From Lucinisca nassula (lineage: Eukaryota; Mollusca; Bivalvia; Lucinida; Lucinidae): 64,000 bases of DNA. How positions within the stretch are numbered: position 1 is the stretch's first letter; each line of letters opens with the position of its first letter. The notes under the pieces are model-generated. The model was not told where the DNA came from, made no database searches, and worked only from the letters and a program-made list of their open reading frames with translations. Of this stretch, positions 1-64,000 are shown in pieces. The position numbers and the translations under genes are program-made. The stretch is taken from assembly GCA_963580285.1 (NCBI GenBank), contig OY757011.1, positions 102,516,316-102,580,315 of the forward strand, in the 5' to 3' direction.

Positions 1-610
1 GAATCTTCGCTGGCTGCACAGTCTGTGCAGGACTTAATGTGAGCTGGCGCAAATATGAGATTCGCAACAATTAATGGCATTTCAGTAATTTTAAAAAAGG
101 ACATAATCAGAATGTTAACCAGAAAATGATCTTAAACTTCAAAGCGCTAAACACAACCAAAAGCAGAGAATTTTATTAATTTATATCTAATTATTTATAT
201 ATTTGCGTCTTTGTCGAACGACAATGTCAGAAGACACCTTTTGGCTCCAAGCCCTATAGTGATACACACAACGGAAAATTTTTATCAGAAGACAATCCGC
301 ACATATCATATGTGACAAAAAGCAATAAAACAATAAAAATGCGTTCATATAAGGTATTCTTTTGCCCAGATACAAAGCAGCTACTCACATATATGTGTGT
401 AATTTCATGACATCCGTTTCCACTTAATGTCCGACAAAAATAGCAAAACTTATCAGCGCTTTCAAACCGTGGCTTTCACAAAGAAGCAAAATGATTGACT
501 GACGACGTCGTCGTTGGCAACGAAAATCACTTCCGCTTTTCGCGTCATGACGGCGAAAACGTCACAGACCAATTTAAGCTTTTCAACAGACTTGAACGCA
601 ACGTCGACAG
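1..610. repeat. Rep-A module copy 1, first segment
   Basis: This segment aligns by eye with 31828-32217, 32610-32742 and 33241-33365. Shared landmarks are the ATTAATGGCATTTCAGTAAT stretch, the AAAGCGCTAAACACAACCAA stretch, GAACGACAATGTCAGAAGAC, and the block around the 12-bp palindrome GACGACGTCGTC at 501-512. It has no convincing coding frame. The two copies carry different later insertions, so this is an old dispersed or duplicated module; its class is unknown. The segment stops at 610, where a retrotransposon is inserted. Confidence 0.75.
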
Positions 611-771
611 TAAGTAAGTAAGTAAGTAACGACTTTATTTTAAGAGGGTAACTCAATTGGCGAACCAATTTTCATTGAGGCCCTCTAACAAATAACTACT
701 ACGTAAGAGACATCATAAACAACAATATAAAGTGCATTATGTCATTCACGCATCCACACATACATACATAT

Positions 772-1102
772 TCATACACACTCTTAAGTGCCCCCGCCCA
801 TAGGGGCTTGAAGAAATATATGGGCTGCATGATGCTTCCACGCAGAGCTGAATCCGGCCCACACACTAGGATTGGTAAACTGCTTAGAGGATCTAAGCCT
901 GTCCAGGAACCGCGGTGCGAGGCGGACCGTCCATGCTAATAAACCCTATTGGTTTCATTGGGCGACAGGGCTTGAGATGTCATTTCATCTCAATGTCGGG
1001 TAAAAGTCCCACAAAATTGGAAGCAACGTCTCCAAAATGACCTTTACAGTGTTGACGGGGACGATAAACCTCAAATCAACCAACCATCATACACACTCTT
1101 AA
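772..1102 (+). mobile_element. SINE-A copy with 16-bp target duplication
   Basis: This is the cleanest copy of a dispersed element of about 290 bp, seen at least eleven times in the window. The perfect 16-bp direct repeat TCATACACACTCTTAA lies at 772-787 and 1087-1102 and brackets 788-1086. The element runs from a GCCCCCGCCCAT-type head to a GACGGGGACGATAAACC-type 3' region ending in CAAATCAACC. Other copies end in (AATC)n. There is no coding frame. Long target duplications and a short-repeat tail indicate copying by LINE machinery. I do not see a convincing tRNA A/B-box head, so the promoter class is open. Confidence 0.85.
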
Positions 1103-1164
1103 AGATGCATTTTCAAGAGATAAAATTCAGCTAATGGCGGCGGAGGTCCAAATGTGAAAAGACC

Positions 1165-3214
1165 TTAATGTTTCAACCAAACAGTACATTTATTTACAAA
1201 AGAACTCAAGGTAGTAGCATTCTTTATTTCAAGTGGGATACTGTTCCAGATCAAAGCACCTGAGTAGGACATGCTGTTTTTAAACAAATCGATTTTAGGT
1301 TTGGGTATCAAAAAGTTCCAATTGCTTATGGAACGTAAATTCGATATGGTGTCATCCATATTACATGACCTCATTTGAAACAAATCTGTCAGATATTCTG
1401 GTGCAATATTGTTAGCAACTTTATACATCACTTTGGCTTTTTGTAAAAATACACTTTCGGTAAAAGACAGGATATTTAATCTATCTCGAGCCACTTCAAG
1501 AGTTAGATATTCATTTCTTAATATTAACTTGCATGCCCGTCTTTGAAGTTTAGTATTTTTATTGATGTTAAAACAAGTAGAATTTCCCCAGATAACAGAA
1601 CAGTTATCGAAGTGGGGTCGGATATATGCATTATAAAAAAGTAATCTGTGCTCTATTGTTAAATATGATGAAATCTGTGATAAAAGCCATAAGTGAGAGG
1701 ATACTTTCTTCACAACCTGTAGGTATTGTGAATTCCAAATTAAATTTTCGTCTATATTGATCCCTAAAATTTTATCATTATTTACTACTTTAAGATCCAA
1801 GTCGTTATGTTTTAACATGAGAGATTTATCCTTTAAATTAAGATTTTTTCGCCGACTTGTAATGAGCATAACTTTAGTTTTTTTAGTGTTTAAAAGCATT
1901 CCATTCTCTTTACACCACTGCTTAAGCAAATTTAAAGATTTTTGTAGATTATTGTCCAGTGTTTGTTTGTCAGACTGCACATCATAAATGGTCGTATCGT
2001 CCGCATATAAGTCAGTGGCTGCGACTACATTTTGAAGTATCAGAGGCAAGTCATTGATGAAAATTAGGAAAAGGAGTGGACCTAGAATAGACCCCTGTGG
2101 GACACCACAAATGATGTCTTTACTGTCCGATTTAGTATTTTTAATTAACACTTGTTGTATTCGTTGTGTTAAGTATGATTTAAACCAAAGTAAACTATTT
2201 GAGTTACATTTATAAAGTGCAAGTTTTTGCAATAAAATGTCATGATCAACCAGATCAAAAGCTTTTCGGAAATCAACCATTACGCAACCTACTAGTTTTC
2301 CATCATTGACAGCTTTTAACCAAGAGTCAGTCATAAGAAGTAAAGCCGATTCAGTTGAATGTCCATTTCTAAAACCGCTTTGCGTTTGATGAAGTAGTCT
2401 ATGGTTATTTAGAAATGTCATAAACTTTATATGTACCCATTTTTCTATTATTTTGGAAATAGTAGGAAGCACTGAAATTGGCCTGTAATTATTTACATCA
2501 TCTTTTTGACCCGATTTGTGAATTGGACATATTTTTGCATTTTTCCAAACGGTCGGGAAGATGCTGTTTTGTAAGCTTTTATTTATTATATGAGTAATAC
2601 TTGAACATATTATGTCATGTGCTATATTCAATACCCGAGGTCCAATGCAGTCGAGACCTGTAGATTTTGTTACATCTAAGTTGAATAAGTATTTTCTAAC
2701 AAAGCTTTGGTTTATTTCTGGAATGCTGAATGAAATGCTCGACGACACTTTCGAATCAACATGGCTTTTAATTTGTTCAAAATTTGAGAACTGAATAGGT
2801 TCTTTTAGCTGCGAAGCAACACTGGCAAAATATTGGTTGAATTCATTTGCAACTTCAAAGTCACTAGATACAAATTCGTTGTTTATAGTTAAGCCAAATA
2901 TATTCTTTTTTGAGTCTGATTTTCCACCAGCACCTAGCTCCCTGAAAAGTTTCCAAATAGAACCTGGATCGTCTTTGCCCTCTTCAAGTTTAGCCTTATA
3001 CATTTCCTTTTTTGCTGGTTTAATCATTTCTGATACCTTGTTTCGAAAATATATATATTCATCTGTTTTACCATTAATTTTGTGTTTATTTCTTTCTTAA
3101 ATGTTATCTAATATTTCTGGCGAAATCCAGTCAGGTTGACGCAATCTTTTAACTCTATGTTGCACAACCGGTGCGTGCTTGTTCAATACCTCTAAAAATA
3201 ATGAGAAAAATAAT
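1165..3214 (-). pseudogene. Reverse transcriptase of CR1/jockey-like LINE, truncated, one internal stop
   Basis: An uninterrupted 620-codon frame runs from an ATG at 3025-3027 to 1165. It contains the ordered RT blocks: NYRPISVLP, SGFRNGHSTESAL, VDFRKAFDLVDH, GVPQGSILGPLLFLIFIND, and the catalytic LYADDTTIYD (YADD at 1996-2007, about residue 341). The thumb and the LINE C-terminal signature SYSGALIWNSIP follow. The same frame continues upstream of the ATG to the junction at 3214 (…FLEVLNKHAPVVQ…) with a single TAA at 3097-3099, so the ATG is not the ancestral start. The endonuclease is lost by 5' truncation. The RT core itself looks intact. It would have served target-primed reverse transcription. 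Host gene identity is excluded. Confidence 0.88.
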
Positions 3215-3872
3215 GACAGCTATATTTGTATCGTGTCGTGAGTAAAAAGGCTGTCGGGTCCGACCAGTAATGACACATATCAGAGCAAGAGTTTTCTTTC
3301 TTTCTTTCTACTGATACTGCATTCGGTCACATCTGACCATCACTCGCAGGTGTACATTACATACACACCAGGTTTGCAGGATGAAAGCCTACACAGTAAT
3401 CATGTAATTACGGCAGGGGTCTTTAACCTGCACAGGGCATGACTTTCCCTGCACAGGGGCCTCCAGTTAACGTCCCGATCCGAAGGACGGTTCACTTTAT
3501 GACATTCATCCATGCAAATGATGCCAATGGAGCGTGTTCTGACACCAAAATTTTATCGCCGCTGCCGGGGATCGAACCCGATACATCTAGCATCAGAGGC
3601 AAGTGCACTTACCACTGAGCTATCACGCTCCGATGTTTGCTTTTTATCATAACGATGGACTTGGGATATACTAAACCCATTTTATTCGGACAGAAAAAGC
3701 TCTAATAGGAAAAGAGCTTTCTTGTTGTTTTCATGGTCAACTGCTGAACATGAAAATTGTCCTGATGATAAATCCTTTAATGCAACGAATTATTGCCATA
3801 AGATTCACTGCTGATATGGACAGGAATTTTCTTCATCGCTTATAATAATTCCAAGTATATTGATGAGAAATG
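3215..3872. repeat. Rep-A module copy 1, second segment (with SINE-C nested)
   Basis: The segment resumes the Rep-A alignment after the retrotransposon. GACAGCTATATTTGTATCGTG matches 33361-33382, and 3640-3870 matches 33445-33690 (the ATACTAAACCC stretch, the CTGCTGATATG stretch, AATAATTCCA). The part at 3297-3632 is absent from the paralogue and is a SINE. No gene is seen. Confidence 0.7.
3297..3632 (-). mobile_element. SINE-C, tRNA-derived
   Basis: Read on the minus strand, the head at 3632-3560 carries a tRNA-like A box (GATAGCTCAGTGGTAAGTG) and a B box (GGGTTCGATCCC), the internal pol III promoter of tRNA genes and tRNA-derived SINEs. The body extends to a (GAAA)n tail, seen as (TTTC)n on the plus strand at 3294-3309. 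Absence of this block from the paralogous site near 33440 supports insertion. It is not a functional tRNA, because no acceptor-stem pairing or proper anticodon arm closes the cloverleaf. Confidence 0.8.
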
Positions 3873-3924
3873 TACGAAAGAACGAAAGAGCATTAGGGCC
3901 ACTTTAACTTTTATTTTTTTGACT

Positions 3925-4265
3925 CGTATCTCGAAATTTCGACTTAGTATCTCGAATTTTCGACTTATTATCTCGAAATTTCGACTTACTAACTCGAAAT
4001 TTCGACTTAGTATCTCGACATTTCGACTTAGTATCTCGAAATTTCGACTTATTAACTCGAAATTTCGACTTATTATCTCGAAATTTCGACTTAGTATCTC
4101 GAAATTTCGACTTATTAACTCGAAATTTCGACTTAGTAACTCGAAATTTCGACTTATTAACTCGAAATTTCGACTTAGTATCTCGAAATTTCGACTTAAT
4201 AACTCGAAATTTCGACTTATTAACTCGAAATTTCGACTTAGTATCTCGAAATTTCGACTTATGAG
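3925..4265 (+). repeat. 21-bp tandem array A
   Basis: About 16 units of 21 bp. Each unit holds the perfect 12-bp palindrome TCGAAATTTCGA followed by a 9-bp spacer (CTTAGTATC, CTTATTAAC and similar). Because 21 is divisible by 3, long open frames of SKFRLIN-type repeats appear in several frames; these are by-products of the repeat. Confidence 0.95.
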
Positions 4266-4285
4266 ATATTAAGTCCTATACACAC

Positions 4286-4545
4286 AGTTACGGAATTGAG
4301 ACATTGGCTTGGCTAGCTAGAAGCCCGGATTTGAATCCCCTGGAACATATTTGGGAGATTTGGGCGTCGAATACAGAACATTGAACACCCCTACGCCCCC
4401 ACCCACCCCCCCCACCCCACCACCACACACACGCGTGGCTAGAGCTGACCAGCCATCAATTTCGACGTCTGACCGATGGGATGAAACGAAGAGTCTAGGA
4501 ATCTGCTGCTCTATCAAAATGATACATCTTGAACGCGCAACGTAT
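4286..4545 (+). pseudogene. Tc1-like transposase C-terminal remnant, left copy
   Basis: The frame starting near 4290 reads ETLAWLARSPDLNPLEHIWE, the block around the third catalytic residue (E in PLEH) of Tc1-family DDE transposases. A one-base deletion at about 4352 then breaks the frame compared with the better copy at 6502-6765 on the other strand. The remainder (RRIQNIEH … FRRLTDGMKRR-equivalent) is scattered over other frames. It begins immediately after the inner inverted motif ATTAAGTCCTATA and has no N-terminal part. It is non-functional. Confidence 0.7.
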
Positions 4546-5177
4546 TCTGATACCGCATTTTCTGTCCGGTTGTTGCTTTGTTCAGTTAGTCATGGTGTTC
4601 GTGTTGCCTAGTTTACCATCTTTTGGGTCGTTTTTTTTACATTCGACCCAAAGTAACTACCTACAGAAGCTTCTCGCCTGCTATTGTCCACGTGACTATC
4701 GCTGACCATCTACACCATGAACGTACCGGTTATTTAATGAAGCTCTCTTCTGCGGCGCCCGATCAGGGTCTACACTGTTTGCAATGTCCATGTTCACCGG
4801 CCCAGTCTACATGGCGCACTGACGTCACAAGGAAAGACAATAGCGCTGCTATAAATAACTGGTACCTGGATTTTGAACATGGTCAGTGATAGTCACGAGG
4901 TCAATAGAAGGCGGGTAGCTTCTGTAGTTAGTAACTTTTAGTCAATTTATAATTAATCGAGCCAAGCGCGGCGTCTGATCAGGATCCACCCGTTTTGCTT
5001 ATAGTTTCGGAATTTAAAGGATAAACGAAACATGTACCAATCCACACTCGAAGACAATCGACCCAACAGTGCTGTCAGTGCTTTGCTATATACATGATTT
5101 TTACAGCACACGATGAGGAATTTTGATACCGAAAAAGACTGTCAAATATGACTTTTAGCCCGCTTTTATTTTACTTA
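4546..5177. other. Non-coding interior with fold-back motif
   Basis: The sequence is homologous, in inverse, to 6254-6540. 4655-4715 (AGAAGCTTCTCGCC … GACTATCGCTGACC) is repeated inverted within the segment at 4876-4930. 4755-4797 carries the GATCAGGGTCTACACTG word of a dispersed fold-back family also seen at 6273-6302, 8378-8400, 12228-12290, 35390-35420 and 43592-43620. No gene is seen. Confidence 0.5.
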
Positions 5178-5466
5178 AACGGGGTTGAATGTGTTTGTTT
5201 GATTTGAGGTTTAACGCCCTCCTCAACACTGTATTGGTCATTTTGAAGACGTTGCTTCCACTTTAGCCCTGTCGCCTAATGAAACCAATAAGGTTAATAA
5301 GCATGGACGGTCCGACTCGCACCGCTTTACCTGGGCAGGCTTAGATCCTCTAAGCGGCTTACCAGTACTCGTGTGCGGTCGGATTTCAGCTCTGCGTTGA
5401 GGCACCATGCAGCCCATCAATTTCTTCAAGCCCCGATGGGCGGGGGTCGTGAAACGGGATTGAATG
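5178..5466 (-). mobile_element. SINE-A copy with 14-bp target duplication
   Basis: This is a reverse-orientation copy at 5192-5452, from TTTGATTTGAGGTTTAACG (3' side) to CCCCGATGGGCGGGGG (head). The flanks AACGGGGTTGAATG (5178-5191) and AACGGGATTGAATG (5453-5466) differ at one base and look like a target-site duplication. No coding content. Confidence 0.82.
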
Positions 5467-5475
5467 CGCGACGTC

Positions 5476-5525
5476 CTGATGAGACAGAAAACCCTCTGTC
5501 TGATGAGACAGAAAACCCTCTGTCT
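5476..5525. repeat. 24-bp direct duplication
   Basis: CTGATGAGACAGAAAACCC with its CTCTGT extension occurs twice head-to-tail with a 24-bp period directly beside the SINE-A copy. No function is apparent. Confidence 0.85.
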
Positions 5526-5811
5526 CTTACATAATACATGTTTTGGGCCTCTAGTTTTATAGTTCTTGAGAAATATTTGATAAAATTGACATTGGCCAAT
5601 ATAGAGAGAAAGAAGAATAAAAGAACATGTAAAAAATACACCGAGAAAGGTCATTGGCGTTTACACGATACAAGTAAGCCGATAATGACCATGGTCTCAC
5701 AATGTTATCACATAATTTGCATAATCTGCTTGATGTAAACTTGTTTTCAAAGATGGGGTATTATGAAACGGGGTGTTTAACATTAACTGTGTCTATAGGA
5801 CTTAATATTTC

Positions 5812-6217
5812 GTAAGTCGAAATTTCGAGATACTAAGTCGAAATTTCGAGTTATTAAGTCGAAATTTCGAGATAGTATGTCGAAATTTCGAGTTACTAAG
5901 TCGAAATTTCGAGATATTAAGTCGAATTTTCGAGATACTAAGTCGAAATTTCGAGTTATTATGTCGAAATTTCGAGATAGTAAGTCGAAATTTCGAGTTA
6001 CTAAGTCGAAATTTCGAGATACTAAGTCGAAATTTCGAGTTAATAAGTCGAAATTTCAAGTTAATAAGTCGAAATTTCGACTTAACAAGTCGAAATTTCG
6101 AGTTATTATGTCGAAATTTCGAGATACTAAGTCGAATTTTCGAGTTAATAAGTCGAAATTTCGAGTTACTAAGTCGAAATTTCGAGATACTAAGTCGAAA
6201 TTTCGAGATACCTATCA
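5812..6217 (-). repeat. 21-bp tandem array B
   Basis: About 19 units of the same 21-bp repeat as array A, in inverse orientation. They are followed at 6237-6253 by GGCCCTAATGCTCTTTC, the inverse of the element-end motif. The inner boundary (TATAGGACTTAATATTTCG at 5796-5814) is the inverse of the inner boundary of array A (ATTAAGTCCTATA at 4268-4280). A and B therefore look like long terminal inverted repeats of an inner element. Confidence 0.9.
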
Positions 6218-6501
6218 AAAGAAAAAAAGTATACCTGGCCCTAATGCTCTTTCGGTGAACATTGACATTGCAAACAGTGTAGACCCGGATCAGACGCCGC
6301 AGAAGAGAGGTTCATTAAATAACCGGTGCGTTCAAGGTGTAGATGGTCAGCGATAGTCACGTGGACAACAGCAGGCGAGAAGCTTCTTCGAATGAAAACA
6401 AATCGACCCAAAAGATGGTTAACTATGCAATACGAACACCATGACTAACTTAACAATGCAACAACCGGGCAGAAAATGCGGTATCAGAATACGTTGCGTG
6501 T

Positions 6502-6765
6502 TCAAGATGTATCATTTTGACAGAGCAGCAGATTCCTGACCCTTCGTTTCATCCCATCGGTCAGACGTCGAAATTGATGGCTGGTCAGCTCTAGCCACGT
6601 ATGTGTGGTGGTGGGGGCGGGGGCGTTGGGGTGTTCAATGTTCTGTATTCGACGCCCAAGACTCTCCCAAATATGTTCCAGGGGATTCAAATCCGGGCTT
6701 CTAGCTAGCCAAGCCATTGTCTCGACTCCGTAACGGCGGGGTCTAGCACACAGGTCTAGTGGCAA
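6502..6765 (-). pseudogene. Tc1-like transposase C-terminal fragment, right copy
   Basis: This 87-codon open frame contains MAWLARSPDLNPLEHIWESL, the SPDLNPxE block holding the third catalytic acidic residue of the Tc1 DDE transposase fold. HQFRRLTDGMKRRVRN follows, matching the end of such proteins. The two N-terminal helix-turn-helix domains and the first two catalytic aspartates (about 250 residues) are absent. The ATG used here is internal to the original protein. The proline/threonine stretch NAPAPTTTHT is an odd low-complexity insert. It is the intact twin of the frameshifted copy at 4286-4545. It is a fossil and would have no activity. Confidence 0.75.
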
Positions 6766-6942
6766 ATGATTCGTTCTCGAAATGAGGCATCACTTCTGGT
6801 GCTAAATAGCAAAAATATCTAAACTCCATATTTAAACCGTGATGTTGTGGAAAGTTGGTTCTGAGTTGACCATAACAAGATTCCTGTTATGGCTAATCCC
6901 TATTCAGAGTTGAATGCACAGCGCAGATCACAGACTCAGTTT

Positions 6943-7262
6943 CGAGTTAGTATGTCAAAATTTCGGAACAGTAAGTCAAAATTTCGAGTTAGTATGTCGA
7001 AATTTCGAGATAGTAAGTCGAAATTTCGAGTTATTAAGTCGAAATTTCGAGATTATAAGTCATTTCGAGTTCCTAAGTCGAAATTTCGAGATACTAAGTC
7101 GAAATTTCGAGTTAGTATGTCGTAATTTCGAGTTACTAAGTCTGAATTTCGAGATATTAAGTCGAAATTTCGAGTTACTAAGTCGAAATTTCGAGATACT
7201 AAGTCGAAATTTCGAGTTATTAAGTCGAAATTTCGAGTTACTAGGTCGAAATATCGAGATAC
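6943..7262 (-). repeat. 21-bp tandem array C
   Basis: About 15 units of the 21-bp TCGAAATTTCGA repeat, with scattered substitutions, ending in the outer right inverted end of the 3.4-kb element. It is more diverged than arrays A and B. Confidence 0.9.
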
Positions 7263-7312
7263 GAGTCAAAAAATAAAAGTTAAAGTTGCCCTAATGCTCT
7301 TTCGTAGAAATG

Positions 7313-8345
7313 CAAAGTTCATGCTAGCTCAAATGTGTTGAATTAATCTATTTGTAAATTTACTTACAGACCTTTGTGTTTCATTGCCAAACATTTTATG
7401 CTCAACATATTTGAGCATGAAACTTTACTGCTCGTGAAAATGAAAAACAAACCAAAAGATAAAAATAAATAAATAAATATAACATGATAATAAAAAATAA
7501 CACCAAAGACGGCAATGTTTTCATGCTCAGTCAGCAGAAAAAAAAAATATGCGTCATGCTAATAAATATTAAAATGCTAATGACTGTTGGAATTTCATAA
7601 TTTATGATGAGGTCAAAATTCCTGTAAGTTGACGTGATCATGAAAACAGTGTTATAATCGCGGGGCCATACAACTTTTTTTCAAGCTCAACTCGCTTTCT
7701 TTTATCCTGCTCATGAATTTTAAAATGCCAATAAATGTTGGCATTTTAAAATTCATGAGCAGGATAAATGGCATTTTTTGCTGATCTGAGCATTCATTAA
7801 ATTGTCCGATTTGTCTGTATTTTCATAGTAAACATAATGCTTATAAAAATTAACATGCTCAGGTGAGTTGCATAAAAAATGTTTTACAACCTCCAATACT
7901 CAAACGACCCACGACAAGAGAAAATGGTACTTATCTAATAGGCGACGGGGGAGGAATTCAGAAAAAAAGACAGGACGTGTTATTGTAATGGGGATGAAAC
8001 ACATTTATTTTGTGAATGCAGTTAACATAAAAACCAGTGAAATGAATGATATCATGATGTTTCACGTCAAGATGTCTCATTAATAATGTTTCATGTTACT
8101 TAGTGTCACATTTTGAAAGTGTCTGAAATGGTTCCACATTCTCTTTCAAACCACAGTGATTTAGCCTGAGACACTGCTGATCACGTGATTGCATCCAATT
8201 TGAGTTGGACAATAAGAAATGCCAGCCCATCACTTTAACGGATCCAAGGAAAATTCCGACAGAGTCTACGCCAAGTTTCCAGGTCCATACCGGTATATTC
8301 CATAAAGTTGATCCTATCACAATAATTGTCGTCTGTTTTGTTGTC
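7313..8345. repeat. Rep-A module copy 1, third segment
   Basis: The segment aligns with 33692-33726, 33967-34140 and 34145-34660. Landmarks are TTCATGCTAGCTCAAATGTG, CGACAAGAGAAAATGGTACTT, the CCAGCCCATCACTTTAACGG block and CCAAGTTTCCAGGTCCATACC. Region 7675-7885 is missing from the other copy and contains a long hairpin. No coding frame is supported. Confidence 0.72.
7701..7768. repeat. 31-bp perfect inverted repeat (hairpin)
   Basis: Arms 7701-7731 and 7738-7768 are exact reverse complements (TTTATCCTGCTCATGAATTT… on the left) with a 6-base loop. The segment around it is absent from the paralogous Rep-A copy, suggesting a small fold-back insertion. Confidence 0.9.
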
Positions 8346-8501
8346 TGTTGGGTACTTTAAAATCCATTGTTGCAAAGTTTAGACCCAGATCAGACTGCTC
8401 CTCTAAGAACAGTCTCATCAGAGTCGACACTGTTCTGCCTAAAATACCAAAACTTACATATTCAGATGTAGTTTTTCTTGGCAACTTAAGGGTTAAAACA
8501 C

Positions 8502-8507
8502 TGTGTG

Positions 8508-8604
<97 letters not shown>
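8502..8604. repeat. (GT)n microsatellite
   Basis: About 50 GT units with one TT interruption near 8522. A homologous tract occupies the same place in Rep-A copy 2 at 35521-35655. Confidence 0.98.
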
Positions 8605-8606
<2 letters not shown>

Positions 8607-8725
8607 AGTCCAACAAACAGTTAAGGTCATACGGAGACGGAATCTCGGTTTAAAGACTCATCTGAAACTCTGGAGAAGCACAGGATCGAACCAACGACCC
8701 CTAGACGATTACAAGGCGTAGACAT
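8605..8725 (-). mobile_element. SINE-B fragment (tRNA-derived family)
   Basis: This diverged copy resembles 38962-39126 and 35656-35790: AAGGTCATACGGAGACGG, AAAGACTCATCTGAAACTC, and a B-box-like GGATCGAACC. Both Rep-A copies carry it at the same position next to (GT)n, so it predates the Rep-A duplication. Confidence 0.65.
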
Positions 8726-8858
8726 TGATTAAGTCGTATACTATACTATAGGTATCAGTAACAGCAACGAACTTATCAATAATAATTGCAAAACACGACA
8801 CATTCTTTTTTTTTTTTTTTTTCGTTTTATTTATGGCCGGAGATACAATTTTACATAT

Positions 8859-9668
8859 TAACATTTCCAGTGTAAAGTCTAATGTATACCTATAGAAAAC
8901 TATTGCGTTCATACCTCCATGAACGCATCGAATCACATGATTTTCAGTGACGTTAAGTGACGTCATTCTAAACATTGTTCTCTACGGGCGTTGATGACGT
9001 CAACGCTGCTCCGCTCTTTGTAGAAAAACGATGTGTTAATGTTTTTCAGCTGTAAAAGTTTGCCCAACAAGCAGTTTTTCGCCCAGTGATGAGGGGCAAA
9101 TAATGTAAATATAAAAAATAAACTTAGTTTTTTCTGATTTTCATGAAAGTAGGCCTATGACCGATAAGGGGTCGCTAGCAAAGTTTACATGAACCCTTAC
9201 TTTGCGACCCACTGCGTTCATACTTCCATGAACTGCAGAAAAATAAATTTCATTTCTTAAATATTTACATTTCCAGTGTAAAGTTTACTGTAAACCTATA
9301 GAAAACAATTGCGTTCATACTTCCATGAACACATCGACTCGCGTGCTATCAAGTGACGTCATTCTAAACCATTGTTCTCTACGGGCGTTGATGACGTCAA
9401 CGCTGCTCCGCTCTTCGTAGAAAAACAGCGTGTGAATGTTTTTCAACTTTTAAACGTTGCCCTACAAGCATCGTTTTTGCCCAGTGATGAGGGGCAAATA
9501 ATGTAAATATAAAAAATAAACTTAATTTTTCTTCTTTTCATGAAGGTATGAACGGCAGTGGCTCGCTAGCATAGTTTATATGAACCCCTTCGGGGTTCAT
9601 TTACTTTGCACGCGAGCCACTGCGTTCATACTTCCATGAACTGCAGAAAAATAAATTTCATTTCTTAA
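8859..9668. repeat. Tandem pair of about 407-bp units with CRE-like sites
   Basis: Unit 1 (8859-9260) and unit 2 (9261-9668) are head-to-tail copies offset by 406-408 bp. Each contains GTTCATAC(C/T)TCCATGAAC dyads, GTGACGTCATTCTAAAC, TTGATGACGTCAACGCTGC, a GTGATGAGGGGCAAATAATG block and a stem around GCTCGCTAGC. In unit 2 AACCCCTTCGGGGTT forms a tight hairpin. TGACGTCA is the palindromic CREB/ATF site; whether it acts here is unknown. No coding frame. Confidence 0.85.
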
Positions 9669-9698
9669 TTGACGCAGATGATCAGTTGGTTTCTGTTT

Positions 9699-9911
9699 TG
9701 TTTGATTTGAGGTTTAACGTCCCCGTCAACACAGTATAGGTCATTTTGGAGACGTTGCTTCCAATTTTGTGGGACTATTACCAGACATTGAGATGAAATG
9801 ACATCTCAAGCCCTGATGCCCAATGAGTCTAATAGGGTTTATAAGCATGGACGGTCCGCCTCGCACTGCGGTTCCTGGACAGGCTTAGATCCTCTAAGCG
9901 GTTTACCAGTA
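9699..9911 (-). mobile_element. SINE-A copy, 3' part, interrupted at 9911
   Basis: This is the 3' two-thirds of a reverse-orientation SINE-A (GTTTGATTTGAGGTTTAACG … CTCTAAGCGGTTTACCAGTA). The copy stops in mid-element and resumes at 25235 with TACTAGTGTGCGG, matching the uninterrupted order in the copy at 42596-42890. The break is where the 15.3-kb unit sits. Confidence 0.85.
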
Positions 9912-10594
9912 GGGCAGACCGGGGCTAGTTGGTCCGAAAATTGCATTTTTTCAGATGCTGACATAAATATGCATTATTTTGAAATACTTTCATATTATGC
10001 AACTAGTTTAATCCATTTTCCACCTTATTTCATAGTTTCACGTCCGGAAAATGACAGATTCTTACAAATATTGTCGTTTTCCAAGACGAGGTAAAACGGA
10101 CCAACTGACCCCACTGTCGGGGTAAGTTGGTCCGAGCCGCGGGGTAAGTTGGACTGACTGGGATTCAACGAGAAAATCAGGAAGTAATGATGGGTCGATA
10201 AATGCCACCTTTGACAAAAGCTCTGAGAAATTACGTGCCTTCAGTAACAATGCAGTAGACTGCCGGGCGATAATCTTAACACAAATTCCCCAGATGCTCA
10301 GCCAACTGTGCCTTTTGTTAGTTATTTTTCTCAAAAAACCGCCGAATTTATAGGTAATCCGCATTAAAATGTATTACCGTAGAGTAGACCGGGGCTAGTT
10401 GGTCCAAAGACGATGATTTGTCTTCAACAGCTGGGGCTAATATCTATTTCCCAGAACGATTTAGGTACTATGTAACTTGTTCAAGAACTTGCTGCTATTT
10501 TTTATTCAGAAAATGTCAGGTTCTAATAAATACAAATGCTTTTTCGACGGACCAACTTATCCCGTCGCGAATGGACCAACTTACCCCGACCCTA
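9912..10594. repeat. Left subterminal region with two similar modules
   Basis: Two modules begin with GACCGGGGCTAGTTGGTCC (9918 and 10389). Each ends after about 190 bp in inverted ACGGACCAACT words, as if a small element with the same ends were duplicated next to the border. No coding sequence. Confidence 0.7.
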
Positions 10595-10844
10595 ACACCT
10601 GATAGATCTTCACAAATGACAGGAACATCATTGAATTTAGAACACCATATACGAGAATTGTTCAAATATGAATGCAAGTAGAACGTTTTCTCACGCACTA
10701 ATGCGAAAATCACCTGGAAATAAATATCACAGCGTAGAAAAATATTTTACCTATACATTGACACCACACCTGTTAAAATCCGTCCACTTTAGCCATGTAT
10801 ATCGTTCGATAAACACTGTCTACTCGTGTATACTTATACAAAAC

Positions 10845-11835
10845 ATGGTTGGAAGAAGGTCAGAGTACGCCGTTGAAATACGGTCCTATATTAAGAATCG
10901 TTGTTTTCTTGGTATACGGTGCAAAGACATTTTTGATGAAATATGTTCGGTTTATGGGCATAATGAAATGTCTTTTTCGACCGTTTTTCGTTGGTGTAAG
11001 AAATTCAGCTGTGGGCTAGGCTCAACAGAAGATGCACCACATAATCGTCGGCCGAAAAGAGCAACATCTGCCAAGATGGTTGCTAGAGTGAAAGAAATAG
11101 TTGCTACCGATGTACGATACACCACTAGGCAAATAGCTAGTATGGTTGGCATCTCATTAGGAGCAGCTCATACAATTCTGAAACGGAATTTGAAAATGAG
11201 AAAGATCTGTGCTAGATGGATTCCCCATCTGTTGACAGATGAGCAGAAAAAAAAGTCACGCGTTCAGTGCGCCAAGAAGTTGCTTAAAAAGTTTCCAAAT
11301 TACAATGCACGGTCTTTCGCTAATGTCGTCACAGGTGACGAGACATGGGTTCACTTTTTTGAGCCAAAACGAAAGATTCAGAACAAAATATGGGCAACAA
11401 AGAATTGCAAAAGACCATGCATTGCAAAGCGGACCATGAGCGTCAAGAAGGTAATGTATGCCATATTCTTTTCAAATCAGGGCCCTGCTATTCAGGTTGC
11501 TGTGCCTAAAGGCAAATCTGTAAATGCGAAGTTTTACAAGATTAAAGTTCTTCGAAAATTGAAGAAATATTTCAAAGAACGAAGACCCGCAACTGGTTTG
11601 GCCAATGTCAGATTGCTACATGACAATGCGTCATCGCACAAGGCGTTCATTGTGCAAGACTATCTGAAGCAGGAAAAGGTTGTTGAACTCTCTCACTCCC
11701 CGTATTCCCCTGACCTTGCTCCGTGTGGCTTTTTTGTTCCCGCGGCTGAAAAAATACCTTTCTGGTCGAAAATTTGTACAGCGCAAACACCTCGGTTCTG
11801 CAATATTCCAGTGCCTTCAGAGTATCCGTTGTTAT
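10845..11835 (+). pseudogene. Mariner-family transposase, third catalytic Asp lost, frameshifted
   Basis: From the ATG at 10845 the frame encodes a paired-like N-terminal HTH region (MVGRRSEYAVEIRSYIKNRC), a second HTH (RQIASMVGISLGAAHTILKR), the linker HLLTDEQK, and the catalytic blocks TGDETWVHFFEP (first Asp codon 11337-11339) and LLHDNASSHKA (second Asp 11622-11624). The third Asp, expected 35 residues on in SPDLAPCDFF, is GGC Gly at 11727-11729. Just after it a short indel in a T run moves the signature LFPRLKKYLSGRKF into another frame, continuing to about 11835 (IFQCLQSI). The last 30-40 residues are missing. An upstream in-frame ATG at 10668 adds an unrelated 59-residue lead and is not the start. 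The protein would be catalytically dead. Confidence 0.88.
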
Positions 11836-12450
11836 TTTGTGACGTCATCAAAATATGTGCACCGGCCCGTCCGCCATTTTGTTTCCCTAGCTTTTGTACG
11901 GTGCAGTCCGCATAGGTACTTGAAGTTGATATTTACGCTATCAGAATATAGTCTCTACGATCTTCGAAATCGTTACATAAGGAAAATTTTAAAAATAAAT
12001 GAGAAACAACTTCAAACTCCTGTGGTGCAGTACGGTGACATGGCGCACCTAAAGTTTTGATATCTAGAGCTAAGCCACCACAAAAAAATTCACAATCAAA
12101 AGCATTACAACACTTCCCTATCAACTAGCAGCAATGAAAATTGGCCTCTGAATTTTTTTAACAGACAGGGCAAAAATACCATGAAAAGAGATGTATACCC
12201 CGCTTTAATCCATTTCCCTGACAAACAGTGCAGGCCCAGATCAGACGCCACAGAACGCGGCGTCTATAATCAGGGTCTACACGTTTGCATTTTCAGCCAA
12301 TTTCCAAATAGTTTTTGAAGAAAACACAAAACCTGACACCTCTAAATTTGTGAGTTTTTTAAACTGCCTAAAATTATAACTTACCAAGGAGAAGAAACTC
12401 AGAAACTGACTGAAGAAGGCACAGGCAAGCAAAGCTGCCATCTACCCCAT
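11836..12450. other. Intergenic stretch with one fold-back motif
   Basis: No gene is seen. 12228-12290 is a fold-back of the dispersed GATCAGACGCC family: a CCCAGATCAGACGCC arm, then GGCGTCTATAATCAGGG. Confidence 0.5.
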
Positions 12451-12471
12451 TAGTTGGCCATCCAATCCCAA

Positions 12472-12915
12472 AAAAGATTGATATTTTTACTTTTGATGGC
12501 AAAATTGAGTAGAGTATGGCACCCATGCTAAATGTAATACTTGATGTGTGTCAATAATCATAGGGGTGGATGCCACGTCTGGAAATGCGTCTGGGGCTCA
12601 GAAGTAGGTCAAAGGTCAAATGAGTGCAAAATAAACATAAAACTACGCATAACTCTCTTTTAACACATATTTGGGGAAATCGCTTGCTTAAAATCACCAC
12701 AAAACTATTCAGGTGCAGTGAACAATGGAAATTACTTTAAATGTACCCTCAAAGTATGTCAGTCTTATAGGTCAGGGGTCATTTAAGTGCAAAACTCGTG
12801 AAAAATGGATGTTTTCTATTCAAATTTTGTCATATTCAGTATAAAGATGTGTTAATGACCAGTATTTATTATCAAAATATTAAAAATACATTTTTTACGT
12901 TTATTTGATTAGAAA
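12472..12915. repeat. Direct repeat, first copy (pair with 13419-13865)
   Basis: This copy shares long stretches with 13419-13865: TACTTTTGATGGC, GAGTAGAGTATGGCACCCAT, AGGTCAAAGGTC, GCTTGCTTAAAATCACCA, CTCAAAGTATGTCAGTCTTA. The two copies lie about 950 bp apart. Each contains an AGGTCAAAGGTC direct-repeat half-site pair. No coding frame is conserved between the copies. Confidence 0.85.
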
Positions 12916-13418
12916 ATCTGCCTGAGTACATGGATATGGGTTAATTTGGATAAAAAGGGATACTAATGTTACAGACTTGAATCATTGATGATCCACGATA
13001 TTGGTATAGCACTGGATTCTTTCTTTGTGACTTTGTTTCTGCCATGGGTCTGAAACATTTCCTTTGCACAACAAAGTCAAAGCGCGACTTCCGGTGAGTT
13101 ATCCTGTCCGTCGACAGGTATTTTTAGTCAGTCCCCACCCCCAGCTGACTGAACCGGGTCGCCAGGCCGGTTTTTATCATGATTTAGCTTTTACAACTTA
13201 GACAGCCATTGCTAAAACAGAAAAAAGCGATATAAAACGATTTTACAAGCATTAAACTGTTACTCTATTATGAGCAGGACCGATTTTAACACATTTCTTT
13301 GTATTAGACAATTAAACATCAAATTTTAATCCTATCCCCTTAATGAAAATGTCGCATCTCGGATAATCGGCAATAGATAAACCAATTGACGAACTTTATG
13401 CGTGACTAAGCAGATGCA

Positions 13419-13865
13419 AAAAAGATTGATATGTTTACTTTTGATGGCTAAATTGAGTAGAGTATAGCACCCATGCTAATTGTAATCCTTGATGTGTGGT
13501 AACAATCATAGGGGTATGTGCAACGTCTGGAAATGAGTCTGAGGCTCCGAAGTAGGTCAAAGGTCCCATGAGTGCAAAATAAACATGAAACTACTCATAA
13601 CTCTGTTTTAACTTATATTTGGGGAAAGTGCTTGCTTAAAATCACCATAAAACTTTTCTGGTCCAGTGAACAATGGAAAATTAGTTTAAATGTACCCTCA
13701 AAGTATGTCAGTCTTATAGGTCAGGGGTCATTTAAGAACAAAACTCGTGAAAAAAAATGATGTTTGCTAATCAAAGTTTGTCATGTTTAGCATAAGGCTG
13801 TGTTGATGACAAGAATTTATCATAAAAAAAAATACATTTGTTACGTGTATTTGATTGTCTAAGAC
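13419..13865. repeat. Direct repeat, second copy
   Basis: This is the second copy of the segment at 12472-12915, in the same orientation and diverged by many point changes and small indels. Between the copies, 12916-13418 contains no recognised feature. Confidence 0.85.
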
Positions 13866-13889
13866 AGATTTAAATTCCTTAAGTTGGTA

Positions 13890-14530
13890 TCAAAGATGGC
13901 TGTTAGACAGTTATTCACTTCTCTTATAAAATAGAAGTGAATGCAATGATCATGAATCAATACAATTAATCCACAGCTCCCATCAATGACACCAGAGGGA
14001 AAGAAACTTAAAATGAAATAACTAGACCCGAATTGAAACATCAATAGCGGAAAGCCAAAAGGACAGTTACTTTCCAACAAAATGGCCAATTGGCTATCCA
14101 AAACAAAATAATATAAGCAATACACGCACTCAACGACAAACGAAAAACAGAAGAACGGCCTTGGAATGGTCAGTGGAACGAAATCAACTGGCGGGAGGTC
14201 AAATCGATTTTATGCAGCTGCAATCCTCGCCCTTACTTCCGTCGCGATTCAGACAAATAATTTGTTCCATCCGCATGAAGGCCTCCTAACTCATCAGTGC
14301 AACATCTCCGAGAACACAAAAATCAAACTGACAACCACAGAGATAAAACAACGGTAAGGACTGGACAGCAAGAAACCACTGAAATGCTGGAGCAAAAGAA
14401 AACCAACAGTTAGACTCCGATGGACCCGACCAGAGACAGAGCATCAGGCACCAACCAACATTACATAAAATTAAAATCGTTCTAATTGTCAGTAAGCCTT
14501 ACGCTGGAACCGTCATAGAATCTGAGGCCT
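13890..14530 (-). repeat. Rep-B copy (reverse orientation)
   Basis: Rep-B is a dispersed non-coding repeat with copies at 14941-15376 and 34735-35330. Shared words are GAGATGTTGCACTGATG, CATGCGGACTGAACAAATTA, AATCGATTTAAGC, AGCCAATTGGCCATT and TCTGATGGGAG. This copy and 14941-15376 face each other as a large inverted repeat with a spacer of about 590 bp. No transposase or RT motif is seen. Confidence 0.75.
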
Positions 14531-14542
14531 GCCAAGGCAAAG

Positions 14543-14662
14543 TTTGCGAGTCGGACCGTGCATGCATAAAAACCCTACATTGGTTTAATTGGGCGGCAGG
14601 ACTTGAGACTCCATTTCATCTCAATGTCGGGCAAAACCAAAAAAAATTGGAAGCAACGTAGA
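14543..14662 (+). mobile_element. SINE-A fragment
   Basis: Middle part only (GCCTGCCAAGGCAAAG … TCATTTCATCTCAATGTCGG … AAAATTGGAAGCAACG). It lacks head and tail. Confidence 0.65.
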
Positions 14663-14762
14663 ATCTGAGACCTGACCCACCAACGTACAATTAAAGGGGG
14701 AAGCAAAGTTGTCAACCGTGATTGGGTTAATTACATGTAGTCTGTCGTATAACATTTATGTT

Positions 14763-15440
14763 GTACCCAATCGGGGCTTGAAGAAATAGATGGGCTGCAT
14801 GCTTCCACGCAAATCTGAAACCAACCGCACACGAATACTGATAAACGGCTTAGAGGATCTGAGCCTGCCTTGGCAAAGCGGTGCGAGTCGGACCATCCAT
14901 GCTTATAAACCCTATTGGTTTCATTGGGCGACACGTCTTGTCATCTCTGTGGTTGTTTGATTATTTGTGTTCACGGAGATGTTGCACTGATGCGTTAGGA
15001 GCTCTTCATGCGGACTGAACAAATTATTCGTCTCAATCACGACGGAAGTAAAGGCGAGGATTGTGGCCATGTAAAATCGATTTAAGCCACCCAGTGGAAT
15101 TTGTTTCCGCTGACTGTTCCAAGGCGGTTCTTCTGTCGCGATTTATTTTTGTTATGGTTTGTCTTTGGGTGTTTGTGTCGCTTATATTATTTTGTTTTCG
15201 ATAGCCTATTGGCCATTTTGTGGGACGGTAACTGTCCTTTTGGCTCTACGCTATTGATGTTTCCATTAGGTCTGTTGTTTCATGTTTGTGTTTCTTTCCC
15301 TTCTGTGTCTCTGATGGGAGCTGTGGGTTGATTGTATCGATTACTGATCATTGCCTCCACTTCTATTTTGTGGTGTCATTTCACCTCAAGCAACGTCTCC
15401 AAAATGACCTCTACAGTGTTGACGGGGACGTTAAACCTTA
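14763..15440 (+). mobile_element. SINE-A copy split by a Rep-B insertion
   Basis: The SINE-A head to middle occupies 14763-14940 (GGGGCTTGAAGAAATAGATG … TTGGGCGACACGTCTTG). Its 3' part resumes at 15376-15440 (TGTCATTTCACCTC … GTTGACGGGGACGTTAAACC). The 436 bp between are Rep-B, showing Rep-B is itself mobile. Confidence 0.75.
14941..15376 (+). mobile_element. Rep-B copy inserted within SINE-A
   Basis: Rep-B from CATCTCTGTGGTTGTTTGA to CCACTTCTATTTTGTGG, bounded on both sides by SINE-A sequence. The target duplication, if any, is too short to call. Confidence 0.7.
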
Positions 15441-17439
15441 AAAAAATCTTTTTATATCGAAGAATGGTTTAATAAATTTGGTGCTGAAGTCATGGCAATT
15501 ATATTTTTTTTCTGAATTTACACACTAAGTCACCATAAAATTCGTGTTCGGATAGACCTTGTTGCACAAGAGATTAAGTCCAACATCGAGTCTGAAATTA
15601 AATCGGAATAACGTCAATAAACTTTTGAAAAGGCTTTGCGTAGTTTATGATACCAATAACCCTAATTAAGAAGTTTAGCGGTTAACAATTTACTACGAGT
15701 ATTGAAGTCACTTACATGACTAGACACTCTGGCAAATCGAATTAATTACGAAATATAAACGCCATAGGATGCCGCACGAGGAACATCACCAAACAACAAA
15801 GGAAAATTTACAATCTCAAATTCAAAATCATCGCGTTTGTCATACATTTTGCAGGAAACAAACCCATCTACGTGTAACAATAGACAGATGTAAATCCAAA
15901 AAAAAAAACGGGGCCTCGGTATCAGAAACAATTGTTTAATTTAACTGAAGTTCTGGGGGTAAATTTGACTGATCAAACCATCGAAATAGGTATTGTCAAT
16001 ATTTAATAAATCATCAAACTATCTAGAAGTCGAGCTGTGAAGTTAAAATGGCTTGTTATTTATGACTAGGTCTATCATTTCAGATTATGCGGAAGAAAGA
16101 TCGTATCAGTGATATCAGAGAAACCCCTATATGGTTGCATTGCATAGACTTGTCAATGTTGAAGTAAAAAAAAAAAAACTCAAATCATATCGGCGCAAAC
16201 GCGAGCTGTTACCCTTTACATTGTAGTGATCTAAACGGCTCTTACTTGTAAAATACAAACTTTGAATACTGTTAAACACTTAAATTAAGCGGCCGCAAAT
16301 TTTAACGCTTTTTATGAGTAGACCTTTTCGTGGATTTATATTTCGGCGGATTTTCGATTTCCGAAGAAAAAAAAAATCGGTCGAATCTCCAAAGCCCTGT
16401 AGGATGACAAAAAATCATCGGAGTTGATAATCAACAGCGTCATGCAGAAACTGTGGTAATTAGTTAAAAGTTTTGTGTTCACCGCAGGATTAACCTAATG
16501 TGCTACCTTGACAATCCAAAAGTCTGTCTGGAGGTAAATCACTTTGCTCTTATCTGATTGGTTTGCCCATCCTATTGAGCTCACAGTAAAAGCCATCAAT
16601 CAATTACCAATTATATCCACAAAGTTTGACAATAACTCTCAAGGTGTGTTTGTTTTCATTCAGCCGTTTTGAGATGTCTTATGATTAGGACATTGTCTTT
16701 CTTTATTTCGACTTCTAAAGTTTAGGAGTAAATACACTTTTTCTTTTGTCACCGATGATGCCTATGATTAACTGACACATCATAATTGTGATGTGTAGAA
16801 TATATTTTCTTGCACTATTTTAAGATTTATTGGCGGATTTTTATTTTGGCGTGTTTTTTCCTTGACTGCAAATAGCGCCGAAATAAAATGACCGCCAAAA
16901 ATAAGTGTTTTACGGCAGCTGCACGTGGCCTTTGATGATGACCCAGTTATGTTATTATTAGATATATCATCATCATATACTATATCCTTGAGATACCATT
17001 GTGACGTTTAGGAAGAACTCAGACGATTTGGAATGTTACTTATAATAATGGATGACATGTGAAGAATCAACGTATTTTGCAAAATAAACATATTTTGCCA
17101 AATATGTACTTAAATGACCTTTGACCTACGGCCGATTAGGATGGCCATTATGCTGTTTCTATAATAATTGGGGTTTATGCTTCCTGGATAAGGAAATGGG
17201 AACTAATGTGACTTTGTTTCAGTTGACATACTAGATATCCCTTTGTACAATAAATATTGATGCATATTTAAAGAAAATTTGTACTTAATTGACCTTTGAC
17301 CCTGACCAAATTTATGATTACTTCTTTTCTCACATATAATGCATAAGTAATATGTCCTAAGTGCATTGCTGGTGTTTTAATAAACATTATTTGGTCTGTT
17401 TAGATAGAGAGAGGGTACAAATACCAGTATGTACAAATT
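15441..17439. other. Interior of the 5.2-kb element, no gene seen
   Basis: AT-rich sequence without a supported coding frame. It contains a fold-back at 16830-16898 (TTGGCGGATTTTTATTTTGG against CGCCGAAATAAAATGACCGC) and the inverse words TGACCTTTGACC at 17107-17118, 17289-17300 and 17461-17472, related to the AGGTCAAAGGTC motif of the left arm. Confidence 0.5.
16830..16898. repeat. Fold-back hairpin
   Basis: The arms 16830-16851 and 16876-16898 are imperfect reverse complements (about 20 of 22 pairs) around a 24-base loop. A diverged relative with TTCGGCGGATTTTCG lies near 16345. Confidence 0.7.
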
Positions 17440-17735
17440 TTATTGTATCTTTGCACTCATTTGACCTTTGACCTAATTCTGAGGCCCAGGGTCATTTTCA
17501 GAAGTGGCATCCACCCCTATCACTTTTTCAACACACTAAAGAACACAATTAGGATGGATGCCAAACTCTTCTCAATTTTGCCATCAGAAGTATTTTTTCG
17601 TGGTTTGGATGGCCAACTACATAGGTATTGTAGGACTTAAGCCAACAACAAAATCTAGGATTTAACGGACAAAGTAATACACAATAATTATTTTGGGTGT
17701 TTGGTTCAGTCCAACTCACACCACCCTGTCTGGGA

Positions 17736-17832
17736 GCGGTTTACCAGTATAAGAACGATCGGTTGGTGTCAGCTTTGTGTGGAAGCACCATGCAGCCCAA
17801 TCTTTTTCTCCAAGCCCTGAAGGGCTGGGGCC
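17736..17832 (-). mobile_element. SINE-A head fragment
   Basis: Head third of SINE-A in reverse orientation: GCGGTTTACCAGTATAAG, then GTGTGGAAGCACCATGCAGC and CTCCAAGCCCTGAAGGGC. Confidence 0.65.
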
Positions 17833-18013
17833 CTTTGGTGCTATGCAAATAAAAAATAGAAAGTTTTATTTTGATAACTTTTGTGCCTAACCTCAAACCC
17901 GCATTCTTTTCATGATCAGACATGACCGACAGCAGTGGAGAGATTTACGTTTCACTAACAATTAAGGCGTAACTATACCAAATTTAGAGACACAGAGGCC
18001 TTTCTGATATTTA

Positions 18014-18016
<3 letters not shown>

Positions 18017-18095
<79 letters not shown>

Positions 18096-18234
18096 GGGCA
18101 GACGGACAGACGGACGGACGGACACACAGACAGACTTCTAGCAGACAGCTAGCTAGATGATTTCTACCTATCTATCTGTCTGCCTGCCTGTGTCTAGCTA
18201 GCTAGCTAGTTAGCTAGATAAATAGACAGACATG

Positions 18235-18313
<79 letters not shown>

Positions 18314-18336
18314 TGACAGACAGACAGACAGGTAGG

Positions 18337-18435
<99 letters not shown>
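18017..18435. repeat. Two (GATA)n microsatellite tracts
   Basis: Nearly pure GATA occupies 18017-18094, and again 18234-18435 with a short CAGACAGACAGG interruption near 18315. The sequence between is a diverged tetranucleotide mosaic (GGACGGAC, CTAGCTAG). Long [13 protein letters not shown] frames over it are artefacts. Confidence 0.97.
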
Positions 18436-18865
18436 GAATCTTTCTCTCTATGTGCAGCTGGAGTCCAATTTCGAAATATGGGGTGGGGGAGGGGGTCTGG
18501 CTGAGGTATCCCTGTATAATTTCTAAAAACTTCAATCAGAAAATGGTTGAATATTTTGCAAAAATGGAGGCCTTGATCAGACGCCGTATTCTGTGTCTGC
18601 ACTTCTGGACAGGGTGCCCGTACTACAAGGGGACTCCTGTCGGAAAAGAATTAAATAATTAAATGGTTATTTTCAATAATTTCAGCGGGCAAGAAAAATA
18701 TCCACCCAGAAAGATCTAGCCATTTACGAAAATAATCGCTAAAATCATCTGACAACAGAGTTCATATATAGGGGTCATCTTGAATCTCTGATGTTTTTTT
18801 TTTTTATATATATATCGTTTTTTTTTTTTGTACATTCGCCGGTTCATTGATGCATGAATATTGAG
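18436..18865. other. Unannotated spacer
   Basis: No gene is seen. It contains the word GATCAGACGCCG at 18576 (a fragment of the fold-back family) and T-rich/TA tracts at 18791-18831. Confidence 0.5.
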
Positions 18866-19023
18866 TATTTTGAGTCTTTAGTCTTTAGTCTTTAGCTAAG
18901 CCATTAGGCCGATGATCCTCGCCGGTAGGTTCTTTCGCAGGTAGGTTCAAACAAAGTCTATTCACACAGGTATATTAGTACAATTGCGTAACGAGGTTCG
19001 GTTGTTGTAATGACTTATTGTTT

Positions 19024-22000
19024 TTAAAATCTTTTTGAATTTTTTATGAATGACTCTAATTCAGAGAGGATGAATGTTCGGTCTGATTTGAATTCGTCGT
19101 CTGGTTTCATGTCCAATAGCAACTCTAGGTTCAAGTAGGGAATCCCTATTGCTTCAAATATTCTTTTCTGGAGAATCTCCCTCTGTTCCTCATATTGAGG
19201 GCATGCCAACAGATGATGCACAGTCTCCGGTTCTCCACACTCACATGAGTTGCTTTCTGCCAGGCCCCACTTGTGTAGCTGGTCCTTCAGTGTTACATAC
19301 CCTGTTCTCAACTGTGCCACACGGCGTTCCATGGAGACTGTTTCAAACTGGTGTGGAACCTGTGTCTTGTAACCTACAATGGGTCTGAACTGAAACAGTG
19401 TCCTTCCTCTTTCTGTGACTTCCCACCTCTCCTGCCATCTCATGCTACCTGACCTCCTTGCTGCTGATTTTATGTCCTCCAACGTGACTACTCCATTGTC
19501 CTCTTCAATCTCCTGAGCTTCCTTAGCTGCCTCTTTGGCTAGCTGATCTGCCAGCTCATTGCCCTTATTTTCTGAGTGTCCCGGTGTCCAAGACAGCTCA
19601 ACAGTCACTCCTTCCTTCTGAAGACTCTGTATGCCAGCCTTTCCTTCAAGAACTGCACCTTTATGTGTGGTGGCCTCCCATCCAAGAGTGAATAGCCCAA
19701 TAGCTGACTGGCTGTCGGAGAAAATGTGCAGATTGGAACTGACCCTTTCATTTACACTCCTTCTATGGTTAGTCACATACTCTACCACCATCTGAATAGC
19801 TAAAAGTTCGCCTAACAGGATAGACCCCCTCTTGCAAACAGCCCTTCTAAGCTGAACTGGGTCCTCCATACTGGGAAGGTAGACGCATGCACCAGATCCA
19901 CATGGGCCGGGATTACCAAGGCAGGAACCGTCTGTGAATGCGATGATTGTGTCCCCTCCACAGTCTCTGACTTTCTCCTCTATTAACTCTCTTGACAATG
20001 ACTCTTGTTCTTTTGTTCTGTTCTTAGAAGAACCAAGATTCCGCCAATATTCCGGCATCGTTTTACTGGGCTGCAGTGAATCCATGTAGTTAAATTCCTT
20101 TTCGAGGTTATGCAGCTTGATGTCTGTATTAGATATCATGTCCGCCAGCTGGACATTCATGAGACCGAAAGGGGATATCCTGCTTTCATTGACATCACTC
20201 TCTGTCCAGCTGACCCAAACACTCTTAATAAGCTGGCTGTAATCTTTCATCATGACCCTTGCTGCCTGTCTGATAGAAAGTTCCTCCCTTCTTATGTCTT
20301 ATGTCCAGGGGCTTAATACCTGCCTCTACCTCCATTGCCTCAATTCCTGCTGTTCCTGGTAATCCCAAGCACAAGGATAACCCCTTCCTCTGCACTTTAT
20401 TCAGTGGCTCACAGTTCCCCACTTGCCATACAGGAGCAGCATATTCCAGCTGAGGGGAAACCATGGCTTTATATAACTGCAGCATGCACTTCTGAGAAAT
20501 CCCCTCTGTCTCCTTCACCCTCCTCAGCATTTCAAGAGCTCTGTGTGCCTTCTTCTCCATATTGCCAATGTGCTTGTCAAATTTTAATTTTTTATCTAGT
20601 GTCACTCCCAAAATCTTTGGACAACTGTTGTACTTAATTTTCCTTCCATCTAAACTTATCTCTACTGCTCTTGCTTCATCTAGGATTTCACTGATCAGAG
20701 AAAACACACATATTTCTGTTTTTTCCATGCTGACTTTCATTCGCCACTTTTTCCCCCATTCCAACACCCGGATAAGGTAATTCTTTGCTGCCTCAAGGAT
20801 CATCATCAAATCTTCACCTCTCTCCCATACAGTTCCATCGTCTGCAAATTTCACACCTTTACCGCCCAATCCTTCATACATATCCACCATGTAGAGGTTG
20901 AAGAGCAGGGGTGAGAGAACTGCTCCTTGTGGAAGTCCGATGTTGGTACCAAACATCTGACCCTTTTGCCCTTGTAAGTTTATGAAGGCCTCTCTGTCTG
21001 TAAGAAAACTTTGAATCCACTTCCAAATACGCCCACAAATTCCCTTTCTACCCAATTTCACTGAAAGGCCCTGCCTCCAAACACTATCATAAACCTTTTC
21101 CAGGTCAATGAAGATAGCAGCAGTATGTTCCTTTTGATTGAAGCCATCATATATGTCCTGAGTCAGTCTTAACAAAGCATCACATGTTCCTCTAAATCGC
21201 CGAAAGCCATCCTGTTCTTTGTCAAGTAGGTCGAAATGTTCTACAAAGCCATACAGTCTGTGAGCAATAATTCTTTCCATACATTTGCACAGCATACTTG
21301 TCAAGCTGATTAGCCGATACGAACCTGGCTCGTGGTATGATTTCTTTCCTTGTTTCCGTAAGAACTTCACTTCAGCTTCTTTCCATCTATCTGGTACCTT
21401 ACCATCTCTCCAAGACTTCTGGAACAGACTGTGAATTGCTTTTGTCATTTCTTCCCCCGCCATCCTTATCAAATCTGAGTAAACTTGGTCTGGTCCTGGG
21501 GCTTTATTTTTCCTCAAAAGCTGTAGCACTGCTTCGGTCTCATCCAGGGATATGTCATAATTCAAGTACTCATCTGCATCCTGATTTTCTAGACCCTCCA
21601 TTCCTGATATCTCGTCTTCTATTTCCTCTTTGAACTGGTCATCGAACTTACAATTTTCTAAGTGCTGACCTCCAAAGAAGACATTTTTCAACATCTCTGA
21701 CTTCCCCTCTGCACTGAAAACAGGGTTGTCATTTTCGTCTATTAAAGGAAGCACACCCCCATTACTGTAACTTTCATATGTTGTCAGAAGTTTGAAATTT
21801 TCCCACACTTCTTTAGATGAAATTGCATATGTTATTCTTGTGCAAACACCCTCTGTCCAGTCCTCTTTGGCCTTTGAGCATACCTCTTCTAGCTCTTTTT
21901 CTTTCTGTTTCAAGCTCTCAAAATAACCAGGCGTTCTCCGTCTTCTGAATAACTTTTTGGCCTTGTTTACTTCTGTCTTAGTCTCTTTGACCCTATCATC

Positions 22001-22896
22001 CCACCATGGTGGTTTTCTTCGCCTGTTCTGTAGACCAACTTCTTTCTTTGGAACTGCTTCTGTCATGCATCTTGTAAAAACTTCCATGAAGGAGTCTGCC
22101 ATCTGATCTACTGAGCCAAACACACATCTTGAGTCATTCCATTCTTTAAATCTTTCCTCTGTACACTCTTTCCATAAATTCCAGTCTGTCTTTTGGAGTA
22201 TAAACTTCTCTACTGTCATTGATTCCTGCTTCTCTTTCTCATACACTTCCATCATTACACCAATGTGATCTGACCTAACTGTCTCCTGGGATAAAGCTTC
22301 ACACTTCACAATCTCTGGCACTACCTTGGGGCTCACTATGAAAAGAATAATCACGCTGTCACTATTTCTTCTTGTAGGTTGGCCATCGTTCATGCATAGC
22401 AATCCATTACTAATCATAAAATCTTCCAAAACTGTGCCACAGACATTGGACTTGCTATTATTCCAGTTCATACTCTTCGCATTCAAATCGCCAGTCACAA
22501 TCAAGTGTTTATATTCCTTGCATTTTTGAAGTTCCCTTATAAGTCCCATCATTTGGTCTTTCTTCTCAGGCGGTATATATGCAGCAACTAAGAGAAATGT
22601 TCTCTGAGAATCAACTGTCACCTTTGCGCAGATCATTTCCACAGATTCTTCCTCCAACTCTGGTTTCCTTTCCACAATCACTCCGTCTTCGCTGTCCTTA
22701 TACAAAATAGCCACCCCCCATAACCATCTTTTCTTGGTTTGTTCAATTTTGACCAGTTTCTAAACTTAACTGGTTCCTTATCTGATTCAAAAGTTTCTGA
22801 CAAGCATAATAAATCGATGTCACAATTATCCACAATATTCCCTATGTTATTTTTGGCAGTCTTCCAAGATTGACAGTTTATCTGTAGAATTTTCAT
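19024..22896 (-). pseudogene. LINE ORF2: endonuclease, reverse transcriptase, RNase H (two frameshifts)
   Basis: The ATG at 22896 follows the ORF1 stop by one base. Domains in order: APE-type endonuclease (MKILQINCQSW, LCLSETFES, VTGDLNAKSMNW, SDHIGVM); RT (YRLISLTSMLCKCMERI, AIFIDLEKVYDSVW, GLPQGAVLSPLLFNLYMVDM, catalytic VKFADDGTVW with FADD at 20837-20848); RNase H (IAFTDGSCLGNPGPCGSGA, GELLAIQ, IFSDSQSAIG, TPGHSENKGNELADQLA); and a C-terminal CECGEPETVHHLLAC zinc motif. Two breaks occur. A G run near 22717 is one base short, shifting the endonuclease frame. A 7-bp tandem duplication (CTTATGT at 20291-20297 and 20298-20304) shifts the frame between thumb and RNase H. The endonuclease SVIDL-type block reads SVIILFIVS. 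It is otherwise well preserved, suggesting a fairly young copy. Confidence 0.9.
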
Positions 22897-22897
22897 C

Positions 22898-24079
22898 TTA
22901 AAGCAAATTCTGTAAACGTAGATTCTGAAGAATCTGCTTGTATTTTGGACAACTATTTGATGAGCTTGGATGGGGACCTCCACAGTTTGCACAACTGCTT
23001 CTTTCTGCACAACCGTCTGCCAATTTATGGTCCTCTGAGTTACAGTTCTCACACTTCCTCTTGAATGTACAATCACCAGCAATGTGATTAAAACGATGAC
23101 AGTTAAAGCACCTGACCACTCTATGCCTCCTTTCTTCTTCACAAAAAGACTGCTTCCCATTTATTTTAAAAGGAAATGTACACTCTGTGGCTGTCAACAA
23201 GCTATCTCTATTCGCAAATACCACTTTCCGGATTGGCATTGGTTTTCCACTATGTCTGTGATAAAGTCTATTTACATATACAATGTCACAATTCTGAGAT
23301 TCAAGGAACAATTTTATTTCACTTTCTTTTACTCTGGTATCTACATTCCTTACAAACCCAACAGTTGTTGACTTCGGCCCCTTCGGTCTATGGGGAACTT
23401 CTCCTTCACTAAACACTTTCTTTGGCCACTCTTTTATAACCTGATCTACTTGTTCACTGGATTCAAGGTGAATTGCAATACCACCTCCAGGTAAACTATA
23501 CGCATACTCTGTTTTCTCGAAATGTTTGTGTTCTATAAGTTTTTCTTTTATTTCCCTTGAATGTTTTAATTTTTTACTGACTTTGACATTATCTACAATC
23601 ACAATATTGTTTTGTTCATTACTTGCCTCTTTTGCACTTTGATCTATGAGAAAAGTCACTTTCTTTTCTTTCCTAGCCTTAGTGTCTGACAGTGATTCCT
23701 TAGGATTGTTAGTTTGAAGATTACTGATTTCCTCAATATGTCCAAATGTGATCCAGGGTGATCCTTTCAGAATACAAAGGGCACAAGTGTAGTCTATTTC
23801 ACAATCAATCAACTTATTAATATTTTCTACAGATATACATGCACACTCTGCATGCCACCAGCCATCACACTGATCGCATTGGATCCATTCGGTTTCTGGG
23901 TAACGTCTTATTGGGGGATACTTCTGGCTGCACGCAATACACTTATTTGCATTATCCTTACTTTCACTGGGGGCTGAAACTGGTTTTTCTTCCTGGGTAT
24001 TATTTGATAAGATTGTAACTGGCTTTGTTTTATTCTTTTTAACTTTTAACCTGACACTTCTTCTGACTTCTCTAGGCAT
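22898..24079 (-). CDS. LINE ORF1 protein with PHD finger and three CCHC knuckles
   Basis: An intact 393-codon frame. After a basic N-terminus (MPREVRRSVRLKVKKNK), residues 47-102 form a C4HC3 PHD-type finger (CIAC … CDQCDGWWHAEC … CALC). A middle region (about 190-310) may be an RNA-binding fold. Residues 324-377 hold three zinc-knuckle-like modules (CFNCHRFNHIAGDC, CENCNSEDHKLADGC, CANCGGPHPSSSNSC). ORF1 proteins of this kind bind element RNA and form the ribonucleoprotein for retrotransposition. The frame ends TAA, one G, then the ORF2 ATG (TAAGATG), favouring termination-reinitiation for ORF2. No break is seen, unlike ORF2. Confidence 0.87.
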   Translation of the reverse strand: MPREVRRSVRLKVKKNKTKPVTILSNNTQEEKPVSAPSESKDNANKCIACSQKYPPIRRYPETEWIQCDQCDGWWHAECACISVENINKLIDCEIDYTCALCILKGSPWITFGHIEEISNLQTNNPKESLSDTKARKEKKVTFLIDQSAKEASNEQNNIVIVDNVKVSKKLKHSREIKEKLIEHKHFEKTEYAYSLPGGGIAIHLESSEQVDQVIKEWPKKVFSEGEVPHRPKGPKSTTVGFVRNVDTRVKESEIKLFLESQNCDIVYVNRLYHRHSGKPMPIRKVVFANRDSLLTATECTFPFKINGKQSFCEEERRHRVVRCFNCHRFNHIAGDCTFKRKCENCNSEDHKLADGCAERSSCANCGGPHPSSSNSCPKYKQILQNLRLQNLL

Positions 24080-24841
24080 GATAGAATAATACCATTATAC
24101 TGTTTTAATAACCATGTTCTTACATAATAATAAACCCTTATTCAAGACTACATTTCACTGTCAGGGCAATAAATTCTGAGCTGAGAACTGTTTCGGTTCC
24201 TGCACTGAGACATACAAAGAGAACGAACGAACCAGACCGGTTGCAAAAAAAAAAAACAAAGTTCTTGTCACTTGTTTATAACTCTTTACACATCCTGCTA
24301 TATTCCGGGTCCAATAATAAGAAAGATCCTACCTCAATGACCCTCAGAATCCCCAATACTTCTTAACACTTCCTACTTTACAAATCTCGCGGCCATTGCA
24401 GACATCTCCTTGACCTTCCTTGAAATGTAAACAACTACGTCACATCTGTCAAACAACTGTCAAAACTTCTTCTCCAGATTTCTCCAAAACGCCACCATAG
24501 AATCTCTTGAAACTGCACCCAGACTTAGTTTATACCAAAATCATCAATTTAAAACCGAAATGGCAATTTAGTTTCCTTTAAAACTTAAGAAATTAATTTT
24601 TGAAATTATTTTTTCTCAGAATTCCGAAAGTAAACAACCGAACCGTCGCACGCGCATTTCGCCTATTTTGACAGTTGCTAGGGAATCAAAATGCCTGCGC
24701 GCGCGGCATTATGGGTATTTGTGTACTTGGTCATGACGTCAGTGAAAACAAAGGATACCTCGAAAAAACTACCAAAATGCATTCAATGATTGGATCAGAA
24801 GACTGAAAGTTTGTATATCTGTTAAAGGGGAATATTTTGAG

Positions 24842-25234
24842 GGGACAAAATAAATTTTTCATCGAAATCTATCAAGGAATCATTTTTATGTGCTAAATTG
24901 CATTCATATTTGAACAGTCCTCGTTCATTCATTATCCTTAGATAATGAGCTCTCATGAAAAGTATAACATTTGTATGTTATTTGTTACACGAAAAAAAGA
25001 AAAACAAATGATTCCAAGTGTGATAAAGTTACATTTGTGGTACAAAATCAGTTTGTTTGTTTTTTGTTTTCTACAAATGTTACGCCTTTTTTGATCGGCA
25101 TCTAACTTTCTTCAGAAAGTTTGTCACGATCAAGCAGTCCATTGAGCCAAATCATTTTGCCATGTCCCTTCTCAATTCAGAGAAATTGCGCTCGGACCAA
25201 CTTGCCCCACGGACCAACTAGCCCCGGTCTCCCC
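24842..25234. other. Right subterminal region of the 15.3-kb unit
   Basis: Non-coding sequence, A+T-rich at first. It ends in inverted copies of the element's subterminal words: CGGACCAACTTGCCCC, then GGACCAACTAGCCCCGG at the border. No gene is seen. Confidence 0.6.
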
Positions 25235-25305
25235 TACTAGTGTGCGGACGGTTTCAGCTCTGCGTGGAAGAATCATGCAGCCCATATATTTCTTCAAGCC
25301 CCGAT
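25235..25305 (-). mobile_element. SINE-A copy, head part (continues 9699-9911)
   Basis: TACTAGTGTGCGGACGG … GCGTGGAAGAATCATGCAGC … CTTCAAGCCCCGATG is the head third missing from 9699-9911. The two parts join seamlessly when the 15.3-kb unit is removed with one TA. Confidence 0.85.
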
Positions 25306-25600
25306 GTGTTGGACGCCCTTGTTTTGTGCCATTGTACAAATAGGGTGTAATGCTCTATTCGCCTTGGGGTGAGTCCTAATATAATTGACAAGTACAAATA
25401 AACGTGCCATATGTCTGTGTTTGCCGGGGGAAGAACAAGAAAAAGAAAAGTTTTTATTAGTTTATCTTTTGGCGACATACAAAAAGATAACTCACATGGA
25501 CGTATATAATTTCTTGAAATCCATTTCCACTTAATCTCGGTTAAAACAGCAAAAGGGGGTCTTTCACGGTATAGGAAATTTGCATTGGTTTCTGCCCACG
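25306..25600. repeat. Rep-A-related segment
   Basis: 25430-25560 (AAGAAAAAGAAAAGTTTTTA, ACTCACATGGACGTATATAA, CCATTTCCACTTAATCTCGG) matches 36155-36275. It is thus the continuation of Rep-A copy 1 beyond the nested insertions. No gene is seen. Confidence 0.6.
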
Positions 25601-26877
25601 CTTGGATTTTGATGAAATTATGCACAATAATTGCCTTGGGTATAACCATCATAATTACGATGCATTCACCTTTAAATTTTATTTCCGTAGTAAATTTATT
25701 ACATATTTTATGAAGTCTCTATCGCAACAGAGAGTACTCTCATATAAACTTATCTACAGTATTCAGAGTTTCATATATCTAATCCTGCTACGTTTTATGA
25801 AATAAAGCAATAATTGGTGAGTTAGTTGATACTATGAATGACCTCATATGTCTAGTAATAGTGGCTGGGCATTCAGTTTTCTTTGATGGTGTCCCCATAT
25901 TTCAGATCCCAGTTTTGTATTCATTAAAATTTTATATGCATTTTTACCATGTTCCAATTTTTGTCAAGACACCATTTTAGCATAAAAACTACCCACATAT
26001 CTTAGGAACATGTTGATGAATTTTGATGGAAATTGAGGACCGGTAACATTGTGTTTTAACAGACTGAATACTGATACTGTAGGCCTGATTCAGCAAAATG
26101 TGAAATTATATGATTATCATGTTTTGGTCATGCTGTTTAATAATACTTTACTACTGATTTCAATTTGTATGGCTATAGTATAGTATGGTTTGTGTAAGTA
26201 GTTTGTAGCATGATTATAAGTATTATTTCAAAACATCCATTTCAGTAAATTTGCCCCCTATGGAACAAACTATTTTGTCTACAGAACTATACCGCTAAGG
26301 TTTTGATGACAAACGTCATCAAACGCACCCATGTAATCATGTGCATAGTTTTCTTTTTGTCTTTCTTGTCTAATTTGGTAATGGTGCTAAGGTGATGTTT
26401 AGATTTAACATTCAAATCAACAACATACCAGTCACTTTAGATGTTGCTTCTGATTTTGTGAGATTTGTTATCCGACTCGAGATAAATGACTCTCAAATCA
26501 AACTGTTGTTTGTTTATTTAACCCTAACTGACCATTTAAAAAGAAAGGTTTACTCTAGGGAAAATCAATAACACTTGAGATTACTTTTCCTGGACATTAA
26601 GTTTTCAGAATTTGTATCTGCATAGGCACTAGCCAATCTATCTTTTTTGTATAGCCCCTATGAACGAAATAAAACGGCTTCCAGAAGCTGTATTCCAAAG
26701 CCATTTGAATTTGCTTTTAGAATTCACATGGTCGTACATTTGCCAGTGTTCCAAAACTTATGTGATCATGATTGTGTTGTCTATAAATTTGTATGGGTCT
26801 TTCACTTCATTTACCTATCTCAGCAGTTCTTGCAGTAATTACAAAGCACATTATGTAAGATATCAAGAGACATTTAA
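25601..26877. other. Unannotated sequence
   Basis: AT-rich single-copy-looking DNA. I see no supported gene, repeat unit or RNA. Confidence 0.5.
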
Positions 26878-26890
26878 ACTGTTGATATTT

Positions 26891-26927
<37 letters not shown>

Positions 26928-27130
26928 GTTTTGGTTTTACGGCCCTTTCAAGATTATTTCACTCATATCGAGCCGATCGTTAATCAGAGGTGGGCGAAAA
27001 CCGGAGAAAAACCACCTGACCTTCCGTTGGCGTCTCACATGTGACCCGAGCGATGCTCGAACCACAGCGGTGAGAGACCTAATGATCAAGAGTCAGCGCT
27101 CTTAACCCCTAGGCCACGGAACTGTTGATA
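26877..27130 (-). mobile_element. SINE-E, tRNA-derived, with poly(A) tail and 11-bp duplication
   Basis: On the minus strand the head at 27119 reads GTTCCGTGGCCTAGGGGTTA (A-box region), with the B-box-like GGTTCGAGCAT near 27060. The 3' end is a long A tail, the plus-strand T run at 26891-26925. AACTGTTGATA flanks the element at 26877-26887 and 27120-27130. Body words such as GGTTTTTCTCCGGTTTTCGCC occur at about 26995-27015. A complete, classical SINE insertion. Confidence 0.87.
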
Positions 27131-28689
27131 ATAATTATTCAATCTGTGAGTAATTATCGCATTACTCATAGAATTTTAAATTATTTCCAGTAAATACATT
27201 GTGATCCTTTTTTCTGTCCAAACACTGCAATACTCTTTCTAAGCTGAGAGATACATTGCACAGAAATGTACTGGTAATTATAAATGAACAAAAAGCAAGC
27301 AAGAATAGTGCTTAAAAAAACAGTGCTCTTGCATTCAGCAGAAACATTCAAGAAGTGGTTGAAAGTTTTACAACCAGAAAAAAAAAATACTAAAAGCTCG
27401 CTTCCGATAAATTAACCACTATATTGACAAAGTAATTAGAAAAAAATAAGACACTAAAGAAACGTCAATAATTACAATACCAATGCAGAATTGAGACATA
27501 TTTATGCATGTGTACTATAAGAAAGGAAACTGTTTCTCTCCTTGTCTAAAAGCAAGATTTCTCTAGGTCATAGGACAGCTTTGTTTACACCAAATATTCT
27601 GCGCCTCATCCATCAAAGATATCTTTTGCAACAGAAACTCAATATCAGTGACATTTTGATTTTTGGAAATACTAACCAATAGTTACTGTAACTTTTTTGT
27701 TAGGATAATGATCCAGCGTTCATAAAGACAGAGTATATCTAAGGCTTAATCTGGCCATGGATTTTTCAACAGAACTATTTTTACTAGTAACAACAAACCA
27801 CTGTCCATTGCGTCCTTGCATACCAGCTTGGTATGAAAATGAAAATAATGGATCTCCTTGCCTTACACCTATTTGAGTAGCATGACTTATGCAAAGTCAA
27901 TAATTTTGCTGCTAATAAAAAGCAATATATGTTGTTATGCCTAATTTGTTGATTAGAATACCTTTTGATTTTGTGTTTTACTATCTACTATTTTGGATAG
28001 ATCATAGTGTATAAATGAAAGGAAAATATCAGAAGTTCATGATATTTTAATAGTTTCTAAAGTAGATCAGCTCAATATGTATTCATTTTGATTTGTATAA
28101 TCTCATTTTTATTACGTAAGTGTTACGAATTGCCTGTTTGTAAGGTTCATGGATGATTTCAATAAAATAGGAAATTTTCAGAAACGACTTACATCCATTA
28201 AAGGTGTAAAACTCCAGTGTTACCGGTTTCGGATTTTCATGAAATTTGGCATAGCTAAAGAAGATACATATGGCAAGTTTTCCTAGCAAAATGGAATCTT
28301 GACAACGACTAGAACATATATATCTTAGGGATTGAATTTTGATAATTTTTTAAAATTTTAATTAAAAAATGAGATTTTTGATAATTATTTTATCAGTAAA
28401 TGTAAACTTTACTTAATTCAAAAGGTTTTTTAGTATCAAAGGAATGCCTATGGAGTTCTGCATTCAATCCAGTTCACAGATCTTGAAACTAAATAAAACA
28501 TAAGATTTAAGACACACTTATTTAGAGACAGACACCAGCTCATGGAGGGAGTCAGTTAGAGTGGCCTCCTGAGTCCTACTTTGATTTATATAATTTATTA
28601 AATACATTTTTATAGGTTGTATATGCTGAGTTATTAATATACAAAGTTTAAAGAAAAAACATGCATGGGCACAAATGAAAGACCCCCTT
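27131..28689. other. AT-rich spacer with a weak RT-like trace
   Basis: No gene is supported. On the minus strand 27846-27878 reads GVRQGDPLFSF, resembling the GVRQGDPL motif of LINE reverse transcriptases. It is followed by an open but unrecognisable stretch to about 27735. This may be a retrotransposon scrap or chance. Confidence 0.3.
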
Positions 28690-29244
28690 TATCAGAGATT
28701 ACAATTCGTGACTCTCGCAAAGAACCAAAATGGTTGACTGACGACGTCGTCGTTGGCAACGAGAATCACTTCCGCTTTTGGCGTCCTGGCGGCGAAAACG
28801 TCACAGACCAAATCAGCTTTGCCAACATTTTGCCGACTTGGATGCTTGGGCTGAATAGCAGCTCCACGTCACAGGTATGGACAGCAACATTGTCGGTCAA
28901 ATTTTATGCTCAACTCGCTTCGGCATAAAATGTTTACTGCTTGCAAAGATAAATATTCTAGAAAAAGGCATCGTTCGAAGACTAGAAGAAAATTATTTGC
29001 ACTGATCATAAATTTTAAAGTGCCAGTAATGTTTATTAATTGCTTTAATGTATGAGCGGAACAAAATTAATATGCAGTTGCGTTCAGCATGAAAAAAAGT
29101 TTGTAACCTCGGGACTTGGATACGTACACCATGATCGTCAAAATTAACCTTGGGTCACTCACTCTGGGTCTGTAGTGAGCCATTTTTCTTACTCTTGTAC
29201 GCAAACGGCTTTCCTTGCTGACAGCGCTGTTCACGTTTTATGAG
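28690..29244. repeat. Rep-A-related copy 3
   Basis: 28690-28870 (TGGTTGACTGACGACGTCGT, CACTTCCGCTTTTGGCGTCC, GGCGAAAACGTCACAGACC) matches 490-600, 33241-33365 and 36300-36440. 28870-29235 (GCATAAAATGTTTACTGCT, AAAGTGCCAGTAATGTTT, GGTCACTCACTCTGGGTCTG) matches 45120-45500. The 12-bp palindrome GACGACGTCGTC is at 28740-28751. Confidence 0.75.
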
Positions 29245-29450
29245 CTTCCAATTTTGTGGGATTTTTACCCGACATTGAGATGAAATGACATCTCAAGTCC
29301 TGTCGCCCAATGAAACCATTAGGGTTTATAAGCATGGACGGGCCGACTCGCACTGCTTTGCCTGGGCAGGCTTAGTTAGATTCTCTAAGCGGTTTACCAG
29401 TACTCGTGTGGGGTCGGTTTCAGCTCTGCGTGGAAGAATCGTGCGGGGCA
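29245..29450 (-). mobile_element. SINE-A copy lacking its 3' end
   Basis: Reverse-orientation SINE-A from GCTTCCAATTTTGTGGGA to GCGTGGAAGAATCGTGCGG. It lacks both the terminal (AATC)n side and the extreme head, and a 4-bp TTAG duplication is seen in AGGCTTAGTTAGATTC. It lies within a retrotransposon remnant. Confidence 0.75.
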
Positions 29451-29454
29451 GTGC

Positions 29455-29580
29455 CTTGCTCTGACTTGCCTACTATGTAGAGAGCTGCAGCCGCTTTAAG
29501 TGACTTTCTTTCATAAGAATATGTGAGGTCTAAAAGTAAGTTTACTGTCTAATGTGACCCCTAACGATCTCGGTGCAGAG
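29455..29580 (-). pseudogene. LINE RT thumb remnant
   Basis: The minus strand from about 29573 reads SLGVTLDSKLTFRPHIFL then a stop, with further stops after it. The LGVTLDxKLxFxxHI string is the conserved block after the catalytic RT core in LINEs (compare ILGVTLDKKLKFDKHI in the I-like LINE of this window). The fragment is short, abuts a SINE-A, and is clearly dead. Confidence 0.55.
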
Positions 29581-29739
29581 GATTTTTATACCCGCTTTTT
29601 CGAAGAAAAATTGGGTTTATAGTTTTCGTGTCAGAGTCGAGTGTCTGTCAGTGCGTGGGTAAGTATATATGTGTGTGTGAATTCGGGTTTATTAAACGTT
29701 GCTTTCAACAATTTTTCAGTCATATCACGACGGTGTCTG

Positions 29740-30005
29740 GTTGCGACAGGGAGCTCAATGCTCACTTTGATAGTGCTGTCTCACTGTAGTATCATGTCCC
29801 AGACACATTACATGATACTACACCCAGTCACATTATCCTGACACCGGGTCGACCATTCCTAGCTCTACCCCGTAAATCTGAGTGCCAAGCGAGGAGCAGC
29901 TAGTACCATTCTTAACGTCTTTGGTATGTCACGGTCCGGGATCGAACCCGTGACCTCCCGTTCCCCGGAGCGGACACTCTACCAACTGAGCTCTCGGGGC
30001 CGGTC
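29740..30005 (-). mobile_element. SINE-D, tRNA-derived
   Basis: On the minus strand the head reads CCCCGAGAGCTCAGTTGGTA (A box) and, about 45 bases on, CGGGTTCGATCCCGG (B box). The body contains GGTCGACCCGGTGTCAGG and TGTAGTATCATG words. The left limit is uncertain. The head abuts the (GTAT)n tract. Confidence 0.8.
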
Positions 30006-30008
30006 AGG

Positions 30009-30110
30009 GTATGTATGTATGTATGTATGTATGTATGTATGTATGTATGTATGTATGTATGTATGTATGTATGTATGTATGTATGTATGTATGTATGTAT
30101 GTATGTATGT
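30009..30110. repeat. (GTAT)n microsatellite
   Basis: About 25 uninterrupted tetranucleotide units. Confidence 0.98.
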
Positions 30111-30149
30111 GTCCGTCCGTCACGTTTCTATGGAATGGATCTCCTCTGA

Positions 30150-31185
30150 AACCGGTTAAGGTACACTTTTCAAACTTTGCCTGTGGATAGTATATGGAAT
30201 GTAGATGGCACTAGGCTACTTTTGGTGTGACCTTGGCCTCAACATAACCCCAAGGTCAAAGGTCAAAAAGTATGACTGTCATATCTCCTAAACTATTGAA
30301 GTTTCACTTCTGAAACTTTGCTTATTGGATGACCCTTGGAATATAAAATGTATTGGGTAACTTTTGGTGTGACCTCGACATGACCCCAAGGCCAAAGGTA
30401 AAAAAGTATGATTTTGCCATATCTTATAAACTATTGCAGTTACACTTATGAAACTTTGGTTATTGGATGGCCATTGGAAAAAAGAATAAATTGGGCGACT
30501 TTTGATGTGACCTTGACCTCAACATGACCCCAAGGTCAAAGGTCAAAAAGAATGACTTGCCATATCTTCTAAACTATTGGAGTTGCACTTCTGAAACTTT
30601 GGTTATTGGATGGCCCTTGGAATATAGAATAAATTGGGCTACTTTTGGCATGACCTTGACCTCGACATGACCCCAAGGTCAAAGGTCAAAAAGTATGACT
30701 TTGCCATATCTCCTAAACTATTGGAGCTACACTTCAGAAACTTTGCTTATCGGATGACCTCTGGAATATAGAATATATGGGGCTACTTTTTGTGTGACCT
30801 CGATCTCAACATGACCCCAAGGTCAAAGGTCAAAAAGTATTATTTTGCTATATCTTCTAACTATTGGAGTAACACTTCTGAAACTTTGGTTATTGGATGA
30901 CCCTTGGAATATAGAATAACATGGGTTACATTTGATGTGACCTTGACCTCAACATGACCCCAAGTTTAAAGGTAAAAACGTATGACTTTGCCATATCTTC
31001 TAAACTATTGGAGTTACACTTCTGAAACGTGGTTATTGGATGGCCATTGGAATATAGAATAAATTGGCATACTTTTGGTGGACCTCAACATAACCCCAAG
31101 GTCAAAGATCAAAAAGTATGACTTTACCATATCTTCTTAACTATAGGAGTTACACTTATGAAACTTTGCTTATCAGTTAGAATGT
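30150..31185. repeat. 143-bp tandem array with AGGTCAAAGGTCA motifs
   Basis: Seven units, with phase marks (CCAAGGTC) at about 30251, 30387, 30531, 30674, 30818, 30961 and 31097, giving 136-144 bp spacing. Unit words include GCCATATCTTCTAAACTATT, TACACTTCTGAAACTTTG and TGTGACCTTGACCTCAAC. Most units carry AGGTCAAAGGTCA, a perfect DR1 pair of nuclear-receptor half-sites, plus inverse TGACCT words. No coding frame. Confidence 0.93.
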
Positions 31186-31499
31186 TCTTTGCAACTTATT
31201 CAACTTACATGTAGCTTTGGCTAGCTAATACATTGTCATTAGTGTTATTCATAGAAAAAGCGGGTATTTGCGATGGTATACCAACGACTTCGCGATCTAG
31301 TTTATTTTTATTATCGTTCATTATGCTTTCAACGTTTTCCGAACTAGTTATCATTGTGCGGGAAAACAAACAAAATTCAGTCTTACTCAGTGAATACACG
31401 TAGTGACAGCAACAAAGTCATCGAATCACCTAGAGGATAAAGCCAGCGTTGTATTGGCCCTATAGGAATCAACAACAACAACAACAAATCTTATCAACA
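31186..31499. other. Unannotated spacer
   Basis: No gene is seen. A short (CAA)n tract lies at 31470-31486. Confidence 0.5.
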
Positions 31500-31760
31500 C
31501 TTATCTTCATCTCTTTGTCCTTTCTATACTATTTTTCCGATCTCCTTCCAACTGTTCTAATAACATTTTCCACCAGTCCTCCACATTGGTCCGTGGCGAA
31601 TTTGATTTTCTCACTCTCAACCTCTGTGTAGATGTCTGCGATAAACAGACTAAACAACACTGGTTATAGAACAGATCCTTGCGGTAAACCCATGCCATTT
31701 TGGAACTTTGAATGGTTCGACCGTTGTTGATAGCGTTTTGCCTCTCTGCCACAGCCCGGG
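31500..31760 (-). pseudogene. LINE reverse transcriptase fragment
   Basis: The minus strand near 31690 reads GLPQGSVL, stop, PVLFSLFIADIYTEVESEK, followed by KFATDQ where the catalytic xADD is expected. This is the RT block spanning GLPQGxVLxPxLFxLYxxDI to FADD, with a nonsense codon and a damaged active site. It resembles the I-like LINE in this window more than the CR1-like ones. Neighbouring frames do not extend it. It is a dead fragment. Confidence 0.65.
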
Positions 31761-32030
31761 CGTGGCATCTCTCTTTGAGGCTGTAGAAGACAGGCGAACA
31801 GTGAAGACTCAGATCAGACTGATCTGAGTCTTCGCTGGTCAGGACTTAATGTGCGCTGTCCCAAATATGAGAATCCCAACAATTAATGGCATTTCAGTAA
31901 TTATAAAAAGGAAAACAAATATGGTTAGATACATTTCAATAACACAGGGAATAATCAGGATGTTAATCAGAAATGATCTCAAACATTAAAGCGCTAAACA
32001 CAACCAAAATAGAGACACTTTTTAATGTTA

Positions 32031-32032
32031 TT

Positions 32033-32079
<47 letters not shown>

Positions 32080-32086
32080 TATTTAT
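32031..32086. repeat. (TTTA)n microsatellite
   Basis: About 13 units of TTTA, at a position where copy 1 has only TTTATATCTAATTATTTATA. Confidence 0.95.
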
Positions 32087-32202
32087 CTATTTGCGCCTTT
32101 GGCGAACGACAATGTCAGAAGACACCTTTTGGCTAAAAGCGTTACAGTGCATTTTTATCAGAATACAATCCCCTGATATCTTATATCAAAAAGCAATAAA
32201 AC

Positions 32203-32609
32203 AATACAAGGTAGATTTGTTTGTTTGATTTAACGTTCCCGTCAGCACTGCATAGGTCATTATGGAGACGTCACTTCCAATTTTGTGGGACATTTACCCG
32301 ACATTGAGACGAAATGACTTCTCAAGCCCTGTCTCAAGGGTTTATCAGCTTGGATGGTCCAAATCGCATCGCTTTGCCTGGACAGGCTTAGATCCTCTAA
32401 GCGGTGTACCAGTACGCGCGTGTGCGGTCGGATTTCAGCCCTGCGTGGAAGCATCATGCAGCCCATCTATTTCTAAAGGCCCCGATCACAGGGACTTGTT
32501 GCATTTTTTTTTAAGAATTTGTATATTGTTTAAGTATTGAATAATAGACTATATACTTTATTGCTACAAGTCCCTGTGGCCCGATGGGCGGGGGCAATAT
32601 AAGGTAGAT
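32203..32609 (-). mobile_element. SINE-A copy with 14-bp duplication and nested MITE
   Basis: AATACAAGGTAGAT (32203-32216) and AATATAAGGTAGAT (32596-32609) flank a reverse SINE-A at 32217-32595. Rep-A copy 1 lacks it, giving an empty site. The head is interrupted at 32487-32578 by a small inverted-repeat element. Confidence 0.87.
32487..32578. mobile_element. 92-bp MITE inside SINE-A
   Basis: Ends CACAGGGACTTGT and ACAAGTCCCTGTG are 13-bp inverted repeats. The flanks GCCCCGAT (32479-32486) and GCCCGAT (32579-32585) duplicate the SINE head. An 8-bp-like duplication and CAGGG-type ends suggest a hAT-derived MITE. Confidence 0.75.
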
Positions 32610-32742
32610 ATAAGTTTGCCCAGATACAAAGTAGGTACTCACATAGATATGTGTAATTTGTTGACATCCATTTCCACTAAAATGTCCGACAAAAATAGCA
32701 AAATTTATCAGCGCTATCAAACCGTGGCTTTCAGCAAAGAAG

Positions 32743-33240
32743 TCTTTAGTCTTTAACTAAGCCATTAGGCCGATGATCCTCGCCGGTAGGTTCTTTCGCA
32801 GGTAGGTTCAAACAAAGTATGTTCACACAGGTATATTAGTACTTTTGCGTAACGAGGTTCGGTGGTTGTAATGACTTATTGTTTTTAAAATCTTTTTGAA
32901 TTTTTAATGAATGTCTCTAATTCAGAGAGAATGAATGATCGGTCTGATTTGAATTCATCGTCTGGTTTCATGTCCAACAGCAACTCTAGGTTCAAGTAGG
33001 GAATCCCTATTGATTCAAATATTCTTTTCTGGAGAATCTCCCTCTGTTCCTCATATTTTGGGCATGCCAACAGATAGTGTTGTACAGTCTCTGGTTCTCC
33101 ACACTCACATGAGTTGCTTTCTGCCAGGCCCCACTTGTGTAGCTGGTCCTTCAGTGTTACATACCCTGTTCTCAACTGTGCCACACGGCGTTCCATGGAG
33201 ACTGTTTCAAACTGGTGTGGAACCTGTGTCTTGTAACCTA
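32743..33240 (-). pseudogene. 5'-truncated I-like LINE fragment (ORF2 C-terminus and 3' UTR)
   Basis: Highly similar to 18876-19378. The minus-strand frame to 32885 encodes the C-terminal region after RNase H (GYKTQVPHQFETVSMERRVA, zinc motif CECGEPETVQHYLLAC, then the shared C-terminus ending NSKRF). The 3' end carries two AGTCTTT units against three in the long copy. The junctions with Rep-A are at AAAGAA|GTCTTTAG and AACCTACA|CCAAAATGG; no clear target duplication is seen. The ATG-started frame at 33277 includes Rep-A sequence and is not the original start. Relative to the long copy this one has 3 extra bases around QHYLL. It is non-functional through truncation. Confidence 0.85.
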
Positions 33241-33726
33241 CACCAAAATGGTTGACTAACGACGTCGTCGTTGGCAACGAAAATCACTTCCGCTTTTCGC
33301 GTCATGACGGCGAAAACGTCACAGACAAATTTAAGATTTTCTGCAGACTTAAACGCAACGTCGATAGCTATATTTGAATCGTGTCATCCGGAAAAGGGTG
33401 GCGGGGGTTCTCCGAACTGTAATGACACATATCAGAGCAAGATAAAAGATAATGCTTTTTGTTATAGCGGTAGACTTGGGATATACTAAACCCCTTTTTT
33501 CGGACAGCAATAGCTCTGATAGTAAAAAAGGCTTTCTTTTAGTTTTCAGGCTCAACCGCTGAGCATGAAATTTGTCCTGCTGATAAATCTTTTCATTACA
33601 GACATATTGCCATAGGATTTACTGCTGATATGAAAAGGAACTTGTCTTCATTCACAAATAATAATTCCATATATTATTGGAAAATTAAAAATTCATGCTA
33701 GCTCAAATGTGTTTAATTAATTTATA

Positions 33727-33966
33727 TATGAGCCAGCGCAAGACAAAACCTACAATAAGGCATGCGCGCCCATCGGAGACTCAGATCAGCCTGCACATCA
33801 ATAAAGTCTAACCAGAGACTTCTCTTGCTGCATGAAGGAGCAATGGACCCTTAGGTATTCAGAGAGCACAACGAAGACTCTGATCAGACAGCGTGGATGC
33901 GCAGGCTGATCTGAGTCTTCGTTGGGCGCACATGTCTTATTGTAGGTTTTGTCTGCGCTGGCTCAA
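33727..33966. mobile_element. 240-bp MITE with TGAGCCAGCGC ends
   Basis: The ends TGAGCCAGCGCAAGACAAAA and (inverse) TGAGCCAGCGCAGACAAAAC continue as inverted repeats for about 30 bp. The interior holds GACTCAGATCAGCCTGC and GGCTGATCTGAGTCTTCG arms. Rep-A copy 1 lacks it (AATTAATCTATTTGTAAATT at 7341). A partial relative is at 46466-46632, and scraps lie at 1-45 and 31795-31850. Confidence 0.85.
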
Positions 33967-34664
33967 TCATAAATTTACTAACAGACCTTCCTATTTCATT
34001 GCTTAACATTTTATGCTCAAAATATTTGAGCATGTAGGTTTACTGCTCATTAAAATAAAAAAAACAACAACAACAAACCATATTATTAAAAATGACACCA
34101 AAAATAACAGTTGAGCATGCATGAAAATTGTATTATAGCCTCGGGGCCAGTATAGTCAATACTCAAATGAGCCCAGACAAGAGATTGTGGTACTTATCTA
34201 ATAGGCGACGAGGGAGGAGTTCAGAAAAAACAAGACTTGTTGTTATTGAGGATGAAATACATTTCTTTTGTGACTGCAGTGAACATCAAAACCAGTGAAA
34301 TGAATGATACCATGAACTTTCAAGTCAAAATGTCGCATTAGTAATGTTTCATTTTACTTAGTGACACATTTTGTATGGGTCTGCAATGGGGCAACATTCT
34401 CTTTCAAATGTAATGGCTTATTCGCAGAAAAGATGCCTTCAGCTGAGAAATTGCTGATCATGTGTTTGAATCCAATTTGAGTTGAACAATAAGAAATGCC
34501 AGCCCATCACTTTAACAGATCCAGTCCAATCCAAGAAAATTTGCGACAGAGTCTACGCCAAGTTTCCAGGTCCATACCGGTGTATTCCGTAAAGTTGATC
34601 CAGTCACAACAATTGCCGTCTGTTTTGTTGTCTGCTGTATAGTTTAAAATTCGATTGTAACAGA

Positions 34665-35372
34665 TGAAAAAATCCTATCACCTTAGCCGACTGGGGATCG
34701 AACCCGGTCCGCCGGATCAACAAATTGCACGCCGGTGGGTCAGGCCTCAGATTCTATGACGGCTCCAACGTACTGAAAATTAGAAATTATCTCATTTTTT
34801 GTAATGTTGGTTGGTGCCTGTCTCTGGTCGGGCCCATCGGAGTCTAACGGTTGGTCTTCTTTTGCTCCAGCATTTCTGTGTTTTCTTGCTGTCGAGTCCT
34901 CACCATTGTTTCATCTCTGTGGTTGTTTGATTTTTGTGTTCACGGAGATGTTGCACTGATGAGTTAGGAGGCCTTCATGCGGACTGAACAAATTATTTGT
35001 CTAAATCGCGACGGAAATAAGGGCGAGGATTGTGGCCACGTGAAATCGATTTAAGCTCCCCCGTGGAATTCGTTTCAATGATCGTTCGATGGCGGATCTT
35101 CTGTCGCGGTTTATTTTTGTTATGGTTTGTCTTTGAGTGTGTGTGTCGCTTGTATTTTTTTGTTTGTTTTGGATAGCCAATTGGCCATTGTGGGGGGAAG
35201 TGACTTTCCGCTATTGATGTAAAACTTCCATTAGGGTCTAGTTGTTTTTTTTTTCCCTTTAGTGTCTCTGATGGGAGGTGTGGGTTGATTGTATCGATTC
35301 CTAGTCATTGCCTTCACTTCTATTTTCTTCCGCAAGGCAGTACAAGTGTGCTATATGCATGTACCTATACCC
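34665..35372 (+). mobile_element. Rep-B copy in Rep-A copy 2, with B-box-like scrap
   Basis: This is absent from Rep-A copy 1 (compare 8346-8380). From 34735 it matches Rep-B (inverse of 13890-14530), ending near CTTCACTTCTATTTTC at 35327. The left part 34680-34735 contains GGGATCGAACCCGGTCC, which may be the remains of a tRNA-derived head. Confidence 0.7.
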
Positions 35373-35518
35373 TATGACACATTGTTGCAAACACTGTGGA
35401 CCCAGATCAGACTACTCCTCTCAGAACAGTCTCACCAGAGTTCACACTGTTCTGTCCGTTTACCAAAATATACATACTTAGCTGCAGTTTTCCTTGGCAT
35501 CTTATAATGGTTAAAACA

Positions 35519-35520
<2 letters not shown>

Positions 35521-35589
<69 letters not shown>

Positions 35590-35790
35590 GTGTGTGTGTG
35601 TGTGTGTGTGTGTTAGTATGTGTGCGTGCGTGCGTGCGTGCGTATGTGTGTGTGTTTTACGTCCGACCAGCAGCTAAAGTCATACGGAGACCGTGGTTTA
35701 AAGACTTATCTGAAACTCTGGAGAAGTCGTACATCGAACTAACGACCCCTAGGCGATTACTAGGCAAGTAGCATAAAGGCTTCTATTAAA
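35521..35790. repeat. (GT)n microsatellite and SINE-B fragment
   Basis: (GT)n with CGTGCGTGCG variants occupies 35521-35655. It is followed by a diverged reverse SINE-B (TTTTACGTCCGACCAGCAGC … AAAGACTTATCTGAAACTCT). It is positionally equivalent to 8502-8725. Confidence 0.85.
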
Positions 35791-36558
35791 ACATAATAGA
35801 CATTGACTTAAGTCAAAAGATACAGCGTATACTATAGGTGTCAGTAACAACGACAACTAATCCCGTTTAAACTGCTAAACATAACTGCAGAAAGAACATA
35901 TTTTTTCATTTTATTTATGTCCGGAGATGGAATTTTACTTAAATTCAAAAGAAACTCTGGAATAAAGTGTTTAATGAAATCTTCAAACATAAATAAAAAA
36001 AACCCTCGAATAAGCGCACAACCTTAAACGCGATAATAGTGTAAACTTTACTAGAGAAGAATACAGTATATAACAGAGTGATACGAAACAGCGAGATTAC
36101 TTCGGTCAGTTGGGACCTACACAACCAACCACAACCAACCGACGCCTGTGTTCGCGAAAAACAAGAAAAAGAAAAGTTTTTAATATTTTTTCTTTTGCCG
36201 ACATACAAAAAGATTACTCACATGGATGTATATAATTTCTTGAAATCCATTTCCACTTAATCTCGGCTAATAACAGCAAAATTTATCAGAGATTTCAATT
36301 CGTGACTTTCGCAAAGAACCAAAATGGTTGACTGACGACGTCGTCGTTGGCAACGAGAATCACTTCCGCTTTTGGCGTCCTGACGGCGAAAACGTCACAG
36401 ATCAAAACCAGCTTTTGTCGACTTGAATGTTTGGGCTGGACAGCAGCTACACGTCGTAGGTATAGTTGAGTCGCATCAGGAGAAAATGGTCTTCTACGCT
36501 TTAGATTAGTATGTTGGGCCCGAAAATCGGGCATGAGTTGGGCCCGAAAGTCGGGCAT

Positions 36559-36800
36559 TGGGCATGAGATTTCAGCCAGTTAAATGCAACATTATGCAGA
36601 TAACTAGGAAGAGATCTAATAAAGTTGAGGCTTCTTACACCTTAGAGGGAACGGTCCTCGAGAATGTGGACTCCATTAAATACTTGGTGTGACAATCACA
36701 CACAACTTGAGATGGAATACTCATATTAGCAACATGTGAACTAAGGCAAATAGAACACTTGGCACAGGCAATTTCTGCTTTGAAACTCGGAGCATGACTG
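36559..36800 (+). pseudogene. LINE RT thumb fragment (jockey/CR1-like)
   Basis: The plus strand from ATG 36564 reads MRFQPVKCNIMQITRKRSNK, then LENVDSIKYL. A one-base loss at about 36690 shifts the frame before GVTITHNLRWNTHISNM, which ends at a TGA and resumes TKANRTLGTGNF. This is the conserved region after the YADD block in jockey/CR1-type LINEs (…MxFxxxKCxVxxITxKR … KYLGVTIT … W … HI). The catalytic core and both ends are missing. The 7.8-kb unit starts 130 bp downstream. Confidence 0.75.
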
Positions 36801-37217
36801 GAATACTTGGAAAATTAAAATGGGGGTCTCTCAAGAAAAGGGGGAAAGACAGTAGGCCCATCCTTTTATACAAAGGTCGATTATTTCGACAGCTGAAGGT
36901 GCTGATGGCTGTGAAACTAAGTTTACCTCTGGCAGGGCGTCAAGTTACCTATATTTACCTATATTTTCCTATATTTCAGACAATTACCTATAATAACCTA
37001 TAAAATCCTATATTTTACCAAAATACCTATAAATACCTATAATTTGGAATTTTTGGTAAGCAAGGAATACAAAGTTTGTAAAAAATATTTGACAGTAGAT
37101 GTTTTCTATAGTATTTGAGCTTAATAAGCTGTTTTCTTTTAGGAATTTGTATTTCCTTCAAGTGTAGTGACCCAGTCCAGCCCAGCTTTTGGAAAGTTTT
37201 AGCTAGTGGAAGTTCTG

Positions 37218-37320
37218 CTATTTTAGCTCACCTGAGCCAAAGGCTCAGACTGAGTTATTGTGATCACTCACCATCTGTCGTCGTCCGTCCATCTGTCCGT
37301 GTGTTCATAATTTCTTTAAA
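37218..37320. repeat. AGCTCAC hairpin tag with CCGTCC cluster
   Basis: AGCTCACCTGAGCCAAAGGC (with CTCAGACTGAG) forms a short hairpin, followed by CGTCGTCCGTCCATCTGTCC. Related tags occur at 41313-41430 and 62911-62990, each just before a tandem array. The role is unknown. Confidence 0.6.
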
Positions 37321-37439
37321 CAACAGCTTCTCCTACACCACTAAACAGATTTTAACAAAATTGGCAGAAATAATCATTGGGTGGTCCTCTCAGAATTTAA
37401 TGCCATGCAGAACTGTGATTGTCATGGCAACAAAAAAGG

Positions 37440-38790
37440 GAAAATAAGAGAAAATCGTCAAAACATCTTCTTGTATGAAACCAGAAGGCCAAGGCCTTTG
37501 ATATTTGGTATGAAACTTCATCTAGTTGACCTCTAACAAGATGGCTCAAATTATAGCCCTGGGGCCAAAAATGCCCCCCCCCCCCACACACACACATACA
37601 CACACCCCAGGGCCCACTGGTTTTACATAGGCATATATAGGGAAACCCTTTAAAAATTTTCTTGTGTGAAACCAGAAGGGGCAGGTCTTTGATATTTGGT
37701 ATGAAGCTTCATCTAGTGGACCTCTAGCAAGATTGCTCAAATTATAGCCCTGGGGCCAGAAAAATGCCCCAACACCAGGGCCTACTGGTTTTACATAGGC
37801 TTATATCTATGGAAAACCTTAAAAAATCTTCTTGTCTGAAACCAGAAGCCCCAGGTATGAAGCTTCATCTAGTGGACCTCTACCAAGATTGTTCAAATTA
37901 TAGCCATGGGGCCAAAAATGCCCCTTCACCAAGGCTTAATGGTTTTAAATAGGCTTATATAGAGAAAACCTTTAAAAAATTTCTTGTTTGAAACCATAAG
38001 GCCCAGGTCTTTAGTATTTGATATAAATCTTCATCTAATGGATCTCCACTATGATTGCTCAAATTATAGCCCTGGGGCCAGAATAATGCCCCCACACCAG
38101 GGCCTACTGGTTTTTGGCTAAGCTTATGTAAGAAAACCTTCAAAAATCTTCTTGTCCGATACCAGAAGGCCCAGGTATTTGATATTTGGTATTAAGCTTC
38201 ATCTAGTGGACCTCTAACCAAGATTGTTCAAATTATAGCCCTGGGGCCAAAAATGCCCCCACACCAGGGCCTACTGGTTTTACATAGGCTTATATAGGGA
38301 AAACCTTTAAAAAATCTTCTTGCCTGAAACCAGAATGCCCAGGTCTTTGATATTTTTATGAAGCTTCATCTAGTGGACCTCTACCAAGATTATTCAAATT
38401 ATTGCCCTGGGACCAATAATGCCCCCTCACCAGGGCCTTCTGGCTTTACTTTGGCTATAAATATAGGGAAAACCTTTAAAAAATCTTCTTGTCTGAAACC
38501 AGAAGGCCCAGGTCTTTGGTATGAAGCTTCATCTAGTGGACATCTACCAAGATTGTTCAAATTATAGCCCTTGGGCCAAAAATGCCTCCATGCCGGGGCC
38601 ACTGATTTTACATAGCCTTATATAGGGAAAACCTGTTAGAATCTTCATGACTGAAACAGAAGGCCAAGGACTTTGATATGTAGTATGGAGCTTCATCGAA
38701 TGAACGTCTACGAAGCTTGTTCAAATAACAGCCCTCGGGCCAAAAATGGCCCAGCCCCAGGGTGCACATATTTTATATAGGCTTATATAG
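37440..38790. repeat. 165-bp tandem array, block 1
   Basis: About eight units of 160-175 bp with the words CAGGTCTTTGATATTTGG, AAGCTTCATCTAGTGGACC, TCAAATTATAGCCCTGGGGC, CTACTGGTTTTACATAGGC and AAATCTTCTTGTCTGAAACC. The units have small indels and no stable coding frame. The same unit makes up block 2 at 41590-42590 and a scrap at 42890-43020. Confidence 0.92.
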
Positions 38791-38961
38791 GCAGTCTGAA
38801 GTTTTAACCGGATTTCCCCAGAATTTTGCCTTGGTCTTATCAGAGGCAATTATCATTAAAATAACAGTTTCATGTGTCGGAGTGCCATCAACCATCACAA
38901 TTTATTATGGTCTGTAGATGTTGACTGGTGCTTTACAACTCTCACTTCAGAAAAAAGTTCA

Positions 38962-39126
38962 GAGGAATGAGTGAGTGTTTGAGTTTTACGTTCGACCAAC
39001 AGCTAAGGTCATATGGAGACGGGACCTCGGTTAAAAGACTCATCCGAAAGTCTGGAGAAGCCCGGGATCGATCCCGCGACCCCTGGTATACAAGGCGAGT
39101 ATTGTAACCACTACACCACGCGGGCT
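38962..39126 (-). mobile_element. SINE-B, best copy, tRNA-derived
   Basis: On the minus strand the head reads GCGTGGTGTAGTGGTTACAA (A box) and GCGGGATCGATCCCGGGC (B box). The body continues TTCTCCAGACTTTCGGATG to GTAAAACTCAAACACTCAC at the 3' end. It lacks a poly(A) tail. Fragments are at 8605-8725 and 35656-35790. Confidence 0.82.
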
Positions 39127-39366
39127 TCTAATTAAGAGAGGAGACATTAATTTATTATTTTAATTTAATTTGTTTCAGTATATAATGTAACTGTTAATTT
39201 TGTCCAGTTTGAGATGGTGACAAAATTACTAGGGCCCCACAAAATGTTTGCGGGTACCCTTTAGCATCAAATGAACAAGTCCATGAAATAAACACCCCCT
39301 AAACCCCACTTTAATAGAGAACACTGTGGTTTAGAGGGGTATACATTTTTTCTCCTCCAAGCCATG

Positions 39367-39425
39367 GGTTGTGGGTACTCGTTAGAACCGCCTCAATGAG
39401 GTGGTTCTCACGAGCACCCACAACC
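39367..39425. repeat. Fold-back element of the GAACCGCC family
   Basis: 28-bp arms (GGTTGTGGGTACTCGTTAGA … on the left) pair with 3 mismatches around a 3-base loop. Related copies: 44111-44151 (16-bp perfect stem), 44967-45026 (degenerate) and a half copy at 43127-43153. Confidence 0.85.
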
Positions 39426-39426
39426 T

Positions 39427-39904
39427 ATGTTTGCATTATAAATAAGAAAAATATCACGGATTTTGATGAGAAAAGTAGCCATTTTGGAGATGTGAAAAAC
39501 TGCACTGGGTCACATGGATGTGTTATCGTAATGGTATTCACCCTGTCCGACCATCCGTCCGACCACATTTTTCATGTGTTTTTTGTTGTTTTTTTTTCTT
39601 TATAACTTAAAAACACTTGAACATCAAATTTTAAATATAAGGTGACAGCAGCAATACACAATTTCATAGCAAATTATATTACTATACCTAAAATATTGTT
39701 AGAATTATGGCCCTTTGCAAAATTCAAATTTTCAGCATTTTTGTTTCTTCATTATTTGAAATCATTTTGAAAACTGTTATAGATATTCCAATTAGATTTG
39801 TTGTACTTATTGTCAGTGACAATACGCACATATGAAGCAAAGGGCTGTCTGTCTGTTCATATGTCTGTTCATCTGCCCGTCCGTCTGTCCATCCCCAGTT
39901 TTGA
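39427..39904. other. Unannotated interior
   Basis: No gene is seen. It contains short CCGTCCGACC and CTGTCTGTTC clusters like those after the AGCTCAC tags. Confidence 0.45.
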
Positions 39905-40395
39905 TCATCATCATCATCATCATCATCATCATCGGTGTTTGATTAACGAGCAGGTACAGAGGCAACTTCCAGGTATCCGGCTTGCTTCGGGCATGTCAGA
40001 TCTCACACCAGATCTCAAGGTTTGTCTATCATGAGGGTCAATAGCGTAGAGCTTCCACTCTCTGCGATCTCTCCCTGTCTGCTGCTTCCAGGTCATCTTG
40101 GGCCTCCCAGGCCCACGACTTCCATCTACCTGTACGTTACAGGCAGTCTTGACTGGACCGTTTGACCATGGTTCCACGTGTCCATACCAGTGGAGCCTTC
40201 TCTGTTTCAAGATGAGGTCCAGGTCCTTATTGCCATGCCGTGCAAGTAGCTCACTGAACTTGATGGTGACAGTGTCCTGTGGCTTGATATTGCAGATCTG
40301 TCTGATCATTGCCCTGTGTTTCCATTGCAGATGCTGGAGGTTTGTCTTTGTCAGTGGCCAAGTCACACTGGCATGGGGCATTGCGCTCCGCGCAC
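39905..40395 (-). pseudogene. C-terminal fragment of an RTE-like LINE ORF
   Basis: The minus-strand frame holds TWPLTKTNLQHLQWKHRAMI, RQICNIKPQDTVT, LILKQRRLHWYGHVEPWSNG and RGPGRPKMTWKQQTGRDRRE, the conserved tail after the RT domain in a widespread metazoan LINE type (…GSETW … RRLRWxGHVxR … GRPxxTW). The frame ends at 39929 and is followed at once by (GAT)n, the plus-strand (ATC)n at 39905-39936. A near-absent 3' UTR with a simple-repeat tail fits RTE-type elements. The fragment starts abruptly near 40390, where MPHAS replaces the usual LYGSE-type residues. The longer open frame up to 40561 includes non-element sequence. It is a dead 5'-truncated insertion. Confidence 0.75.
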
Positions 40396-40899
40396 AAAAA
40401 TTGAACACACGACCGCGTGTCTTGAACGAGAGATGGCGGTAAGGGTGAACGCTGGGGTGGTCGCAATATTTTACAAAGTCAGTGACCCATAAAATGTAGG
40501 TCAAGGTCAAATATGGATGCTTGCATTTAAGTTGCCATCCCCAGATACAAGTTTGTGCCAAGTGCCATTAATGAAGCTCTTATTGTTCTTGAGAAATAAA
40601 CTTAACATATGGTGAACGCTAGGGTGGTTGCAAATGTTGACGCCTTGACAAACAGACGAACGGACTGACAAAAACTGGACACCTACATGTATAACGCGCT
40701 ATGCTAATATGCTAATAGCAGGCGCGACAAAAAATAAAAATAAAACAAATCCACTGGGTGTAATATGAGGAACAAAACAGTCTTATACATAAACAGTATG
40801 TCCTGGAAATATTGTTTTATTCTGGATACTTACTCGTTCTGGTCATTTTTAGGGAAAACACTGCACTTGTAATGTTTTTATTATAATGTCTCTCTTTCT
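40396..40899. other. Unannotated interior
   Basis: Two similar words GGTGAACGCTGGGGTGGTCG (40445) and GGTGAACGCTAGGGTGGTTG (40611) are spaced by 166 bp, hinting at a decayed tandem pair. No gene is seen. Confidence 0.4.
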
Positions 40900-40980
40900 T
40901 CTTGTTCTGTAAAATGGTTATCCTTTGGAAGCAAGGAATACACCGCAGAAGTTAAATGTATGGCATGAACAAGTTTTTCT

Positions 40981-41028
40981 TGGCCCAGACTAGCTAGTTT
41001 CGACCAATAAGCCCTCATAAGTGACCTC
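40981..41028 (-). ncRNA. Hammerhead ribozyme, degenerate copy
   Basis: Minus strand: stem I side GGTCA; core CTTATGA (41015-41021), where CTGATGA is required; a weakened stem II; GAAA (40998-41001); short stem III and loop C-TAGCTA-G; and cleavage triplet GTC (40988-40990). The G-to-T change in the invariant core should abolish cleavage. Confidence 0.65.
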
Positions 41029-41216
41029 AACAGTTTCAAAATTCCACAATGAAAGGACAAGAAAATATAAACTACACTATGGTGAAGGGCTGGGAGACTT
41101 TTTACGGCTGCCACACATTCCCTTTAAATTAGCTGGTGAGTTAGATATGTCTGACAAAAGGGTTATCTTTTGGAAGCAAGAAAAACACCGTAGCAGGAAA
41201 AAGTATGGAGTGTTCT

Positions 41217-41262
41217 GGGCCAGACTAGCTAGTTTCGGCGAAATAGGCCTCATCAGTGATCC
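41217..41262 (-). ncRNA. Hammerhead ribozyme, type I, core intact
   Basis: Minus strand, 5' to 3': stem I GGATCA (41257-41262); core CTGATGA (41250-41256); stem II GGC/GCC around a 7-base loop; GAAA (41233-41236); minimal stem III C-TAGCTA-G; cleavage triplet GTC (41223-41225), with the cut expected after its C; and stem I partner TGGCCC (41217-41222) with one A-C mismatch and one wobble. All invariant core bases are present. The very short stem III is usual in metazoan retroelement hammerheads. Confidence 0.78.
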
Positions 41263-41312
41263 TCATATATGTTCAAACATCCTCAATGAAATCATTGATC
41301 CCATTTGACTTT

Positions 41313-41460
41313 TTAGCTCACCTGTCATGTTGTGACGAGGTGAGCTTTTGGGACAACATTTTATCGGCCGTGCTTGTGTGCGTGCGTGCGCCCGTCCATC
41401 TGTGCGTGCGTGCGTGCGTAAACGTTTTCTTCAAATTACATTTTCTCCTAAATCACTGAT
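41313..41460. repeat. AGCTCAC hairpin tag with GTGCGTGCG cluster
   Basis: AGCTCACCTGTCATGTTGTGACGAGGTGAGCT forms a hairpin (arms AGCTCACCT and AGGTGAGCT). A CGTGCGTGCG cluster and then AAATCACTGATTGGATTTTG follow. It lies just ahead of array block 2, as the similar tag at 37218 precedes block 1. Confidence 0.65.
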
Positions 41461-41589
41461 TGGATTTTGACCAAACTTCAAAGGAATGATCCTTAGGTGG
41501 ACCCCTTTCAAAGTTGTTCAAATGGTTCCAGTTCGTTGCACATCAAGGTCACAGGAGCTAAAAATAGTTTGTCTTCTTTTGCTGAAAAT

Positions 41590-42590
41590 TTAAAAAATCT
41601 TCTCTTATAATAAACCGCATGGCCCAGGTCTTTGATATTTGGTATGAAGCTTCATCTAGTGGACCTCTACCAAGACTGTTCAAATTATAGCCCTGGGGCC
41701 AAAAATGCCCCCGTCCCGGGGGCCTTTGGTTTTACATCGGCTTATATAGGGAAAATCTTTAAAAATCTTCTTCTCCCAGGTCTTTGATATTTGGTGTGAA
41801 GCTTCATCTAGTGGACCTCTATCAAGATTATACAAATTATAGCCCTAGGGCCATAAATGTCCCCGCCCCGGGATCCTTTGTTTTTTTTCATAGGCTTCCA
41901 CTTCTATTTTAATATAGGGAAAATAAAAAAACAAGTCCCAGGGCTTTGATATTTGGTATGAAGCTTCACCTAGTGGACCTCTACCAAGATTGTTCAATTT
42001 ATAGCCCTGGGGCCAAAAATGCCCCCGTCCCGGGGCCCTTTGGTTTTACAATAGACTGATATTGGGAAAATCTTTAAAAATCTCTTTCTCTGAAACTGCA
42101 AGGCCCAGTTCTTTGATATTTGATGTTAAGCTTCATCTGGTGGACCTCTATTACTATTGTTAAAATTATATGCCTTCAGCGCTAAAAATGCCCCCACCTG
42201 TGGGTATTTTGGTTTTTACATTGGGTTATACAGGGAAAATCTTAAAAATCTTCTTCGAAACTGCGTGGCCCAGGTCTTTGATATTTGGTGTGTAGCTAAA
42301 TCTAATGGACCTCTACCAAGATTGTTCAAATTATAGCCCTTGGGCCGAAAATGCCCCTGCCCCGGGGCCCTTCAGTTTTATATTGACTTATATAAGGAAA
42401 TTAAAAAAAATCTTCTACTCTGAAACCGCAAGGCCCAGGTCTTTGGTATTTGATGTGTAGCATTATCTAGTGGACCTCTATCAAAATTGTTGAAATTATA
42501 GCCCTAGGAAATAGAAGTCAACGCCATGAAAACGTTTGAAAAGCTTCTTGTTTGAAAGCAGAAGGCCCAGGTCTTTCACATTTTGTATGA
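41590..42590. repeat. 165-bp tandem array, block 2
   Basis: About six units of the block 1 family (CAGGTCTTTGATATTTGG, GTGGACCTCTACCAAGA, TTATAGCCCTGGGGCC), more diverged, interrupted on the right by SINE-A. No coding frame. Confidence 0.9.
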
Positions 42591-42905
42591 TAAGATTTGT
42601 TTGATTAGATGTTTAACGTCCTCGTCAACACTGTAAAGGTCATTTTGGAGATGTTGCTTCCAATTTTGTGGGACTTTTACCCGGCATTGAGATGAAATGA
42701 CTTCTCAAGCCCTGTCGCCCAATGAAACCAATAGAGTTTATTAGCATGGACGGTCTGCCTCGCACCGCGGTTCCTGGACAGGCTTAGATCCTCTAAGCGG
42801 TTTACCAGTACTAGTGTGCGGGTCGGATTCAGCTCTGCGTGGAAGCATCATGCAGCCCATATATTTCTTCAAGCCCCTATGGGCGGGGGCTGATATTTTG
42901 TATGA
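42580..42905 (-). mobile_element. SINE-A copy with 11-bp duplication inside the 165-bp array
   Basis: ATTTTGTATGA at 42580-42590 and 42895-42905 brackets a full-length reverse SINE-A, from AGATGTTTAACGTCCTCG to CCCCTATGGGCGGGGGC. The duplicated word belongs to the array unit, proving insertion into the array. Confidence 0.88.
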
Positions 42906-43204
42906 AGCTTCGTCTTATGAATTTCAACCAGGATTGTTCAAATTATATCCCTGGGGCCCAAAAATGGCCCCGCCCTCAAGTTTTATACAGATTTATGTAA
43001 GAAAAACCTTTAAATCATTACGAAAACATGCCTAAACAAATACATTGCCACCTTTATCGCCGAAAAAGTGAAAATTTCTTGATGAAAAATTGTGACATTT
43101 TTCTTATAACTGCTCAAAATATAGATTGTGGGCACACGTTAGAACCGCCTACTTGTTATCCTATGGATCAGGTGAGCAATCCAGGGCCATCATGGCCCTC
43201 TTGT
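42906..43204. repeat. 165-bp unit remainder and half fold-back
   Basis: Tail of the array to about 43020 (TTGTTCAAATTATATCCCTG). Then TAACTGCTCAAAATATAGAT and GGGCACACGTTAGAACCGCC at 43133, half of the GAACCGCC fold-back. No gene is seen. Confidence 0.6.
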
Positions 43205-43508
43205 TTTGTTTTTTCTGTTTGATGTGAGATTTAACGTCCCCGTCAACACTATTCAGATCATTTTTGAGACATTGTTTCCAATTTTGTGGAACTTTTACCC
43301 GACACTGAGACGAAAAGACATCTTAATCCCTGTAGCCCAATGAAACCAATAGGGTTTATAAGCATGGGCGGTCTGACTCGCACCGCTTTTCCTGGGCAGG
43401 CTTAGATCCTCCAAGCAGTTTACCAGTATTTGTGTGCAGTCGAATTCAGCTATGCATGGAAGCATCAGGCAGGCTATCTATTTCTTCAAGACTGGATGGG
43501 CGGGGGCC
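43205..43508 (-). mobile_element. SINE-A copy
   Basis: Complete reverse copy from GTGAGATTTAACGTCCCCGT to ACTGGATGGGCGGGGGCC, with several private substitutions. No clear flanking duplication was found. Confidence 0.82.
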
Positions 43509-44735
43509 GGCAAACGACAAGAAAACTATGATGAAGGGCAAAATATCAGTTAACCTAAATACGCAAAGCTTCTTAAATTTTGGGGCATTAACACAGAGTG
43601 GACCCAGATCAGATGCCACAGAACCTCATCACACGCCTATTTAAACTACCACCAAAGAATGAAATTTTTTAGACAAAAGTTTCTAATATTTTTCATGTTT
43701 CTGCTCAAAACAATCTATATTTTTTTTTTAGCAGATATAAGAAAAATAATGCTTACCCCTTTAAACCGCAGTTTTATTATGTAAAAGTTGGGTTTAATGG
43801 GGTGTAGATGCATTTTTTATGTAGGTGTGTTTCCATGATGAAGTGATAGATATGGGACGGTCGGATCAAAACTAAATCTATTCATTCTGATTTGTGTTGT
43901 TCGGTTTCAGTCCTTGCCGTTTAAAATGGCATCTCACATGCTGATGCCATTACTGCAACCTACACCAGTTTCCATATAACTCTTAATTGTTTATTTATTT
44001 ATTAAATAATTTATTTCCCTGTTTATTTACTTACCCATTACGATGACACACCCGTGTAACATACTGCAATCTTTCATATCTGATGAATATGTATGATACT
44101 TTTTTATTTTTACTCGTTAGAACCGCTTCTTTGAGGCGGTTCTAACGAGTACCCACAACTTAAGTATAGGAAAAGAAATAAAAAAATAATGTATACCCAT
44201 GTAAACCCCAGTCTTCGCTATATAAAGTGGGGTGTAGAGGGGACTTGTTAGCGTGATGTCTTGCCACGTATTGCATTTGAATTAATGATGGACCGTAATA
44301 ACAATTCACCAAAAAAAAAAATGCAGAGAAATCTTACAGGTGAGACATCTGGCAGCAATAAACTCTCCACAGCATATCATATTGCCCTAAGACCAATTTA
44401 ACATGTTTTGTTTAGATAACAGAGCAGATAAGAAATCGCTCCTCATGATATAAAACTTCAGACTGTAGGGAAAACCTTTAAAAATCTCCTTTTCTGAAAC
44501 CAGAATATTAAAAACTTTTTCCTTAATTATAACCAGCTGTCCACCTTATCTATTTCTATATGTTGTATCATTAATAAAAGAGAGAGAAGGTAGGTGGTGG
44601 TGGTGGAAAAAATACAAATCTGGCTGGTTTTCTTCAGTGTAGGCAACCTATAATATCCTATATTTCTGACCGCTAGATACCTATTTTTCTGGACCTTACC
44701 TATATTTTTGCCTCCTAATATCACTTGACGCCCTG
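43509..44735. other. Right interior of the 7.8-kb unit
   Basis: It contains GGACCCAGATCAGATGCC (43597), a repeated module AAACC(C/G)CAGT…TATAAAGTGGGGTGTAGA seen at 43770-43810 and 44200-44235, the perfect 16-bp fold-back at 44111-44151, and the TATAGGT-rich right end. No gene is seen. Confidence 0.5.
44111..44151. repeat. Fold-back element, perfect 16-bp stem
   Basis: TACTCGTTAGAACCGC (44111-44126) pairs exactly with GCGGTTCTAACGAGTA (44136-44151), 9-base loop. Same family as 39367-39425. Confidence 0.9.
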
Positions 44736-44741
44736 CTCTGG

Positions 44742-45114
44742 TTAGAGCTAGGGACTAACTTCCAATATCACAGGTCCTGCTGTATGAATGTCATTTGACG
44801 TGTCATCAGTTACAATTCTGATTCTGATTTACCAGTATTGACATAGGTCAGCTTGTGTCTTTATATCGCGAAAACATATAATTTTGACCCATTTAAACTC
44901 CTTTTATATGGTAAAACTGGGGTTTACAGGGGTGTATTTTATTTTTTCTTATTTCTGCCTACACATAGATTGTGGATCTCGTTTGAACCGCCTCGTCTTA
45001 CTATTCTATCGCATACCCACAATCTATCTTTTGAGCAGAAATAAGAAAAAATATCAGAATTTTTGTTTGAAAATTTTAAATTTTTGGTGGTAAAATTGTC
45101 AATAGGCGTGTTTT
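44742..45114. other. Spacer with degenerate fold-back
   Basis: 44967-45026 resembles the GAACCGCC fold-back (AGATTGTGGATCTCG … GCATACCCACAATCT). Upstream, AACTGGGGTTTACAGGGGTG matches the module seen at 43770. No gene is seen. Confidence 0.5.
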
Positions 45115-45520
45115 CGTAATAATTTGGACAGCAACAATCCCGACCACATTATATGCTCAACTCACCTCGGCATAAAATGTTTACTGCTCGCAAAGCTAAA
45201 TATTCCAGAAAAAGGCATCGTTCGTAGATAAGAAGAAAATAATTTGTACTTATCATAAATTTTAAAGTGCCAGTAATGTTTGTCATGAGCGGAACAAAAT
45301 TAATGTGCAGTTGCGTTAAGCATGAAAAAAAAAGTTTAAAACCTCAGTACTTGGAAACGAACATCATTATCTTTAAAATTAACCTTTGGTCACTCACTCT
45401 GGGTCTGTAGTGAGCCCATTCTCTTACTCTTGTTCGCAAACGGCTTTCCTTGCTGACAGCGCTGTTCACGTGACTATATATGAGCTTCCGTTTTTACTCC
45501 TACAGCCGCTTTTGGCATAC
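45115..45520. repeat. Rep-A-related copy 4
   Basis: Aligns with 28870-29240 (CGGCATAAAATGTTTACTGC, AAAGGCATCGTTCG, TTAAAGTGCCAGTAATGTTT, CTGACAGCGCTGTTCACG). No coding frame. Confidence 0.75.
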
Positions 45521-45559
45521 ACAATACTAATACGAGCAAATATGATGTATATTTTCTTA

Positions 45560-46140
45560 TCAAGGGAGTCGAAAGTCTTGGTGAGATTCAGTTTTTGATA
45601 AGGAGCGGTTATTCACTAGCATAGATTCTGCCTCCCTGGAAGCCTCTCTGGCTAGACGGTCTGCTTCCTCATTACCTTTGATGTCAGCATGACCAGGTGT
45701 CAGGTATGTTTTGTTGTCTAAAGTCTGTAAACTGTTCCGCCTCCGCTAATCGCGACTTGGAGAAATGGATTGGGCAGCATGATGCTTCCACGCAGAGCTA
45801 AAACCGACTGCACATGGGTACTGGTAAACCGCTTAGAGGTTCTAAATCTGTCCAGGAAAAGTGGTGCGGGTAGGACCGACTATGCATATAAACCGTGTTG
45901 GTTTCATTGGGCGGCAGGGCTTGAGATGTCATTTCATCTCAGTGGAGGCCAACGTCTCCAAAATGACCTATACAGTCTTGACGGGGACGTTAAGCAATCA
46001 AATCAAATCAAATCAAAAGGGTCTGTCAACTGTTGTGTGATTTTTGTTTTGGCTGTGTGCTAATGGTGGAATCCCCAACCAAGTGTAAATCGACCAACAG
46101 ATGACATACTGTCAGACAGTATGGGTACTTCGTGGAAGCT
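45560..46140 (-). pseudogene. LINE RNase H remnant, split by SINE-A
   Basis: On the minus strand the upstream part, 46020-46130, reads ILSDSMSSVGRFTLGWGFHH then a stop. The downstream part, 45560-45727, reads QTLDNKTYLTPGHADIKGNE, then EADRLAREASREAES, ending at a TGA at 45560-45562. The SDSxS and TPGHxxxxGNExAD blocks are the conserved second half of RNase H, closely parallel to the I-like LINE here (FSDSQSAIGLFTLGWE; TPGHSENKGNELAD). A SINE-A inserted between them has a 14-bp near-perfect duplication. Stops and the insertion make it dead. It is probably unrelated to the neighbouring CR1-like RT, which belongs to a group usually lacking RNase H. Confidence 0.75.
45729..46033 (+). mobile_element. 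SINE-A copy in the RNase H remnant
   Basis: GTCTGTAAACTGTT on the left (about 45729-45742) and GTCTGTCAACTGTT on the right (about 46020-46033) flank a plus-orientation SINE-A with a tail of four AATCA units. The flanks differ at one base. The best-preserved (AATC)n tail in the window. Confidence 0.85.
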
Positions 46141-46324
46141 TTTTTTTATGCAGTATTTTTTTCTGATGTCAGCCATATCACCTAAAAGTATTGACTGTTG
46201 TTTAATTTTGATGCCCTTGTTTGAGTTGAAGTAGTCACAGGGGTCAAGTATTTATCTTTATTAAGAGACACTGTATCCGAGTGTATCTTTTAAAAGAAGG
46301 TTAAAGAGTACTGCTCACTGCGGG

Positions 46325-47400
46325 CCTCCAACGATGGCCATTCCAGCTTATCGAGCATTTCGCCAACACTCCTTCTGTTCCGCCATCGCCTGTAGGTCCA
46401 TCGGGCAGCCGTCCTCTGAACATTCTCAACCTGTTGGATCTGAGTTTTAACATGGGGGTGTCATCCGTTCAGTCTGATCATAGTCTTCGTTGTGCGCTCT
46501 AAGGATAGCTAAGGCTAAATGCTCCTTCATGCAGCAAGAGAAGTCTCTGGTTAGACTATATGGATGCGCAGGCTGATCTGAGTCTTCGATGGGCGCACGT
46601 CTTATTGTTGGTTTTGTCGTGCGCTGGCTCAGGTGCTGATGTAGTGAGTAGTCGAATTTAATCTTGCCGTGACACCCTCATTGAATGGCATTTGGCCACA
46701 TTGAACTTCATTTGCAAATCGGCCTCCCAACGTGCTAGGGTATCCAGGTCATCTTGTAAGATAAGGCAGTCAGAAGAAGTATATATATTCCTATACAAAA
46801 CACAATCATCAGCAAACAAACGAACAGATGATCTGATGTTATCCGGAAGATCATTGACAAATATCAAGAAAAGGACCGGTCCTAGTACCGAACCTTGTGG
46901 GACACCAGACAAATCAGGGACTGGATCCGACGCTTGGCCACCAAGTACAACTTGTTGTGAGCGTCCAGAGAGCCATGACCTAATCCACTTTAGTGTGTAA
47001 CCTCTTGTCCCATAATGATCCAGTTTATACAATAGCCTCCTGTGAAGTACCTCGTCGAAGGCCTTAGCAAAATCCATGATAATTAGGTAAGCCAGTCAGT
47101 CTGTGGCCACGATTAATGGCCCCATCCAGATTGCTCACTATGTCATGGTAGAATTGAACCAATTGAGTTTCAAAAGATCTTCGACATCGGAAACCGTGTT
47201 GACAGTCAGCAAGAATGCTTTCAGAGGCTAGGTGATTGTTGATGTTGCTAACTACTATATGCTTTAGGGTTTTGCAATAGATATATGTGAGCGTCACCGG
47301 TTTGTAGTTTGCAACATCATATTTTTATCCTTTCTTAAAGACCGGGGTAACCTTTGCTTGTCGCCAGTCATCTGGTACAGTGCCATGAGCAAGTGATTCA
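46325..47400 (-). pseudogene. Jockey/CR1-like LINE RT, frameshifted and MITE-interrupted
   Basis: On the minus strand from 47400: NESLAHGTVPDDWRQAKVTP, then VTLTYIYCKTLKHIVVS and ADCQHGFRCRRSFETQL. A frameshift near 47070-47085 precedes the intact run to 46658: MDFAKAFDEVLHRRLL, SGVPQGSVLGPVLFLIFVND, the catalytic RLFADDCVLY and MKFNVAKCHSM. A MITE follows at 46466-46632. The frame then resumes with KTQIQQVENVQRTAARWTY, RRWRNRRSVGEMLDKLEWPS (46330-46450), the C-terminal block. FADD replaces YADD, which is common. No endonuclease is visible. It is a dead 5'-truncated copy. Confidence 0.82.
46466..46632. mobile_element. MITE copy (TGAGCCAGCGC family), partial
   Basis: The right end TGGTTTTGTCGTGCGCTGGC with TCA and the interior GGATGCGCAGGCTGATCTGA match 33727-33966. 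The left end is diverged or lost. It lies between two collinear parts of the RT pseudogene, confirming insertion. Confidence 0.75.
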
Positions 47401-47403
47401 TTG

Positions 47404-47445
47404 AAGATAATAATAATAATAATAATAATAATAATTATAATACAG
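47404..47445. repeat. (AAT)n microsatellite
   Basis: About 12 AAT units with an AATTAT interruption. Confidence 0.92.
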
Positions 47446-47648
47446 GTTGTCCAAAGTTATGATTCTGGTGTTTTGCATGTCGTGTTTTACATGTGTGATT
47501 TTCAAGAAAACATATCAAATACAGAGAGGACATTAGTAGACGGTAGAAAAGGTTATGTTGAATGTTCAAAGGCCAATAACACCAAGAGTAAACATTCACC
47601 TTATTTGCATTATCTGCTGGTTCCTAGTCTGAAGGTTATCAGCGTTCG

Positions 47649-47711
47649 AAAAACAGGTAACCAGATCCCCCTGACATTGAAAGGTCAGGGGGGGTCTGGT
47701 TACCTGTTTTT
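47649..47711. repeat. 28-bp near-perfect hairpin
   Basis: Arm 47649-47675 (AAAAACAGGTAACCAGATCC…) pairs with 47684-47711 with one mismatch/bulge; the loop is about 8 bases. It looks like a small fold-back element. Confidence 0.88.
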
Positions 47712-47797
47712 TCCAATATTGACAATGTGCAAGCTAGGAGCCAGCAAATAGTGCAAATATGGTGAATGCACTTGTTCTGCACATCGTCTCATGGTCT

Positions 47798-47879
47798 CTA
47801 CAGTATATAATTGCAACACTATGACCTTGTCGGGAACAGTCCTTCGTGGGCACACACTGTCCGTGTTGGGGACATTGCA
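47798..47879 (+). repeat. Inverted-repeat arm flanking the minisatellite, left
   Basis: CTACAGTATATAATTGCAAC … ATGACCTTGTCGGGAACAGT … ACTGTCCGTGTTGGGGACAT is repeated in inverse at 61254-61342, beyond the 42-bp array. The words GGAACAGTCC and GTCCGTGTTGGGGA resemble the inverse of the array unit. Confidence 0.85.
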
Positions 47880-48727
47880 TTTTTGTTGAATAGTTGGCGT
47901 GTCATACTAAGTTATTTATAAGACTTTCAAGGGGCGTAACAAATCAAAACAAACAAAAAAATCAACACTCTGCATATTTTGCAATAGTTTGGTTAATCAC
48001 TTTAATTTTGATTAAAGGATTTCAATTAAAAAATACATAAAAATATGCCTAACATAAAGTTTTATGAATCTATTCCAGTTTGTATTGGTGACAAAATATT
48101 TGCTGGTAATAAACCTTTTCATAGTTGAAATTATTTTGATACTAATACTAAGTTGCGGTCCTCCGCGAAAGAAGCCACCTAACTCCCAATCGGCTAGGCT
48201 AACTGATAACTGTCAAGCAGACAGGAGTCAGCATATTGGCAGCCTATGGAAAAGACCTACAACTAATCCCAGCTGGCGAACTGGGGTATCCCCTTATGTG
48301 CCCTTGGCGCCCTGTTACCTTAAAAACATTCGTCAAGGCATCTATTTATTTTGCATCAGGACAAAGAAGAAGAAGAACGTTTAATTCGAAGGGATGTTTT
48401 TTATTGTATCGTGATCCCAAATGAATATCAAAGGAGTCAGTAAAATGTCCATTTAAAGAAGCTAATTAAGAATCAATTAGTCCTTACAAAAGAAACATTC
48501 TGACTAAAAGACAAAAATTATTCTATTGTGGAAGCAGGCTACAAACCGCATACAAATCCATGCACTTTCCACTTGTCTGGAGCAAAATAATCCGTAATCA
48601 AAATTTGCCGCATGACGTTAAATTAAACTGGAAATTTCTTCTGACGTAACGTCAACTTTCAACGTCATTTTCCACGTTTTACGCTGATACTCGTAACCGC
48701 TGATACTCGTTTTCAGCATTTCTTTTA
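47880..48727. other. Spacer before hammerhead
   Basis: No gene is supported. It contains repeated GCTGATACTCGT words at 48681-48713. Confidence 0.45.
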
Positions 48728-48773
48728 GGGCTACTGATGAGGCCTTGATGGCCGAAACAAGCTTGTCTGGCCC
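48728..48773 (+). ncRNA. Hammerhead ribozyme, type I, canonical
   Basis: 5' to 3': stem I GGGCTA (48728-48733); core CTGATGA (48734-48740); stem II GGCC/GGCC around TTGAT (48741-48753); GAAA (48754-48757); minimal stem III C-AAGCTT-G; cleavage triplet GTC (48765-48767), with the cut expected between 48767 and 48768; and stem I partner TGGCCC (48768-48773), pairing all six positions with one U-G wobble. Every invariant base is present. Metazoan hammerheads of this form belong to Penelope-like or retrozyme retroelements. It is a single copy here, with no tandem partner seen nearby. Confidence 0.88.
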
Positions 48774-48782
48774 AAACAACAA

Positions 48783-48924
48783 ATGGATTCTGCTATTTTC
48801 GTTTTTGAATGCGTTCATGGTTCTCAAAGGGCATCCCTTGTAGCCTTATTTAATACACATGATTTAAAGCAAACTAGACATTTGAACAATTTCCTGCAAT
48901 TGTTTTTAGCGATTGGTGGATTCT
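48783..48924 (+). pseudogene. Possible LINE C-terminal scrap
   Basis: The plus-strand frame FVFECVHGSQRASLVALFNT, then HDLKQTRHLNNFLQL resembles the C-terminal region of jockey/CR1-type ORFs (…FKCxxGxAPxYLxxLF…H…TR). The match is by general pattern only and could be accidental. It lies between the hammerhead and the 42-bp array. Confidence 0.25.
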
Positions 48925-51900
48925 ATACATGGACTCCTTTAATAGATTGTTCCCAGCAAGGACAATTTATATAGGTATGTTTAATAGACTGTTCCCACCA
49001 AGGACACTTTCTGTAGGTATGTTTTATAGACTGTTCCAAGCACAGACACTTCTGTAGGTATGTTTATAGACTGTTCCCAGCCCGGACAATTATATAGGTA
49101 TGTTAAATAGACTGTTCCCACCAAGGACACTTTTCGTAGTTATGGTTAGTAGACATTTTCCAGCACGGACACTTTCTAAAGCTATCATTAAAAGACTGGT
49201 CCCAGCATGGACACTTTCTGTAGGTATATTTAAAAGACTGTTCCCACCACGGACACTTTCTGTATGTAGTACGCTTCATAGTCTGTTCCAAGCACGGACA
49301 CTTTCTGTAGCTATGTTTAATAGACTGTTCCCACCAAGGACACTTTCTGTAGGTATGTTTAATAGATTGTACCCAGCACGGACATTTCTGTAGATATGGT
49401 TAATAGACTGTTCACAGCAAGGACACTTTCTGAAGGTATTTTAATAGATTGTTTGCAGCACGGATACTTCTGTTGGTATGTTTAATAGACTGTCTCCAAC
49501 AAGGACACTTTCTATACGTATGTTTAATAAGATGTTCCCACCAAGCACACTTTCTGTAGCTATGTTTAATAGACTGTTCAAAGCATGGACACTTACTGTT
49601 GCTATGTTTAATAGACTATTCTCACCAAGAACACTTTCTGTAGCTATGTTTAATAGAATGTTCCCAGCAAGGACACTTTCTGTAGCCCTTTTTAACAGAC
49701 TGTTCCAACCAAGGACACTTCATGTAGCTATGTTTAATAGACTGTTCCCAGCATGGACACTTTTTGTAGCTATGTTTAATAGGCTGTTTCCAGCACGGAC
49801 ACTTCTGTATATATGTTTAATAGACTGTTTCCAACAAGGACTCTTTCTATACGTATGTTTAATAAACTGTTCCCACCAAGGACACTTTCTGTAGCTATGT
49901 TTAATAGAATGTCCCCACCAAGGACACTTTCTGTAGCCGTTTTTAACAGACTGTTCCCACCAAGGACACTTCATGTAGCTATGTTTAATAAACTGTTCCC
50001 AGCAAGGACACTTTTTGTAGCTATGTTTAATAGAATGTTCCAACCAAGGACACTTTCTGATGCCATTTTTAACAGACTGTTCCCACCAAGGACACTTCAT
50101 GTAGCTATGTTTAAAAGACTGTTCCCAGCAAGGACACTTTTTGTAGCTATGTTTAATAGGCTGTTTCCAGCACGGACACTTCTGTATATATGTTTAATAG
50201 ACTGTTTCCAACAAGGACTCTTTCTATACGTATGTTTAATAAACTGTTCCCACCAAGGACACTTTCTGTAGCTATGTTTAATAGAATGTCCCCACCAAGG
50301 ACACTTTCTGTAGCCGTTTTTAACAGACTGTTCCCACCAAGGACACTTCATGTAGCTATGTTTAATAGACTGTTCCCAGCATGGACACTTTTTGTAGCTA
50401 TGTTTAATAGAATGTTCCCACCAAGGACACTTTCTGAAGCCATTTTTAACAGATTGTTCCCACCAAGGACACTTCATGTAGCAATGTTTAATAGACTGTT
50501 CCCAGCATGGACACTTTTTGTAGCTATGTTTAATAGGCTGTTTCCAGCAAGGACACTTTCTGTAGCTATGTTTAATAGAATGTCCCCACTAAGGACACTT
50601 TCTGTAGCCGTTTTTAACAGACTGTTCCTACAAAGGACACTTCATGTAGCTATGTTTAATAGACTGTTCCTAGCATGGACACTTTTTGTAGCTATGTTTA
50701 ATAGGCTGTTTCCAGAAACTTCTGTATATATGTTTAATAGGCTGTTTCCAACAAGGACTCTTTCTATACGTATGTTTAATAAACTGTTCCCACCAAGGAC
50801 ACTTTCTGTAGCTATGTTTAATAGAATGTCCCCACCAAGGACACTTTCTGTAGCCGTTTTTAATAGACTGTTCCCACCAAGGACACTTCATGTAGCTATG
50901 TTTAATAGAATGTTCCCAGCATGGACACTTTTTGTAGCTATGTTTAATAGAATGTTCCCACCAAGGACACTTTCTGTAGCCATTTTTAACAGACTGTTCC
51001 CACCAAGGACACTTCATGTAGCTATGTTTAATAGACTGTTCCCAGCATGGACACTTTTTGTAGCTATGTTTAATAGGCTGTTTCCAGCACAGACACTTCT
51101 GTATATATGTTTAATAGACTGTTTCCAACAAGAACTCTTTCTATACGTATGTTTAATAAAATGTTCCCACCAAGGACACTTTCTGTAGCTATGTTTAATA
51201 GAATGTCCCCACCAAGGACACTTTCTGTAGCCGTTTTTAACAGACTGTTCCCACCAAGGACATTTCATGTAGCTATGTTTAATAGAATGTTCCCAGCATG
51301 GACACTTTCTGTAGCTATGTTTAATAGAATGTTCCCAGCAAGGACACTTTCTGTAGCCATTTTTAACAGACTGTTCCCACCAAGGACACTTCATGTAGCT
51401 ATGTTTAATAGACCGTTCCCAGCATGGACACTTTTTGTAGCTATGTTTAATAGGCTGTTTCCAGCACGGACACTTCTGTATATATGTTTAATAGACTGTT
51501 TCCAACAAGGACTCTTTCTATACGTATGTTTAATAAACTGTTCCCACCAAGGACACTTTCTGTAGCTATGTTTAATAGAATAATCCCACCAAGGACACTT
51601 TCTGTAGCCGTTTTTAACAGATTGTTCCCACCAATGACACTTCATGTAGCTTTGTTTAATAGAATGTTCCCAGCATGGACACTTTTTGTAGCTATGTTTA
51701 ATAGAATGTTCCCACCAAGGACTCTTTCTGTAGCCATTTTTAACAGACTGTTCCCACCAAGGACACTTCATGTAGCTATGTTCAATAAACTGTTCCCAGC
51801 AAGGACACTTTTTGTAGCTATGTTTAATAGAATGTTCCAACCAAGGACACTTTCTGATGCCATTTTTAACAGACTGTTCCCACCAAGGACACTTCATGTA

Positions 51901-54900
51901 GCTATGTTTAAAAGACTGTTCCCAGCAAGGACACTTTTTGTAGCTATGTTTAATAGGCTGTTTCCAGCACGGACACTTCTGTATATATGTTTAATAGACT
52001 GTTTCCAACAAAGACTCTTTCTATACGTATGTTTAATAAACTGTTCCCACCAAGGACACTTTCTGTAGCTATGTTTAATAGAATGTCCCCACCAAGGACA
52101 CTTTCTGTAGCCGTTTTTAACAGACTGTTCCCACCAAGGACACTTCATGTAGCTATGTTTAATAGACTGTTCCCAGCATGGACACTTTTTGTAGCTATGT
52201 TTAATAGAATGTTCCCACCAAGGACACTTTCTGAAGCCATTTTTAACAGATTGTTCCCACCAAGGACACTTCATGTAGCAATGTTTAATAGACTGTTCCC
52301 AGCATGGACACTTTTTGTAGCTATGTTTAATAGGCTGTTTCCAGCACGGACACTTCTGTATATATGTTTAATAGACTGTTTCCAACAAGGACTCTTTCTT
52401 TACGTATGTTTAATAAACTGTTCCCACCAAGGACACTTTCTGTAGCTATGTTTAATAGAATGTCCCCACTAAGGACACTTTCTGTAGCCGTTTTTAACAG
52501 ACTGTTCCTACAAAGGACACTTCATGTAGCTATGTTTAATAGACTGTTCCTAGCATGGACACTTTTTGTAGCTATGTTTAATAGGCTGTTTCCAGAAACT
52601 TCTGTATATATGTTTAATAGGCTGTTTCCAACAAGGACTCTTTCTATACGTATGTTTAATAAACTGTTCCCACCAAGGACACTTTCTGTAGCTATGTTTA
52701 ATAGAATGTCCCCACCAAGGACACTTTCTGTAGCCGTTTTTAATAGACTGTTCCCACCAAGGACACTTCATGTAGCTATGTTTAATAGAATGTTCCCAGC
52801 ATGGACACTTTTTGTAGCTATGTTTAATAGAATGTTCCCACCAAGGACACTTTCTGTAGCCATTTTTAACAGACTGTTCCCACCAAGGACACTTCATGTA
52901 GCTATGTTTAATAGACTGTTCCCAGCATGGACACTTTTTGTAGCTATGTTTAATAGGCTGTTTCCAGCACGGACACTTCTGTATATATGTTTAATAGACT
53001 GTTTCCAACAAGGACTCTTTCTATACGTATGTTTAATAAACTGTTCCCACCAAGGACACTTTCTGTAGCTATGTTTAATAGAATGTCCCCACCAAGGACA
53101 CTTTCTGTAGCCGTTTTTAACAGACTGTTCCCACCAAGGACATTTCATGTAGCTATGTTTAATAGAATGTTCCCAGCATGGACACTTTCTGTAGCTATGT
53201 TTAATAGAATGTTCCCAGCAAGGACACTTTCTGTAGCCATTTTTAACAGACTGTTCCCACCAAGGACACTTCATGTAGCTATGTTTAATAGACCGTTCCC
53301 AGCATGGACACTTTTTGTAGCTATGTTTAATAGGCTGTTTCCAGCACGGACACTTCTGTATATATGTTTAATAGACTGTTTCCAACAAGGACTCTTTCTA
53401 TACGTATGTTTAATAAACTGTTCCCACCAAGGACACTTTCTGTAGCTATGTTTAATAGAATAATCCCACCAATGACACTTTCTGTAGCCGTTTTTAACAG
53501 ATTGTTCCCACCAAGGACACTTCATGTAGCTTTGTTTAATAGAATGTTCCCAGCATGGACACTTTTTGTAGCTATGTTTAATAGAATGTTCCCACCAAGG
53601 ACACTTTCTGTAGCCATTTTTAACAGACTGTTCCCACCAAGGACACTTCATGTAGCTATGTTAAATAGACTGTTCCCAGCATGGACACTTTTTGTAGCTA
53701 TGTTTAATAGGCTGTTTCCAGCACGGACACTTCTGTATATATGTTTAATAGATTGTTTTCAACAAGGACTCTTTCTATACGTATGTTTAATAAACTGTTC
53801 CCACCAAGGACACTTTCTGTAGCTATGTTTAATAGAATAATCCCACCAAGGACACTTCATGTAGCTATGTTAAATAGACTGTTCCCAGCATGGACACTTT
53901 TTGTAGCTATGTTTAATAGGCTGTTTCCAGCACGGACACTTCTGTATATATGTTTAATAGACTGTTTCCAACAAGGACTCTTTCTATACGTATGTTTAAT
54001 AAACTGTTCCCACCAAGGACACTTTCTGTAGCTATGTTTAATAGAATGTCCACACCAAGGACACTTTCTGTAGCCATTTTAACAGACTGTTCCCACCAAG
54101 GACACTTCATGTAGCTATGTTTAATACACTGTTCCCAGCATGGACACTTTTTGTAGCTATGTTTAATAGGCTGTTTCCAGCACGGACACTTCTGTATATA
54201 TGTTTAATAGACTGTTTCCAACAAGGACTCTTCCTTTACGTATGTTTAATAAACTGTTCCCACCAAGGACACTTTCTGTAGCTATGTTTAATAGGCTGTT
54301 TCCAGCACGGACACTTCTGTATATATGTTTAATAGACTGTTTCCAACAAGGACTCTTTCTTTACGTATGTTTAATAAACTGTTCCCACCAAGGACACTTT
54401 CTGTAGCTATGTTTAATAGAATGTCCCCACCAAGGACACTTTCTGTAGCCGTTTTTAACAGACTGTTCCCACCAAGGACACTTCATGTAGCTATGTTTAA
54501 TAAACTGTTCCCAGCAATGACACTTTTTGTAGCTATGTTTAATAGAATGTTCCAACCAAGGACACTTTCTGAAGCCATTCTTAACAGACTGTTCCAACCA
54601 AGGACACTTCATGTAGCTATGTTTAATAGACAGTTCCCAGCATGGACACTTTTTGTAGCTATGTTTAATAGGCTGTTTCCAGCACGGACACTTCTGTATA
54701 TATGTTTAATAGACTGTTCCCAGCAAGGACTCTTTCTATACGTATGTTTAATAAACTGTTCCCACCAAGGACACTTTATGTAGCTATGTTTAATAGAATG
54801 TCCCCACCAAGGACACTTTCTGTAGCCGTTTTTAACAGACTGTTCCCACCAAGGACACTTCATGTAGCTATGTTTAATAGAATGTTCCCAGCATGGACAC

Positions 54901-57900
54901 TTTTCGTAGCTATGTTTAATAGAATGTCCCCACCAAGGACACTTTTTGTAGCCGTTTTAACAGACTGTTCCCACCAAGGACACTTCATGTAGCTATGTTT
55001 AATAGACTGTTCCCAGCATGGACACTTTTTGTAGCTATGTTTAATAGGCTGTTTCCAGCACGGACACTTCTGTATATACGTTTAATAGACTGTTTCCAAC
55101 AAGGACTCTTTCTAGACGTATGTTTAATAAACTGTTCCCACCAAGGACACTTTCTGTAGCTATATTTAATAGAATAATCCCACCAACGACACTTTCTGTA
55201 GCCGTTTTTAACAGACTGTTCCCACCAAGGACACTTCATGTAGCTTTGTTTAATAGAATGTTCCCAGCATGGACACTTTTTGTAGCTATGTTTAATAGAA
55301 TGTTCCCACTAAGGACACTTTCTGTAGCCATTTTTAACAGACTGTTCCCACCAAGGACACTTCATGTAGCTATGTTTAATAGACTGTTCCCAGCATGGAC
55401 ACTTTTTGTAGCTATGTTTAATAGGCTGTTTCCAGCACGGACACTTCTGTATATATATGTTTAATAGACTGTTTCCAACAAGGACTCTTTCTATACGTAT
55501 GTTTAATAAACTGTTCCCACCAAGGACACTTTCTGTAGCTATGTTTAATAGAATGATCCCAACAAGGACACTTTCTGTAGCCGTTTTTAACAGACTGTTC
55601 CCACCAAGGACACGTCATGTAGCTATGTTTAATAGAATGTTCCCAGCATTGACACTTTTTGTAGCTATGTTTAATAGAATGTTCCCACTAAGGACACTTT
55701 CTGTAGCCATTTTTAACAGACTGTTCCCACCAAGGACACTTCATGTAGCAATGTTTAATAGACTGTTCCCAGCATGGACACTTTTTGTAGCTATGTTTAA
55801 TAGGCTGTTTCCAGCACGGACACTTCTGTATATATGTTTAATAGACTGTTTCCAACAAGGACTCTTTCTATACGTATGTTTAATAAACTGTTCCCACCAA
55901 GGACACTTTCTGTAGCTATGTTTAATAGAATGTCCCCACCAAGGACACTTTCTGTAGCCATTTTAACAGATTGTTCCCACCAAGGACACTTCATGTAGCT
56001 ATGTTTAATAGACTGTTCCCAACATGGACACTTTTTGTAGCTATGTTTAATAGGCTGTTTCCAGCACGGACACTTCTGTATATATGTTTAATAGACTGTT
56101 TCCAACAAGGACTCTTTCTTTACGTATGTTTAATAAACTGTTCCCACCAAGGACACTTTCTGTAGCTATGTTTAATAGGCTGTTTCCAGCACGGACACTT
56201 CTGTATATATGTTTAATAGACTGTTTCCAACAAGGACTCTTTCTTTACGTATGTTTAATAAACTGTTCCCACCAAGGACACTTTCTGTAGCTATGTTTAA
56301 TAGAATGTCCCCACCAAGGACACTTTCTGTAGCCGTTTTTTACAGACTGTTCCCACCAAGGACACTTTCTGAAGCCATTCTTAACAGACTGTTCCCACCA
56401 AGGACACTTCATGTAGCTATGTTTAAAAGACTGTTCCCAGCAAGGACACTTCTGTATATATGTTTAATAGACTGTTTCCAACAAGGACTCTTTCTTTACG
56501 TATGTTTAATAAACTGTTCCCACCAAGGACACTTTCTGTAGCTATGTTTAATAGAATGTCCCCACCAAGGACACTTTCTGTAGCCGTTTTTAACAGACTG
56601 TTCCCACCAAGGACACTTCATGTAGCTATGTTTAATAAACTGTTCCCAGCAAGGACACTTTTTGTAGCTATGTTTATTAGAATGTTCCAACCAAGGACAC
56701 TTTCTGAAGCCAGTCTTAACAGACTGTTCCCACCAAGGACACTTCATGTAGCTATGTTTAAAAGACTGTTCCCAGCAAGGACACTTTTTGTAGCTATGTT
56801 TAATAGGCTGTTTCCAGCACGGACACTTCTGTATATATGTTTAAATAGACTGTTTCCAACAAGGACTCTTTCTATACGTATGTTTAATAAACTGTTCCCA
56901 CCAAGGACACTTTCTGTAGCTATGTTTAATAGAATGTCCCCACCAAGGACACTTTCTGTAGCCGTTTTTAACAGACTGTTCCCACCAAGGACACTTCATG
57001 TAGCTATGTTTAATAGACTGTTCCCAGCATGGACACTTTTTGTAGCTATGTTTAATAGAATGTTCCCACCAAGGACACTTTCTGAAGCCATTTTTAACAG
57101 ATTGTTCCCACCAAGGACACTTCATGTAGCTATGTTTAAATAGACTGTTCCCAGCATTGACACTTTTTGTGGCTATGTTTAATAGGCTGTTTCCAGCACG
57201 GACACTTCTGTATATATGTTTAATAGACTGTTTCCAACAAGGACTCTTTCTTTACGTATGTTTAATAAACTGTTCCCACCAAGGACACTTTATGTAGCTA
57301 TGTTTAATAGAATGTCCCCACCAAGGACACTTTCTGTAGCCGTTTTTAACAGACTGTTCACACAAAGGACACTTCATGTAGCTATGTTTAATAGACTGTT
57401 CCCAGCATGGACACTTTTTGTAGCTATGTTTAATAGGCTGTTTCCAGACACTTCTGAATATATGTTTAATAGACTGTTTCCAACAAGGACTCTTTCTATA
57501 CGTATGTTTAATAAACTGTTCCCACCAAGGTCACTTTCTGTAGCTATGTTTAATAGAATGTCCTAACCAAGGACACTTTCTGTAGCCGTTTTTAACAGAC
57601 TGTTCCCACCAAGGACACTTCATGTAGCTATGTTTAATAAACTGTTCCCAGCAAGGACACTTTTTGTAGCTATGTTTATTAGAATGTTCCAACCAAGGAC
57701 ACTTTCTGAAGCCATTCTTAACAGACTGTTCGCACCAAGGACACTTCATGTAGCTATGTTTAATAGACTGTTCCCAGCATGGACACTTTTTGTAGCTATG
57801 TTAAATAGGCTGTTTCCAGCACGGACACTTCTGTATATACGTTTAATAGACTGTTTCCAACAAGGACTCTTTCTATACGTATGTTTAATAAACTGTTCCC

Positions 57901-60480
57901 ACCAAGGACACTTTATGTAGCTATGTTTAATAGAATGTCCCCACCAAGGACACTTTCTGTAGCCGTTTTTAACAGACTGTTCACACAAAGGACACTTCAT
58001 GTAGCTATGTTTAATAGACTGTTCCCAGCATGGACACTTTTTGTAGCTATGTTTAATAGGCTGTTTCCAGACACTTCTGAATATATGTTTAATAGACTGT
58101 TTCCAACAAGGACTCTTTCTATACGTATGTTTAATAAACTGTTCCCACCAAGGTCACTTTCTGTAGCTATGTTTAATAGAATGTCCTAACCAAGGACACT
58201 TTCTGTAGCCGTTTTTAACAGACTGTTCCCACCAAGGACACTTCATGTAGCTATGTTTAATAAACTGTTCCCAGCAAGGACACTTTTTGTAGCTATGTTT
58301 ATTAGAATGTTCCAACCAAGGACACTTTCTGAAGCCATTCTTAACAGACTGTTCGCACCAAGGACACTTCATGTAGCTATGTTTAATAGACTGTTCCCAG
58401 CATGGACACTTTTTGTAGCTATGTTTAATAGGCTGTTTCCAGCACGGACACTTCTGTATATACGTTTAATAGACTGTTTCCAACAAGGACTCTTTCTATA
58501 CGTATGTTTAATAAACTGTTCCCACCAAGGACACTTTCTGTAGCTATGTTTAATAGAATGTCCCCACCAAGGACACTTTCTGTAGCCGTTTAAACAGACT
58601 GTTCCCACAAAGAACACTTCATGTAGCTATGTTTAATAGACTGTTCCCAGCATGGACACTTTTTGTAGATATGTTTAATAGGCTGTTTCCAGCACGGACA
58701 CTTCTGTATATATGTTTAATAGACTGTTTCCAACAAGGACTCTTTCTATACGTATGTTTAATAAACTTTCCCACCAAGGACACTTTCTGTAGCTATGTTT
58801 AATAGAATGTCCCCACCAAGGACACTTTCTGTAGCCGTTTTTAACAGACTGTTCCCACCAAGGACATTTCATGTAGCTATGTTTAATAGAATGTTCCCAG
58901 CATGGACACTTTCTGTAGCTATGTTTAATAGAATGTTCCCACCAAGGACACTTTCTGTAGGCATTTTTAACAGACTGTTCCCACCAAGGACACTTCATGT
59001 AGCTATGTTTAATAGACTGTTCCCAGCATGGGCACTTTTTGTAGCTATGTTTAATAGGCTGTTTCCAGCACGGACACTTCTGTATATATGTTTAATAGAC
59101 TGTTTCCAACAAGGACTCTTTCTATACGTATGTTTAATAAACTTTCCCACCAAGGACACTTTCTGTAGCTATGTTTAATAGAATGTCCCCACCAAGGACA
59201 CTTTCTGTAGCCGTTTTTAACAGACTGTTCCCACCAAGGACATTTCATGTAGCTATGTTTAATAGAATGTTCCCAGCATGGACACTTTCTGTAGCTATGT
59301 TTAATAGAATGTTCCCACCAAGGACACTTTCTGTAGGCATTTTTAACAGACTGTTCCCACCAAGGACACTTCATGTAGCTATGTTTAATAGACTGTTCCC
59401 AGCATGGGCACTTTTTGTAGCTATGTTTAATAGGCTGTTTCCAGCACGGACACTTCTGTATATATGTTTAATAGACTGTTTCCAACAAGGACTCTTTCTA
59501 GACGTATGTTTAATAAACTGTTCCCACCAAGGACACCTTCTGTAGCTATATTTAATAGAATAATCCCACCAAGGACACTTTCTGTAGCCGTTTTAAACAG
59601 ACTGTTCCCACCAAGGACACTTCATGTAGCTTTGTTTAATAGAATGTTCCCAGCATGGACACTTTTTGTAGCTATGTTTAATAGAATGTTCCCACCAAGG
59701 ACACTTTCTGTAGCCATTTTTAACAGACTGTTCCCACCAAGGACACTTCATGTAGCTATGTTTAATAGACTGTTCCCAGCATGGACACTTTTTGTAGCTA
59801 TGTTTAATAGGCTGTTTCCAGCACGGACACTTCTGTATATATATGTTTAATAGACTGTTTCCAACAAGGACTCTTTCTATACGTATGTTTAATAAACTGT
59901 TCCCACCAAGGACACTTTCTGTAGCTATGTTCCCAGCATGGACACTTTTTGTAGCTATGTTTAATAGGCTGTTTCCAGCACCGACACTTCTGTATATATG
60001 TTTAATAGACTGTTTCCAACAAGGACTCTTTCTATACGTATGTTTAATAAACTGTTCCCACCAAGGACACTTTCTGTAGCTATGTTTAATAGAATGTCCC
60101 CACCAAGGACACTTTCTGTAGCCGTTTTTAATAGAATGTCCCCACCAAGGACACTTTCTGTAATTATGTTTAATAGACTGTTCCCGACAAGGATACTTCC
60201 TGTAGCTATGAATATTAGTCTCTTCGCAGCACGGACACTTCTGAAGGTATGTTCCATAGACGGACGGACACTCCTGTAGGTATGTTTAATAGACTGTTCC
60301 CACCTAGGACACTGTCTGAACCTATGTCAGGTAGACTGTTCCCATCACGGAAACTTTCTGGAGCTATGATTTATAGACTGTTCCCAGCACGTACACTTCT
60401 GTAGGTATGTTTAATAGACTGTTCCCAGCACGGACAGTTTCTGAAGCTCTGTTCAATACACTGTTCCCACCAAAGACACT
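48925..60480 (+). repeat. 11.5-kb minisatellite, 42-bp unit with higher-order repeats
   Basis: About 275 units of 42 bp, e.g. GGACACTTTCTGTAGCTATG followed by TTTAATAGACTGTTCCCACC and AA. Since 42 is 3x14, open frames of 14-residue repeats appear on both strands (MFNRLFPARTLSVA; KCPWWEQSIKHSYR). A regular 41-bp variant (CACGGACACTTCTGTATATA) shifts the frame and closes them about every 377 bp, so the longest frame is 332 codons and coding is unlikely. Blocks of 377 bp (eight 42-mers plus one 41-mer) recur. Larger duplications of 1880 bp (50530-51960 to 52410-53840), 623 bp (57450 to 58073) and 376 bp (58675 to 59051) are visible. Edge units (48960-49480, 60150-60480) are the most diverged. 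Confidence 0.96.
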
Positions 60481-61089
60481 TGTTTCATATGGCGGGGGCT
60501 GGCAAAACGTATATGTGACGGGACACCACGAGGGAACCTCGAATCTATGTCCACTTGTTGGGCATTAACGCAAAGGAAATTCTAAGATACTTAGAATCCT
60601 TTGCAATATTTATATGGAATAAGTCTAATATTTATAAACAACACTGGTTACATAATTTTACAAAGACAAACTTAAAGGGACAGTTGACTCGCAATCTATT
60701 CCACTTAAGTTAAGACAGAATGAAAATTAGTCTGGGCCCAATTAAATTTCTGTCTTAATACAAGTGGAATACACTTGAATCACACTTGAATTACACATGA
60801 AGTACACACACTCATTCACACCCTCACATACTTAACATAATGTTCTTTCTCCCTTCCTGTTGATGATAAGGACCTGATGAGTGTTTATGGCACCATAATG
60901 TTTTATATAAACTTTATATTAACCAGTATATTCACGGAAAGGACTGTTTCACCAACCAGTTTTTGCCTCTGTGTTATACCGTGGCGATTACATCTATAGC
61001 TGCTCACCGCCGAATAAAATGTAGTAACAGGGGTGGGGGACACATAAACCCCTTTACATCATTCTATACTCATCATCCATATCATCACT
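60481..61089. other. Spacer after the array
   Basis: No gene is seen. Two ACACTTGAAT(C/T)ACAC words lie at 60770-60800. Confidence 0.45.
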
Positions 61090-61201
61090 GCCTCATATCA
61101 CTGATGCCTCATATCACTGATGCCTCGTATCACCGTTGTCTTATATCAACGATGCCTCATATTAACGATGCCTTATATCAACAATGCCTCATATCAATGT
61201 T
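61090..61201. repeat. 16-bp tandem repeat
   Basis: Seven units of GCCTCATATCACTGAT with increasing divergence to the right. Confidence 0.9.
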
Positions 61202-61253
61202 TGACGTCAGGTGAGCGATTCAGGCTGCAATGTTGATATTCTATAAGTGTAAC

Positions 61254-61342
61254 TGCAATGTCCCCAACACGGACAGTGTGCGCCACCGAAGGACTGTTCC
61301 GGACAAGGTCATAGTGTTGCGTGTTGCAATTATATACTGTAG
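61254..61342 (-). repeat. Inverted-repeat arm flanking the minisatellite, right
   Basis: Inverse of 47798-47879, with a 7-bp GTTGCGT insertion. Together the arms enclose 13.4 kb including the whole 42-bp array. Confidence 0.85.
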
Positions 61343-61595
61343 CCTGTATTACGTGCTATTCGACGTTTAACATTGACAGAGTGCAAATGCCATTTGTAGT
61401 TTTGCTTTTTTGTGCTTCATGTTAGCACGTATGGACATGAAGTTGTAAAACAATAAAAAAACGGGCTAAATCCCGCCCACAATATCGCAACATTTTCTGA
61501 CTCCGAGAGAACGCATTGTCTGAAGAAAGGATAGGCATGCCCTCTGCCAGGCTGATCAGGCTCGGAAGAGCCCAGAGGGACCTAATGTCCGTGTA
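61343..61595. other. Spacer
   Basis: No gene is seen. ACGGGCTAAATCCCGCCC at 61461 can fold as a short hairpin. Confidence 0.4.
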
Positions 61596-61915
61596 ACTGA
61601 ATGCGTCTTAAGGAACGAGAAAATATATGATTTAAGGTTGAGGATCCGAACGGTTTCTTATATAAGGACTTTCATGATAAGAGGGGTGGGTCATGCCCCA
61701 GGGTACCCCGGTGTATCCAAGGTCAATGTCGTTAAATGCATCTTACCATAAGAAACAAGAATACATTGTTTATGGGTGGGGATCATAAGCAGTTTCCGAG
61801 TTATTGCACATTTTATGAAATGAAGGGGTTGGACATGCCCACGGGTGACACATTGGGAACCAAGATCTATGTCAGTATATGTGGTTTATCATAAGGAACA
61901 AGAATATAATATAGT
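61596..61915. repeat. About 140-bp tandem repeat, two to three units
   Basis: The words TCTTA(C)…AAGAAACAAGAATA…TTT, GGTGGGGATC, and GGGTTGGACATGCCC(A)…GGG recur at about 61608, 61740 and 61890. No coding frame. Confidence 0.7.
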
Positions 61916-62084
61916 CTATAGGGTGTTTCATTAATTCTGTCACTGTTTCGTGACCATACTGCACTAAAAGTGTAAGGGGTGCAATAAAAAACAACAAGAG
62001 GACCATTATGGTCCTGTATCGCTAACCTGAGTACAAGTCTGTCCAACACTTCCTCAGAATAAACAATTTGAAGTTTTCCACAAT

Positions 62085-62915
62085 TGGCCATTATGACCTA
62101 CATAGTGGAACCAGGTGAACGAATCTGAACAAGGTCGATGTCAGGATGTATCTGACCGAGTGTGATCAAAATCCATGAGAAAAATCCGTTTGAAAATTTC
62201 CATCATGTCAGCCATAATATGACCTGCTTATGAACTGGAGCAGAAACATTTGAACAAATCTGAGAAAGATCAATGTCAAGATGCTAATGACCAAGTTTGA
62301 TCAAATTCCAATCAAAGGTTCATGAGAAGTTGTTTGAAGTTTTTCATGATGTCAGCCATTTTGACCTACTTATGCACTGGATATATTTGCATAAATTTGA
62401 GACTGGTCCATAATTATATGGATGCTTCTGACCATGTTTCATCAAATTCTGTTTATCTGTTCATGAGAAAAAGCCATTTTATTTTTTTTCAAGATGACAG
62501 CCATTTTGACCTACTTATGCAGTAAAGTGAACCATTTGCATAAATTTGAGACTGGTCCAAATAAGGATGCTTCTGACCAAGTTTGATCTGTTCATGAGAA
62601 AAAGCCATGTAAAGTTATTTCAAGATGGCGGCCATAATGACCTACTCATTCATTGGAGAGGGCTCATTTGAATAAAACTGAGAAAGGTTGATGCCAGGAT
62701 GCTTCAGGTCAAGTTTGGACATCAGTTTTTGAAGAGCTGTTGTTTGAACAAAATACACTTCGTAAATACAAACTATGTCACTGTGACCTAATTTCACTCC
62801 AGATTTGGATGATATGAATAATCTTGAGAACCAAGGTCCCAACGATGTCTCATACCAATTTTGAGTCAACTATACCAAGATACTAAGTCAATTTAGTTGT
62901 TTTGCTATTTTTAGC
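62085..62915 (+). repeat. Left arm of a 1.85-kb inverted repeat made of about 135-bp units
   Basis: Tandem units with GCCATTTTGACCTACTTATG, AATTTGAGACTGGTCC, GGATGCTTCTGACCA, TTGATCAAATTC and GTTCATGAGAAAAAGCC. They are followed at 62720-62915 by a segment (GTGACCTAATTTCACT…TTTAGTTGTTTTGCTATTTT) whose inverse lies at 63110-63310. No coding frame. Confidence 0.88.
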
Positions 62916-63109
62916 TCACTGAGACGAAGTCTCAGTGTAGCTATTGTGATCACTTTTTGTCTGTCCGTCCGTCCGTCCGTCGTCCGTAAAAACTTGTTCA
63001 AACGACTTCTTCTCCGAAACCACTGCACCTACGACTCTCAAATTTTATATGCAGCATGATCAGACTCCAGACTTACAAGTTTGCGAAAATTATCCTGGTC
63101 GACAATCCA
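62911..63109. repeat. Centre of the inverted repeat with AGCTCAC hairpin tag
   Basis: CACTGAGACGAAGTCTCAGTG (a 9-bp stem with GAA loop) followed by a CCGTCCGTCCGTCCGTC cluster, the third AGCTCAC tag in the window. Confidence 0.8.
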
Positions 63110-63930
63110 AGATGGCCGCCGTTACTAAAAATAGCAAAAAAACAACTAAATCGACTTTTCTCTAGAACCGCATGGTATAATTGGCTGATTTTTGGTATTG
63201 AGCTTCGATGGGCACTAGGTTCTCAAATTTATATACAAAAACTCTATAGTGAAATTAGGTCACGGTGACCTACTTTATATTTACGACATATATTTTGTTC
63301 AAATGGCATCTCCTCGAAAACCAATGCTCAGATTTTGACCAAACTTGATCTGAAGCATTCTGATATCAGCATTTCTCAGATTTGTTCAAATGGTTCCGCC
63401 TCGATGCATAAGTAGGTCATAATGGCCGGCAATGTGAAAAACTTCAAACTGCTAATTCTCGTGAACTGGTGAAAGGGATTTGATCAGACATGGTCAGAAG
63501 CATCCATGCATCAACTAGTATTAGATATATTCAAATGGTTCCACTCCGATGCATAAGTAGGTCAAAATGGTCGATATCGGGAAAACTTCAAACCGCTAAT
63601 TCTCGTGAATGGATGAACAGAATTTGATTAAACATGGTCAGAAGCATCCTTACATCAACGTGCATCAGATTTATTCGAATGGTTCCACTCCAATGCATAA
63701 GTAGGTCATAATGGCTGACATCGTGAAAAACATCAAATTGCTGATTCTCATTATGGATGAACGGAATTTGATCAAACTTGGTCAGAAAGATCCTTACATC
63801 AACCTGTATCAGATTTATTCAAATGGTTCCACTCCAATGCATAACTAGGTGATAATGGCCGACATCATGAAAAATTTTGAACTGCTGATTCTCTTAAATG
63901 GATGAACAGAATTGGGTCAAACGTGGAACC
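63110..63930 (-). repeat. Right arm of the 1.85-kb inverted repeat
   Basis: Inverse of 62085-62915: CATAAGTAGGTCATAATGGC, AAACTTCAAACTGCTAATTC, GAATTTGATCAAACTTGGTC and AGAAGCATCCTTACATCAAC in at least four tandem units, diverged from the left arm. Confidence 0.88.
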
Positions 63931-63931
63931 G

Positions 63932-64000
63932 TCTATTAAACATACCTACAGCAGTGTCCATCGTAGGAAGAGAAAGTGTCCCTGTCGGGAATAGTCTATT
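63932..64000 (-). repeat. 42-bp minisatellite units in inverted orientation
   Basis: GTCTATTAAACATACCTACA, then AGTGTCC, GAAAGTGTCC and GGGAATAGTCTATT are the inverse of the 48925-60480 unit. The window ends inside it. Confidence 0.85.

Follow-up and report, generated by a model that had tools for sequence, protein, structure and literature searches.

Hammerhead sequences in the window

The window analyzed here, a 64-kb stretch of a lucinid clam genome taken as a whole, carries a sequence-intact type I hammerhead ribozyme (copy A) at 48728-48773 on the plus strand. To its right, TRF delimits a 42-bp tandem array of about 277 copies at 48938-60481 (no strand assigned), a neighbor that we judge to lie outside the element to which the ribozyme belongs. 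The window also holds reverse transcriptase (RT), endonuclease, and RNase H frames together with a mariner-like transposase, and a 424-residue open frame at 10641-11912 (+) has matches to Mos1/mariner transposase domains. One RT frame, at 1165-3093 (-), shares 97% identity along its full length with a protein (P0001) named from a MAG of Candidatus Thiodiazotropha taylori, and other matches of this frame are named from a gammaproteobacterial symbiont of Lucinoma myriamae. Thiodiazotropha and the Lucinoma myriamae symbiont are both symbionts of lucinid clams. Because these hosts are lucinid clams and RT proteins like this one are eukaryotic retroelement proteins, the P0001-type protein in the symbiont MAG is probably host clam DNA that was binned with the symbiont in public data.

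Copy A is documented by direct reading, by a motif scanner, by Markov simulation, and by a covariance model of three copies that is described below. Read directly, its 5′ half consists of GGGCTA (48728-48733), CTGATGA (48734-48740), GGCC (48741-48744), and TTGAT (48745-48749), and its 3′ half of GGCC (48750-48753), GAAA (48754-48757), CAAGCTTG (48758-48765), TC (48766-48767), and TGGCCC (48768-48773). Stems I and II are fully paired, with six pairs in stem I, one of them G-U, and four pairs in stem II. Stem III is made of A15.1-U16.1 followed by a C-G and an A-U pair, with AGCU closing it; the scanner counted a third stem III pair that was not accepted because it would leave a two-base loop. 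The stem III and loop segment CAAGCTTG at 48758-48765 (+) is palindromic and, with the flanking A and T, would give a 10-pair helix between two copies. By eye, stem I terminates in an A.A mismatch and some weak pairs, a point that bears on the loop I - loop II tertiary contacts by which the canonical form is told from the minimal one. The sequence has the CUGANGA, GAAA, and UH core and the three stems of the type I class, stem I being open-ended, and neither core nor pairing shows a defect. The initial annotation had described a complete type I hammerhead with a six-pair stem I, a four-pair stem II, and a minimal stem III, and all of these elements are present on direct reading. Its cut position also agrees with ours, which is predicted to fall between 48767 and 48768. 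The hammerhead at 48728-48773 is confirmed as real in sequence.

Copy A goes beyond what chance would be expected to give. It is the sole complete type I motif that a type I/III scanner found on both strands of the 64 kb. A type I search with relaxed demands (CTGANGA, minimum stem lengths of 4/3/2 pairs) was run on both strands of 600 windows simulated by a first-order Markov process that keeps the same dinucleotide steps, and it returned four matches; none of the simulated windows gave one with the CTGATGA core, one with 6/4/2 stems, or an equal of copy A. The bare pattern CTGATGA..GAAA..TH is not rare when taken alone, with 7 rows found and 5.9 expected. One further candidate was rejected. 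At 5476-5525, the 24-bp unit CTGATGAGACAGAAAACCCTCTGT occurs twice and offers a hammerhead-like core and a stem II, with GAAA not in place. As an observation in its own right, the same stretch can be described as a 24-bp unit, beginning with CTGATGAGACAGA, that is present twice. The window also contains three arrays of a 21-bp unit built around the palindrome TCGAAATTTCGA (3926-4261, 5813-6211, and 6940-7262) for which TRF reports the consensus in both orientations.

Ribozyme patterns were also searched for in sequence collections, which say little when they miss because viral_contigs, genome_contigs, and the plasmid collection were not built to hold clam DNA. In viral_contigs, the DNA patterns matched 0, 10, and 2 contigs by pattern, and none of the 12 matches is a hammerhead: ten represent one near-identical stretch that by eye is without stem I and has only the two outer pairs of stem II, and in the remaining two the matched site lacks a hammerhead core. 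Both scans of genome_contigs gave 0 matches, and the plasmid collection held no match to the ribozyme.

Related copies, predicted folds, and flanks

Two relatives of copy A lie in direct repeat on the minus strand. Copy B1 (41212-41265), first seen through a core pattern search (minus strand, 41256), combines an intact core with a single mismatch in each of stems I and II. In copy B2 (40977-41030), found by reading onward, the core is broken (CTTATGA), stem I carries two mismatches and stem II one, and the copy is clearly dead. The two are 235 bp apart, and 111 of 146 aligned positions (76%) are identical; the unit between their predicted cut sites (40988-41222, minus strand) is 235 bp long with 41% GC. 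Alignments that include the ribozyme match copy A at 94 of 144 positions with B1 and at 81 of 123 with B2. Within the ribozyme itself, copy A differs from B2 at 11 of 46 positions, one of them in the core, and from B1 at 9 of 46, distributed as 0 of 13 in the core, 3 of 12 in stem I, 1 of 8 in stem II, 3 of 5 in loop II, and 2 of 8 in stem III and its loop. A covariance model made from A, B1, and B2 scores them at 78.8, 76.6, and 68.8 bits, which is high by construction given that the three copies are the model's own input; what carries information is the drop from them to the next of the 18 rows, at 12.1 bits. From these comparisons, the kinship of the three ribozymes is clear.

The stem III palindrome is CAAGCTTG in copy A and CTAGCTAG in B1 and B2, so that one stem III pair is changed on both sides, from A-U to U-A, and stem III pairs and is palindromic in 3 of 3 copies. 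With three sequences and a single pair, this covariation amounts to a hint and not to statistical proof (165 of 500 shuffles do as well). The double change suggests, without proving, that the pairing of stem III has been kept.

The initial annotation had named a search with the Rfam hammerhead models as a check on the motif and the lack of a match as its refutation, a test that the motif fails at the curated threshold. Rfam release 15 gave 0 matches in the 64-kb window at the gathering score, a criterion of the library and not a biological one. When a 273-base slice was searched under relaxed settings, RF00008 reached 19.0 bits at copy A (cut-off 48.5, E 0.13) with an alignment in the type III register and not the real one. 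Copy B1 reached 14.5 bits with RF00008 and 15.9 bits with RF03152, likewise far under the cut-offs. Because the Rfam models miss the sister copies too, the miss at copy A is read as low sensitivity. The Rfam hammerhead models thus pass over this subfamily at the gathering score, and counts based on Rfam only may be low for such genomes.

Folding was predicted with nearest-neighbor models, which ignore the hammerhead core and Mg2+, so that all of the fold figures are pointers only. In its lowest-energy fold, the 46-mer of copy A keeps stems I and II, and some of the core is taken up in pairs with the stem III region; the hammerhead fold is less stable by 1.8 kcal/mol (-13.9 versus -15.7) and has a probability of 0.015. 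Stems I and II of the monomer are predicted at 0.93 and 0.85 without flanks, at 0.18 and 0.20 with 60 nt, and at 0.01 and 0.04 with 100 nt, and copy A is accordingly predicted to misfold within its genomic flanks. The homodimer of copy A forms 30 of the 30 double-hammerhead pairs and no other, at -43.3 kcal/mol versus -31.4 for two monomers. When the eight stem III bases were shuffled, 8 of 300 variants kept the double-hammerhead fold, and the dimer gain averaged 6.7 kcal/mol versus 11.9 for copy A, the best shuffle reaching 15.8. Dimers of B1 and of B2 keep the 10-pair stem III and form none of the expected stem I and stem II pairs (10 of 30 pairs each). As a circle, the B unit is 60% paired, which is not more than its shuffles (z -0.58 versus 200 shuffles); a highly self-paired unit RNA is a usual, not a strict, trait of retrozymes, and this decayed unit does not have it.

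Outside the ribozymes, likeness between the loci is limited. The sequence after copy A (48774-48869, plus strand) is weakly like the sequence downstream of B1 and is probably the rest of a solo retrozyme copy whose right end is uncertain. With the ribozyme left out, the downstream flank of copy A is equaled by 3 of 1000 shuffles against B1 and by 134 of 1000 against B2, and the upstream flank shows no likeness to either (760 and 538 of 1000 shuffles as good against B1 and B2). These comparisons support a flank kinship that would be confined to the downstream side and to B1. Neither locus has a convincing target-site duplication; only words of 6-7 bases are shared, which we judge, without a computed control, to be no better than chance. 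In metazoan non-LTR retrozymes, such duplications exceed 4 bp where they occur. The stretch 48728-48869 is not covered by any ORF of 90 aa or more. An ORF at 41021-41308 (+) overlaps B1 on the opposite strand and has no Pfam match. Separately, two arrays with a 165-168-bp unit and a similar consensus occur at 37603-38791 and 41775-42508, the latter about 0.5 kb from the decayed dimer.

A retrozyme reading and its rivals

We explain copy A as the type I hammerhead of a solo metazoan non-LTR retrozyme, a single and probably truncated unit, in a lucinid clam genome, and we give this reading a probability of roughly three in four. As part of the same explanation, we read the minus-strand locus at 40.98-41.27 kb as an old dimer of the same retrozyme family with decayed ribozymes. 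The two tandem relatives, 235 bp apart on the opposite strand, argue for a retrozyme rather than a Penelope-like element (PLE). Further points in favor are the intact motif at copy A, which exceeds chance, the three related copies at two places, the core unchanged between copy A and B1, the stem III pair changed on both sides, and the predicted double-hammerhead fold of the homodimer. The B1/B2 locus is a 235-bp dimer within the 150-450 bp range of tandem retrozyme repeats, and copy A is a single copy; the non-coding B unit is below 50% GC, and the family is dispersed in the 64 kb, with one of its two loci on each strand. Against the retrozyme reading stand the lack of a tandem partner at copy A, the weak flank likeness, the lack of a convincing target-site duplication, the unfavorable monomer fold, the ordinary self-pairing of the decayed B unit, the thin basis of the stem III covariation, the Rfam miss at threshold, and the lack of a true relative in viral_contigs, genome_contigs, or the plasmid collection.

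From this reading, we infer cleavage, circular RNA, and a mobile life cycle for the copy A family. Tandem units of source elements would be transcribed into RNA, which each hammerhead would cleave immediately 3′ of GUC. The unit-length RNAs would then be circularized by a host ligase, and the circles would be copied by the reverse transcriptase of another element and reinserted. Copy A would have retained its intact ribozyme with the tandem partner absent, and its palindromic stem III could let two copies join as a double hammerhead. Lucinid clams are probably to be added to the animals with retrozyme-type hammerheads. An intact copy beside decayed ones, with the double change in the palindromic stem III, makes monomer versus dimer cleavage directly testable.

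The initial annotation had placed this tiny-stem III hammerhead with the kind found in metazoan retrozymes and Penelope-like elements, bivalves included, and we keep the first half of that assignment. For the second half, copy A would be the minimal hammerhead of a PLE, a pseudo-LTR leftover whose coding part has been lost. PLEs are described as carrying minimal type I hammerheads in tandem or partly tandem copies (PMC6155905, PMC11167929) and as coexisting with retrozymes in mussels (PMC7229834), and their ribozymes share with copy A the type I form, the small size, and the location within retroelement repeats. However, helix III is usually absent from PLE hammerheads according to PMC6155905 and PMC11167929, whereas each of the three copies here possesses a stem III, and a palindromic one. 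No GIY-YIG domain and no PLE frame appeared in 29 scanned of 117 ORFs of at least 90 aa, a scan that broken or shorter pieces could escape, and with a period of 235 bp a coding part would not fit between B1 and B2. Because PLE hammerheads are usually without helix III and no GIY-YIG domain was found in the 29 of 117 ORFs, a PLE is the weaker choice, and we consider this origin unlikely.

Less likely again is the view of copy A as a fortuitous match or an inactive relic in which the letters fit and the RNA does not cut. The lack of an Rfam match at threshold, the unfavorable fold of the monomer, and the state of B2 would all agree with it. A chance match is difficult to reconcile with the 0 of 600 simulated windows that reach copy A and with the existence of related copies, and a relic would not be expected to be free of any core or pairing defect, as copy A is.

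The neighboring 42-bp array invites a different interpretation, one that the initial annotation had raised as a coupling of ribozyme and minisatellite. Copy A would be a working processing signal of the array, such that rightward transcripts cut at 48767/48768 get a defined 5′ end. The orientation of copy A is right for this, its core is intact, and only 164 bp separate it from the array start (TRF, 48938). Yet the ribozyme shows no sequence link to the 42-bp unit (equaled by 332 of 500 shuffles), TRF finds no 42-bp array at the B1/B2 locus, and copy A is predicted to misfold in its genomic flanks. The upstream flank of copy A has no likeness to the 42-bp unit either (435 of 500 shuffles as good), and the spacer bears at most a weak likeness to that unit. 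A kinship of spacer and array was tried and rejected: the segment 48774-48893 looked alike at first (0 of 500 shuffles as good), which did not hold with the whole spacer (48774-48937), where the score is equaled by 42 of 3000 shuffles and by 13 of 594 genomic tiles and the array HMM gives 2.2 bits (E 8.6). The coupling finds no support in these comparisons, a processing role seems very improbable, and we judge the array to be a chance neighbor of copy A. Most far-fetched of all is the capture of a solo retrozyme hammerhead as an RNA processing signal of the minisatellite, acting in trans on or with further members of its family through a double hammerhead on the palindromic stem III, which if true would give array transcripts a ribozyme-made 5′ end.

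Pieces like the array unit were also seen on the opposite strand. One, at 63905-64000 (-) (HMM E 2e-7), may be the beginning of an inverted 42-bp array at the right edge of the window. The other, at 47806-47890 (-) (E 0.003), is a decayed array-like piece about 0.84 kb upstream of copy A.

Comparison with known systems

The kind of hammerhead represented by copy A is already well described, and its host group is one for which we found no report of ribozymes in the literature searched, a body of work that leaves most subscription journals outside. The same literature, with the same scope, yielded nothing that joins hammerhead ribozyme, Crassostrea, and satellite DNA. Among library families, Rfam RF00008 (Hammerhead_3) and RF03152 (RAGATH-1-hammerhead) are of the same catalytic core class as copy A and differ from this subfamily in their best scores (19.0 bits for copy A and 15.9 bits for B1) and in the type III fit of RF00008.

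The closest comparison is with the metazoan non-LTR retrozymes of mussel and coral (Cervera and de la Pena 2020, PMC7229834), made here by text. These elements are described there as having type I hammerheads, repeats of 150-450 bp, and GC below 50%, and as being expressed as circular RNA. About 5000 type I hammerhead copies are given for Mytilus galloprovincialis, and PLEs are proposed as strong candidates for mobilizing retrozymes. Invertebrate hammerheads are characterized in the same source by a two-pair helix III with a tetraloop cap, a feature that copy A shares along with its type I form, and the mussel ribozymes are said to lack the greater part of the nucleotides that would make loop 1 - loop 2 contacts. 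Further points in common are the short length of the tandem unit, 235 bp at the B1/B2 locus and a reported 150-450 bp in retrozymes, a GC content below 50%, a bivalve host, and non-LTR reverse transcriptase frames in the same window. Compared by text, the differences are that copy A is single, that no target-site duplication was found, and that the decayed unit is not unusually self-paired; at 235 bp, the unit is also shorter than the 350-390 bp of the mussel retrozymes (PMC7229834).

In stem III, the resemblance extends to hammerheads of other repeats. For Aedes and others, the legend of Figure S8 of PMC3088659 notes palindromic stem III sequences by which dimers would gain a stem of 10 bp. 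The stem III of copy A, on comparison by text only, is stronger in the monomer than the single pair of the axolotl HHR_Amex1 (PMC7229834). The palindrome that would give a 10-bp dimer helix is a feature that copy A has in common with the repeat-type hammerheads (PMC3088659) and with the newt and axolotl satellite hammerheads (PMC7229834).
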